Positions 1-44,610 of a stretch of DNA of 44,610 nt are shown here, in pieces. Position numbers and translations under genes: made by a program. The notes below the pieces were generated by a model, which was not told the origin of the DNA, did no database searches, and saw only the letters and a program-made list of their open reading frames with translations. Where the stretch lies: contig JAPPLB010000025.1 in the NCBI GenBank assembly GCA_028819575.1, positions 1 to 44,610 on the forward strand, read 5' to 3'. The first letter of the stretch is position 1. Every line of letters starts with the position of its first letter. The DNA is from Bryobacterales bacterium (GTDB taxonomy: Bacteria > Acidobacteriota > Terriglobia > Bryobacterales > UBA6623).

Positions 1-87
1 TACGTTGAGCACGGCAAGCAAGCGCAACGAAGTCATGGCGGTCGTATCGCGTGCTACGGACGTCGGGTGGTGAGAAATGCAGGCTAG
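1..87 (+). repeat. Dispersed inverted-end repeat, copy R1 (right half, cut by window edge)
   Basis: Right half of the dispersed element described at 23224-23408: it starts at the central TACGTTGAGCACGGC segment and ends with the terminal GTGGTGAGAAATGCAGGCTAG. It is close to the matching half of copies R3 and R5. Because it begins at base 1, it cannot be told whether the left half lies upstream. It is intergenic; no gene is visible between it and the tRNA promoter. Confidence 0.85.
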
Positions 88-193
88 CTCAGCACGCATC
101 GCTCGAAGACATGCCACCTCCGCACCCTTCCAGCCTGTGATTCTCGCGGCATGAGACTGGCGCCGAGGTTCCGGGGCGCCTCTGGGCGGTTTG

Positions 194-222
194 TTGACGC
201 CCACTCGAAGCGCCGATAGACT
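194..222 (+). promoter_or_regulatory. Sigma70-type promoter of the tRNA-Glu gene
   Basis: TTGACG (194-199) and TAGACT (217-222) are separated by exactly 17 nt. Transcription would begin near 229, leaving a leader of about 30 nt before the tRNA. The boxes were read directly; promoter activity is inferred. Confidence 0.65.
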
Positions 223-259
223 GAGACGAGCAGCAACCCTCCGCAGCAGGTCCCATCGC

Positions 260-337
260 GTCCCCATCGTCTAGCCAGGCCTAGGACACCGCCCTTTCAC
301 GGCGGCAACGCGGGTTCAAATCCCGCTGGGGACGCCA
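260..337 (+). tRNA. tRNA-Glu (anticodon UUC), CCA encoded
   Basis: The acceptor stem GTCCCCA (260-266) pairs with TGGGGAC (327-333), followed by discriminator G334 and an encoded CCA (335-337). The anticodon stem CCGCC/GGCGG (289-293 and 301-305) closes the 7-nt loop CTTTCAC, giving anticodon TTC. The T arm carries GGTTCAAATCC. All arms are intact, so the gene should be functional. No integrase or attachment-site duplication is seen next to it. Confidence 0.96.
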
Positions 338-342
338 ATTTC

Positions 343-398
343 TAAAAGGCCGTGTCTCGTGTCTCGTGATTCGTGACCCCAAAACCTGAGCAGGCGGT
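343..398 (+). repeat. Heptamer repeat cluster H1 (CGTGTCT/CGTGATT units)
   Basis: After AAAAGGC come four back-to-back 7-bp units: CGTGTCT (351-357), CGTGTCT (358-364), CGTGATT (365-371) and CGTGACC (372-378), then AAAACCTGAG. The same lead-in, units and AAAACCTGAG tail recur just downstream of the methyltransferase gene (1368-1463), so the two clusters bracket that gene. Related clusters lie at 3342-3425 and 12475-12500. Confidence 0.75.
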
Positions 399-481
399 AC
401 GGCCTTTGCTCAAGGGCGGATTACATGCAGGCCGGCGCGCGCTGTCGGGCGAGCTTGGCGTTGTACACTCGGAAGTTCGTC

Positions 482-1369
482 ATGGTTCAGCAACTTCAGC
501 CGGAAGAGCAGCGGCGCATCGCGGCCGAGCATGCCGGCGAAACGCGCCGGTTCAACGAACGCCTGCGGGCGCTCGGCCTCGATGAAGCCGCGCGCTACTA
601 CTGGTACCACGCCGTCGATCTGGGCGACGGGCTGGTAACGCCCGGGCTCTACGATTTCCGAGGCAGCCTCGATCGCTTCGCGTTTCCCGAAGAGATGAGG
701 GGCATGCGCGTTCTTGACGTCGGCTCGGCGACCGGGTTCTTCACGTTCGAGTTCGCCAGGCGGGGCGCTCGGGTCACTTCGGTGGAGCTGCCTTCTCTCG
801 AATCGCTGGACCGGTTTCCCGGCCAGACCGTCGAGCAGTCCATCGACAAGATCGAGCACATGCTCGATCCCGGCCGCGAAGGGACCGGCCCGAAGAAGTC
901 CGCCGCCGAACGCGCCGCCGAGTACTACGACCTGCTGCTCGACGGCCCGTTCCGCTTCTGCCGGGAGCGCCTGCATGTCGAAGTCGACCGCTGCTATTCG
1001 AGCATCTACGACCTGACTCCCGAAAAGCTCGGGGGAGGGGATTTCGACCTGGTGTTCATCGGCGACGTGCTGCTGCACACGCTCCATCCGCTGCAAGCCC
1101 TGACCGCCGTCGTTCCCCTTTGCACGGGGACGCTGGTTCTTTCGCAGTTCTTCCCCGAGACGACGGACGAGCGGCCGGCCATGCTCTACGTCGGGGGCGC
1201 CGACCCGGCGGTCGATGAGATTTCCTGGTGGTGGCCCAACCAGGCCTGCCTCGAGGAACTGTTGGGCAAGTTCGGGTTCCGGGAAGTCAAGGCCGCCGGC
1301 CGGCACTCGGGCATCCTGCGTCCGTCGGGCTTCGTCTACGAGCGAACCATCCTCCACGCACGGCGGTGA
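482..1369 (+). CDS. Class I SAM-dependent methyltransferase
   Basis: A 295-residue Rossmann-fold methyltransferase. The glycine-rich SAM loop VLDVGSATG is at residues 77-85, with the acidic end of strand 2 (SVEL) about 20 residues later. The preceding WYHAVDLGDGLVTPG stretch resembles the CmoB/DUF1698-like group that modifies small molecules or tRNA; the substrate cannot be told from sequence. The start at ATG 482 was chosen because GGAAG (471-475) sits 6 nt upstream; an in-frame ATG at 425 would add 19 residues with no comparable site. The gene stands alone between heptamer clusters H1 and H2, downstream of tRNA-Glu. A tRNA-modifying role is possible but is not shown. Confidence 0.85.
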   Translation: MVQQLQPEEQRRIAAEHAGETRRFNERLRALGLDEAARYYWYHAVDLGDGLVTPGLYDFRGSLDRFAFPEEMRGMRVLDVGSATGFFTFEFARRGARVTSVELPSLESLDRFPGQTVEQSIDKIEHMLDPGREGTGPKKSAAERAAEYYDLLLDGPFRFCRERLHVEVDRCYSSIYDLTPEKLGGGDFDLVFIGDVLLHTLHPLQALTAVVPLCTGTLVLSQFFPETTDERPAMLYVGGADPAVDEISWWWPNQACLEELLGKFGFREVKAAGRHSGILRPSGFVYERTILHARR

Positions 1370-1463
1370 AAAGGCCGTGTTTCGAAAAAAGGCCGTGTTT
1401 CGTGATTCGTGTCTCGTGATTCGAAAAAAAGCCGTGACTCGTGAAAAACCTGAGAGGCCGTGT
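1368..1463 (+). repeat. Heptamer repeat cluster H2
   Basis: Starts at the stop codon of the methyltransferase. It contains units CGTGTTT, CGTGTTT, CGTGATT, CGTGTCT, CGTGATT and CGTGACT, interrupted by CGAAAAAA spacers and repeated AAGGC lead-ins, then AAAACCTGAG as in H1. It is intergenic, between convergent genes. Translated, it gives low-complexity peptides in every frame, which explains several spurious open frames here. Nothing else is seen in 1464-1552. Confidence 0.75.
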
Positions 1464-1552
1464 TGCCGGCACGGGCGGCTCGGTTGCTCAGCGCGAGTTC
1501 GAACTCGACCGGCTCCCAACGGACTCCCTCGCCGGCACTTTTCGACAAGCCC

Positions 1553-1918
1553 CTATTCGGATGCACGAATCAGCAAAACGCCCTCATAGATGAGCAACGA
1601 GGCTGCAAACGGCACCATGACCAGCCACAGGGTTCCGCTCTCCAGCCCACTGTCCGCCATCTTCGCCAGGTAGTTGTAGGCATATAAGTGAGCCAGCGCC
1701 CCGACCAGGACCGCCACCACGAGCCGGGGCCATTCGGTTTCTCCCTTCACCGAACCGAAGATTTTCTCGATGAAAACGAGCACGAGGGCGATGACTGCAA
1801 AAGGGTCGAGCCAATCGAATATGGGCTTGGCCGTCGCGGGATTGACGGCGTAGAAGAAATTGTTGAGCGTCAAAACGAAAGCTACGACGAGCAAGAAGCA
1901 TCCTTTTAGTGACCGCAT
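1553..1918 (-). CDS. Small four-helix membrane protein, unknown function
   Basis: A 121-residue protein with about four hydrophobic segments (residues 6-24, 36-54, 66-87, 97-116) and short loops, so an inner-membrane location is likely. I do not recognise the family. The start is ATG 1918: the minus strand carries GGAGGAG about 8 nt upstream, one of the best ribosome sites in the window. It overlaps the 3' end of the Wzt-like ATPase gene by 13 nt, so the two are probably cotranscribed and translationally coupled. It is too short to be the missing Wzm permease, but it could be an accessory membrane component. Confidence 0.75.
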   Translation of the reverse strand: MRSLKGCFLLVVAFVLTLNNFFYAVNPATAKPIFDWLDPFAVIALVLVFIEKIFGSVKGETEWPRLVVAVLVGALAHLYAYNYLAKMADSGLESGTLWLVMVPFAASLLIYEGVLLIRASE

Positions 1919-3237
1919 ATTTCGTCTCCTCCCATTCTTCTGTCGTGTCCCGTAGTGGATTTCGCTCCCTGCCCATGGGTCACCGCGCGAAACGGGATGC
2001 TCAACAGGCCCTCCACCGGCGGCGCTTCTTGTTCCACGGGCAGGCGGAGCGCGTTCTCGACCATGTCGCACACCGCGAACTCGGTCACGGCGCCTTCGGC
2101 GAAGGCCGGCGTGAACGTGATGTACTCGGCGGCGAAGCGCGGCATGTGAAGGTGAAAGTCGGCCGTGATCACGTCGCCCGGTTGCATGATGGGCAGGGCG
2201 ACATCTTCCTGGATGGTATTGGTGCCGGCAAAATCCATCCCGCGGTCGTTTCGCAGTTGGCAGCCGACGATGGGCAGCCGCACTTCCTGGCGGGCCCGCA
2301 CGCTGATGCGCACCACGATCCTCTGCCCCGGAACGATCGCCTGGAGAGGCCGGCCCCGCTCATCGACGACCGTGATGCCCAGCACTTCGCCGCGGCCGTC
2401 TCCGTGCCGCTTGGGATCTTTCGGAAGGCGCGTAATCACTTCTTCCGGCGGGTCCAACCGCCTGTCGGCGCGCCCGCGCGCCCGCTCACCCCGCAGATAG
2501 ACCGCATCCTTCTTGACCAGCGCCGCCATGTAGTCGAGCGCCACCTCCTTCGTATCTCCGAGCTTCGCGATACGGCCCTGTTCGAGCCACAGGGTGCGGT
2601 CGCCCAGGGCCTTGACGTCGGCGATGTTGTGGCTGACGAAGACGATCGTCACGCCGCGCTCGCGCAGTTCGTGGATCTTGTGCATGCAGCGTTGCGCGAA
2701 CCGGATGTCCCCAACCGAAAGCGCCTCGTCCACGATCAGGATCTCGGGATCGACCTGCACGGCGATCGAGAACGCCAGCCGCATGACCATCCCGCTGGAG
2801 TAGGTCTTCAAGGGCTGATCGGCGTGCCGGCCCAACTCCGCGAAGGCGAAGATGCCGTCGAGCCGCTGCGCGATCTCGCGGGTCGTCAGCCCCAGGAGCG
2901 TCCCATTGAGGAAGACGTTCTCGCGTCCGGTGAACTCCGAGTTGAACCCCGAGCCCAGCTCCAGCAGAGCCGCGACCCGTCCGCGGACGCGAACGGTCCC
3001 GCTGCTGGGACGCAGGATGCCGGCGATGAGCTTGAGAAGGGTCGTCTTGCCGGAGCCGTTCTCGCCCACGATGCAGAACGTCTCGCCCTGCTGAATGTCG
3101 AGCGTGACATCCCGCAGCGCCCAGTGCTCCTCGTGACGCCGGAGCCGGCCCGCCGTCAGAAACTCCTTGACGCGGCCGGAGCCGTGCGGGTAGGTCTTGA
3201 AGACCTTGCTGACGCCCTGGAATGCGACGACTCCCAT
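1906..3237 (-). CDS. Wzt-like ABC transporter ATPase of polysaccharide export
   Basis: A 443-residue protein. The nucleotide-binding domain has Walker A GENGSGKT (58-65), signature YSSGM (146-150), Walker B ILIVDEA (166-172) and switch His203 (SHN). YSSGM in place of LSGGQ is typical of the Wzt/TagH/RfbB branch that energises O-antigen or teichoic-acid export. Residues about 285-420 form a beta-rich C-terminal domain like the Wzt carbohydrate-binding domain, which reads the terminal modification of the glycan. Normally the gene is next to the permease wzm; here no permease is adjacent, since upstream lies a 360-bp gap and a divergent operon. Start ATG 3237; no clear Shine-Dalgarno, but TATGAT lies 11 nt upstream. 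Confidence 0.85.
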   Translation of the reverse strand: MGVVAFQGVSKVFKTYPHGSGRVKEFLTAGRLRRHEEHWALRDVTLDIQQGETFCIVGENGSGKTTLLKLIAGILRPSSGTVRVRGRVAALLELGSGFNSEFTGRENVFLNGTLLGLTTREIAQRLDGIFAFAELGRHADQPLKTYSSGMVMRLAFSIAVQVDPEILIVDEALSVGDIRFAQRCMHKIHELRERGVTIVFVSHNIADVKALGDRTLWLEQGRIAKLGDTKEVALDYMAALVKKDAVYLRGERARGRADRRLDPPEEVITRLPKDPKRHGDGRGEVLGITVVDERGRPLQAIVPGQRIVVRISVRARQEVRLPIVGCQLRNDRGMDFAGTNTIQEDVALPIMQPGDVITADFHLHMPRFAAEYITFTPAFAEGAVTEFAVCDMVENALRLPVEQEAPPVEGLLSIPFRAVTHGQGAKSTTGHDRRMGGDEICGH

Positions 3238-3341
3238 CGGCTTGCTCCATCATACCCGGGCGCCTGACGGGTTTTGCTCCTTTGGGTACTGAAGCCCTTC
3301 AGTCTTTTTTTGTCCTGTTCGACCTGCATTGCATGAGGAGA

Positions 3342-3425
3342 GAAGAGCCTTGACTCGTGATGAAGGGCCGTGATTCGTGTTTCGCGATGCAAAATCGAAA
3401 ACCCGGAAATGCGAAATCCCGAGGC
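3342..3425 (+). repeat. Heptamer repeat cluster H3 (degenerate)
   Basis: Contains CGTGATG, GGCCGTGATT, CGTGTTT, CGCGATG, then a degenerate run of CGAAA/GCGAAA blocks. It lies in the 360-bp gap (3238-3597) between the divergent Wzt-like gene and the DUF58 gene. Apart from this cluster and the start-proximal -10 box at 3586, I see no gene or other element in the gap. Confidence 0.55.
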
Positions 3426-3585
3426 GCCAACAGCGGCATTTACCGAATCGCCGCCTGGATTCCCTGTTCAGGATGGTCCACGATTGCCCGGCATTGCTCG
3501 GGCACCCCCTCCCCCTGCCGCAAGTGCAGTGTCCGCGCCCACGGGCGGCGCCCGGTGGAGCGCCGGCCTCTCCCCTTGCCTCTGC

Positions 3586-3591
3586 TAGTCT
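3586..3591 (+). promoter_or_regulatory. -10 box just before GTG 3598 (probable leaderless start)
   Basis: TAGTCT is followed by 6 nt and then the GTG start of the DUF58 gene. With normal -10 to +1 spacing, transcription would begin at the start codon. No Shine-Dalgarno is present upstream. The arrangement matches those at 13343, 30905, 38073, 41957 and 42024. Confidence 0.5.
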
Positions 3592-3597
3592 GAATGC

Positions 3598-4506
3598 GTG
3601 CAAGCGCCCGATCCGCTCCTCGACCGCCAGACCCTCGAGCGCCTCGAGCGCCTCGCGATCCGCTGGCAGCAGTCGTTTCAGGGCCTGTTGGGGGGCAACA
3701 ACCTTTCGCGTTACGCCGGCGCGGGCCATGAATTCCTCGATCACCGCCACTACCAGCAGGGGGACGATCTGCGCTCGGTCAACTGGCGGGCCTATCTGCG
3801 GCTCGGCCGCCTGTTCCTGAAAATGTTCCGCACCGAGCCTCGCACGCCGGTGCGGCTGATGATCGACACCAGCGAGTCCATGTCGTGCGGAGCTTCCGAG
3901 AGAGGCGGCGAACCGAAATTCACCTATGCCTGCCGTTTGGCGGCGGCGCTCTGCTACATCGGACTGGTAAGGCTCGAGTCGATCGTCATCCAGCCGTTCT
4001 CCGACGTCATGGCCGAAAACTTCCGCTCCGGGGGAGGCCGCCACCGCTTCGCGGGAGCGTCGCAGTTCATTGGCGGGCTGTCGACCGGCGGCCGCTCCGA
4101 CTTCGCCGCCGCCACGCGGCAGTTTCTGCAAGCGGCGCCTTCCTCGGGGTTCACGATCATCCTGTCCGATTTCCTCAGCGACGGCAATGAGCAACGCGCC
4201 CTGCAATACCTTGCCGACCACGGGCAGGAGCTGATGCTCATTCACCTCGCCGGACCGGAGGACGCCGCCCCGTTCGACCAGGGGGAATTCGAGCTGGTTG
4301 ACTCCGAGTCGGGCGAGGTGCTGCGGATGAGCGTGGACCGCCCCGTGATCGACGACTACGTTGCGGCCTTCGAGCAACATGCTCACGACGTCGAGTACGT
4401 CGCGCTCCGAAACGGCGGCCGCTACACGCGTCTCACGACCGACGTCGACCTCGACGACGCTCTCTATGGGGCGCTGATGTTCACGGGCTCTTTGAGCCTG
4501 CAGTAA
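3598..4506 (+). CDS. DUF58 domain protein, first gene of vWA operon
   Basis: A 302-residue cytoplasmic protein. The DUF58 hallmark (GHEF..HRHYQQGDDLRSVNWRAYLRLGRL) spans about residues 42-77, and a vWA-like strand with an intact MIDAS start DTSES follows at about residue 90. DUF58 proteins normally work with a MoxR-type AAA ATPase and BatA/BatB-like vWA membrane proteins; the two following genes supply the latter, while no MoxR gene is adjacent. Start GTG 3598 has a -10 hexamer 6 nt upstream and no ribosome site. A gap of 16 nt precedes the next gene, consistent with one operon. Exact function is unknown; chaperone-like or maturation roles are known for relatives. Confidence 0.88.
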   Translation: MQAPDPLLDRQTLERLERLAIRWQQSFQGLLGGNNLSRYAGAGHEFLDHRHYQQGDDLRSVNWRAYLRLGRLFLKMFRTEPRTPVRLMIDTSESMSCGASERGGEPKFTYACRLAAALCYIGLVRLESIVIQPFSDVMAENFRSGGGRHRFAGASQFIGGLSTGGRSDFAAATRQFLQAAPSSGFTIILSDFLSDGNEQRALQYLADHGQELMLIHLAGPEDAAPFDQGEFELVDSESGEVLRMSVDRPVIDDYVAAFEQHAHDVEYVALRNGGRYTRLTTDVDLDDALYGALMFTGSLSLQ

Positions 4507-4522
4507 GAGGAAGCCGCGGGAC

Positions 4523-6529
4523 ATGGAACTGCTGAGTCTCACACTGGCCGAGTTGCTCGCGTTCGCCGTTCCCATCAGCGCTGCGGTCGTCGCCCTTTAT
4601 TTCTACGACCGCTCCCGCCGCCGCCGCGTCGTCTCGACTCTGCGTTTCTGGCCACGGCGTCCGGTGTACCTGATGACGACGCGCCGCCGGCGCTTGCAGC
4701 AGCCCTGGTCGTTGCTGCTGCAGCTTCTGGCGGCGCTCTTGCTGTTGTTGGCGATCGCGGACCTTCGCTTCAGCGGATCGAGCAGTACATCACGCCATCA
4801 CGTCGTGATCCTCGAGACCTCCGCCTGGATGAGCGCGGCAGCCGGGGAAGGGCAGGGCGGCACCCTGCTCGACCGGGCTCGCGACCGGGCATCCGCTTTT
4901 CTCGACGCCCTGCCCGCCGACGATCCGGTGCTGTTGATCCAGGGCGACGCGAACCCGATGGTCGTTCAGGGCTTCACCACCAATCGGACCGCTTTCCGGG
5001 AATCCCTCGACTCGCTGCAGCCAAGCTGGACCGCCGCCAACCTGGCGGACGCCGTCGAGCTTGCCAAGAGCGTCCTGCGCCTGGCGGCGGCCTCGAACGG
5101 CGCCGGCGGACTGGAGACATCGAACGCCGTCGGGGAAATCGTCTACATCGGCGGCGGCCGGGTCTCCCCCGAGGTGCTGGGCCGGGTCGACACTTCCGAT
5201 CTGCCCTTCTTGCGCTACATCGCCGTCGGTGAAGAAGTCGATGACGTGGGTCTCACCCGCGTCAGCGCCCATCGCGAGCCCGCCGACCCGAGGCGATGGC
5301 GCGTTGTCGCCGAAGTGCACAACCACGGCAACCGGCCTCGGCCCGTCCGCCTCGAATTCGAGTTCGAGCAACAACGTCTCGGCTACAAGGCGGTCATGGT
5401 TCCGGCCGAACAGGCGCAGGAGGTCGTTTTCCATCTGGGCACGGAACGCGCCGGGGTTCTCTCCGCCCGTCTGGCGGAGGAAGACGGTTTCGCCGGCAAT
5501 AACCGTGCGGCCCTCGATCTGCCTTCAATACGGACCCGGGTCGTGCGCTTCGCGTCGCCGCGCGAGCCGCTATGGCGCCCGCTGCTTTCCGCGACACCTG
5601 CCGTCGAAGCCGTGTTCGCCGCTTCCCGCGGCACGATCGAGCCGGATCTTGAAGTTTTCGATCGCACCGCGCCGGACAGCGTGCCGGGAGGACTCTTCAT
5701 CGAGCCTCCCCGCGCCGCATCGCCGATAGCGGTCAGCCGCTCCGTCGGGCCGACCCGCATTACGCAATGGGCGTCCCATCATCCGATCGCCGCGGGGCTG
5801 CGCACGCAAGACCTGCTGTTGCCGAGGGCGCTGGTGTTCGCACCCGAACCCGGCGACGTGGTCGTTGCGGAAACGCAAGACGGCCCCGTCGTCGTTGCCC
5901 GCGAAAGGGAGGGCCGGAAGACCGTCGCATACGGATTCGATCCACTGGAAACGCGGCTGGCCAATCGCCTGGTGACGCCTCTGCTGTTCGCCAATACGCT
6001 TCGCTGGTTCTCGCCGGACCTCTTCATCAGCCGCCAGGTGCTGGCCGGATCTCCCGGGCTCGTGGAAACCCCGGTCGATGCCGAGGACGAAAGCGAAGTC
6101 GCCGTTCGCTCGGCGGAGCTGAGCAGCCTGCCCTGGTCGCTCAAGGACGGGCGCCTGCGCTTCTTCATGCCCACCCCGGGCAACGTGGAGGTGACGACTC
6201 CCTTCCGAGAGACCGGATGGAGCCTCACTCTTCCCGAGCTCGGCACGTCCCGTTGGGACCCGCCGGAAGGGACGTTGCGGGGCGTCCCGCCGCCCTCGGC
6301 CGCGGCGGCCGGATGGGGCTTTCCGCTCTGGCCCTGGCTCGCACTGCTGGCGGCGGCCTGCTGGTTGATTGACTGGACCTGCTACGGCCGCGTCTCGGCG
6401 CCGCGATCCGTTGCGGGCGTCTCTGGTTCCGCCGGCCGCTTCAATCCCAGCATCCTCGGCGGTCCGGGCTTTACGCAGCCTCCCGTGCGCGACTATGAGC
6501 CGGCCGGGCAGTCCAGGGGGGCGCGGTGA
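4523..6529 (+). CDS. BatA-like membrane protein with degenerate vWA domain
   Basis: A 668-residue protein. The N-terminal BatA-type region has two membrane helices (about 10-28 and 62-80) flanking an arginine-rich segment (RRRR..). A vWA-like domain follows, but the MIDAS motif expected as DxSxS reads ETSAW (ILETSAWM), so metal binding is probably lost. A long beta-rich middle resembles CARDB/adhesion-type repeats. A third helix near residues 590-615 (rich in W, L and A) anchors the C-terminus. AAGAGGAAGC before ATG 4523 is the likely ribosome site. The stop overlaps the GTG of the next gene (GTGA, 6526-6529), indicating translational coupling. It probably forms a membrane complex with its two neighbours. 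Confidence 0.85.
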   Translation: MELLSLTLAELLAFAVPISAAVVALYFYDRSRRRRVVSTLRFWPRRPVYLMTTRRRRLQQPWSLLLQLLAALLLLLAIADLRFSGSSSTSRHHVVILETSAWMSAAAGEGQGGTLLDRARDRASAFLDALPADDPVLLIQGDANPMVVQGFTTNRTAFRESLDSLQPSWTAANLADAVELAKSVLRLAAASNGAGGLETSNAVGEIVYIGGGRVSPEVLGRVDTSDLPFLRYIAVGEEVDDVGLTRVSAHREPADPRRWRVVAEVHNHGNRPRPVRLEFEFEQQRLGYKAVMVPAEQAQEVVFHLGTERAGVLSARLAEEDGFAGNNRAALDLPSIRTRVVRFASPREPLWRPLLSATPAVEAVFAASRGTIEPDLEVFDRTAPDSVPGGLFIEPPRAASPIAVSRSVGPTRITQWASHHPIAAGLRTQDLLLPRALVFAPEPGDVVVAETQDGPVVVAREREGRKTVAYGFDPLETRLANRLVTPLLFANTLRWFSPDLFISRQVLAGSPGLVETPVDAEDESEVAVRSAELSSLPWSLKDGRLRFFMPTPGNVEVTTPFRETGWSLTLPELGTSRWDPPEGTLRGVPPPSAAAAGWGFPLWPWLALLAAACWLIDWTCYGRVSAPRSVAGVSGSAGRFNPSILGGPGFTQPPVRDYEPAGQSRGAR

Positions 6530-9006
6530 CTTTCGAGTCGGCTTGGGTCCTGACGCTGTTGCTCCTGCCGGCACTCTGGGTTGCCTGGGAATGGCGGCGC
6601 TCGTACCGCCGCGGAGCGCTGCTGCTGAAAGCCGTGTCGTTCGCGCTGATCGTGCTCGCACTCAGCCAGCCTCGCCTCCGCGTGTTCGAGACCAAGGTGG
6701 CGCTCACCGCTCTGGTCGACCGGTCGGGCAGCGTCATGGAGGCCGATGAAACCCGCACGCAAGAGATGGTCGCGGCGCTCCGCGACGCCCGGGGGCGCCA
6801 CCGGCTCCAAGTCGTGCCGTTCGATGAGACCACTCGTTTCGGGAACGGAGCACCAGAGGCGGACTCATCGCGCACCGCCGCCACGAACCTCGAAGTCGCC
6901 GTCCGCAACGCCATCGGGACATTACCGGCCGACCTGGTGCCGCGCATCGCGCTGATATCCGACGGCAAGGGGACCTTCGGATCCATCGAGCGCGCCGCCT
7001 ACCAAGCGAGCGCTTTGGGAATCCCCATCGATACGTTCGCCCTCGCCGGGCAGACAGAGCCAGAACTGCGCATTACCAACACCTTCGCTCCCGCACAGGC
7101 GTTCGCGGGCGAGAACGTCCCCATCGTGTTGGAAGTGGTTGCGGAGCGCGCCGGTCCCGCGACCGTCCAGCTCATGGCGGAAGGCCGCGTGATCGGACGT
7201 TCCGATATCCGGCTTGCCGCCGGAGCCAACGTCGTTCGCGCGCAAGCCCGCGTTCAAACCGAGGGTGCGACGCCCCTGATCGGCCGCATTGCTTCCGCCG
7301 ACATGGGCGCCGTTCAGTTCGAGCACGCCATCACGTTCAAGCGGCCCCGCGCTCTGCTCATCTCCGGCGACAGCACCGACACCGAAGTCCACCTGCGGCA
7401 GGTGCTCGGCGCGGCGGGTTTCGAAGTGGAGCGTTCAGCGGGCGTCATCGACGGACCGCTCGACCCGTACGCTCTCGTTGTCGTCAACAACTTTGATGTC
7501 GAAGCATGGCCCCCTTCGCGGAAATCCCGGCTTGCCGATTTTGTCCGGGCCGGAGGAGGTTTCCTCTTCATCGCCGGCGAGAAGAACCTCTACGTCGAGC
7601 CCTCTGACGACCGCGACGATCCGCTGTGGGAAACGCTCCCCGCGCGCCTGGCCCCGCCACGCACGCCCGAAGGCACCTCGGTGGTTCTCGTCGTCGACAA
7701 GTCGTCGTCGATGGAAGGCAAGAAGATGCAGCTCGCCCGGCAGTCGGCCATCGGCGTCGTCATGAACCTCCGCCCGATCGATCGCGTGGGCGTGCTTGTC
7801 TTTGACAACTCCTTCCAATGGGCGGTCCCGCTGCGTCCGAACAGCGAACCGGATGTACTGAAGGAGCTTATTTCCGGGATCATCGCCGACGGCGGCACTC
7901 AGATCGCGCCGGCGCTCCACGAAGCCTTCAATCAGATCCGGGAAACCGAATCGGTCTACAAGCACATCCTGCTGTTGACCGACGGCATTTCGGAGGAAGG
8001 CGACAGCATCGCGCTGGCGCGGGAGGCCGCCAAGCTGCAGATCACGATCTCGACCGTCGGCCTGGGCCAGGACGTGAACCGTGCTTATCTCGAGCGCGTC
8101 GCCACGACCGCCGAGGGCCGTTCGTACTTTCTGATTGACGTATCGAGCCTGGAGCAGATCGTCCTCCGCGACGTCATGGAGCATACTGGCTCCTCGATCA
8201 TGGAAACTTCGGTGGCGCCCGAGGCCGCGGGGGAAGCCGAGATTCTCGAAGGCGTCTCGCTGGACGACGCCGGTCCACTGCTCGGGTGGGTCAAGTTCGA
8301 TGCCAAGGACGACGCGGAAACCCTGCTCACCATCGGCGAGGAAGTCGAGAAGGACCCCCTGCTGCTGCGCTGGCAATACGGGCTGGGTCGCTCGGCGGTA
8401 TTCGCGTCCGACGCCAAGGCGCGATGGGCCGTCAACTGGGTCAACAGTCCGGCATTCGACCGCTTCTGGACCAACCTTCTGCGAGACCTGCTGCCCCGCT
8501 CGCCCGCCACCGAAGCGACCGCGCTGTACGAAAGCTCATCGGACGAGATCGTCGCCCGCTACCGGGTGACCGAGCGCAGCTCCTCCGCCGTGCCCGAGAC
8601 GCTGCCGGACCTCTTCGTGCTGGGTCCTTCGGATTTCCGCAGGTCCATTCCCCTCAAACGCGTTGGCGAGACGGAGTTCGAAGCGCGCGCTCCGATCGGG
8701 AACCGTTTCGGCCTGTTCCGGATTCGTCCGGCATCCCACGTCGATACGTTCCCCGAGATCGCCTACCACCGTGCCAACTCGGAACTCACCGACTATGGCT
8801 CGGACGAGCGTCTTCTGCAGAAGATCGCGGCCTGGACGGGCGGACGCTTCCAACCGGACTTGTCCGCCGCCTTCGACGCGGGCGGGCGCTCGGTCACCAC
8901 CGCCATGAACCTCTGGCCGGGCCTGCTCGCCCTGGCCTTGTTGCTGAGCCTGTTGGAACTGGTTGGACGAAAGGGCTGGCTGCCCTGGCTCCGCCGCTGG
9001 ATATAA
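6526..9006 (+). CDS. Large membrane protein with two vWA domains and GATase-like domain
   Basis: An 826-residue protein. Two N-terminal helices (about 7-23 and 31-47) are followed by a first vWA domain with MIDAS DRSGS at 65-69, a beta-sandwich linker, a class I glutamine-amidotransferase-like domain (about 275-385, RALLISGD ... GGGFLFIAGE) and a second vWA domain with MIDAS DKSSS at 391-395. A final helix (about 790-810) precedes the basic end LRRWI. This architecture is known for uncharacterised membrane proteins encoded with DUF58 and BatA-like genes. The start GTG 6526 overlaps the upstream stop by 4 nt. Repeat copy R2 begins immediately after the TAA stop. Confidence 0.88.
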   Translation: MTFESAWVLTLLLLPALWVAWEWRRSYRRGALLLKAVSFALIVLALSQPRLRVFETKVALTALVDRSGSVMEADETRTQEMVAALRDARGRHRLQVVPFDETTRFGNGAPEADSSRTAATNLEVAVRNAIGTLPADLVPRIALISDGKGTFGSIERAAYQASALGIPIDTFALAGQTEPELRITNTFAPAQAFAGENVPIVLEVVAERAGPATVQLMAEGRVIGRSDIRLAAGANVVRAQARVQTEGATPLIGRIASADMGAVQFEHAITFKRPRALLISGDSTDTEVHLRQVLGAAGFEVERSAGVIDGPLDPYALVVVNNFDVEAWPPSRKSRLADFVRAGGGFLFIAGEKNLYVEPSDDRDDPLWETLPARLAPPRTPEGTSVVLVVDKSSSMEGKKMQLARQSAIGVVMNLRPIDRVGVLVFDNSFQWAVPLRPNSEPDVLKELISGIIADGGTQIAPALHEAFNQIRETESVYKHILLLTDGISEEGDSIALAREAAKLQITISTVGLGQDVNRAYLERVATTAEGRSYFLIDVSSLEQIVLRDVMEHTGSSIMETSVAPEAAGEAEILEGVSLDDAGPLLGWVKFDAKDDAETLLTIGEEVEKDPLLLRWQYGLGRSAVFASDAKARWAVNWVNSPAFDRFWTNLLRDLLPRSPATEATALYESSSDEIVARYRVTERSSSAVPETLPDLFVLGPSDFRRSIPLKRVGETEFEARAPIGNRFGLFRIRPASHVDTFPEIAYHRANSELTDYGSDERLLQKIAAWTGGRFQPDLSAAFDAGGRSVTTAMNLWPGLLALALLLSLLELVGRKGWLPWLRRWI

Positions 9007-9101
9007 CCTTGACGGTACGTTGATCACGGCAAGCAAGCGCAACGAAGTCATGGCGGTCGTATCGCGTGCTTCGACCGTCGGGTGGCGAGAAATGCAGGTT
9101 A
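9007..9101 (+). repeat. Dispersed inverted-end repeat, copy R2 (right half only)
   Basis: Matches the right half of the ~185-bp element: the central CTTGACGGTACGTTGATCACGGC-like segment, then the conserved CAAGCAAGCGCAACGAAGTC block and the terminal GGTGGCGAGAAATGCAGG. Homology starts directly after the TAA stop of the double-vWA gene, so the left half is absent. It lies between convergent genes and could shape the 3' end of either mRNA. Confidence 0.85.
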
Positions 9102-9135
9102 ACCGCGGACGCCGATCGGCCGCGCGGGGAAGACC

Positions 9136-9543
9136 TTAGTTACAGCCTTTTCCCGCCCGTTTGCGAGCGCGTTCGTCAAGGATCTCCTGATACTTGACCT
9201 TCTGCTCGTCGTCCAACAGGGCCATGATCCGCTCAGCGCGTTGCGCGCGCAAGGCATTGACCTGCGGATCGATGGTCTTACGAACCGCGTGGTACTGCTT
9301 GCCGATCTCGTCGTAGATCTCGTTGACGTCTTCGACCTGCTCCGGGCTCAGGCTCAGCTCCATGCGGAGGGTGGCGATGAGTTCCTTGCGGTATTGCGAG
9401 GAAGATTTCTTGACCGGAGTCACGACGCGGGCATCGGCGGTTTGCACGGCGTGGAAACGGTGGGCCGCCGCGCCGAGCACCAAGCCGGCGGCGAACACCA
9501 GACCCAGGTAGAGGGCCGCTATTTTTTTCGGTTGACCGTTCAT
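9136..9543 (-). CDS. Spy/CpxP-like (LTxxQ) periplasmic sensor protein
   Basis: A 135-residue protein with an N-terminal signal anchor (residues 8-27) and an all-helical periplasmic region. Two LTxxQ-like motifs are visible, LSPEQ (about 65) and LDDEQ (about 112), as in Spy, CpxP, ZraP and the metal sensor CnrX. It ends in a basic tail with a single Cys (GKGCN). The start overlaps the stop of the putative anti-sigma gene by 4 nt (ATGA, 9540-9543), so it belongs to the sigma operon. By analogy with CnrYXH it may tune the anti-sigma factor in response to envelope or metal stress; that role is inferred. Confidence 0.8.
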   Translation of the reverse strand: MNGQPKKIAALYLGLVFAAGLVLGAAAHRFHAVQTADARVVTPVKKSSSQYRKELIATLRMELSLSPEQVEDVNEIYDEIGKQYHAVRKTIDPQVNALRAQRAERIMALLDDEQKVKYQEILDERARKRAGKGCN

Positions 9544-9875
9544 TCCCCGTTGCTTACCAACAGCCAGAGATCGCCGTCACGCTGGTCGACGGCGTCTTGA
9601 GCCAGGACGTCGACGTATCCCCATTCCCGCACTTCCAGCGACTGCTGCGGCTGCCACATTCCCACGGAAGCCACGAGCAATGCCGCCGCCGCCCCGGCCA
9701 CGGCCGCCACCCTCGTCGCCCAGATCCGCAACGGCGCCAGCCAACCCGGGCTGCGCCGAGCGTCGATCTTCGCCCACAGCCCCGGCATGAAGCCGGCGCT
9801 TGGCTCGGGCGCCGGACAGGCGGCCCGGTAGAGCTTCCAGATCCGCTCGAGTTTCTCTTCCAGCAAACGGCTCAT
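9540..9875 (-). CDS. Putative single-pass anti-sigma factor
   Basis: A 111-residue protein with an N-terminal cytoplasmic amphipathic part (residues 1-45, with ACPAPEPSAGFMPGLW), one membrane helix at about 52-72 and a short periplasmic tail. It has no HxxxCxxC zinc anti-sigma motif, so family assignment rests on size, topology and position between an ECF sigma gene and a Spy-like gene. Start ATG 9875 is preceded by GGAG 7-8 nt upstream and was preferred over an in-frame TTG at 9902 that overlaps the sigma stop. It probably sequesters the sigma factor at the membrane. Confidence 0.65.
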   Translation of the reverse strand: MSRLLEEKLERIWKLYRAACPAPEPSAGFMPGLWAKIDARRSPGWLAPLRIWATRVAAVAGAAAALLVASVGMWQPQQSLEVREWGYVDVLAQDAVDQRDGDLWLLVSNGE

Positions 9876-9898
9876 AAGTCCACTCCGTCGAGAGTCTA

Positions 9899-10474
9899 TC
9901 AAATCCTACCCTGATCCTTCAAATTCTCGAGCGCTTTCAGCGCACGCTTCCGGGCCCGAAACAGCCGAACCTTCAGCGCGTTTTCCTTGACGTTGTAAAT
10001 CTCCTGCAACTCCTTGAGCGTCATGCCCTCGATCTCTTTCAACGTCAGCAAAATGCGATCGTCGTCGGATATGCTCTCGAACAACGCTCCGACAACCTGC
10101 CTCACTTCATCGTGTCGAACATCCTCCTCGTGCCGTTTGCCGCTCCGCGAGGCGTCCGCCGCGATCACCTGCTCCTCGCTCAAATCTGCCATCGCCACGC
10201 TGCCCGACCGCCGCCGCTTTCGCAGATAGTCGTAGGTCGTGTTCACCGTCAGGCGATGAAGCCAGGGTTCAAAGACCTGCGGCAGACGCAACTGATCGAG
10301 CGAGTAGTAGAGCCGTACGAATACATCCTGCGTAACATCTTCAACGTCCTCCGGCCGTCCGATCAGCCGAAACACCGTACCGAGAATACGGCTTCGGTAC
10401 GACCGGACGATCACGTTGAACGCCGAGGCATCTCCGGACTGTGCGAGCTGGATCGTCTCGGGATCGACGAGCAT
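9899..10474 (-). CDS. ECF-type RNA polymerase sigma factor
   Basis: A 191-residue protein with the sigma-70 region 2 core (DVEDVTQDVFVRLY, about 40-58) and WLHRLTVNTTYDYLRKRRR for region 2.4, a charged linker, and region 4 helix-turn-helix at about 128-183 (MTLKELQEIYNVKENALKVRLFRARKRAL). This is the SigE/RpoE-like group. It is the first gene of a three-gene operon with a putative anti-sigma factor and a Spy-like sensor, the usual layout of an envelope-stress regulon. No clear ECF autoregulatory promoter (GGAAC/CGTC) was found in the ~140 nt upstream, which end at repeat copy R3. Confidence 0.93.
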   Translation of the reverse strand: MLVDPETIQLAQSGDASAFNVIVRSYRSRILGTVFRLIGRPEDVEDVTQDVFVRLYYSLDQLRLPQVFEPWLHRLTVNTTYDYLRKRRRSGSVAMADLSEEQVIAADASRSGKRHEEDVRHDEVRQVVGALFESISDDDRILLTLKEIEGMTLKELQEIYNVKENALKVRLFRARKRALKALENLKDQGRI

Positions 10475-10616
10475 CTGGACCGACTATCGAATCAGCGCTG
10501 AACATAAGCGCCCGCCGTACCTGAGTCCGCTTTGCCCGCACTCCTGGGCCTCAGAACGTAGGGCGCAACAGCAGAGGAATAGGTTACTGCAAAGCGGCGA
10601 CAGAGGTCAGTGGCCC

Positions 10617-10799
10617 TAGCCTGCATGTCTCACCACCCGACGGTCGAAGCACGCGATACGACCGCCAGGACTTCGTTGCGCTTGCTTGCCGTGCTCAACG
10701 TACGGTTCAAGTACGCCTGCGCGCGCCAAGCGGCTCGCGCCTCGTCCTGACGGCCCTCTCACGCACTGCGCCTCACCACATGGTGAGAAATGCAGGCTT
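10617..10799 (-). repeat. Dispersed inverted-end repeat, copy R3 (full length)
   Basis: A full copy of about 183 bp. The left end TAGCCTGCATGTCTCACCAC and the right end ...TGGTGAGAAATGCAGGCTT are inverted repeats of about 18 bp. The interior carries GAAGCACGCGATACGACCGCC, the CGTTGCGCTTGCTTGCCGTG block and AAGCGGCTCGCGCCTCGTCC. Its reverse complement aligns along the whole length with copy R5 at 23224-23408. It lies in the 371-bp gap (10475-10845) between the sigma gene start and the CehA-like gene end; the rest of the gap shows no gene. Confidence 0.92.
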
Positions 10800-10845
10800 G
10801 ACACCGACTCATGTGCCACGGCTGGTGACTAACGGCCACTGACCA

Positions 10846-12420
10846 CTAGTCGCCAAGCCACTGCCTTGATGACGCCTTCAGCAGAGAGCCGTTCGTTCGC
10901 CGACCGGCCTGCCGTTGTGCTTCGGGCGGATCGAAGTAGCCGTTGCCGTTGGCATCGACAAAGATGGGGTTTGTGAACGAGAACGAGCTGTAGTTGTCGA
11001 AAGGCGTCCCCCAGCGCTTCTCGGACGACGCGATCACCGCGTACCAGGAGTCGCGTTTCGGTTTCACGATCAACTCGGCGGCGAAACGTAGCGCCTTGTC
11101 TTCGACGGCGGGTGCGTTGACTTCGTAGGTGGTCAGAACCTCGCCGTTGCGAATCACTTCGACCGTTTCCACAGGCACCCACTTGGGAGACTGCACGTCG
11201 ATTCGCAGTGTGACCGAGCCATCCGTGTCCGGAACCAGCGAGCCGACCGGGGCGCCATCGCCGGTGAGGTGGATGTAGGGACCGTGGGCGGTGGTGGCCG
11301 CCCGACTCTTGAGCGCGGTCACGACCGCTTCCGGATCGATCTCCCAGGGGTTGTCCGTGATCGATTGAATGTAGTTCCTCGGATAGCCGGGGACGTGATC
11401 GGGATAGCCGTGCGCATCGGTGTTCGCGACCCCGGCCACCAGGACTCCCTTGTTGAGGAAGCGGTACCAGTCAAGCAGCTTCTGGTCGACGACCTCCGTC
11501 CTGCCGATGCGGTCTTCGGTCTGATCGGTGAGCATGTTGAAGACTTCGAACTGGTCGAAGCTGCCATCGAAGAAGGCCGGATCGTAGTCACCGCTCTTCG
11601 GATCCAGGCGCGTGTCGAAGTAGCCGCTGCGGGGGTTCGGGTCCCAGCGGCGCGGATGATTGACCTGAATGATCTCCTCGCCGGGGTCCAGCCGAATCAG
11701 GCGAAAGAATTCGGACGGCGTCCGGATCGAATGACGGAAGGAACGGTCCTTCCAACGGTTGACTTCGAGCGGAAAGCTGTTGAAGTGTCCGAAGGCGGTG
11801 TCGATTTCCGCGCCGATCGTCGACTGCAGGAACTGCTGCAGGTTGAGCTGCCGGATGTAGGGCGAGTAGTCCTTGAGGATGTTGTGATCGGTAGCGGTGA
11901 GCAGATCGATGCCCTCCGCGGCGGCGACGATGGCCCCTTCGCGCAGCGGAAACGTGAGGTGCAGATGGCAATCGGCGGAGATGAAGCCGTCGGTTTCGAT
12001 GACTGGCTCCAGCGTCGAATCGAGATAGGTGGTCTTGCCGGCTTCGATGCGGATCTGCTGGCGGTCGAGGGAATACTCGGTTCCGCGACTGATGTAGACC
12101 GCGTAGTCGCCGGCGGGCAGGACCTTCTCTTCACGCCCGGAGTGCGTGACCAGGTAATTCTCCCAGCGGCCGACGACAGGCGGCTCGCCGCCGCCGGCAT
12201 GATCGAAATAAAGCCGCGCCGGCAGGTAGCGGCCACTGACGGCTTCGGTGATCTGGAAGTTGAGTTTGCCGACCGGCTCTCCGGACTGGAGGACGACGCG
12301 GGCGTCCGCGTCGGGAGCGGCATCGGCGCTGACCCGCCGATGGGTGCTCAGATTGAATGCCAGGAGCGCCGTGGCGAGAACAGCAAAACCGCCGCGAAGA
12401 AGGAACTCGGGGTTTCTCAT
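10846..12420 (-). CDS. CehA/McbA-like PHP-domain metallohydrolase, exported
   Basis: A 524-residue protein. A signal anchor (residues 8-24) precedes a beta-sandwich region and a PHP-type phosphoesterase fold. Metal-binding motifs are in the expected order: DCHLH (150-154), TDHN (177-180), NHPRR (254-258) and NTDAHG (333-338). CehA/McbA relatives hydrolyse carbamate or phosphoester bonds; the substrate here is unknown. The C-terminal part ends in an EF-hand-like VDANGNGYFD stretch that could bind calcium. Start ATG 12420 has AGGAGGG about 8 nt upstream on the minus strand. Just upstream lies degenerate repeat copy R4, then the DUF1080 gene in the same direction. Confidence 0.85.
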   Translation of the reverse strand: MRNPEFLLRGGFAVLATALLAFNLSTHRRVSADAAPDADARVVLQSGEPVGKLNFQITEAVSGRYLPARLYFDHAGGGEPPVVGRWENYLVTHSGREEKVLPAGDYAVYISRGTEYSLDRQQIRIEAGKTTYLDSTLEPVIETDGFISADCHLHLTFPLREGAIVAAAEGIDLLTATDHNILKDYSPYIRQLNLQQFLQSTIGAEIDTAFGHFNSFPLEVNRWKDRSFRHSIRTPSEFFRLIRLDPGEEIIQVNHPRRWDPNPRSGYFDTRLDPKSGDYDPAFFDGSFDQFEVFNMLTDQTEDRIGRTEVVDQKLLDWYRFLNKGVLVAGVANTDAHGYPDHVPGYPRNYIQSITDNPWEIDPEAVVTALKSRAATTAHGPYIHLTGDGAPVGSLVPDTDGSVTLRIDVQSPKWVPVETVEVIRNGEVLTTYEVNAPAVEDKALRFAAELIVKPKRDSWYAVIASSEKRWGTPFDNYSSFSFTNPIFVDANGNGYFDPPEAQRQAGRRTNGSLLKASSRQWLGD

Positions 12421-12440
12421 GGTTGATCCCTCCTAACTTG

Positions 12441-12537
12441 GATTTCTTACCACCTGACGGCCGCAGCAGGCGATAAAAGGCCGTGATTCGTGACCCGCAC
12501 GGACTTCGCCTCGCCGCCTGGTGAGATATGCATGCTA
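12441..12537 (-). repeat. Dispersed inverted-end repeat, degenerate copy R4 carrying heptamer motif H4
   Basis: Both ends are recognisable: ATTTCTTACCACCTGACGGCCG on the left and CGCCTGGTGAGATATGCATGCTA on the right. The interior is only about 55 bp and contains AAAAGGCCGTGATTCGTGACC (12475-12495), the heptamer motif of clusters H1-H3, instead of the usual core. The terminal CTA (12535-12537) is, on the minus strand, the TAG stop codon of the DUF1080 gene. Confidence 0.7.
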
Positions 12538-13239
12538 ACGTTCTTCGGTTGACTTGAGGACGATATCCTTGAACTCCACCCACATCGGCTTCCCGGAATG
12601 CATCTGCAGGCCGATCACACCCCGGTCGATGCGCTTCGAGGACTCCTGGTCGATCACTTGCGAGGCGGTCTTGCCGTTGATCGTGAACGAAAAGCGTTCG
12701 CCTTGAACGATGACATGAACCAGGTTCCATCCGTCGGGCCTGACGTCGCTTGGAGTCAGCGCGTCTTCGAGATCCCGAAAGGTCCTGTCTCCTGATTCGC
12801 TGATCGTGACGACTTGCCCGCGGTTGACGAGGTTCGACCCGCGCGGGTAGCCGTGGAAGTCCCAGGCGCCGAGCACGCTGGGCCCGATCCCGACGTGGCC
12901 GAAATCGGCGTGATAGCCCGCGACGCGGTGCGTTTTGGAATGGCCGAGCAAGCCGCGGATGTGAATCCCCGAGTTGGCCGGCGAGCTGATCCGGTAGGAG
13001 AGCTTCAGCTCGAAATCGCTCAATTCCCCTCCGGTCCAGATGAGGTCCGAGCCCTCGCCCTGCGTGCTGCCGACGATCCGTCCGTCGCGGACCGACCAGT
13101 CATCTTCGCGCTCGGCCGGGACAACCCGCCAACCATCAAGGCTCACGCCGTCGAAGATCGGAACGAAGCCGTGATCCGAGGCGCCGGCCGCGGCGAAAAC
13201 GATGCCGAGGGCGATAAGTAGTGGCAGCAGGCGGAGCAT
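12535..13239 (-). CDS. DUF1080 (3-keto-disaccharide hydrolase family) secreted protein
   Basis: A 234-residue protein with a signal peptide (residues 1-20, cleavage near AAAGA). The concanavalin-like DUF1080 fold begins at FVPIFDGVSLDGWRVV and includes SGIHIRGLL, GAWDFHGYPRG and the closing GVIGLQMHSGKPMWVEFKDIVLK. Members act on keto-glycosides or bind carbohydrate and are abundant in Acidobacteriota and Planctomycetota. Start ATG 13239 was chosen for the signal peptide; a longer frame to 13296 adds a non-signal extension. It is divergent from the TIM-barrel isomerase (13356), a pairing often seen in sugar catabolism. The TAG stop is formed by the end of repeat R4. Confidence 0.88.
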   Translation of the reverse strand: MLRLLPLLIALGIVFAAAGASDHGFVPIFDGVSLDGWRVVPAEREDDWSVRDGRIVGSTQGEGSDLIWTGGELSDFELKLSYRISSPANSGIHIRGLLGHSKTHRVAGYHADFGHVGIGPSVLGAWDFHGYPRGSNLVNRGQVVTISESGDRTFRDLEDALTPSDVRPDGWNLVHVIVQGERFSFTINGKTASQVIDQESSKRIDRGVIGLQMHSGKPMWVEFKDIVLKSTEER

Positions 13240-13342
13240 GGTCGGAAGTCGCCGCGGTTTCGTCAGCGCGAGCCCGAAGCATGTTCGTTGGCGCACGCCG
13301 GTTCGATTCTACCTTGAAAACGGATCCGGTTGGGCGGGCTCC

Positions 13343-13348
13343 TATAAT
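13343..13348 (+). promoter_or_regulatory. -10 box TATAAT 7 nt before ATG 13356 (probable leaderless start)
   Basis: A perfect TATAAT. Normal spacing puts +1 at 13355-13356, at the ATG of the MHRLDRRDFL reading. The box overlaps the alternative ATG at 13347, which therefore could not be on the transcript. TTGAAA at 13314-13319 is 23 nt away, too far for a normal -35. Confidence 0.6.
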
Positions 13349-13355
13349 GAAGCCC

Positions 13356-14342
13356 ATGCATAGGCTCGATCGTCGCGACTTTCTGACTTGCGCGGGTGGA
13401 TGGGCGGCCGCCTCCCTCTTCGGCTGCGGCGGACGGCAACCGGCGTCTGACGCGCCTCCGCAGCGATTCGAGTTTGTGACTCACGTTGTCGGCGCGAACA
13501 CGGCCATTCAGGGTGAGGGGTTTTTCGAGGCTATCGATATCGTGCATGGCCTCGGGTTCCGCACGCTCGAGATCCTGCTCGTCCTAGGGCGCCTCGAAGC
13601 CACACAGGGCCAACACCCGGGTTTCCGCTACGACCAGCTTGCGGAGGAGCAGAAAGAGAAGATCAAGGAGGCGCTCGAGCCGTTCGACCAGGTAACGGTC
13701 CATCTGCCCTTCTCGATCCCCTACATGAATCCCGACGACGACGATGCCGTCGCGGACCTCGAGATGAGCATCGAGGCCAGCGGGTTCATGGGGGCCAAGG
13801 TCGCGGTGCTGCACCCCCAATCCGGCGGTACGCAGTTGGCGGAGACACGTCCCACGGTCATCGAGCGAACGCGCAAATGGGCGTCCATGGCCGCCGACCT
13901 GGGATTTCAGATCGCCTGCGAAACCAGCGTGCCGCGTTCGATTCCGGGACTCGTCGACTTTATCGACGAGATCAACCACGACAACGTCGGGGTGACGCTC
14001 GACGTTGGACATCAGGCTCGCTTCGATGAGCTGTCGCACGTCAAGCCCGAGGATTACGGGACGCCCGAAGGCATCAAGGCGTACAATGACGTCAACGTGA
14101 AGATCGTCGAGGCGCTGGGCGAAAAGCTGTTCCATCTGCACGTCCACGACATCGAGCCCGACACCTGGCGCGAGCACAAGCCGCTCGTCCACAGCTTCAT
14201 CGATTACCCTCGGCTGCTTTCCAAGCTGCGGGAGATCCAGTATCCCGGCGTGCTGATCTTCGAGATCGGCGGCGAAGGCGAAGCGATGCCCGCGTACCTG
14301 CGGGATTCGAAGCAGAAGCTCGACGGCTATCTCGCCGCCTGA
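13356..14342 (+). CDS. Sugar phosphate isomerase/epimerase-like TIM barrel, Tat lipoprotein
   Basis: A 328-residue protein. The N-terminus has the twin arginine DRRDFL (residues 5-10) and then lipobox LFGC (21-24), suggesting Tat export and lipidation at Cys24. The remainder is an AP-endonuclease-2/xylose-isomerase-like barrel; likely metal ligands sit in ACETS, TLDVGH, LHVHD and IFEIGGEGE. Such proteins isomerise or epimerise sugars, often with DUF1080 and dehydrogenase partners; the DUF1080 gene here is divergent, 116 bp away. ATG 13356 is preferred over ATG 13347 because TATAAT at 13343 would place the transcript start at 13356. The substrate is unknown. Confidence 0.88.
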   Translation: MHRLDRRDFLTCAGGWAAASLFGCGGRQPASDAPPQRFEFVTHVVGANTAIQGEGFFEAIDIVHGLGFRTLEILLVLGRLEATQGQHPGFRYDQLAEEQKEKIKEALEPFDQVTVHLPFSIPYMNPDDDDAVADLEMSIEASGFMGAKVAVLHPQSGGTQLAETRPTVIERTRKWASMAADLGFQIACETSVPRSIPGLVDFIDEINHDNVGVTLDVGHQARFDELSHVKPEDYGTPEGIKAYNDVNVKIVEALGEKLFHLHVHDIEPDTWREHKPLVHSFIDYPRLLSKLREIQYPGVLIFEIGGEGEAMPAYLRDSKQKLDGYLAA

Positions 14343-14380
14343 CCGCCTGTGGTGCAAGCCGAGCAGAAAGCGTTACGGGC

Positions 14381-14998
14381 TCAACGCTTCATATCGGAGA
14401 TGTAGCATCCGACCGCCGTGGTGAAGCGTGGGGTGAACGATTCGCCCGCGAGGACCAACTGCAAAGCTTCCTCGAGGTCGTGCTTCGTCGGGCGCGGACG
14501 GACCTTTCCGAAATCGACCTGGCGGTCGTCGATCCGGCCGCGATAGGCCAGGAGGTTGTCGGAAGTAAAAACCGCGGCCTCGGGTGTCACGCTGGCTCGA
14601 GTCAAGTCCACGAGCCGATGCTCCGGGTCGCGGAGCGCATCGAAGTCGTACCCGAAGTCTTTCAGGTGTTGCCGAATGGCGTCCGGCGTCTCGGCGGGGT
14701 TTGGATACACGAGCCAGAACCGTGCCCCTTGGTCCGCGAACTCGGCCTTGAGCCGCTTCACCTCCGGGGCGTAACGGTTCGAGACAGGACAATCGACACT
14801 GCTGAAGATGAAGACGCTTGCCGGAGCGTCCATCTCTTCGAGAGGGGCGACCGATCGTCCGTCGAGGTCAAGCAACACCACTTCCGGATCGGACCCGCCG
14901 CATGACAAGCTCATCAGCAGGATCGCGAGCACCGGCAGGACGATGTGAAGAGCGAGTGTCGGCTCCTTGCACGCCTTGCACAGTCCGGAGATTGGCAT
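14381..14998 (-). CDS. Redoxin (thioredoxin-like) lipoprotein
   Basis: A 205-residue protein. The hydrophobic N-terminus (about 15-31) ends in a lipobox-like SLSC with Cys33. The thioredoxin fold has FIFSSVDCPVSNRYAPEV, with a single peroxiredoxin-like Cys70 (DCPVSN) instead of CxxC, then WLVYPNP and PEAAVFTSD (cis-Pro region). It lies downstream of the cytochrome-monooxygenase-TPR gene on the same strand (162 nt gap). Redoxins with DCPxSN are known beside or fused to such proteins, so a common function is likely. Start ATG 14998 was chosen for the signal; upstream frame to 15148 gives no signal-like sequence. No clear ribosome site. Confidence 0.75.
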   Translation of the reverse strand: MPISGLCKACKEPTLALHIVLPVLAILLMSLSCGGSDPEVVLLDLDGRSVAPLEEMDAPASVFIFSSVDCPVSNRYAPEVKRLKAEFADQGARFWLVYPNPAETPDAIRQHLKDFGYDFDALRDPEHRLVDLTRASVTPEAAVFTSDNLLAYRGRIDDRQVDFGKVRPRPTKHDLEEALQLVLAGESFTPRFTTAVGCYISDMKR

Positions 14999-15160
14999 CC
15001 TGGAGTTCCCGCTCAGAACGATCCGTCCATCCAGGGGCGCTCTTTTCGGCGGCGGTTCGCCTCCCGTCGAAACCGCTCCCTCAAAGCTGATTGTACGGGG
15101 CCGTTTTGCGCCTGGCAAACCCGTCCCGTTGGCATGGCAAACAGGCAAACAGAGCCGGGC

Positions 15161-17119
15161 TCAGGGTTCCGACTGTCTGGCGCGCTCCGCAAGCGCCAGG
15201 TTGCGGCGGGCGTCTGCGTAATCGGGAGAAATTTCCAGGGCCTTCTTGTAGTGGCGGATGGCTTCGTCAAGCTTGCCCATCGCACCCAGAGTGTTAGCCA
15301 GGTTGTTATGAGCCTCGGCGTATTCAGGGGCGAGCCGCAGGGCTTGCCGGAACTCGCGGGCCGCGGCGTCGAGATCGCCCTGCGATCCCAACACGATGCC
15401 GAGGTTGTTGTGTGCTTCCGGGTTGTTCTTGTCCGCGGCAACCGCTTCCTTGAAATGCCGCATCGCCGCGGGCACGTCGCCGCGGGCGAACAGCGCGATC
15501 GCAAGGTTGTTGTGGGAGGGAGCGTGGTCCGGAAGATGGCGGAGCGCGGTGCGGTAGTGGCCGATCGCCTCATCCGCCTTGCCCAAAGACTCGCTCGCGA
15601 CGCCCAAGTTGTAGTGCGCGTAGGGATAGTTCGGCTTGATCGCCAGAGCCCTGCGGAAAAAAGGGACCGCCTTGCCGGTGTCATTGGCTTCGAGGTAGAG
15701 ATTTCCCAGCGCGTTGTGCTTTTCGTAGTCTTCGGGATGAATCTCCAACTGCTTCTCGTAACCGGCGATCTGCGCCAGCCGCTCCTTGCGTCCGAAGTCG
15801 CGGCTCAGCAGCGCCCAGTCGTTCGAGTCGCGCGGCAACACTTGAAACCACAGGTCCCCCATCTCCTCGGCTGTCTTCCAGCCGTACGTCACTCGTACCG
15901 GGGGATTCCTCGGATTCTCCGCGTTTCCCGTCGAGTTGTCGTACGTGAAACGCATCTCGATCACGGTTCCCCGAGGCAGGACTGGCGGCTTTGCGTAGCG
16001 GTATTCGTCCTGCCAGTCGAAGTCCCATCGCTCGATGCGCAGCAGCGGGTGTTTGGTCCCGTCGGGAAGAACGGCCCAACCATCCATTTGCTGTCCGAGA
16101 TAGTGCGCGTGGGGGTAGATGTTGAGCACCTCGACATCCACCGGCAGAACGTAGCGGTCTTCGATCACGTAATGCTCTTCTCCAGGCGCGATGTCGATCG
16201 TCTTGGAGCCCAGGCGAAGAATGAAGGGTGTCCGCGACGGTTTCGCGGCGGTGAAATACAAACCGAGCGATGACTGGATCCGCTCCGGCTTTCCGGTCGG
16301 AAGCATGTGCATTTCGAGCACAAGGTCGGTGCCCGGCGACAGTTCCCACGCCATGTCGTCGGGACGAAGGACGGGCTGCTTGCCCGGCGTCCAGCCGATC
16401 CAGTGACCGGAGGGATCGAAGATCTCGTCCATGAACATGCTGCTCGCGAAACCGGGTCCCGGCTCCTCGGCGTCTCGCTGCCGGGAACGGCCGGAACGGT
16501 CCAGCAGCATCCGGGCATGATGCACGATCTTGGCGTTGCCGGGCCGGAACTCGAAGCCTTGGACGTACTTGGGTTCGGAAACGGGTATCGGAATCGCGAA
16601 GTTGCGAAAGACATCCTCTCCACCGGACGGCAGTTCGAAGGGCTCCGGCATCCGGATCACGAGATCCGGCTCGCCCAACTGCCATCCCTGCGTCCACTCG
16701 GGCAAGGGAGGGAGGTCGGCAGGGTCTCCTTCGGGAGCGCCTCCGGCAACCCACTCTTCGATCATGGCGATCTCTTCGCCGCTCACCCGCCGCACGCCTT
16801 CGAAATCTCCATAGCCCGGTTCGGGAAGCCAGGGCGGCATGTAGCGGCTCTGCGTGACGGTCTGAACAAGCTCCGCGCGGCGGCGAACGTCGTCGTAGGT
16901 CAGCAGCGGAAAGGGACCGGATTCACCCGGCCGATGGCAGCCGGCGCAGTTCCTGTAGATCACCGGAGCGATATCTCGCGTGAAAGTCCAGCGGCCCGGC
17001 TCTGGGCGGGACGCCGGTTCCGTCGATGTCGGGGCCGCGCAACCGCAGGACAAAGCGATTGCCAGAGCGGCCGTCAAGCACGCCGGACGGAAGCGAGATG
17101 GTTTTTCCGGACGACTCAC
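15161..17119 (-). CDS. Cytochrome c / PHM-like copper monooxygenase / TPR lipoprotein
   Basis: A 652-residue protein in three parts. A lipoprotein-type leader (LSCGC, residues 23-27) precedes a cytochrome-like segment with one heme-binding CAGCH (58-62). Then comes a region like copper type II ascorbate-dependent monooxygenases (peptidylglycine alpha-hydroxylating type), with candidate copper ligands in IVHHARM (near 200), EMHML and PHAHYLG (near 345). The C-terminus (about 455-650) holds five to six TPR repeats (AHYNLG, SHNNLA, AHNNLG, AHNNLA). Start GTG 17119. Such fusions are common in Acidobacteriota, but their substrate is not established. The redoxin gene downstream may supply or accept electrons. 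Confidence 0.85.
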   Translation of the reverse strand: MSRPEKPSRFRPACLTAALAIALSCGCAAPTSTEPASRPEPGRWTFTRDIAPVIYRNCAGCHRPGESGPFPLLTYDDVRRRAELVQTVTQSRYMPPWLPEPGYGDFEGVRRVSGEEIAMIEEWVAGGAPEGDPADLPPLPEWTQGWQLGEPDLVIRMPEPFELPSGGEDVFRNFAIPIPVSEPKYVQGFEFRPGNAKIVHHARMLLDRSGRSRQRDAEEPGPGFASSMFMDEIFDPSGHWIGWTPGKQPVLRPDDMAWELSPGTDLVLEMHMLPTGKPERIQSSLGLYFTAAKPSRTPFILRLGSKTIDIAPGEEHYVIEDRYVLPVDVEVLNIYPHAHYLGQQMDGWAVLPDGTKHPLLRIERWDFDWQDEYRYAKPPVLPRGTVIEMRFTYDNSTGNAENPRNPPVRVTYGWKTAEEMGDLWFQVLPRDSNDWALLSRDFGRKERLAQIAGYEKQLEIHPEDYEKHNALGNLYLEANDTGKAVPFFRRALAIKPNYPYAHYNLGVASESLGKADEAIGHYRTALRHLPDHAPSHNNLAIALFARGDVPAAMRHFKEAVAADKNNPEAHNNLGIVLGSQGDLDAAAREFRQALRLAPEYAEAHNNLANTLGAMGKLDEAIRHYKKALEISPDYADARRNLALAERARQSEP

Positions 17120-17270
17120 AACTGCTTATCCGACGGTAAGCGACAGGCGCGTCTTCCAAGTCAGGATGAGGAAGACACGCACCCGCGCCCGTGGGCTGAT
17201 TGTAGATGCCTGTCGGATCGCGAGGCAAACGCGGAAGAGCCCGCGTTAGGTATGAAGGACGAGGGCAAGG

Positions 17271-17297
17271 AAAAAGGCCGGCCCGTGAGGGCCGGCC
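17271..17297 (-). terminator. Intrinsic terminator of the TonB-dependent receptor gene
   Basis: A perfect 9-bp GC stem, GGCCGGCCC (17276-17284) with GGGCCGGCC (17289-17297), closes a 4-nt loop. Read on the minus strand it is followed by TTTTT (17271-17275). It lies about 30 nt past the receptor stop codon. Confidence 0.9.
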
Positions 17298-17327
17298 CCT
17301 TGTTGAAAAGTTGTTCAGTCTCGAGAG

Positions 17328-20300
17328 CTAGAAGAAGAGCTTCAGCCCGAACTGAAGAATCCGCATGTCCTGCCGCGTACCCCGGATCTCGCCCTGACGA
17401 GAGCCGTCCGGCGTGAGCTGGGTGATCGAAGAATACGACAGGTTGCTCGAAGGCTGGTTGAAATACGGCGTATTGAACGCGTTGTAGAACTCCGAACGGA
17501 ACTGGAGCTTGATCGCCTCCGTGATCTGGAAGTTCTTGAAGAGGCCGAAATCGACCCTCCGCTGCCCCGGCGAGTCCAGCACGTTATAGCCCAAGTCGCC
17601 GAAGTGGCACAGGTCCTGCCGCTCGGGAATGCGGCAGGTGACCCGCTGGAACGCGCTCGGTTGGTACCACAACTTGCGGTTCTGGCCGGCGAACGCCGGC
17701 TGCCCGACAAGGTCAGGCCGCGGGTTCTCCTCGACGACATTCAGATCGCCCCGGTTGGCCCGGATCGAGTAAGGGAAACCGGTGCGCAGCGAGACGATCC
17801 CGTTCGACTGCCAGCCGCCGATGATGTGCTTCAGAGGCCCCGGCAGGTTCCTGCCCGGCATATCCCAGACGAAGTTCGCGACCATGTAGTGCCGCTGGTC
17901 GAACCGCAGCCGTCCGCGGTCGCAGGTTCGGCAGAAACGCGGCCGCTGAATCTGCGCGCCCTGGTTGCCGCCTGCTTCGCCGTCGCCGTGGGTTTTCGAG
18001 AAGGTGTAGGCGACACCGAACATGAAACCGTTCGAATAACGCTTCTTCAACTCCATCTGCAAGCCGTGGTGGAAAGCGTTCTGGTAGGTATCCAGGTACC
18101 GCACCGTCGAGAGGTTCTGCACGCCCAGCTCCGGCGTGGCGGGGTCGTAGAATCGCGGGAACGGCCGGTTTGCCTGGATTGCGCTGTCCGGCGAAGGTTG
18201 GGGCGAGTTCCAGTTGCGCATGCTGTTGCCGACATGGCGCATCGCGTGGCCGACGTAGCCCAGGGTCAACTGGGTGTTGAACCCCAGGTCGCGCTGGAGG
18301 TCGAAGCTCCACTTCCACATGTCGCCATCCTTTGTCTCCGGATTGACCGTCACCGTGTTGACGGGGTCCCCGAGGTTGCTGGGAAGCGCGCCGACGTTGT
18401 CCAGGAACGGGTCGTCCAGCGTGATCGCCAGGTTGGGGTCCCGGATTTTCTGCGTTCGCAGGGTGAACGGCTCTCCGCCGACCCCGGCGACCGTGATGGC
18501 TTGAGCGGGGTCCATGGTCTGGATGAACTCCGTCGCGGCGGCCAACGGGGGATTCAGGTTCAGAATCGACCAGTTGTTCCAGTGCATGAGGTTGTCGAAG
18601 TAGCCTGCGGCAACCCTAACGACCCACTTCTCGGTCGGGCGGTAGGCGATGCCCAGACGCGGCATGAAGAAGCGAATGTCCTGGTGGAACAGCTTGATGG
18701 CGCCGCCCTCACCCAACTCCGGCGGTCCCATGGTGGGGATTTGCCGCCCCGTATCCGGATCGGTAAAACCGCCGTTGCCGATAGCGGTGCCCGGCGCATG
18801 GTTTTCGTCGGGGAACAGGACCGTCCGCAGGAAACCGCCCCGATCTCGAATGTTGCCGTTGTAGTCGAACCGGAAGCCCATGTTGATCGTCAGCCGCGGG
18901 CTGAACTTCCAGTCGTCCTGGATGTAGTAGCCCTGGCGGACGGCGACCGGGCTGGTGATGGCGACCCCTTCGGGCGTTTCCGTCGTGGAGGGGATGCCCA
19001 TCAGGAACGAGGCATGGTTGAGGCCCGCCTGGTTGCCGCTCCAACGCACCCGGCCCCGGCCCAGGTTGGCGGCGCCGTCGTGCATCGTCAGCCGGTAGAC
19101 CTCCATGCCCATCTTCAGGTTGTGGGAACCCTTGATGACCGACAGGTGGTTGCCGAACTGCTGGTTGTTGGGGTTGTTGTACTCGCGGCCGTCGTTGATG
19201 TTGTAGAGGCTCAAGTTGGGATAGCCGTGCTCGTCGGTGTCGAGTTGTCGGCCCGAGCCCGCCACGATGTGGAACGGCCCGATGCCGAGGCCCGGCATGT
19301 TGAAGCTTTCGTCTCCCCTGCGGGGACTGAAGCTTCCCCGGTTGAACTTCTGGAAGCCGAACCGGAGCTCGTTGATCATGTTCTGGTTGAAGGTGTGGAT
19401 CCACTGCGTGGCGACGTTGTAGGTGTTCTCCCCCCGGGTAGTCATGAAGTTCGGGTTCAGGGTAGGGCTCAACCGATGACTTTTCGAGACCGCAAGCCGT
19501 CCGAAGACGCGGTCGGTGTCGCTGAAGTGGTGATCGACTTTCGTGAAGTATTGATTCACGGTAAGCGGAAAGACGAGCCCCTGGCGGCGCGTGAAGTCCA
19601 GGGGGTCCGGCTGGCGGAAGTCGGCCCGCGCCACCACCGGCAGGATGTTGTCCCGGATTCCGGGATGGATGCGGTCTGACGGGATGGTGTTGTTGGGAAA
19701 GGGCTCGCCGGTGAACGGGTCGTAGATCAGGATGGGCTGGCGCATCCCGCCCCCGGAACGAGGCGTGGGTGTCATCAGCTCCGAGAAGTCGCCCCCGCGG
19801 AACGAATCATGGGGAAAGAAGCCTTCCGCAACGCTCTTCGTCCGCTCCCGGCGCGCTTCCCAGGTGAACATCCAGAACGTCTTGTTCTTGACGATCGGGC
19901 CGCTCGCGACGAAGCCGAACTGATTACGGATGCGCTGGTTGACCTCTCTGCGCTGGCTGGCGGGCCGCTCGAAGTTCAGGAAGTAGGGCTCGGCGTCCAT
20001 GGCGTTGTTGCGCAGGAACTCGTAGAACGTGCCGTGCAGCTCGTTCGTGCCGCCTTTGAGCGAGATGTTCGTTACGGCGCCGCCGCCAAAGCCGACCTCC
20101 GCCGAGAAGGAGCTGGTCTGGAGCTTGAACTCCTCGATCGCCTCGAGGGCGGGCACGAACGGTGTGATCGAGCGCCGTACGTCTGAGGTGTCGGTGCCGT
20201 CGAGGCTGACCACCTGGTGAAGCTCGCGCACGCCGTTGGCGCTCACCGAATAGCTGCCCTCGGGGATGTAACCGCCGTCGCCCCGGTTCATGCCGGAGCG

Positions 20301-20822
20301 CTGTCCGAACTGCACGCCCGGAACCAGGACCGCCAACTGCACGATATTGCGGCCATTGAGCGGCAGTTCGATGATCTGCCGGTTTTCGATCACGCTGCCG
20401 ACCGTCGTGTTCTCGGTGTTGAGCGTGATCGCGTCGGCGGCGACTTCGATGGTTTCGGTAACGTCGCCGACTTCCATCGTGAAGTTGGTTCGAACCTGCG
20501 CCGTGGTCTCCACGCGGACTCCGCTCACCGACTGCGTCTTGAAGCCGTCCAGCTCGCAGCGGACGGTGTAGTTGCCCACCGCCACGTACGAGAAGCGGTA
20601 GTTGCCTGTTTCGTTCGTCGTTACGGTGGTCGTAATGCCCGTGTCCACGTTCGTCATGGTCACCGTGGCGCCGGGGATGACCGCGCCCGTGGCGTCCGAA
20701 ACCAGACCCTCAATGGTCTGCGTGGTGGTTCGTTGCGCGTGAAGGGGGAGCGTTACCAACCCCAGCAGCACAACAAGCCCGATCACGCTGAAGAACTTTG
20801 CCTTCCGATTGGATGGAATCAT
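17328..20822 (-). CDS. Oar-like TonB-dependent receptor with carboxypeptidase-regulatory domain
   Basis: A 1164-residue outer-membrane protein. A signal peptide (about 1-29, ending LPLHAQ) leads into a carboxypeptidase-regulatory-like beta-sandwich (about 34-112: IEGLVSDATGAVIPGATVTMTN ... GNYTVRCELDGF), a plug domain (LPLNGRNIVQLAVLVPGV) and a long beta-barrel ending in Phe (QFGLKLFF), as required for barrel assembly. Oar-type receptors are strongly expanded in Acidobacteriota; substrates are mostly unknown and may be oligosaccharides or peptides. Start ATG 20822 has GAGG upstream across an A-rich stretch. The gene has its own sigma70-like promoter and terminator, so it is probably a separate unit from the efflux operon. 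Confidence 0.92.
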   Translation of the reverse strand: MIPSNRKAKFFSVIGLVVLLGLVTLPLHAQRTTTQTIEGLVSDATGAVIPGATVTMTNVDTGITTTVTTNETGNYRFSYVAVGNYTVRCELDGFKTQSVSGVRVETTAQVRTNFTMEVGDVTETIEVAADAITLNTENTTVGSVIENRQIIELPLNGRNIVQLAVLVPGVQFGQRSGMNRGDGGYIPEGSYSVSANGVRELHQVVSLDGTDTSDVRRSITPFVPALEAIEEFKLQTSSFSAEVGFGGGAVTNISLKGGTNELHGTFYEFLRNNAMDAEPYFLNFERPASQRREVNQRIRNQFGFVASGPIVKNKTFWMFTWEARRERTKSVAEGFFPHDSFRGGDFSELMTPTPRSGGGMRQPILIYDPFTGEPFPNNTIPSDRIHPGIRDNILPVVARADFRQPDPLDFTRRQGLVFPLTVNQYFTKVDHHFSDTDRVFGRLAVSKSHRLSPTLNPNFMTTRGENTYNVATQWIHTFNQNMINELRFGFQKFNRGSFSPRRGDESFNMPGLGIGPFHIVAGSGRQLDTDEHGYPNLSLYNINDGREYNNPNNQQFGNHLSVIKGSHNLKMGMEVYRLTMHDGAANLGRGRVRWSGNQAGLNHASFLMGIPSTTETPEGVAITSPVAVRQGYYIQDDWKFSPRLTINMGFRFDYNGNIRDRGGFLRTVLFPDENHAPGTAIGNGGFTDPDTGRQIPTMGPPELGEGGAIKLFHQDIRFFMPRLGIAYRPTEKWVVRVAAGYFDNLMHWNNWSILNLNPPLAAATEFIQTMDPAQAITVAGVGGEPFTLRTQKIRDPNLAITLDDPFLDNVGALPSNLGDPVNTVTVNPETKDGDMWKWSFDLQRDLGFNTQLTLGYVGHAMRHVGNSMRNWNSPQPSPDSAIQANRPFPRFYDPATPELGVQNLSTVRYLDTYQNAFHHGLQMELKKRYSNGFMFGVAYTFSKTHGDGEAGGNQGAQIQRPRFCRTCDRGRLRFDQRHYMVANFVWDMPGRNLPGPLKHIIGGWQSNGIVSLRTGFPYSIRANRGDLNVVEENPRPDLVGQPAFAGQNRKLWYQPSAFQRVTCRIPERQDLCHFGDLGYNVLDSPGQRRVDFGLFKNFQITEAIKLQFRSEFYNAFNTPYFNQPSSNLSYSSITQLTPDGSRQGEIRGTRQDMRILQFGLKLFF

Positions 20823-20944
20823 GTTGTTTTTTTCCTCGAGAAAGTTCGATCTCTGGCAATGTGGGAGTGTCCTCTACCAACTGCTCGGATCGTGCACTAT
20901 GGCGCCCCCGGGCAAACTACCCCCCCCAACCTAAGTCTGAGCCG

Positions 20945-20973
20945 AAGGTACCACAGGCCCAACGGGAAGTCAA
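20945..20973 (-). promoter_or_regulatory. Sigma70-type promoter of the TonB-dependent receptor
   Basis: On the minus strand TTGACT (20973-20968) and TACCTT (20950-20945) are separated by 17 nt. Transcription would start near 20938, giving a leader of about 115 nt that contains a G-run (20921-20928 on the plus strand as C8). No riboswitch fold was recognised in the leader. Confidence 0.55.
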
Positions 20974-21043
20974 ACAATGCTGTGAGTGCTTGGCGCTGAA
21001 TGGGCGCCCTTGTCCCTCGGAAAAACGGATAGTAATCGGCGGG

Positions 21044-21787
21044 TCAGGTTGGGGCGGTGGTGGCGAACCAGTCTTCGGGGAGTTGGCCTTCGGGGAGGAG
21101 GTCTCCCTTTTCGAGGTAGCGGGTCTTGCGGGCGTAGCGAGCGGCGTGGGGGTCGTGGGTGACGATGACGATGGTCTTGCCGTGCTGCTCGTTGAGCAGG
21201 GCGAGGACGTTCAGCGCTTCTTTGGCGGAAGCGGCGTCGAGGTCGCCGGTGGGTTCGTCGGCCAGTATGATCGCCGGGTCAGTCACGATGGCGCGGGCGA
21301 TGGCGACGCGCTGCTCCTGTCCGCCGGAGAGCTGCCGCGGGTAATGATCGATGCGGTCGCTCAAGCCGACGATATCGAGGGCCGTCCTGGCGTTCTCGAG
21401 GCGCTGTTTCTTGTTGAGACGGGTCAGCAGCAGCGGCAGCTCCACGTTCTCCAAGGCGGTGAGGACGGGGATGAGGTTGAACGTCTGGAAGATGTAGCCG
21501 ATGTTCTCACTGCGCCATGCGGCGAGTTCCTTTTCACCCATGCCGCCGATATCGTCGCCGAGCACGGTCAGGCGGCCCGCCGTCGGCCTGTCGATGCCGG
21601 CGATGAGATGGAGCATCGTCGACTTGCCGGACCCGGAGGGACCCATCAGCGCCAGGAAATCGTTGCGCGGGATGTCGAGGTCGACGTTGTTGAGCGCCAG
21701 CACGCTGAACTCGTCGCGGCGGTACTCCTTGACCACGCCTCGCAGCTCGACGGCTTGCTCGCTCTGACCGGTTTCTTCGCTCATCAC
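21044..21787 (-). CDS. MacB/LolD-type ABC transporter ATPase
   Basis: A 247-residue nucleotide-binding subunit: Walker A GPSGSGKS (about 49-56), Q-loop IFQTFNLIP, signature [14 protein letters not shown], Walker [13 protein letters not shown] and switch VTHD. This is the MacB/LolD/FtsE branch, which pairs with FtsX/MacB-type permeases. ATG 21787 overlaps the adaptor stop (ATGA), so it is translationally coupled and is the last gene of the efflux operon. With the two permeases and the adaptor it would make an inner-membrane pump that hands substrates to an outer-membrane channel; no TolC-like gene is in the window. Confidence 0.93.
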
Positions 21788-23133
21788 TGCCTCACTCGAA
21801 TAGGGGCTCCGTCCTGGAGATCCTGCGGCGGAGAGACGACGATCTCCTCGCCGCCGGACAGACCGCCGCCGATCTCCACGCCGCGCGGCGTCGTCTTCCT
21901 CACAGTGATCGCGCGCTTGGTGGTGCGGCCGTCTTGAACAACGAAAACACTGTCTCCGTTCACCAGGGCGGAGGTGGGAATCGTGATCGTCGGGCGCGCG
22001 GGCGCGGCGTCGGCGGGCTGCTGCTCGGCGAGGAACGCGACATTGGCGTTCATCTCGGGCCGCAGGAAGGAGTCCGGCTCCAGAATCTGCACCTTCACCT
22101 GAACCGTGGCTTTCTGGCGGTCGGCTTCAGGCGACATCTCGACGATGGTGCTCTTGTATTTCCGATCGGGAAAGGCGTCGGTGGCGACGACGGCGCTTTG
22201 GCCCATGGTGAGCTTCGCGAAGTCGTCCTGGCTGATATCGAGCTCGACCTGCAGGTCGTTCAGGTCCGCCAGAGAGACGACGAACCCCTTGGCCCCGCGC
22301 TCTCCCACGAAGCTGGTCGTGATGAACTCGCCCACCTCGACGTTCCTCTCGAGAATCGTACCTGTCACGGGCGCGCGAATCACCGTGGCGTCGAGCTGCG
22401 TGCGGGTGAACGCCAACTCGCCTTCGGCTTGTTTGACCTGTCCTCGCACGAAGTCGATTTCTTCCTGGCGCGGGCCGATGCGAACGAGCTCGTAGGCGCG
22501 GTCCAGAGATGCCACGCGGGCTTGCCTGGCGTCGTAACGAGCTTTGGCGTCATCCAGGTCTTGCTGCGGCACAACGCCTTCCGCATGGAGAGTGCGAACG
22601 CGATCGAGGTTGACACGGGCGTTTTCGAGGTCCGCCTTGGCTTCCGCGAGGTTCGCACGGGCAAGTTGAATCTCCTCAGGGCGGGAGCCGGCTTCCAGTT
22701 CCGCGAGCCGTGCCTGCAAGGCCGCGAGATTTCCTTCAGTCTGGCGGACCCTGGCGCGGTACTCGTCATCCTCGACACGTACGATGGGGTCCCCTTTGCT
22801 GACGGCGTCGCCTTTTTCGACGCCGATCCAGGCCACCTTGCCGAGAACTTTGGAGGCGACTTCGATCTTGTAGTGCGCGATGACGTAGCCGGCGGCGTTG
22901 AGGACGACTTGCTGACCGCTTGAACCTGCTGTTTGCGGAATCACTCTGATGGTGTCGACCTCGATCAGCCCGGCCTCGGCAAATCCGAAGCGCCAGATTC
23001 CGAGCGCGATGAAGGCGACAACGCCGATGATGATCCACCATTTCGCCCAGCGCGCCGGCTCGCCGCCGCGTTGTGAGCGGTCGATCTTGAGGCTGGCGAG
23101 CCTCTGATCGACTTGCCGGGTATCGCTAGCCAT
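21784..23133 (-). CDS. HlyD/MacA-type periplasmic adaptor subunit
   Basis: A 449-residue protein with one N-terminal membrane helix (about 32-49), a lipoyl-like half ([26 protein letters not shown]), a long alpha-helical hairpin (about 120-235, rich in Ala, Glu and Arg), the second lipoyl half ([21 protein letters not shown]) and beta-barrel/membrane-proximal domains. It links the inner-membrane ABC pump to an outer-membrane duct. ATG 23133 was chosen because it starts just before the membrane anchor; no clear ribosome site. The 86 nt upstream, then repeat copy R5, separate it from the second permease of the same operon. Confidence 0.92.
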
Positions 23134-23223
23134 TGATCTGGTCGAGAAGGTCGGCCGGGACTTCCAGCCGCTGCCACAAGCTTGCAGTGTAGCGGTTTCG
23201 GCTCTGCTTCATCCGTGAGGCCG

Positions 23224-23408
23224 GCTAGCCTGCATTTCTCACCACGCGGCGAGTCGAAGTGCGTGAGAGGGCCGTCAGGACGAGGCGCGAGCCGCTTGGC
23301 GCGCGCAGGTGTACTTGAACAGTACATCGAGCACGGCAAGCAAGCGCAACGAAGTCATGGCGGTCGTATCGCGTGTTTCGGCCGTCGGGTGGTGAGAAAT
23401 GTAGGCTA
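23224..23408 (+). repeat. Dispersed inverted-end repeat, copy R5 (full length, reference copy)
   Basis: A 185-bp element with ends TAGCCTGCATTTCTCACCAC and GTGGTGAGAAATGTAGGCTA, which are nearly perfect inverted repeats. The core includes GTGCGTGAGAGGGCCGTC, AGGACGAGGCGCGAGCCGCT, GTACTTGAACAGTACATCG and CAAGCAAGCGCAACGAAGTC. It aligns end to end with the reverse complement of R3. It sits inside the ABC efflux operon between permease and adaptor. Its right-hand CTA (23406-23408), read on the minus strand, is the TAG stop codon of the permease. Confidence 0.93.
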
Positions 23409-24581
23409 GACGTTGCGCATCGAGCCGAGGACCTCCTGCCGCGCCGCCGCCCGTGCGGGAAGCACTCCTCCCAGCACACCCATGAACGCCGCGAAACTCA
23501 TGCCGAGCAGCAGTGCGCCGGACGTGATTTCGAACTCGAAAGTGGTGATGCTGAACGTGATGAAGTTTCCGATCCGGCCGCCAAGGCCGTCCAGAGGCAG
23601 AACCAGCAGACAACCGAGCATCCCGCCCAGCAAGGAAAGCAGCAGCGACTCGAAGAGGAACGAGAGCAGTACGCTGCCTCGTGAGAAGCCCAGCATCCGC
23701 AGAACGCCCACTTCGCGAGCACGCCGAGCGACGGCCGCGTACATTGTGTTCATTGCCGCAAAACTGCTGCCGATGGCCATGATGATCGAGACGAACACGC
23801 CCAGAGTCTGAACCGGTTGGCCGGACATGGTCTGCTTTTCGTAGTACTCGCGTTCGCTGAGCGCCTCGAGCAGCAGCCGTTGGTCGTCGGTAACGCGGTT
23901 TTTCAGCGCCGCGGCGGTTGTTTCGTCCTCTGCCCGGAGCAAAGCCGTGCTCAACGTGCCGCCACGGCCGAGGTCGACGGCGAGCAGATTGGCGTCAGCC
24001 CAGATTTCACTGTTGTAGGCCGACTTGCCCGCGTCGAAGACGCCGACGACTTCCCACTCGCCCCGGCCGAAGTTGAGCATGTCACCGATGGAGGTTCCTT
24101 CGTTTGTCTCGAAGATGCCCCGGCCGACCGCCACTTCGCGTTTGCCGGGGTCGAACCAGCGGCCCCGGGAGATCTGCAGAGTTCCTGCCGTTTCGCGGAG
24201 CCGGATTCCCATCGGAGGGAGTCCGCGGACGTTCACGTTGGCGACCTCGTCAGGGTTGCTCCTGAACGGAAGATTGAACACCGTGATCACTTCGAGCGAC
24301 GCCATCGGCTCACCGTTTTCTTCGGTGATCCCCTCGATGAACTTGAGGTTCTGGAACTGCTCGCGGGTGACGGTGCTATTGAGCTCCGCAGTCGAACCCT
24401 GGCGCATGACGATCACGTGCAACGGATCGCCCGTCACCGCGAGTGCGCCGTTGAGGCCGCTGATAAGCGCGCTGATTCCTACCAGCACGGCGACCGAAAG
24501 GGCGATGCCCAGCGCCGTCATGATGGTGGTCGTCTTGCGAACGAACAGATTGCGGATGTTGTAGGAGAGGGGGATGGCCAT
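23406..24581 (-). CDS. FtsX/MacB-type ABC transporter permease (second)
   Basis: A 391-residue permease: one N-terminal helix (about 17-42), a large periplasmic MacB-PCD-like domain, then three C-terminal helices forming the FtsX domain (AMNTMYAAVARRAREVGVLRMLGFSRGSVLLSF is the coupling segment). It starts 18 nt after the stop of the first permease gene. The C-terminus ends MRNV followed by a TAG stop that belongs to repeat R5, so the repeat marks, and may once have altered, the end of this protein. It probably forms a heterodimer with the upstream permease. Confidence 0.9.
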   Translation of the reverse strand: MAIPLSYNIRNLFVRKTTTIMTALGIALSVAVLVGISALISGLNGALAVTGDPLHVIVMRQGSTAELNSTVTREQFQNLKFIEGITEENGEPMASLEVITVFNLPFRSNPDEVANVNVRGLPPMGIRLRETAGTLQISRGRWFDPGKREVAVGRGIFETNEGTSIGDMLNFGRGEWEVVGVFDAGKSAYNSEIWADANLLAVDLGRGGTLSTALLRAEDETTAAALKNRVTDDQRLLLEALSEREYYEKQTMSGQPVQTLGVFVSIIMAIGSSFAAMNTMYAAVARRAREVGVLRMLGFSRGSVLLSFLFESLLLSLLGGMLGCLLVLPLDGLGGRIGNFITFSITTFEFEITSGALLLGMSFAAFMGVLGGVLPARAAARQEVLGSMRNV

Positions 24582-24599
24582 TGCAGGGATGTATGGTTG

Positions 24600-25748
24600 T
24601 CAGCCGGCGTGGCGAAGCGCGTCAGTGACTCGAGTGCGCGCCGCAATGATCGCCGGCACGATCGAACTGATGAGGCCGATGAGGAGGGCGACACCGAGGC
24701 AAAAGAACACTCCCCACCAGGGCAGGATGAGTCCCTCGAAGAAACCGACCAGCATTTCGGTGGCCATGCTCGTCACCAGGTAGGTCAAAGCCGTCCCCAA
24801 CACCCCTCCCACGAACGCGATGAGCACCGCTTCGCCGATGATCATTGACAACACAGTGGCCGAAGTGAAGCCGAGAGTCTTCAATACGCCGATTTCCTGA
24901 ATGCGCTCGCGGACCGACATGGCGACCGTGTTGCCCGACACCAGCAGAATCGTGAAGACAACTGCGCCCGCGATGCTCAACAGAAAGAGCTTGACGTTGC
25001 CCATCTGGCTCACGAAGGAGAGCTGAAAGGCCCGCTCGGTTTCGGTCTTGGTCGGCTGGGGCGCATTCCGGAACATATCATCGATGGTCTGCGCGACTCG
25101 GGGTACGTCGTCAGCGGAGCGGACCCGAATGTAGAACGTCCCGACCTCTCCCCTGCGGTTCTCGGGCAGGCTTTCTTCGAAGTACTTCCAGTGAAAAAAA
25201 CTGTTGTTGTCTTCCGGTCCTTCGAAGATGGCTCGGACGACGACGTCGAGATCGATGGGGTAGATGTCGCCGACGAGGGTAAAGCGGTCACCGAGCTTCA
25301 GGCCGGTGCGGTTCACGACGGAGCTGCCGATCGCGATGCCCTGCCGATCGCGAAGCCAGGCCTGGTATTGGTCTTCCGGGATGCTGACTTCGGTGAGGAC
25401 TTTGAATATCTGTTCGGGATCGACGGCGAAACGAGCGAAGAACTCCTCCGGCCGATTGTCTTTGTACTTCCCCCCGAACCAGGAGAACTTTGTCATGGTT
25501 TCGAGGCCGTCGACGTCTCGGATGCGGCTTTCGTAATACTGCGGCAGCTCCATCGCCAGCGACACGCGGTGCCGCACAATGAGACGCAGGGCTTCCTCTT
25601 CGGGTCCGTCGCGAAAATAGAACGCCGCGTAGACGGACAGCAGCACGCCGACCAGCAGGAGCGACATGGTGATGCTGGCGACGGTCAGAATCGTACGGCG
25701 GCGATTCCGAAGCAGATTCTTGAAGGTGAGGGGGATAAACCTGAGCAT
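24600..25748 (-). CDS. FtsX/MacB-type ABC transporter permease (first)
   Basis: A 382-residue permease with the same layout as its downstream neighbour: an N-terminal helix (about 18-40, RTILTVASITMSLLLVGVLLSVYAAF), a periplasmic domain and three C-terminal helices (KLFLLSIAGAVVFTILLVSGNTVAMSVRERIQEIGVLKTLGFT). Start ATG 25748 fits the usual MLRFIPLTFKNLLRNRRRT opening; the frame could extend to 25802. TACAAT on the minus strand at 25781-25776 is a possible -10 box about 27 nt before the ATG. First gene of the four-gene efflux operon. Confidence 0.9.
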   Translation of the reverse strand: MLRFIPLTFKNLLRNRRRTILTVASITMSLLLVGVLLSVYAAFYFRDGPEEEALRLIVRHRVSLAMELPQYYESRIRDVDGLETMTKFSWFGGKYKDNRPEEFFARFAVDPEQIFKVLTEVSIPEDQYQAWLRDRQGIAIGSSVVNRTGLKLGDRFTLVGDIYPIDLDVVVRAIFEGPEDNNSFFHWKYFEESLPENRRGEVGTFYIRVRSADDVPRVAQTIDDMFRNAPQPTKTETERAFQLSFVSQMGNVKLFLLSIAGAVVFTILLVSGNTVAMSVRERIQEIGVLKTLGFTSATVLSMIIGEAVLIAFVGGVLGTALTYLVTSMATEMLVGFFEGLILPWWGVFFCLGVALLIGLISSIVPAIIAARTRVTDALRHAG

Positions 25749-25939
25749 GGCGGCCACAGGGAGCGACTTTCCTGGATTGTAGCAGTCGTCTTTCGCCGCC
25801 ACGCTGCAACTAAGAGAGCTCCGCGCGTGTCGAGCCTATGGCGAAGAAGATTGCCGCGCGCTAATGCGCGGGGTGGAGCGGCTGATCGGCCGCATCCGTC
25901 GTCTCGCGGCTTGCTGCGAAGCCTCGGCCTGCGGTTGCC

Positions 25940-26359
25940 CTATTCGCCGAGAACATGCAGAGCAATGATTCTCTGGTGCGCGCGGCGGCGGTGCTCGAAG
26001 ACGTAGATGCCTTGCCAGGTTCCGAGCGCGGGGCGGCCCCGGCGAATGGGGATGGAGAGTTGACTCTGGGTGAGGGCGGCCCGGATGTGAGCCGGCATGT
26101 CGTCGGGACCTTCCATGGTGTGGGTGTAGAGCTTGTTGTCCTCGGGGACAAGGCGGCTGAAGAAGGTTTCGAGATCTCTGACGACATCGGGGTCGGCGTT
26201 TTCCTGGATGAGCAAAGAGGCGGAGGTGTGTCGGAGGAAGATGGTGAGGAGGCCTTCCTGAATGCCGAGACTCTCGACCCAGGAGCAGGTCTCTCGGGTG
26301 ACTTCGTAGAAACCTTTACCGCGGGTTGGAACGGTAATCTGGCGGGTGAACTGCCGCAC
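25940..26359 (-). CDS. YjbQ/UPF0047 family protein
   Basis: A 139-residue single-domain protein with family hallmarks LRHTSASLLIQENADPDV, the following acidic HTMEGPDDMPAHIRAAL and GTWQGIYVFEHR. E. coli YjbQ has been reported to have thiamin-phosphate-synthase side activity; the physiological role remains unclear. GTG 26359 gives the normal family length of ~138 residues; an open frame runs up to 26455 but its extension does not resemble the family. No Shine-Dalgarno is seen. It is divergent from the HExxH lipoprotein gene. Confidence 0.88.
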   Translation of the reverse strand: MRQFTRQITVPTRGKGFYEVTRETCSWVESLGIQEGLLTIFLRHTSASLLIQENADPDVVRDLETFFSRLVPEDNKLYTHTMEGPDDMPAHIRAALTQSQLSIPIRRGRPALGTWQGIYVFEHRRRAHQRIIALHVLGE

Positions 26360-26446
26360 GAGTCCATGTAGTGTAGCTGACTGGTCGGGTAACTTCGTGC
26401 TGCAACGGACGCCGACTTTCCGGGACAATACGGTCTTGGTTTGCTG

Positions 26447-27457
26447 ATGCGGCACGGAAGGATTGTTGGTGTGCTCGCCTTGGTGGCCGCCTGCCTGGGC
26501 TGCGCGGCGAAAGAGCGGCTCGTTCGCGCGGCGGATGCACCGCGGGTGGAGTTGATCCGTTCATTGAAGGACTTCGAGCTCGATGCGGGGTTCGAGGAGA
26601 CGGACAACTTCTCGCAGTTGTCGAGCCGCGCCTACATCGACTACCGATGCTATTTCACGGGCAAGCTGAAGCTTCCCTCGGACTACTACAAGCTCAAGCT
26701 GCGCCACGGAACGCCAACAGGCTGCCCGATCGACGAGGCAAAATACGACGTCTTCTTCTATCGGGTCGAAGCCGCAGCGAGCGGGCATACGCCCATCACG
26801 CCAAGTCTCGAGAAAGCGAGCGTCGAGCGGACACTGGTCGTGGTTCCCCATGAGGACTTCCACAACGATTCGAGAATGGAAGGTTGGCCCACGGCGATCC
26901 GTGAAGCAGCTTCGACGCTGGTAGGGTTTCTTGCGGCGGCTGCGTTCGCGAAGAAAGAGTTTGGGGAGTCGTCGCCGGAGTATCTCAGGCTTTCACGTGA
27001 GCCGGAAATTTTCTTGCGCAAGGCGGAGATCGTCAACAGGCATGCCGCTGGCTTGGCCGAGCTTTACCGCAAGAGCCGGGATGGGCAGATCGCCAGGACG
27101 AGGGTCCTTGAACTGAAGAGAGCGCTCTTCGGCCTCCTGCGCGGCGAATGTGCGGCGCTGCCGGACGCTTGGTCGTTCAACAAGCATCTCAGCGCCTTGA
27201 ACAACGCCGGGCTGGCTTTCGACCTGACGTATACGCGGCACTACCCGCTGCTCTATCGTGTGTCCCGCGCGGCCGGCGGGTTCTTTCCATCGCAGTTGGA
27301 CCAGACCATCGCCGCGCTGCGGCCGCCTTCCGGGAGGAAGTCGTTTTCCGAGGAGGAAGCGGTGGCGTACTTCCGAAGACGACTGAAGGACCGGCAGGCG
27401 AGTGGCCGTGATCGAGCGGCTTACTCCCGGTCAGATCTGCAACTCGCCGATCGGTAA
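26447..27457 (+). CDS. Lipoprotein with HExxH metallopeptidase motif (putative aminopeptidase-like)
   Basis: A 336-residue protein with a lipoprotein signal (LALVAACLGC, residues 9-18). HEDFH at 135-139 fits HExxH, and an Glu in the helix AIREAASTLVGF about 15 residues later could be the third zinc ligand (gluzincin arrangement). The later RALFGLLRG and NNAGLAFDLTYTRHYPLLYRV segments resemble the putative aminopeptidase family PF10023; I recognise this only as distant similarity. Start ATG 26447; TTG 26441 is possible and lies 6 nt after TACGGT. It is probably anchored on the periplasmic side. Substrate unknown. Confidence 0.7.
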   Translation: MRHGRIVGVLALVAACLGCAAKERLVRAADAPRVELIRSLKDFELDAGFEETDNFSQLSSRAYIDYRCYFTGKLKLPSDYYKLKLRHGTPTGCPIDEAKYDVFFYRVEAAASGHTPITPSLEKASVERTLVVVPHEDFHNDSRMEGWPTAIREAASTLVGFLAAAAFAKKEFGESSPEYLRLSREPEIFLRKAEIVNRHAAGLAELYRKSRDGQIARTRVLELKRALFGLLRGECAALPDAWSFNKHLSALNNAGLAFDLTYTRHYPLLYRVSRAAGGFFPSQLDQTIAALRPPSGRKSFSEEEAVAYFRRRLKDRQASGRDRAAYSRSDLQLADR

Positions 27458-27506
27458 TGGCGCACGGGGATCAATCTTCCGCCCGGGAGGACCTTGTCAA
27501 GGCGAG

Positions 27507-30500
27507 CTATTCCTTGGTGATCGTCTCGTCGAGGTTGAGGATGGTGCTGGTCACCATCGTCCATGCGGCGAGTTCCTGTTCGTCAACATTGGGATTGTGT
27601 GGCGAGTCACCCACCGCGAGGAGCTCGCGGGCCGCATCGGGTTGCCGGCGGTAATCTTCGGCTAGCTGTTGAAGCAGCGTGAGCAGAACGTCCTTCTCTT
27701 TCGGCGAAGGCTCCCGGGCCGTGGCGCGGCGGTAAGCAAAAGCGAGCCGCTCGGAGTCGTTAGACCCGCCTTCCGCCAGGGTCCTCTCGGCGAGGCCTCG
27801 CGCAGCTTCAACGTATGTCGGGTCGTTCATCAGGATGAGAGCTTGCAACGGCGTGTTCGTGCGAGGACGCCGCACGGTGCACTTCTCGCGGTCGGGAGCG
27901 TCGAAGGTGACGAGTGTTGGAGGCGGCACGGTCCGCTTCCAGAAGTTGTACATGCTGCGGCGGTAGAGGTCGTCGCCTTTGCCGACGAAGTACTGCTGCG
28001 CGGTGAAGCGGTCGCCAAACGACATTTCCTTCCACAGGCCCGGCGGTTGATAAGGATAGACGCTGGGGCCGCCGATTGTCGGCACGAGCAGACCGCTGAC
28101 GGCGAGGGCATTGTCGCGAATCGTCTCGGCGGGCAAGCGGAAACGCGGACCGCGGGCAAGCTGTCGATTCTCGGGGTCCTCGGCCTGTCGCTCGGGGGTG
28201 GTGCGCGAGGACTGTCGATAAGTCGCCGAAGTCACGATCAAACGTTGCAAGGCCTTGATGTCCCAACCGGATTCGACAAACCGAATGGCCAGCCAGTCGA
28301 GCAGTTCGGGATGGGAGGGAGCCTCGCCTTGCGAGCCGAAGTCCTCGGCTGTCTTGACGAGGCCGACGCCGAAGTACATCTGCCAATAACGGTTTACGGC
28401 GACGCGCGCGGTGAGCGGATTCGAGCCTGAGACCAGCCACTTCGCGAGACCGAGGCGGTTGACCGGCGCGTCTTCTGGAAGCGGCGGAAGAACCGCCGGC
28501 ACCGCTGCCGTTACCTTCTCGCCCTTGTTGCGATAGTCTCCGCGTCCCAACACGAACGTCTCCCGGGGTTCGTTCATGCTGCGCATCACCATGGTCGTCG
28601 GGATGTGTTCTTCCAGGTCGCTCTTGCGCTTGCGCTGCTCGCGAAGCATCGTGTAGGCGTCGCGATGACGCTGCGGCGCATAGTGCGTGAGGTAGTAATG
28701 ACGCAGTGTCTGGTCTTGCGACCGGCAGCGGCTTTCTTCCTTCGCCTCTCTCTCTTGCGCGACTTGGACTTCGCCCTTCTTCTCGGCTAGCAGGTCACCG
28801 AACTGCGCGCAGGGATGGTCGGGTTGGCGCGAGGAGAGGATGGCGCGAATGGGTTCGTGGACGGCCAACTGCTCGACCTCGGCTTCTCCGAGCACACGGT
28901 CATAGACGCGCAGGTCATCGATGTCACCTTTGTAAGGTTCGCCGACGGATGCGTCGCCGATGCCGATCGGTCGACTGTTCGCAATCGAGCCGCTCAGGCT
29001 GTCGCGTGTGACCTTCATCTCGGCCGCCTTGCCGTTGAGATAGACGGAGACGCCGCCCGCCGTCCCGGAACCATCGGAGCTGACCGTGATTTGATGCCAG
29101 TCATTGAGACTGAGCTTCTGCGCCGATTCGAGAAGCACAGCGTTGTCGGGCCATTGGTGAACGAGCCGGACATAGAGCGTTTGCCCGCGGCGGTAGGCGC
29201 CGGTTTTTTCGGACTTGCCCAGGAAGAGTTCCAAGCCGGTACGGCTCTCGGCATCGGCGATCTTATGGAAAAGGCTCTTCGCGGAGGGCCGGGTGGCGCG
29301 CATCCAAAGCGCGATGGAGAAGGGATGGTCGCCGAGAGAGTGCTTCTGACCGAAGGTGACGTGCGTCTGACCGCTGAGGCGGACAGCACGTCCGACTTGC
29401 CCGTCAACGTAGGTGACTTCGCCGCGGTGGGTTTCGACCTCCCGGCTTTCGGCGAGTCCTGCGAGATTGTCCTCGAAGGCGAAGTGCGCCCTCAGGCCGT
29501 CTGCCGGGACGTTCGGAATCTCGGAGAGCGCCGTCGCCCTCCACGCGAATTCCAGACGATCGATCTCCGGCTTCGGCAGCTTGCGCTCGGTCTTGGCGAT
29601 TTTGCGTTGAATGGCTGTGAGCAGTTTCCCGTCTGGTTTGCTGGGCAATTGCAGCATGGGAACGGCGTTGCCGCGTTGTCCGTCGAGTCCCTTCTCGGGA
29701 ACGGAGTTGAAGAATGCATAGAAGCGATAGAAGTCCTTTTGCGTGATGGGATCATACTTGTGGTCGTGGCAGCGTGCACAGCCCACCGTCATGCTCATCC
29801 AGACGGTGGCGGTGGTCTCGAGGCGGTCGATGACATACTCGTTGTGGTACTCCTCGGGGATCGCGCCTCCCTCGTAGTTGATCATGTGATTGCGGTTGAA
29901 CCCGGTGGCGACGAGCTGCTCGCGGCTGGGGTTGGGCAGCAGGTCTCCGGCAAGCTGCTCGATGGTGAACCGGTCATAAGGCATGTTTCGGTTGAACGCC
30001 TCGATCACCCAATCTCGCCAGTGCCACATGTCGCGGTGGGAATCGATGTGGTAGCCGTGGGTGTCGGCGTAGCGCGCCAGATCGAGCCATTCCATCGCCA
30101 TGCGCTCGCCGTAGTGCTTCGATTGCAGGAGATCGTCCACACGCTCCTCGTAGGCGTCGGGGGAGTCGTCATCGAGAAAGGAATCGACTTGCTCGGGGGT
30201 GGGCGGCAGGCCGGTCAGGTCAAAAGTTGCGCGGCGCAGGAGTGTGATTTTGTCGGCCTCGATCGAAGGTTCGAGACTTTCCGCCTCGAGCCGCGCAAGG
30301 ACAAAGTTGTCGATGGGGTTGCGCGGCCATGAGGCGTTCTCGACAGCAGGCGCCTCGGGACGCTCTGGGTGCCGAAATGCCCAGTGCGTTTCCCAGGGAG
30401 CACCCTGTTCGATCCACAAACGGATCAGGTCGATCTCGTCCCTTGTGAGCTTGCGCTCGGCATGGGGCGGGGGCATGCGCACCACTTCCTGCTGATGGCT

Positions 30501-30791
30501 GATGCGCTGATAGAGCCGGCTTGCGGCCGGGTCACCGGGGATGATGACCATGTAGCCGCCGCGGTCGGCGAAGGCTCCCTCTCTGGAGTCGAGGCGCAAT
30601 CCCGCTTGACGTTGAGCTTCGTCCGGCCCATGGCAGGCGAAACACTTGTCGGAAAGGATGGGACGGATGTCGCGATTGAAATCGATCGCGGTTGGGGCTT
30701 CGCCGGATTGCAGGCCGGCAACGGCGAGAAGAGATGCGGCGGCAAGCCGAGCCGCTGACTGGGCTATGGAATGGCTGATGGGCACTGCCAA
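27507..30791 (-). CDS. PSD1-type protein: cytochrome C (PSCyt1), DUF1549, LamG, DUF1553
   Basis: A 1094-residue exported protein. A signal peptide (about 10-30) precedes a planctomycete-type cytochrome domain with CFACH (50-54), then DUF1549 (about 145-360), a LamG/concanavalin-like insert (about 450-650: [14 protein letters not shown] ... [19 protein letters not shown]) and DUF1553 (about 770-1040: [34 protein letters not shown]). These proteins are typical of Planctomycetota and some Acidobacteriota and are thought to act in periplasmic oxidation or degradation of polymers. The usual partner DUF1501 is not adjacent. The start is TTG 30791 or GTG 30785; no ATG fits. Confidence 0.9.
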
Positions 30792-30868
30792 CTATGATAC
30801 TGATACGGCGACGAAGAGTGGGGGGCGTTTTGGCTCACGGGCGCGTGGGTTGGCGCGACCACGAATGG

Positions 30869-30897
30869 ACACTAATAGCTCTTGACACTATTAGTGT
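30869..30897. promoter_or_regulatory. Operator-like inverted repeat over the higBA -35 box
   Basis: ACACTAATAG (30869-30878) and CTATTAGTGT (30888-30897) form a perfect 10-bp inverted repeat with a 9-nt spacer; arm centres are 19 bp apart, about two helical turns. The spacer contains most of the TTGACA box (30882-30887). Binding here by the HigA antitoxin would block the polymerase, the standard autoregulation of HigBA modules. Confidence 0.7.
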
Positions 30898-30910
30898 AAT
30901 GCGCCATGGT
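30882..30910 (+). promoter_or_regulatory. higBA promoter with transcript start at the GTG codon
   Basis: A perfect TTGACA (30882-30887) is followed after 17 nt by CATGGT (30905-30910). The next 6 nt lead straight to GTG 30917, so the mRNA should be leaderless for the toxin. Confidence 0.6.
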
Positions 30911-30916
30911 TTAAGG

Positions 30917-31198
30917 GTGATCCGAAGTTACAAGAACCTCGACACCGAAGCAGTTGCAAATCGAGAACGATGCAGGACATTCCCCGCGGACATCCAGCGC
31001 CGCGCCCAGGCCAAACTGATGATCTTGAACAACGCCAAGGACTTGAACGATCTGCGGGCGCCTCCAGGGAACCGTCTGGAGGCGCTTTCGGGAGACCGTA
31101 AAGGCCAGTACAGCATCCGCGTCAACGACCAGTGGCGGATCTGCTTTTCCTGGAAGCAAGGGAATGCCTATCAGGTTGAGATCGTGGACTACCATTGA
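30917..31198 (+). CDS. higB: HigB-family toxin (RelE-like mRNA interferase)
   Basis: A 93-residue RelE/HigB-fold toxin. The family block RRAQAKLMILNNAKDLNDLRAPPGNRLEAL, then GQYSIRVNDQWRICFSW and the end VEIVDYH, is fully conserved. HigB toxins cut mRNA at the ribosome; the antitoxin HigA follows 37 nt downstream (toxin-first order, typical of higBA). Start GTG 30917 gives the usual length and family start (VIRSYKN); the open frame upstream to 30794 is not family-like. The promoter and operator described upstream put the toxin start at the mRNA 5' end. Intact and probably functional. Confidence 0.93.
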   Translation: MIRSYKNLDTEAVANRERCRTFPADIQRRAQAKLMILNNAKDLNDLRAPPGNRLEALSGDRKGQYSIRVNDQWRICFSWKQGNAYQVEIVDYH

Positions 31199-31235
31199 GA
31201 GCGCAACGACCCAGAAGCAAGAAGGAGTCAAAGAC

Positions 31236-31562
31236 ATGAGCAGATCAGTGCCGCGTAGCCGCAAAAAACTATCCCCTATTCATCCCGGGGAGATTCTTAA
31301 TGAGCAGTTTCTCGGCCCCCTGAAGATCACCCAGTACCGACTGGCCCAGGCGATCGGTGTGGATGCTCGCCGGATCCATGCGATCATCCACGGCCAGCGG
31401 TCCATCACACCGGAGACAGCCCTACTGTTCTCGCGCTACTTTGGCAACTCTCCCGAGTTCTGGATGGGACTCCAGAGCCAATACGACCTGGAAAGGGAAC
31501 AGGATCGCCTGGCCGACAGGCTTGATCAGGTGTCGGCGCACAGCGGCCCTGTCATAGCCTGA
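31236..31562 (+). CDS. higA: HigA-family antitoxin (XRE helix-turn-helix)
   Basis: A 108-residue DNA-binding antitoxin. The XRE/HTH region is IHPGEILNEQFLGPLKITQYRLAQAIGVDARRIHAIIHGQRSITPETALLFSRYFGNSPEFW, the standard HigA arrangement. It neutralises HigB and probably represses the operon by binding the 30869-30897 inverted repeat. Start ATG 31236 has GAAGGAG 8 nt upstream, in contrast to the toxin start, which has no ribosome site; this would favour antitoxin excess. The frame could extend to 31164 but the ribosome site decides. Confidence 0.94.
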   Translation: MSRSVPRSRKKLSPIHPGEILNEQFLGPLKITQYRLAQAIGVDARRIHAIIHGQRSITPETALLFSRYFGNSPEFWMGLQSQYDLEREQDRLADRLDQVSAHSGPVIA

Positions 31563-31686
31563 TCCGCTTTCACCCAAAGCCGGCCCCGAACGTACTCTCC
31601 ATGGGCAAGGTATTGGTGATGGACTCAATCATGACGCCCCGGCTATCGATACGCCCGACGCCCGCGGAACTGAGGCAGGAAGAACC

Positions 31687-33654
31687 GTGTCTGAAGCAAG
31701 GTTGCTGATCGACCTGACGCTGCTTGTCGGCATGGCGATCCCCATCGTGGCGCTGGCGCACCGTTTGTCGGCTCCACCCCTGGTGGGTTTCTTTGTGGCC
31801 GGCGTCCTGGTGGGTCCGAACGGATTCGCCCTGATCAGCGCCACGGACGAGGTGGAACTCCTGTCCGAACTCGGCGTCGCCTTGCTGCTTTTCGAGGTGG
31901 GACTTGAGTTGTCCCTGTCCCACGTGCTCCAGTGGGCGCGCGCGGTATTCATCGGGGGCGGGTTGCAGGTGGGCTGCACACTGCTTGGGGTGGCGGCGTT
32001 GGCGTTCGCCTTCGGGGTACCACCCGGCCAGGCGATATTCTACGGCGCTCTGGCCGCGCTTTCTTCGACCGCCATTGTCACCAAGATCTATGCCGACCGG
32101 GGTGAACTGGACTCGGCGCAGGGGCGCTCCGTCATCTCCATCCTGCTCTTCCAGGATCTGTGCGTATTGCCGCTCATTCTGGTGCTGCCGGTTCTCTCCG
32201 ACCTGGGAGATGCGGACATCGGGGTGCTGGGCATCGAGTTCTTGCGCGGGCTCGTGATCATCACCGTGCTGATGGTCGGCGGTATGTTCATCGTCCGGCG
32301 GACGCTGGACAGGATCGTGCTGTTCCGAGACCGCGAGCTGTTTACCCTGTGCGTCGCGTTTTTCTGTATCGGCACAGCGGTGGTTACCGCATCGGCGGGT
32401 TTTTCCATCGCCATTGGAGCTTTCATCGCCGGTCTGATCATCTCGGAATCGGAATACGGATTGCAGGCGTTATCGGACGTCCTGCCCTTCAGGGCCGTGT
32501 TCAGCGGAATCTTCTTCATCTCGGTCGGCATGCTGCTCGACGTTTCCGCCGTGATGACTGAGTTTGGCTTGCTCCTTGCCCTGCTGGCGGTCCTGTTTGT
32601 ACTGAAGGTTGCGCTGGCGGCGGTGTCGGTCCTGGCAGTGGGAGGGATGACGTCGACTGCCCTGATCAGCGGCCTCAGCTTGGCACAGGTCGGTGAATTC
32701 TCCATCCTGCTCGCCTCGGAGGGGTTGCGCCTGGGGCTCTTCCGCGAAAACGACTACCAGTATTTCCTCAGTGCCGCCGTCCTGTCCATGATGGCCACGC
32801 CGTTTCTGATTTCTGTTGCGCGGCCCATCGCTGAACGCATCGCGCCATCCGGCAGGGGGTTGCAGCGACTCTCCGATGCCGCCTCAGCCGATACGATGTC
32901 CGACCACACGATCATTGTCGGCTATGGTGTTGCCGGGCGATACCTGGCGCGTGTGCTCAATGCGGCGGGCATCAAGTGCATCGTCGTCGAACACGACGCG
33001 CATCTCGTTCGCCGCGCACGTGAAGACAGGATTCCGGTGGAGTTCGGGGACGGCACTCAACCGGCAGTCCTGAAGCATGTCGGCGCGCACCGTGCTCGGG
33101 TTGTCGTCTTCGCGATCTCCTCACCAACCGAGGAGAGGCGAGGTGTCGCGGCCGCTCGCGACCTGAATCCGGCTGCCCGGATCGTCGTGCGCACCAGATA
33201 CACGCGCGCCATCGATGAGTTGATGGCGCTGGGGGCCACGGACGTGGTGGTGGAGGAGTTCGAAGCCTCCATCGAGCTGTTCGCCAAGGCGCTCGAAAGC
33301 TACCGGATTCCGATCAACCGGATATGGCAGGAAGCCGAGACGGTGCGAACGGAACATTACGCTCTGTTGCGTGGAACAGGGCAGCCCGACTTGCGACTCG
33401 ATGCGCTGAAACATCTCGGTATTCACGATGCCCTGGAGTTGGTGGAAATCAGGGACGGCGCGGAGGTAATCGGAACAAGCGCCACGTCGTTGAAGTTGAG
33501 GCGCCGAACAGGCGCCGTACAGATCGCTGTGGTCAGGGAGGGTCATCCAATCTACCGTCGCGACTCGGCATTCCATTACCGAGCCGGCGACACGGTTGTG
33601 CTGGTGGGTGACCGGGAAAGCCTGGACCAGGCCATTGCGTTATTCCAGAAATGA
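31687..33654 (+). CDS. CPA2 family cation:proton antiporter with RCK domains (KefB/YbaL-like)
   Basis: A 655-residue protein. Twelve to thirteen membrane helices (about 1-380) form the Na+/H+-exchanger fold (VGFFVAGVLVGPNGF, LSSTAIVTKI). A cytoplasmic RCK/TrkA-N domain follows with the nucleotide-binding loop GYGVAG (412-417) and acidic VVEHD, then a TrkA-C domain (about 565-650) ending near VLVGDRESLDQAI. KefB/YbaL relatives export K+ or exchange cations under control of nucleotides or glutathione adducts. Start GTG 31687 has AGGCAGGAAG upstream. It stands alone, convergent with the beta-helix gene. 31563-31686 holds nothing recognisable. Confidence 0.92.
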   Translation: MSEARLLIDLTLLVGMAIPIVALAHRLSAPPLVGFFVAGVLVGPNGFALISATDEVELLSELGVALLLFEVGLELSLSHVLQWARAVFIGGGLQVGCTLLGVAALAFAFGVPPGQAIFYGALAALSSTAIVTKIYADRGELDSAQGRSVISILLFQDLCVLPLILVLPVLSDLGDADIGVLGIEFLRGLVIITVLMVGGMFIVRRTLDRIVLFRDRELFTLCVAFFCIGTAVVTASAGFSIAIGAFIAGLIISESEYGLQALSDVLPFRAVFSGIFFISVGMLLDVSAVMTEFGLLLALLAVLFVLKVALAAVSVLAVGGMTSTALISGLSLAQVGEFSILLASEGLRLGLFRENDYQYFLSAAVLSMMATPFLISVARPIAERIAPSGRGLQRLSDAASADTMSDHTIIVGYGVAGRYLARVLNAAGIKCIVVEHDAHLVRRAREDRIPVEFGDGTQPAVLKHVGAHRARVVVFAISSPTEERRGVAAARDLNPAARIVVRTRYTRAIDELMALGATDVVVEEFEASIELFAKALESYRIPINRIWQEAETVRTEHYALLRGTGQPDLRLDALKHLGIHDALELVEIRDGAEVIGTSATSLKLRRRTGAVQIAVVREGHPIYRRDSAFHYRAGDTVVLVGDRESLDQAIALFQK

Positions 33655-33771
33655 CCCGTGGGTTCACCTGTGGCGGCGGCCGTATCCCGCTAAACGGGAG
33701 CTGCTCCGTATCTCCGGCTTTTCGCCAGCCTTCGGAGCCGAGCCGGATGGGGAGTTCTTTCGTCTGTTGGC

Positions 33772-35028
33772 TCAGGTTGCGAGCAACGCGCCCATCTTCT
33801 CGGCGGTTCGGTCGGCGATGCTGCGCAGCCACTCGGCGAAGGCCCCGCCGGCTGACTCGTCGAGGTTGCTGACGCGAGAGACATGGCCGGCCTTGGTATC
33901 CCGTTTCTGGTAGTCCTCGACAGCCTGCTGTGGCGCAGGTAGAGGCGGACCCGGCTCGACGAGAGTGTTGACGATCTGCTCCTGGTTTTCGATGAGCGCC
34001 CGATGCTCACGGATGCAGGCCTCGCCTCTGCCTCCTGCTACTTGCTCCCACTTCCTGATAGAGCGATCGAGTTTCCCGATGATCCTCTGGAGACGGATGG
34101 CGCGCTCGGCGATGTGTCGCTCAATCTGCCGGCGTGCCGCGTAGTAGAGAGGTTTCTGGTAATCCGCCGCGAAGGCCAGTCTCACCTGTTCGTACCAGGC
34201 GTCGAGCGCGTGCAGGGAGCCGACAAGGCGAGCCGTTTGGGTGAACTTGCCGCCCAGCATCGTGTATCGCTCGGGGTCGAAGGGCTGCGCCAGTTGTGAC
34301 TGCATCGCCTCGACGTGAATGCAGTTCGGGCCGACGTTGAGGCGGACGATCGACCCGGCCGCGATGACCGCGCCGAAGCCGATAGCTACCGGTCCCACGA
34401 TGCCGCTGTTACCGCCCACAAAAATCGGAGCCGACTCCAGAAGCACTCCCGTGGCGTCACCGATCATACTGCTCCACTTGTCACCGCGCGGGTCGAAGTT
34501 GAAATGAACCGCGCCGGAGCCCACTTCGCTGTGGTCTTTGCGCGACGTGCCGCCACTCATGAACAGGTCACAGTAATTGATGAGTGAGCCGGTGACGACG
34601 GTCGCCGTGAGCACCGTGTTCTTGAAAGCTACGGAGTGGGCAACGTCGACTTGCTCTTCCAACAGTGTTCCTTCGCGGATCTCCGCGAAGCCGCGTACTC
34701 GAACCGAGTCGAGTAGCGTGGCGTTCTGGTAAGAACCCGCGCCAAGTTCGACATCACGGCCGATCTGACAGTTCTCAACCCGCGCTTGACCGGATACGCC
34801 GATGCGCGATCCGCGTCCGACGCGCGTTTCCGGTCCGCTCAGTGTTGCGTTGATGATAGACGAGCCCGGTTCGATGTTTCCGAGGGGAACATCGGCGGCC
34901 ACGTAGACTCGCTCGGGTCCCCAGACGTCAACGCCTCGAGCGGCCAGCGCGGCAATTCGCTGGCGGTTGCCCGCTTCATCGTAAATGGGATGGTTGGACA
35001 ACGCGTAAGGATCGGTGGGCTTGCCCAC
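33772..35028 (-). CDS. Left-handed beta-helix (GlmU C-terminal-like) protein with helical tail
   Basis: A 418-residue protein. From about residue 45 to 235, hexapeptide-type repeats (VGRGSRIGVSGQARVENCQIGRDVELGAGS, IGFGAVIAAGSIVRLNVG) indicate a left-handed beta-helix as in GlmU/LpxA acyltransferases. A distinctive loop, NYCDLFMSGGTSRKDHSEVGSGAVHFNF, interrupts the coils. The C-terminal half is helical (YYAARRQIERHIAERAIRLQRIIGKLDRSIRKWEQV) and has no nucleotidyltransferase domain, so it is not a full GlmU. Similar proteins are labelled UDP-GlcNAc pyrophosphorylase in databases; the reaction is not established. Start GTG 35028. It is on the same strand as the symporter, 145 nt downstream. Confidence 0.75.
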   Translation of the reverse strand: MGKPTDPYALSNHPIYDEAGNRQRIAALAARGVDVWGPERVYVAADVPLGNIEPGSSIINATLSGPETRVGRGSRIGVSGQARVENCQIGRDVELGAGSYQNATLLDSVRVRGFAEIREGTLLEEQVDVAHSVAFKNTVLTATVVTGSLINYCDLFMSGGTSRKDHSEVGSGAVHFNFDPRGDKWSSMIGDATGVLLESAPIFVGGNSGIVGPVAIGFGAVIAAGSIVRLNVGPNCIHVEAMQSQLAQPFDPERYTMLGGKFTQTARLVGSLHALDAWYEQVRLAFAADYQKPLYYAARRQIERHIAERAIRLQRIIGKLDRSIRKWEQVAGGRGEACIREHRALIENQEQIVNTLVEPGPPLPAPQQAVEDYQKRDTKAGHVSRVSNLDESAGGAFAEWLRSIADRTAEKMGALLAT

Positions 35029-35173
35029 GCGTCACTTCAGGATACATCGCGGCCCGGAGCGCACGGCGCCGATCTGGGCTGGCGTTCCGCAGCGTCCCGT
35101 GGCGCTGGCAACGGGCGTTCGTTCCCAACCCCGCGGAGAGGCTCCCAGCCGGGCGGCCAGGAGTTGCGTTCTC

Positions 35174-36655
35174 TTACACTTCCATCGCTGCCTTAACGTC
35201 AGCAGGGAGATCCCGTCGAACGGCGGGAGTGTGCCACCACGAGACCCCAATGAACATAACCAACGACGCCAGGAGCGAAAACGCCCCCACATTCATTCCG
35301 TAGGGAAGCTGGAACAGTCCGTGCCGCGCCGATAACTCCAGCGCGAAGTTCAGGGCAACGCTGGTCACGATCGAGGCGACGCACGCCGCTCCAGTCGCTC
35401 GCTTCCAGTTGAGCCCGATCGCGATACTTGGGAAAATCGCGGCGGCAAACGTGCCCCAACCGAATGTGCCGAGCAGCGCGATCAGGTTCTCCATGTAGAG
35501 GGCAAAAAGCGCCGATAAGACAAGCAACACGCCCGTCGCGACCCGTGACCAGAGCAGTTCGCGCTCGAGAGGGCGGCCGAGCAACGCCGTCGGGATATCC
35601 CGCACGACCGAAGCCGCTCCGAGATTCAAAAAACTGTCCGCAGTCGACATGATCGCAGCCAGCAGACCGGCGAAGACAACACCGGCCAGCAGTTCCGGCA
35701 CGTAGTTGAGCAGGAAGACCGGCGCGGCGTGATCCGGTGAAGCGAGCGGCGAATGTGCGCCGTTCTCGACCAGCGTCCGCATCGAAAGTCCGATGCTCAC
35801 CCACAATAGGCTCAGCAGGGCATAGCAAGGCCCCGTCAGCAAGCCCGCCCACTTCAGGTTCCCGATGTCCTTGAGCATCATGAACTTCGTGATGCCGTGC
35901 GGCTGCCCGACACCGCCGATGACAAAAAGCAGGAACCAACTCAGCGACGTCAGCGGCCCGCGTGAGCCCCACGGCCCGAGAAACGCCGGATCCATCTCCC
36001 AAAGCGTTGTGCCGATGGCGTTCAGTCCTCCGGCCGCGTTGACGGCGAAAGAGAACACGGCCAGCGATGCACCGATCATCAGCAGGCCTTGGAACAAGTC
36101 GGTGTAGACGCCCGCCATGATGCCGCCCGCGATGCTGTAGAAGGCCAGCACACCCAAGCCGATCGCCAAGCCGACTCGTAGATCGACACCCAGCACGGCC
36201 ATCAGGACGACGCCGATCGCCATCACCTGAGTTCCGAGATAGCCCAACACGCCCAACAGGATCGCCACGGCCATCGCCGCGCGAGGCCAGCGACCGCCGT
36301 AGCGGGCTTCCACCGCGTCCGGCAATGTGAGGATCTCCCGCACTTCGGCCAAGAGCCGAAGACGCTTCCCGAGCATCACCGCTCCCAGGGGCATTGCGAA
36401 GGTCGCCGCGAAAGTGATCCAGAACGAGGTCGATCCCGATTCGAAGACCAGCCCCGGACCGCCCACGAAGCCGAAGCCGCTCATGATGCTCGACATCGTC
36501 GCGAGCACGACGACCATCGGCCCGAGGCTCTTCCCGGCCAGGAAGAAATCCGCGCTGCTGTGAGTCCGCCGCATCGCCCAGATGCCTATGCCGAAGCAGG
36601 CAACCAGGTAGCCGATTACGCAGACAATAATCGCGGGGGAGTCGGCGATGGGCAT
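35174..36655 (-). CDS. Sodium:solute symporter (SSS family)
   Basis: A 493-residue protein with about 13 membrane helices. Family features include the first-helix GIGIWAMRRTHSSADFFLAGKSLGPMVV, SGFGFVGGPGLVFESG, and the sodium-site region STADSFLNLGAASVVRDI. Substrate could be proline, a sugar, an organic acid or similar; sequence alone does not say. Its ATG shares one base with the stop of the preceding 140-residue membrane protein (TGATG, 36653-36657), so synthesis of the two is tightly coupled and they are probably partners. Confidence 0.92.
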   Translation of the reverse strand: MPIADSPAIIVCVIGYLVACFGIGIWAMRRTHSSADFFLAGKSLGPMVVVLATMSSIMSGFGFVGGPGLVFESGSTSFWITFAATFAMPLGAVMLGKRLRLLAEVREILTLPDAVEARYGGRWPRAAMAVAILLGVLGYLGTQVMAIGVVLMAVLGVDLRVGLAIGLGVLAFYSIAGGIMAGVYTDLFQGLLMIGASLAVFSFAVNAAGGLNAIGTTLWEMDPAFLGPWGSRGPLTSLSWFLLFVIGGVGQPHGITKFMMLKDIGNLKWAGLLTGPCYALLSLLWVSIGLSMRTLVENGAHSPLASPDHAAPVFLLNYVPELLAGVVFAGLLAAIMSTADSFLNLGAASVVRDIPTALLGRPLERELLWSRVATGVLLVLSALFALYMENLIALLGTFGWGTFAAAIFPSIAIGLNWKRATGAACVASIVTSVALNFALELSARHGLFQLPYGMNVGAFSLLASLVMFIGVSWWHTPAVRRDLPADVKAAMEV

Positions 36656-37077
36656 CAGTCGGAAGAAGGCCGCCGGCCGAACTCGGACAGGAACTTGTCG
36701 AGCTTCCGTCTCGGCAGCACCAGCCGATTGAAGACTCGGAAATAGAGGACGCCGATGAAGACGCCCAGTGGCCAGATGCCGTAGATCAGGAAGCCCGTCG
36801 CGACAGGGACGCCCAGTACGAGATCGGGCGAGCCGTCGGTTCGGTCTGTCAGCAGGATCGCGCCCATGAGCATGATTCCGGCGGCAAGCATCACCAGTAA
36901 AGCCGGAAAGATCTCTCTCCGCGCCGAACTAGCGCCGAATCCCAACGCCGTACAGAGAAAGATGAGCAGCAACGTCCCCACGCCGAACCAGCCCTTCCAC
37001 CCGGCGCAACCTAGCAACAGAAGCAGGAGGCAAAGAGGACCGAGGATCAGGACGAGCCTGTTGCGGAGATCGTTCAC
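36655..37077 (-). CDS. Small membrane protein, probable symporter partner
   Basis: A 140-residue protein with four hydrophobic segments (about 7-25, 30-48, 57-77, 92-112) and a basic cytoplasmic tail (FNRLVLPRRKLDKFLSEFGRR). It is not a family I can name. Small membrane subunits coupled to SSS transporters are known (for example DUF997 with PanF and DUF4212 with ActP-like transporters), and the TGATG overlap with the symporter suggests the same here. Start GTG 37077; the upstream GNAT gene ends 22 nt away. No ribosome site is close. Confidence 0.75.
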   Translation of the reverse strand: MNDLRNRLVLILGPLCLLLLLLGCAGWKGWFGVGTLLLIFLCTALGFGASSARREIFPALLVMLAAGIMLMGAILLTDRTDGSPDLVLGVPVATGFLIYGIWPLGVFIGVLYFRVFNRLVLPRRKLDKFLSEFGRRPSSD

Positions 37078-37099
37078 GAGAGAGGAGCGGGCTTACCCT

Positions 37100-38065
37100 T
37101 CAGCAGGACTCCCAAACAAAGGACGGGAATCGCTTCAGCAAGCGAAAACCTATGCGTTCGTAAAGTTGGATGGCATGTTGATTCGAGGCCGTGACCGTCA
37201 AACTGACCGCTTCACAGCGGTGTGCGCGGTAGGCGTCAAGCGCCTGGCCGAGCAACTCCCGGCCAACGCCTGAACAGCGGAATCGAGGGTCGACGCAGAG
37301 CTGCGTGATGTGGCCGACCTTGGGCTGCACCAGGCTTCCCAGACAAACGCCGGCCGCCATGTTCGTCAGCCGGTCGAACGCGACTCGAGCAGCCTTGCGG
37401 AAGAACAGACCGCATCCGGGATGCTGCGTGCTGTTGCGCAGATAGCGTCGTGCTCCCGCCCTGCTCTGATACTGATCGTTGATACGGGCGTCGACATGGT
37501 GCTGATAGGCGCGGCAGATCAGGTCCGAGGTGGATTCGAGATCGCGTTCAGTCCAAGTTCGATACATCAACGCCGCGGAAGATCTCGAGGGTCGGGACGC
37601 CGGCAATCCTTCGAAGATCATGAAATGGCGAGGAATTACCCGCACCCTGCTGCCATAAACCTCCGTCTCGGGCAGATCGTCGGACAGCGCCAGGAGTTGA
37701 CCTTCGATGCGCCGTACGCCTGGAAAAACCACAGCAGTACGCAGTGTGTGATTCAGCAAAATTCGTTCGGCATACGACTCGCGGTGCGCTTCGGAAACGA
37801 ACAGATCCCCAAGCTGCGCCTTGTGATTTTCGTGGATGAAGTAGCTGTAGCCGATCGGGTCGACATCCTTCAATAACACGAAACCATAGAGGTTCCGCGA
37901 GTCGATATAGCGCAATAGGGTTTCCTTCGAAGTGCTGAAGTCCCAATGCAGATACCGGTTCCAGTAAGCGGCCTGCTCGGCCAGAAGCGATTCGAGGATG
38001 TCGGAACGGTACTCGCGAAGATCGCCTATCGTGAGTTCGCTCGACTGCACAGGCGACGCCGCCAT
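37100..38065 (-). CDS. GNAT-family N-acetyltransferase, two-domain
   Basis: A 321-residue protein. The C-terminal half is a clear GNAT domain with motif A ITQLCVDPRFRCSGVGRELLGQAL and the following SLTVTASNQHAIQLYERIGFRLLKRF. The N-terminal half (IGYSYFIHENHKAQLGDLFVSEAHR) looks like a second, degenerate GNAT fold. Acceptor unknown. Start ATG 38065 is preceded 7 nt upstream by a perfect TATAAT on the minus strand and has no Shine-Dalgarno, so a leaderless transcript is likely; a longer frame to 38104 would begin upstream of that start. It heads an operon with the small membrane protein and symporter. Confidence 0.85.
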   Translation of the reverse strand: MAASPVQSSELTIGDLREYRSDILESLLAEQAAYWNRYLHWDFSTSKETLLRYIDSRNLYGFVLLKDVDPIGYSYFIHENHKAQLGDLFVSEAHRESYAERILLNHTLRTAVVFPGVRRIEGQLLALSDDLPETEVYGSRVRVIPRHFMIFEGLPASRPSRSSAALMYRTWTERDLESTSDLICRAYQHHVDARINDQYQSRAGARRYLRNSTQHPGCGLFFRKAARVAFDRLTNMAAGVCLGSLVQPKVGHITQLCVDPRFRCSGVGRELLGQALDAYRAHRCEAVSLTVTASNQHAIQLYERIGFRLLKRFPSFVWESC

Positions 38066-38072
38066 CCAGGAG

Positions 38073-38078
38073 ATTATA
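38073..38078 (-). promoter_or_regulatory. -10 box TATAAT 7 nt before ATG 38065 (probable leaderless start)
   Basis: Minus-strand TATAAT is followed by CTCCTGG and then ATG. Normal spacing places +1 at the start codon. No TTGACA-like box lies at the usual distance, as is common at leaderless promoters. Confidence 0.6.
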
Positions 38079-38174
38079 CCCGCCCGCTCCGCGTTCTTTC
38101 CCAATCGGGAGGACCGGACGAAGCTGTGTAGTCTTGAGTTTTCGGTTTGAAGCGACTTGGGTCAGGGACGAAAG

Positions 38175-39656
38175 TTACGGTGCACTTGCGGTCCCAACGT
38201 GCACGATGCGCGGTGGGTCGGATTCAACCCGAAACGGGCGGGATTCAGCGGAACAATCGGGCAGGCGGCCCATACTGTAGTACCTCAACCCATAGACGAC
38301 ATGGCGTCGGACATCTCCAAGGCAAGTCGCCTCGTGCCGGGGCTTGATCTGTTGCCACAATGGTCGCGTCCCTGCCTGGCGGTCGATTTCGGGTACAGCC
38401 GCGATCTTGAGCAAGACGAGGCTCACTGCTGCGACAGCGGCAACGGCGGTGGTTGCGGCGGTCGTTCCTCTCGCCGCTGCAATCGCAACGCCCGCCGCGG
38501 CCAGCAGAACAGCCGCCACCCAGACCCACGATACGTTGGAGGGGGGCCAAGCCCGTCGTAACCCATGCGACATCGCCTCGGGCGCCAGAGCGGCTCCAAT
38601 GGGGACCAGCATCAGCAGCAGGGCCGCCGAAGTGAGCAAAATCACCGGCCGGCGAGCCTTGGCCAAACCAACGCCCATCAGGACGGCGAGGGGCGGCAGC
38701 GCCGGCAGGATGTAGGCCGGCAGCTTGTTCACAGACAGCGAGAAGAACAGGAAAGTCGTTGCCGCCCAGCCGGCGAGGAAGCGCAGTCGGGCATCGCTGC
38801 CGATCGCTAGTCGGGGCAGGACGCCGAGGAGAGGTGTCCATGGCAATAGCGCGCCCAGCAAGACCGGCACGAAATACCAAGCCGGCTGAACGTGCTGTAG
38901 TTCAGAACTCACAAACCTCACAACGTGGTGCTTCCAGATGAAGTCTTCGACGAACACGGCGCCGTTTTGGAAGTAACAGAGCGCGTACCAAGGCAGACTT
39001 ACAGCCGCGAAGGCAAGCAGGATGCCGGGGCGCACGAGCGAAAGTAGACGGTTTCTCAGACCCGCCTCAGCCAGCAAGGGCAAGAGTGCGAGCGCCGCCA
39101 CGGCTGGTCCGACCAAGCCCTTGGCAAGCACTGACAGACCGAGAAATCCGCCGAAGATCAAAGGCGGCGGACGTTCGCTCCGTTCTGCTTGCTCGATCCA
39201 TGGCAACAGCGAGATCAAGGCCACGGAAACGGTCACCGCCAGGGGCACGTCGAAGATGCCGGCATGGCTGAACGCGACCCAACCGACAGAAGTCCCCAGG
39301 ATCATCGTCGCCAAAACGGCTGCGTTACGCCCGAATGAAGATGCCAGGGCCAAGTAGAAATAGATCAGGAAGCCGACACTCAGCAGGGCGACGGGCAACC
39401 GGGTCGCGCGGTCATCGTCAAAGCCGAGGCGGGCCGCAGCGGCGCCCATCCAGTAAAGCAATGCCGGCTTTTCGAACCAGGGTTCGCCGTCCAGACGCGG
39501 CGTGACCCAGTCGCCCGACACGGCCATCTCGCGGGCGATTGCGGCATAGCGAGGTTCGTCAGGACCGACCAGGCCCCGCCTGGACATACCCCAGAAGTAC
39601 AGGCCATACAGAACCGCCATAGCGGCAAGCCACGCTGAGACGGTTTTCTGACGCAT
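38175..39656 (-). CDS. GT39-type (ArnT/PMT-like) glycosyltransferase
   Basis: A 493-residue integral membrane glycosyltransferase. The first periplasmic loop carries the acidic catalytic pair in GPDEPRY (Asp33, Glu34) and WVTPRLDGEPWFEKPALLYWM, as in ArnT and protein O-mannosyltransferases, followed by about 11 membrane helices (VNKLPAYILPALPPLAVLMG is typical). These enzymes transfer a sugar from a polyprenyl-phosphate donor to lipid A or protein. ATG 39656 was chosen because GGGAAGG lies 7 nt upstream; GTG 39698 would add 14 residues. No ribosome-linked neighbour; the downstream GNAT promoter is separate. Confidence 0.88.
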   Translation of the reverse strand: MRQKTVSAWLAAMAVLYGLYFWGMSRRGLVGPDEPRYAAIAREMAVSGDWVTPRLDGEPWFEKPALLYWMGAAAARLGFDDDRATRLPVALLSVGFLIYFYLALASSFGRNAAVLATMILGTSVGWVAFSHAGIFDVPLAVTVSVALISLLPWIEQAERSERPPPLIFGGFLGLSVLAKGLVGPAVAALALLPLLAEAGLRNRLLSLVRPGILLAFAAVSLPWYALCYFQNGAVFVEDFIWKHHVVRFVSSELQHVQPAWYFVPVLLGALLPWTPLLGVLPRLAIGSDARLRFLAGWAATTFLFFSLSVNKLPAYILPALPPLAVLMGVGLAKARRPVILLTSAALLLMLVPIGAALAPEAMSHGLRRAWPPSNVSWVWVAAVLLAAAGVAIAAARGTTAATTAVAAVAAVSLVLLKIAAVPEIDRQAGTRPLWQQIKPRHEATCLGDVRRHVVYGLRYYSMGRLPDCSAESRPFRVESDPPRIVHVGTASAP

Positions 39657-40070
39657 CCAAAGACCTTCCCAAGTGTAACGAAGAGATTCGGTGTTCACTT
39701 CGTGCGGTTGGGTTGGCGTCCTGCTGTTTTTCTGGTAAGCGATTTGTTCTGCAGGGTAGATAAAGGAGTGGCACGTCCTGCCGTGCCTCCGTCAGATGGC
39801 GCATCGGGGTCTCGACGGGATCGTGAGAGAAACGGGCAAGCCACACCGAGCCGTCAACCGCGTGTCGACACTGGCGAGAACGACGAAAGTCCCCGCGCGA
39901 ACCTCCACCGACACCCGGCAAACCACAACCTATGCAGTTCGGTTTCTCCGGCGCTCATCATGTTCACACTCCGATGAAGCCGAGCGCCCGAACCCCCTTT
40001 CCCCGATCAGGCGATCGGGTAGAGCGGGATTTCCTGGCTTCTCTACGAAGCTTCGGCGTCGGTTCTGCGA
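39657..40070. other. 414-bp intergenic stretch without a recognisable gene
   Basis: Lies between the start of the GT39 gene and the end of the cyclophilin gene, both on the minus strand. Short open frames on the plus strand (for example 39796-40074) have no family resemblance, signal or ribosome site. No repeat copy, hairpin terminator or RNA gene was recognised. A TACACT lies upstream of the GT39 gene but without a -35 partner. Confidence 0.6.
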
Positions 40071-40772
40071 CTAACCGCCGGAAACTTCTTCGTCAGCAGT
40101 TTCAGCCGGCGCTCGCCGGATCGTCTTGATGAAGATCGGAACGGCCGGGTAGTACTTGTGGCTGCCCTTTTCCGTCGTGTTGACCCGGCTGATCTCATCA
40201 ATGACCCTCATGCCGTCAATCACCTTGCCGAAAACGCAGTAACCATGGCCGTCGCTCTTGGGGTGGTCCCGATTCAACTGCCTGTTGTTACGCACGTTGA
40301 CAAAGAACTGCGAAGTCGCGCTGGAGGGGTCCTCGCCCCGAGCCATCGCCACCGAGCCTCGGACGTTGCTTAGGCCGTTATCCGATTCGTTGGGGATGGG
40401 GTCGCGCGTCCACTTTGAACGGAGCCGGTTGGTATCAAAGGTATCAATCTGGTAGCCACCGCCCTGGACCATAAAGTTCTTGCGAATACGGTGAATGACG
40501 GTTTGGTCGTAGAACTTGCGGTCAACGTATTGGAGAAAGTTCTCGACGGTCTTCGGCGCCACGTCGGCGTCAAGCTCCATCGTCACGTCTCCCTTGGTGG
40601 TTTCCATGATGACGACATGCTTGCCGGTGAGAGGTTCCGGTGGCGCTTCTTTTTCCTCAGCTTTCGGTTCCGGCTCGGCGCTCGCGGTCTCACTCTCTGA
40701 CGATTCGCAACCCGTCAGGAACGGAAGCGCAGCCACCAACAGTACCGCGAGAATAAATCGAATGGGCTTCAT
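40071..40772 (-). CDS. Cyclophilin-type peptidyl-prolyl isomerase, lipoprotein
   Basis: A 233-residue protein. A lipoprotein signal (lipobox LTGC, Cys22) is followed by a Ser/Glu/Pro-rich linker (about 23-50) and a cyclophilin domain: IHRIRKNFMVQGGGYQ carries the conserved active-site Arg, Phe, Met and Gln, then SSATSQFFVNVRNN and YCVFGKVIDGMRVID. It would speed proline isomerisation of envelope proteins in the periplasm. Start ATG 40772 is preceded by AAGGAGGAGG, a near-perfect ribosome site; longer frames to 40958 are ruled out by it. Confidence 0.93.
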   Translation of the reverse strand: MKPIRFILAVLLVAALPFLTGCESSESETASAEPEPKAEEKEAPPEPLTGKHVVIMETTKGDVTMELDADVAPKTVENFLQYVDRKFYDQTVIHRIRKNFMVQGGGYQIDTFDTNRLRSKWTRDPIPNESDNGLSNVRGSVAMARGEDPSSATSQFFVNVRNNRQLNRDHPKSDGHGYCVFGKVIDGMRVIDEISRVNTTEKGSHKYYPAVPIFIKTIRRAPAETADEEVSGG

Positions 40773-40941
40773 GGCCTCCTCCTTTCCCATGCCATTCTGC
40801 GGCGAGTGGCAAAGTCTGGCCCGTCTGGCGACGCGGGCAGCTTCACCCGGTTGGATTCTACCACCCCGGCAATGGTCCATGTAAAGCTCGGCAGTGTCCC
40901 TACAGGGCACTTTTTGTCGTATTTTCCAAAGTTCTGCAGTC

Positions 40942-41134
40942 TGACCTGCATTTGTCACTACCTGAAGGCCGAAGCACGCCGTAAGACAACCACGACTTCG
41001 TTGCGCTTTCTCGCCGTGCCCAATGTGCTGGCATGTACACCTGTGCTCGACAAAAGGCTCGCGCCTCGTCCTGTCGGTTGTCTAATGCTTCTCTAAACCC
41101 ACTTGACGTACCCAAGTGGTGAAAATGCAGTCCA
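40942..41134 (-). repeat. Dispersed inverted-end repeat, diverged copy R6
   Basis: A diverged but full-length copy: left end ACCTGCATTTGTCACTACCTG, then GAAGCACGCCGTAAGACAACCACG, GACTTCGTTGCGCTTTC, AAGGCTCGCGCCTCGTCC, right end AAGTGGTGAAAATGCAGTCC. Orientation as R3. It lies in the 514-bp gap (40773-41286) between the cyclophilin start and the YggS end; the flanking 170 and 150 bp of that gap hold nothing I recognise. Confidence 0.8.
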
Positions 41135-41286
41135 GGACTCGCGATTTCCGTACCTGAGATCGTGAGTCCGTTGGCAACGTTGTTGTTGGATTGCCTGCGC
41201 GGGCTGGTCCGATGACTTCGTGCTTGCGGCGAATTCACCCTGTTGGACGCATGGCCTGGGCGGCAGTGGGTAGACGAGAGCGATTT

Positions 41287-41949
41287 TCATCTGTTCACGT
41301 TACGCTCGCCGAAGATAGCGGTGCCGACGCGGACGAGCGTCGAACCTTCCTGGATGGCCGCTTCCAGGTCGTGGCTCATGCCCATGGAGATTTCTCTGAG
41401 CTCGTGTTTTTCGGCCAAACTCCGTAGCCGTCGGAAATACGGGCGGACTTTCTCGGGGTTTTCGAACCAGGGAGGCATGCCCATGAGTCCACGAAGGCGA
41501 AGATGAGCCAGGCTGCGGCAATATTCGACGACCGCAGACAGGTCGGATTCATCGAGCCCGCCCTTGGTTTCTTCGGGCGACAGCTTGACTTCAAGAAAGA
41601 CATCGAGCGGTTTGGCGCAGTTGTCGAGGCGGCGTGCGAGTTTGATGCTGTCGACGGTTTGGATCACCTGGAAGAGCCGCGCGGCGGGTTTGGCCTTGTT
41701 GCTTTGGAGCTTGCCGATGAAGTGAAACATGGCGCCGGGCAGATCGCCGAGCTCCGTGGACTTGCGGTCGAACTCCTGGATGTAGTTCTCGCCGAAATGG
41801 CGTTGTCCGGCCTGGTAAGCTTCACGGACGTCGGCAGCAGACTTGACCTTGGAGACAGCGACGAGTGTGATTGCGTTGGGATCGCGTCTTGCGGAAAGCG
41901 CTGCCTTCTCGATGCGTTCACGGACCCGGGCGAGACGGTCGGCGATCAT
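41287..41949 (-). CDS. YggS/PLPBP family pyridoxal-phosphate homeostasis protein
   Basis: A 220-residue TIM-barrel protein. The PLP lysine is Lys34 in VAVSKVKS; GENYIQE, HFIGKLQSNK, LRLRGLMGMPPW and SMGMSHDLEAAIQEGSTLVRVGTAIFG follow as in the family. It buffers PLP and affects amino-acid metabolism. ATG 41949 was chosen: minus-strand TAGAAT lies 7 nt upstream, implying a leaderless mRNA; ATG 41958 sits upstream of that predicted transcript start. It is divergent from tmk, whose start has the same arrangement. Confidence 0.93.
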   Translation of the reverse strand: MIADRLARVRERIEKAALSARRDPNAITLVAVSKVKSAADVREAYQAGQRHFGENYIQEFDRKSTELGDLPGAMFHFIGKLQSNKAKPAARLFQVIQTVDSIKLARRLDNCAKPLDVFLEVKLSPEETKGGLDESDLSAVVEYCRSLAHLRLRGLMGMPPWFENPEKVRPYFRRLRSLAEKHELREISMGMSHDLEAAIQEGSTLVRVGTAIFGERNVNR

Positions 41950-41956
41950 GGAGACC

Positions 41957-41962
41957 ATTCTA
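41957..41962 (-). promoter_or_regulatory. -10 box TAGAAT 7 nt before ATG 41949 (probable leaderless start)
   Basis: Minus-strand TAGAAT, then GGTCTCC, then ATG. It faces away from the tmk -10 box at 42024, so both divergent genes of this 86-bp region appear to be leaderless. Confidence 0.5.
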
Positions 41963-42023
41963 TGTGCTGGGCTGGAAACAACTGGCAGGACCGAGGGCTG
42001 CCAGGCGGCGTGTGAGTGAAGGC

Positions 42024-42029
42024 TATAAT
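42024..42029 (+). promoter_or_regulatory. -10 box TATAAT 6 nt before TTG 42036 (probable leaderless start)
   Basis: A perfect TATAAT followed by CGCAGC and the TTG start of the thymidylate kinase gene. No Shine-Dalgarno and no -35 at normal distance. Confidence 0.6.
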
Positions 42030-42035
42030 CGCAGC

Positions 42036-42698
42036 TTGAAGCAGGGACTGTTCATCACGCTCGAAGGGATTGACGGTAGTGGGAAGACGACGCAACTCCA
42101 CCGCTTGGAGACGTTGCTCACGGACAGAGGGTATGCGGTCACTTTGGCCCAGGAACCCGGTGGGACGCGAGTCGGGCGCGAGATCCGGCGGCTCCTGCTC
42201 GACGCGGCGAGTTCGGATTTGAGGCCAATCCCCGAATTGCTCCTTTACTTCGCATCACGTGCGCAGAATGTCGAAGAGGTGATTCAACCTGCATTGCGGG
42301 AGGGCCGGGTCGTACTGGCGGATCGTTTCACCGACGCAACCGTGGCATACCAGGGCTATGGCCGGGAACTTGGTGTCCCGGCGGTTCGCCAAGTGGAAAG
42401 CGTCGCGTGCCAGGGAGTCCAACCGGATCTTACGATCCTGCTGGAGATCGATATCGAGACCGGTGTGAGACGAGCCTTGCACCGCAACGCCGAACAGAGC
42501 GACGACGAGAGCCGCATGGAGCAGGAAAGCCGAGAGTTCCATGAGCGAGTCGCGAAGGGGTACGCCGCACTGCTGGCTGCCGATCCCGAACGGGTCAAGA
42601 AGATCGACGGCCGAGGATCGATTGATGAAGTCGCTACGAGAATCGAAGCTGAAGTAGATCTCTTTTTCGCGAAGAGCTCTGCGGAGCCGGGCGGATGA
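42036..42698 (+). CDS. tmk: Thymidylate kinase
   Basis: A 220-residue dTMP kinase that makes dTDP for DNA synthesis. P-loop GIDGSGKT is at residues 11-18; AQEPGGTRVGREIRRLLLD and VLADRFTDATVAYQGYGREL form the substrate site, and the lid region follows (RRALHRNAEQSDDESRMEQES). TTG 42036 gives the normal start two residues before the first beta strand (KQGLFITLEG), and TATAAT 6 nt upstream supports it; an open frame extends to 41871 but runs into the divergent gene. The stop overlaps the holB start (ATGA, 42695-42698), the usual tmk-holB pairing. Confidence 0.95.
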   Translation: MKQGLFITLEGIDGSGKTTQLHRLETLLTDRGYAVTLAQEPGGTRVGREIRRLLLDAASSDLRPIPELLLYFASRAQNVEEVIQPALREGRVVLADRFTDATVAYQGYGRELGVPAVRQVESVACQGVQPDLTILLEIDIETGVRRALHRNAEQSDDESRMEQESREFHERVAKGYAALLAADPERVKKIDGRGSIDEVATRIEAEVDLFFAKSSAEPGG

Positions 42699-43813
42699 TG
42701 AATTTCTCGGATTTCATCGGGAACACCGACACGGTCGGCGTGCTGCGGCGAATGGTCGAGGACCAGCGGCTGCCCCAGACGCTTCTGTTTACCGGGCCGT
42801 CGGGAGTAGGCAAGGCCACCCTGGCTCGCTTGCTGACGGCCGCCATCAACTGCGACCGCACGCCGGGTGACATCTGCGGCGGGTGCTCGAACTGCTTGCG
42901 GATTCTGCAGGCGGATTTGTCGCGCGAGGAGTTCGCGCAGCAGTTCGCGGAGCGCGAGAAGCTACCGTCGGCGAAACGCGTCGAGAACCCGCTCGTGATC
43001 TCGACACATCCTGATTTCCTTGTGTTTCCGCCGGACGGGCCGTTGCGCCTGATCACGATCGAGCAAGCACGGTTATTGCGTGCGGCGGCGCAATTCCGGC
43101 CGTCGGGGGCGCGTCGACGGGTGTTTCTGATCGATCACGCCGATCGCGCCAACACGGAAGCAGCGAACTCCCTCCTCAAGACGCTCGAGGAGCCAGCGGA
43201 AGCATTGACGCTCATTCTCACCGCGGAGAACCCCTACGACCTGTTGCCGACGATTCGGTCGCGGTCCATTCCTTTCCATTTCGCTCCGCTTTCGGTCGCG
43301 GAGATGGAGCGCTTTCTGGATGCTCGCTCCGACATCAGGACGACCGGCCGTGCCCGACTCGTTGGTTGGTCGCAAGGCAGTCCGGGCCGGGCGCTCGCGC
43401 TGGATCTCGAGGCGTACGGAGAACGGCGGGAGGCTATGCTGGCACTGCTTCGGAGTGCGCTGGGTACTGCCTCCTACGGCGACTTGGTAGCGCAAACGGA
43501 TCGTCTCGCCAAGCGCCGCCAGGAGCGGTTGGACCTGTTGACGGAATCGCTGTACGGGTTGCTTCAGGACCTGCTTCATCTGCGCCACGGATCGAGCCGG
43601 CTGCTGATCCATGAAGACATTCGCGGCGAGCTGACGCCGTTGGCGCAGACGGCTTCCTTCGAGTGGATCGAGGGGGCGGTATCGAGGTTGGCCGAACTCG
43701 ATGTACTGGTGCGGCGCAATATTCAGAAACAGATTGCGCTCGAAGCTCTTGCGGTTGGCCTGCGACGGACCATGCGAGCCGAAGCGATCACAGGTCCGGA
43801 GAGCAAAGCATAG
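42695..43813 (+). CDS. holB: DNA polymerase III delta-prime subunit
   Basis: A 372-residue clamp-loader protein. The AAA domain has P-loop GPSGVGKA (34-41), a zinc module with Cys53, Cys61, Cys64 and Cys67 (NCDRTPGDICGGCSNC), the DEAD-like position IDHAD, SLLKTLEEPAE and sensor 1/arginine-finger SRC-type segment IRSRSIPF. The C-terminal collar domain is less conserved. It is translationally coupled to tmk. A stretch of about 25 residues between the zinc module and ISTHPDF is longer than in E. coli. 43814-44064 downstream holds no gene I recognise. Confidence 0.9.
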   Translation: MMNFSDFIGNTDTVGVLRRMVEDQRLPQTLLFTGPSGVGKATLARLLTAAINCDRTPGDICGGCSNCLRILQADLSREEFAQQFAEREKLPSAKRVENPLVISTHPDFLVFPPDGPLRLITIEQARLLRAAAQFRPSGARRRVFLIDHADRANTEAANSLLKTLEEPAEALTLILTAENPYDLLPTIRSRSIPFHFAPLSVAEMERFLDARSDIRTTGRARLVGWSQGSPGRALALDLEAYGERREAMLALLRSALGTASYGDLVAQTDRLAKRRQERLDLLTESLYGLLQDLLHLRHGSSRLLIHEDIRGELTPLAQTASFEWIEGAVSRLAELDVLVRRNIQKQIALEALAVGLRRTMRAEAITGPESKA

Positions 43814-44064
43814 ATCGTTTTCCCGACATGCGACGCATCCTCTTGGGGGATGGAAGGCGCGAGTTGCTTGCAGGGGTGAGAGAGATTGTGTTATCCCTAT
43901 GGCAACTTGTACGGCCCCTTTCTTGAGATTTCTGTACGGGCTTGGGTTCTTCGAAGGTCAAAGCAAGAACTATCGGGAAGGAGCCGAGGCTCAGCTCCCA
44001 CCAGAGATCTGTTGATTTACCGGCCGGCCGCCAGACCTTCCGCGATGTGCGGAAAGGGGTTTCG

Positions 44065-44469
44065 ATGAAAGACATCGACGACTCGAACAATCGCAAACTG
44101 ATTCGTCCTTCTCTGAGTAACCTGCGGGATCAGTACACCAACCAAAAACGGCGCGGCGGCGGCCCGAATGGACCGCACCAGAGAGAACGCCGCGGCACGC
44201 CTCCGGGTCAGACCAACGCGGAGAACTTCTATTACGTCAAGCAGATGCAGAACCAGACGCCGATGGTCGTGGTTTTGACCGATGGTGAAGTGTTCCGCGG
44301 CGTGATCGAGTGGTACGACAAGGAGTGTCTGAAACTGAATCGGAAGAACGGCGCAAACCTGGTCATCTACAAAGACAGCATCAAGTACCTGTACAAGGAC
44401 TCAGCAAAGGGAGTGAAGTCGGAAACGTCCGTGAACGGGACGGCTGCCGGCGAGTCGATGACGGCTTGA
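44065..44469 (+). CDS. hfq: Hfq-like RNA chaperone with N-terminal extension
   Basis: A 134-residue protein. An Sm fold occupies about 51-112 (NAENFYYVKQMQNQTPMVVVLTDGEVFRGVIEWYDKECLKL ... NLVIYKDSIKYLY), matching Hfq, which presents RNA to partner RNA as a ring hexamer. Before it is a 50-residue basic, Gly/Arg-rich extension (QKRRGGGPNG..QRERRGTPPG) likely to be disordered and RNA-binding. The canonical YKH motif reads YKD (102-104), so the proximal-face His is replaced by Asp. Start ATG 44065 has GGAAAGGGG upstream; the open frame to 43942 is not supported. Nothing recognisable follows to the window end. Confidence 0.85.
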   Translation: MKDIDDSNNRKLIRPSLSNLRDQYTNQKRRGGGPNGPHQRERRGTPPGQTNAENFYYVKQMQNQTPMVVVLTDGEVFRGVIEWYDKECLKLNRKNGANLVIYKDSIKYLYKDSAKGVKSETSVNGTAAGESMTA

Positions 44470-44610
44470 ACTGCCTTTCTCACGCACTTCGACTAGCAGC
44501 CCGTGTCAAAAGTCCCGTGGAAGGCGCGACGGGCTCCTGCGGTCGCTCGGCGCGAAGTGAGGAGGATGGCGATCCGGGTGATCTCCTCCGACTAACTACA
44601 AAGCCGACGG

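Follow-up and report, generated by a model that had tools for sequence, protein, structure and literature searches.

The closest characterised relatives of the protein described here are the cyanobacterial Hfq proteins (PDB 3hfn, 3hfo; PF21979; NF047718), for which a very low affinity for RNA (PMC10989914) and a role in pilus biogenesis together with PilB and EbsA (PMC10989914; PMC8092324) are reported. Canonical Hfq (PF17209, TIGR02383) is best compared via the Caulobacter protein (6gwk), whose rim carries the arginines R49 and R50 (PMC6561178). Among the literature matches listed for Hfq and Hfq-like proteins in Acidobacteria, no study of the Hfq-related family can be recognised by title, and among those listed for cyanobacterial Hfq with PilB, for a second Hfq or paralog and for an Hfq N-terminal extension, no title names this family. 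Here, we describe a member of it that is encoded in the window, i.e. the whole stretch of 44,610 nucleotides that was analysed, from a Bryobacterales genome. The window gene encodes an Hfq-related protein, the second Sm-like one in this genome next to a canonical Hfq that is encoded elsewhere. In it, a conserved peptide, NRKLIRP, forms the tail and is joined to an Sm fold by a basic linker that varies among relatives. The features are the following:

44065..44469, + strand, gene of the Hfq-related Sm protein, an open reading frame of 134 aa with a Pfam Hfq_1 match
44053..44059, + strand, Shine-Dalgarno-like AAAGGGG, 5 nt ahead of ATG44065, read from the sequence
44089..44109, + strand, N-terminal tail motif NRKLIRP, residues 9-15, conserved in relatives
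44110..44217, + strand, variable basic linker, residues 16-51, net charge +5, from sequence comparison
44218..44397, + strand, Sm/Hfq fold, residues 52-111, with the helix AENFYYVKQMQ and five strands, from AlphaFold2 and Foldseek
44374..44376, + strand, Asp104 at the Hfq His57 position, from alignment to Hfq chains
44398..44466, + strand, C-terminal tail, short and variable, from the alignment of relatives and low pLDDT
42695..43813, + strand, upstream neighbour holB (DNA polymerase III delta' type; PF13177, 6e-38)
41871..42698, + strand, upstream neighbour tmk (thymidylate kinase; PF02223, 3.6e-44 on 41961-42695), start provisional

The original prediction had recognised an atypical Hfq at 44065-44469, and the open reading frame, its Tyr-Lys-Asp triplet (Y102-K103-D104) and an N-terminal extension of about 50 residues ahead of the Sm domain are all there. 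The protein exceeds the cut-off of the Pfam family Hfq_1 “Hfq related” (PF21979) with 37.2 bits against 27 (38.5 bits in the genome search) and barely reaches that of Pfam Hfq (PF17209) with 27.3 bits against 27. It stays below the cut-offs of all four listed NCBIfam Hfq models, among them TIGR02383 for Hfq (25.8 bits, cut-off 61.7) and NF047718 for Hfq_rel_Cyano (32.9 bits, cut-off 52), and the cyanobacterial Hfq-related model is the closest of these by E-value. The predicted Hfq-type Sm fold was borne out by the AlphaFold2 model and by two structure comparisons. The model has the element order of Hfq, a helix at residues 52-62 and then five strands up to residue 111, with 44 residues at a pLDDT of at least 90; tail and linker have low values, and the N-terminal extension is probably disordered. 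At E<=0.001 Foldseek gave 34 matches, all of them to Hfq chains. In the second comparison the best Z of any Hfq chain, 8.0, was that of Synechocystis Hfq, at which other Hfqs were tied with it; three diheme cytochrome chains, with Z 8.2-8.4 tied with Hfq as well, are taken as a common small-barrel resemblance.

With the cyanobacterial Hfq-related proteins the window protein shares the Sm fold, a residue other than His at the His57 position, a loop ahead of the fourth strand in which no residue is missing, and, in the last strand, a Tyr directly following the invariant Ile-x. However, the alignment with them covers the Sm part only and neither the tail motif nor the linker, the score is below the NF047718 cut-off, and the core of the window protein is more basic. 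Similarly, fold, element order and the Lys of the YKH triplet are shared with canonical Hfq, whereas the window protein has no fixed His57, ends in I-K-Y in place of I-S-T, and has its presumably disordered part mainly at the N-terminus, where it carries a conserved motif. The two types also differ in their surroundings, since the window gene lies behind tmk-holB, whereas the canonical hfq of this genome, on contig C88, lies beside an hflX-like gene. This canonical Hfq, found with 96.1 bits in the genome search, carries FKHAIST (...FKHAISTVV), and the next gene downstream presumably encodes an HflX-like GTPase. The original prediction treated the window protein as the Hfq of the organism, a reading that is refuted by the copy on C88; the window protein is therefore a second Sm-like protein. 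A tree was built from 62 columns of 83 sequences, including 39 diverse relatives and 10 of the close set introduced below. In it, the Hfq-related proteins and two cyanobacterial Hfqs split from the canonical Hfqs with an ultrafast bootstrap of 97, where the cyanobacterial rows are two short partial segments and long-branch effects are possible. The Hfq-related proteins alone reach 68 and the acidobacterial canonical ones alone 71.

A scan of species genomes yielded 152 relatives, the best 80 of which, together with the window protein, make up a set of 81 sequences, and 45 of these went into the alignment A1. The record titles of the best 80 of the 152 name Acidobacteria groups, with the exception of one titled Acidimicrobiia, whose typical tailed copy possibly lies on a mislabelled or mis-binned contig. 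Outside the Acidobacteriota, the coverage consists of these best 80 relatives and of 14 control genomes in the family searches; on viral contigs, none of 24 pattern matches was confirmed as a relative. Invariant among the 81 sequences are, in the Sm part, A52-Q62 (AENFYYVKQMQ), G74, E75, G79, E82-D85 and C88, and furthermore K90, R93, N98, K103, I106 and K111.

The Asp at the His57 position, which had been regarded as the replacement of the proximal-site His, is real, as D104 aligns with the Hfq His of Caulobacter and S. aureus, but no constrained site has been changed. The alignment of acidobacterial Hfq-type proteins that had been suggested as a check gave P45, S20, H9, D2 and five others for this column in the 81 sequences, the two Asp being those of the window protein and its 98% twin (L006), and H21, D6, R4, S2, N2, P2, Q1 and A1 in the 39 diverse relatives. 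Since the column varies and Asp recurs, the His57 site is free in the Hfq-related family and Asp is unremarkable there, and the idea that it replaces an essential His was rejected. His is thus present in 9/81 and 21/39 Hfq-related relatives versus 30/30 acidobacterial canonical copies, the latter found by a motif allowing H or N. K103 preserves the Lys of the YKH triplet, so that the window protein has K103-D104 where canonical Hfq has the K-H pair of its proximal uridine pocket. The equivalents of the E. coli Hfq residues Q8/F42/H57 are E53, a variable residue and another variable residue. Judged from the alignment, the RNA-contact residues of the window protein are altered, and its RNA surfaces may be rearranged.

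Whereas the Asp is variable, the tail is not. NRKLIRP is present in all 81 close relatives, with N9, R10, L12, R14 and P15 invariant, six sequences with R for K (K75 R6 at position 11) and four with F for I (I77 F4 at position 13). A looser R[KR]L[IFV]R[PT] occurs in 33 of the 39 diverse relatives, and the pattern was not found in the other six. The seven codons of the motif show many synonymous forms across the 81 loci while the residues remain constant, which indicates that the extension is translated and under selection. Searching the whole genome with the back-translated motif gave one match, in the window gene, and by this strict pattern no second protein. The linker comprises 24-38 residues in the 81 sequences; in those 33 diverse relatives that carry the motif it has 25-64, and its net charge is positive in all 114. 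Its Gly+Arg fraction is 0.33 in the window protein and its twin, 0.22 in the next highest of the 81, and 0.07 in the median. Therefore, the basic N-terminal extension proposed before is real and translated, but its conserved part is NRKLIRP and not the Gly/Arg stretch; “Gly/Arg-rich” holds for the window species and the twin and not for the rest of the 81, and this character is a local quirk of these two. Regarding the Sm core, the charge is +1 in the window protein and on average +1.96 in the 81 and +1.51 in the diverse sequences with the motif, whereas 30 cores of canonical acidobacterial Hfqs average +2.97 and the cyanobacterial segments have 0 and -3. The tail is not universal in Hfq-related proteins. 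A shorter Hfq-related variant that lacks NRKLIRP, reading TGQEALYLxSLSxRQV...GWIEYFDD...NLFIYK[QH]QI, is present in the family f3 at L159, L160 and L161, and these three genomes contain canonical Hfq as well.

As to the neighbourhood of the gene, 21 of the 81 loci, many of which have short flanks, have holB upstream and 13 have tmk there (both were domain-scanned in the window), and a gene that we take from its sequence to be thioesterase-like, mostly convergent, lies downstream in 48; the twin has a presumably transporter-like gene in this place. Gene order across the 81 loci indicates no partner gene.

To describe the distribution we used 247 Acidobacteriota genomes with a completeness of at least 85. 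A1 matches 165 of them, a number that sets an upper bound for the tailed form, as some matches may be the tail-less variant, and a strong canonical Hfq (best E<=4.7e-14) is present in 123. Both types occur in 76 genomes, the Hfq-related type only in 89, the canonical type only in 47 and neither in 35, whereby absences may be overcounted because at most 19 candidates were scored per genome. Among genomes with listed family labels, those of f23 (21), f29 (10) and f42 (9) contain the Hfq-related type only, with one further genome each of f23 (G170) and f29 (G230) matching neither type; the family tallies leave out 30 of the “neither” genomes. One genome (G243) harbors two tailed Hfq-related copies on two contigs (L162, L163) and additionally a canonical Hfq match.

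As the best explanation of the whole, to which we give roughly even chances, we propose that the window protein is a second Hfq-related Sm protein working as an RNA-protein ring adaptor. It would form an Hfq-like ring, which together with the basic linker would contact RNA via the rim (invariant K90, R93 and K103) and not via the canonical uridine pocket. Nucleic acid at the rim is suggested because K90 and R93 are invariant and the linker is basic; moreover, the arginine pair of Caulobacter Hfq falls on R93 in the alignment. The tails, six of them if the ring is a hexamer, would dock a conserved protein partner, since docking is the most plausible role for a peptide that stays so conserved at the far end of a variable linker. 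Thereby the ring would connect RNA and protein, and in lineages without canonical Hfq the Hfq-related protein may be the only Hfq-type protein. The RNA part of this proposal is weakened by analogy, as the cyanobacterial relatives are reported to bind RNA poorly, and by the core charge of only +1 against the canonical mean.

According to a second, rather unlikely explanation, the protein acts in the cyanobacterial mode, i.e. its Sm ring would not work on RNA but bind PilB, the motor of the type IV pilus, and thereby support pilus assembly, with the tail as docking peptide. The grouping with cyanobacterial Hfq in the tree, the poor RNA binding and the work with PilB and EbsA reported for the latter (PMC10989914, PMC8092324), and a His57 site that is not kept argue for it, as do the 16 canonical-only f3 genomes, which also have no strong PilB. 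However, core and linker are basic on average, in contrast to the cyanobacterial segments, and PilB and the protein also occur apart. With strong PilB defined as E<=1e-180, 149 of the 247 genomes have both, 16 the Hfq-related protein alone, including the genome of the window and five of f3, 49 PilB alone and 33 neither; these counts depend on the threshold (134 or 149 with both) and are confounded by clade structure. A strict PilB coupling is not supported by this co-occurrence, although presence and absence alone cannot disprove it.

Even less probable is a diverged canonical Hfq that has lost the uridine pocket and does ordinary Hfq work with altered specificity. That the protein just reaches the Pfam Hfq cut-off and that 89 of the 247 genomes have it with no strong canonical match would agree with this; however, a canonical Hfq is present in the same genome, both types occur together in 76 genomes, the NCBIfam Hfq score is below its cut-off, and the tree separates the two types. 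Finally, a gene-calling artefact with a true start downstream and an untranslated extension, which the original prediction had named as its own refutation and which the low-confidence, probably disordered model of the extension could suggest, is highly improbable, given the synonymous variation of the motif codons, the Shine-Dalgarno-like site at ATG44065 and the finding that the sequence contains no in-frame ATG, GTG or TTG between the first codon and M61, so that any start further downstream would truncate the Sm helix.

What matters most about the window protein is thus no longer its Asp but the existence of a second gene with a tail motif, and NRKLIRP, as a short conserved peptide, provides a handle for finding the partner. 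Returning to the RNA-protein adaptor, it is a tentative and rather doubtful extension of it that much of the phylum uses a second Sm ring whose NRKLIRP tails recruit one conserved partner, and that this ring has replaced canonical Hfq as the only Hfq-type protein in several families and bridges the RNA-binding and the cyanobacterial pilus-binding modes. The family as such would show that the non-canonical Hfq branch known from cyanobacteria is also widespread in an abundant soil phylum, where it often accompanies a normal Hfq and, in several families, apparently takes over its place.
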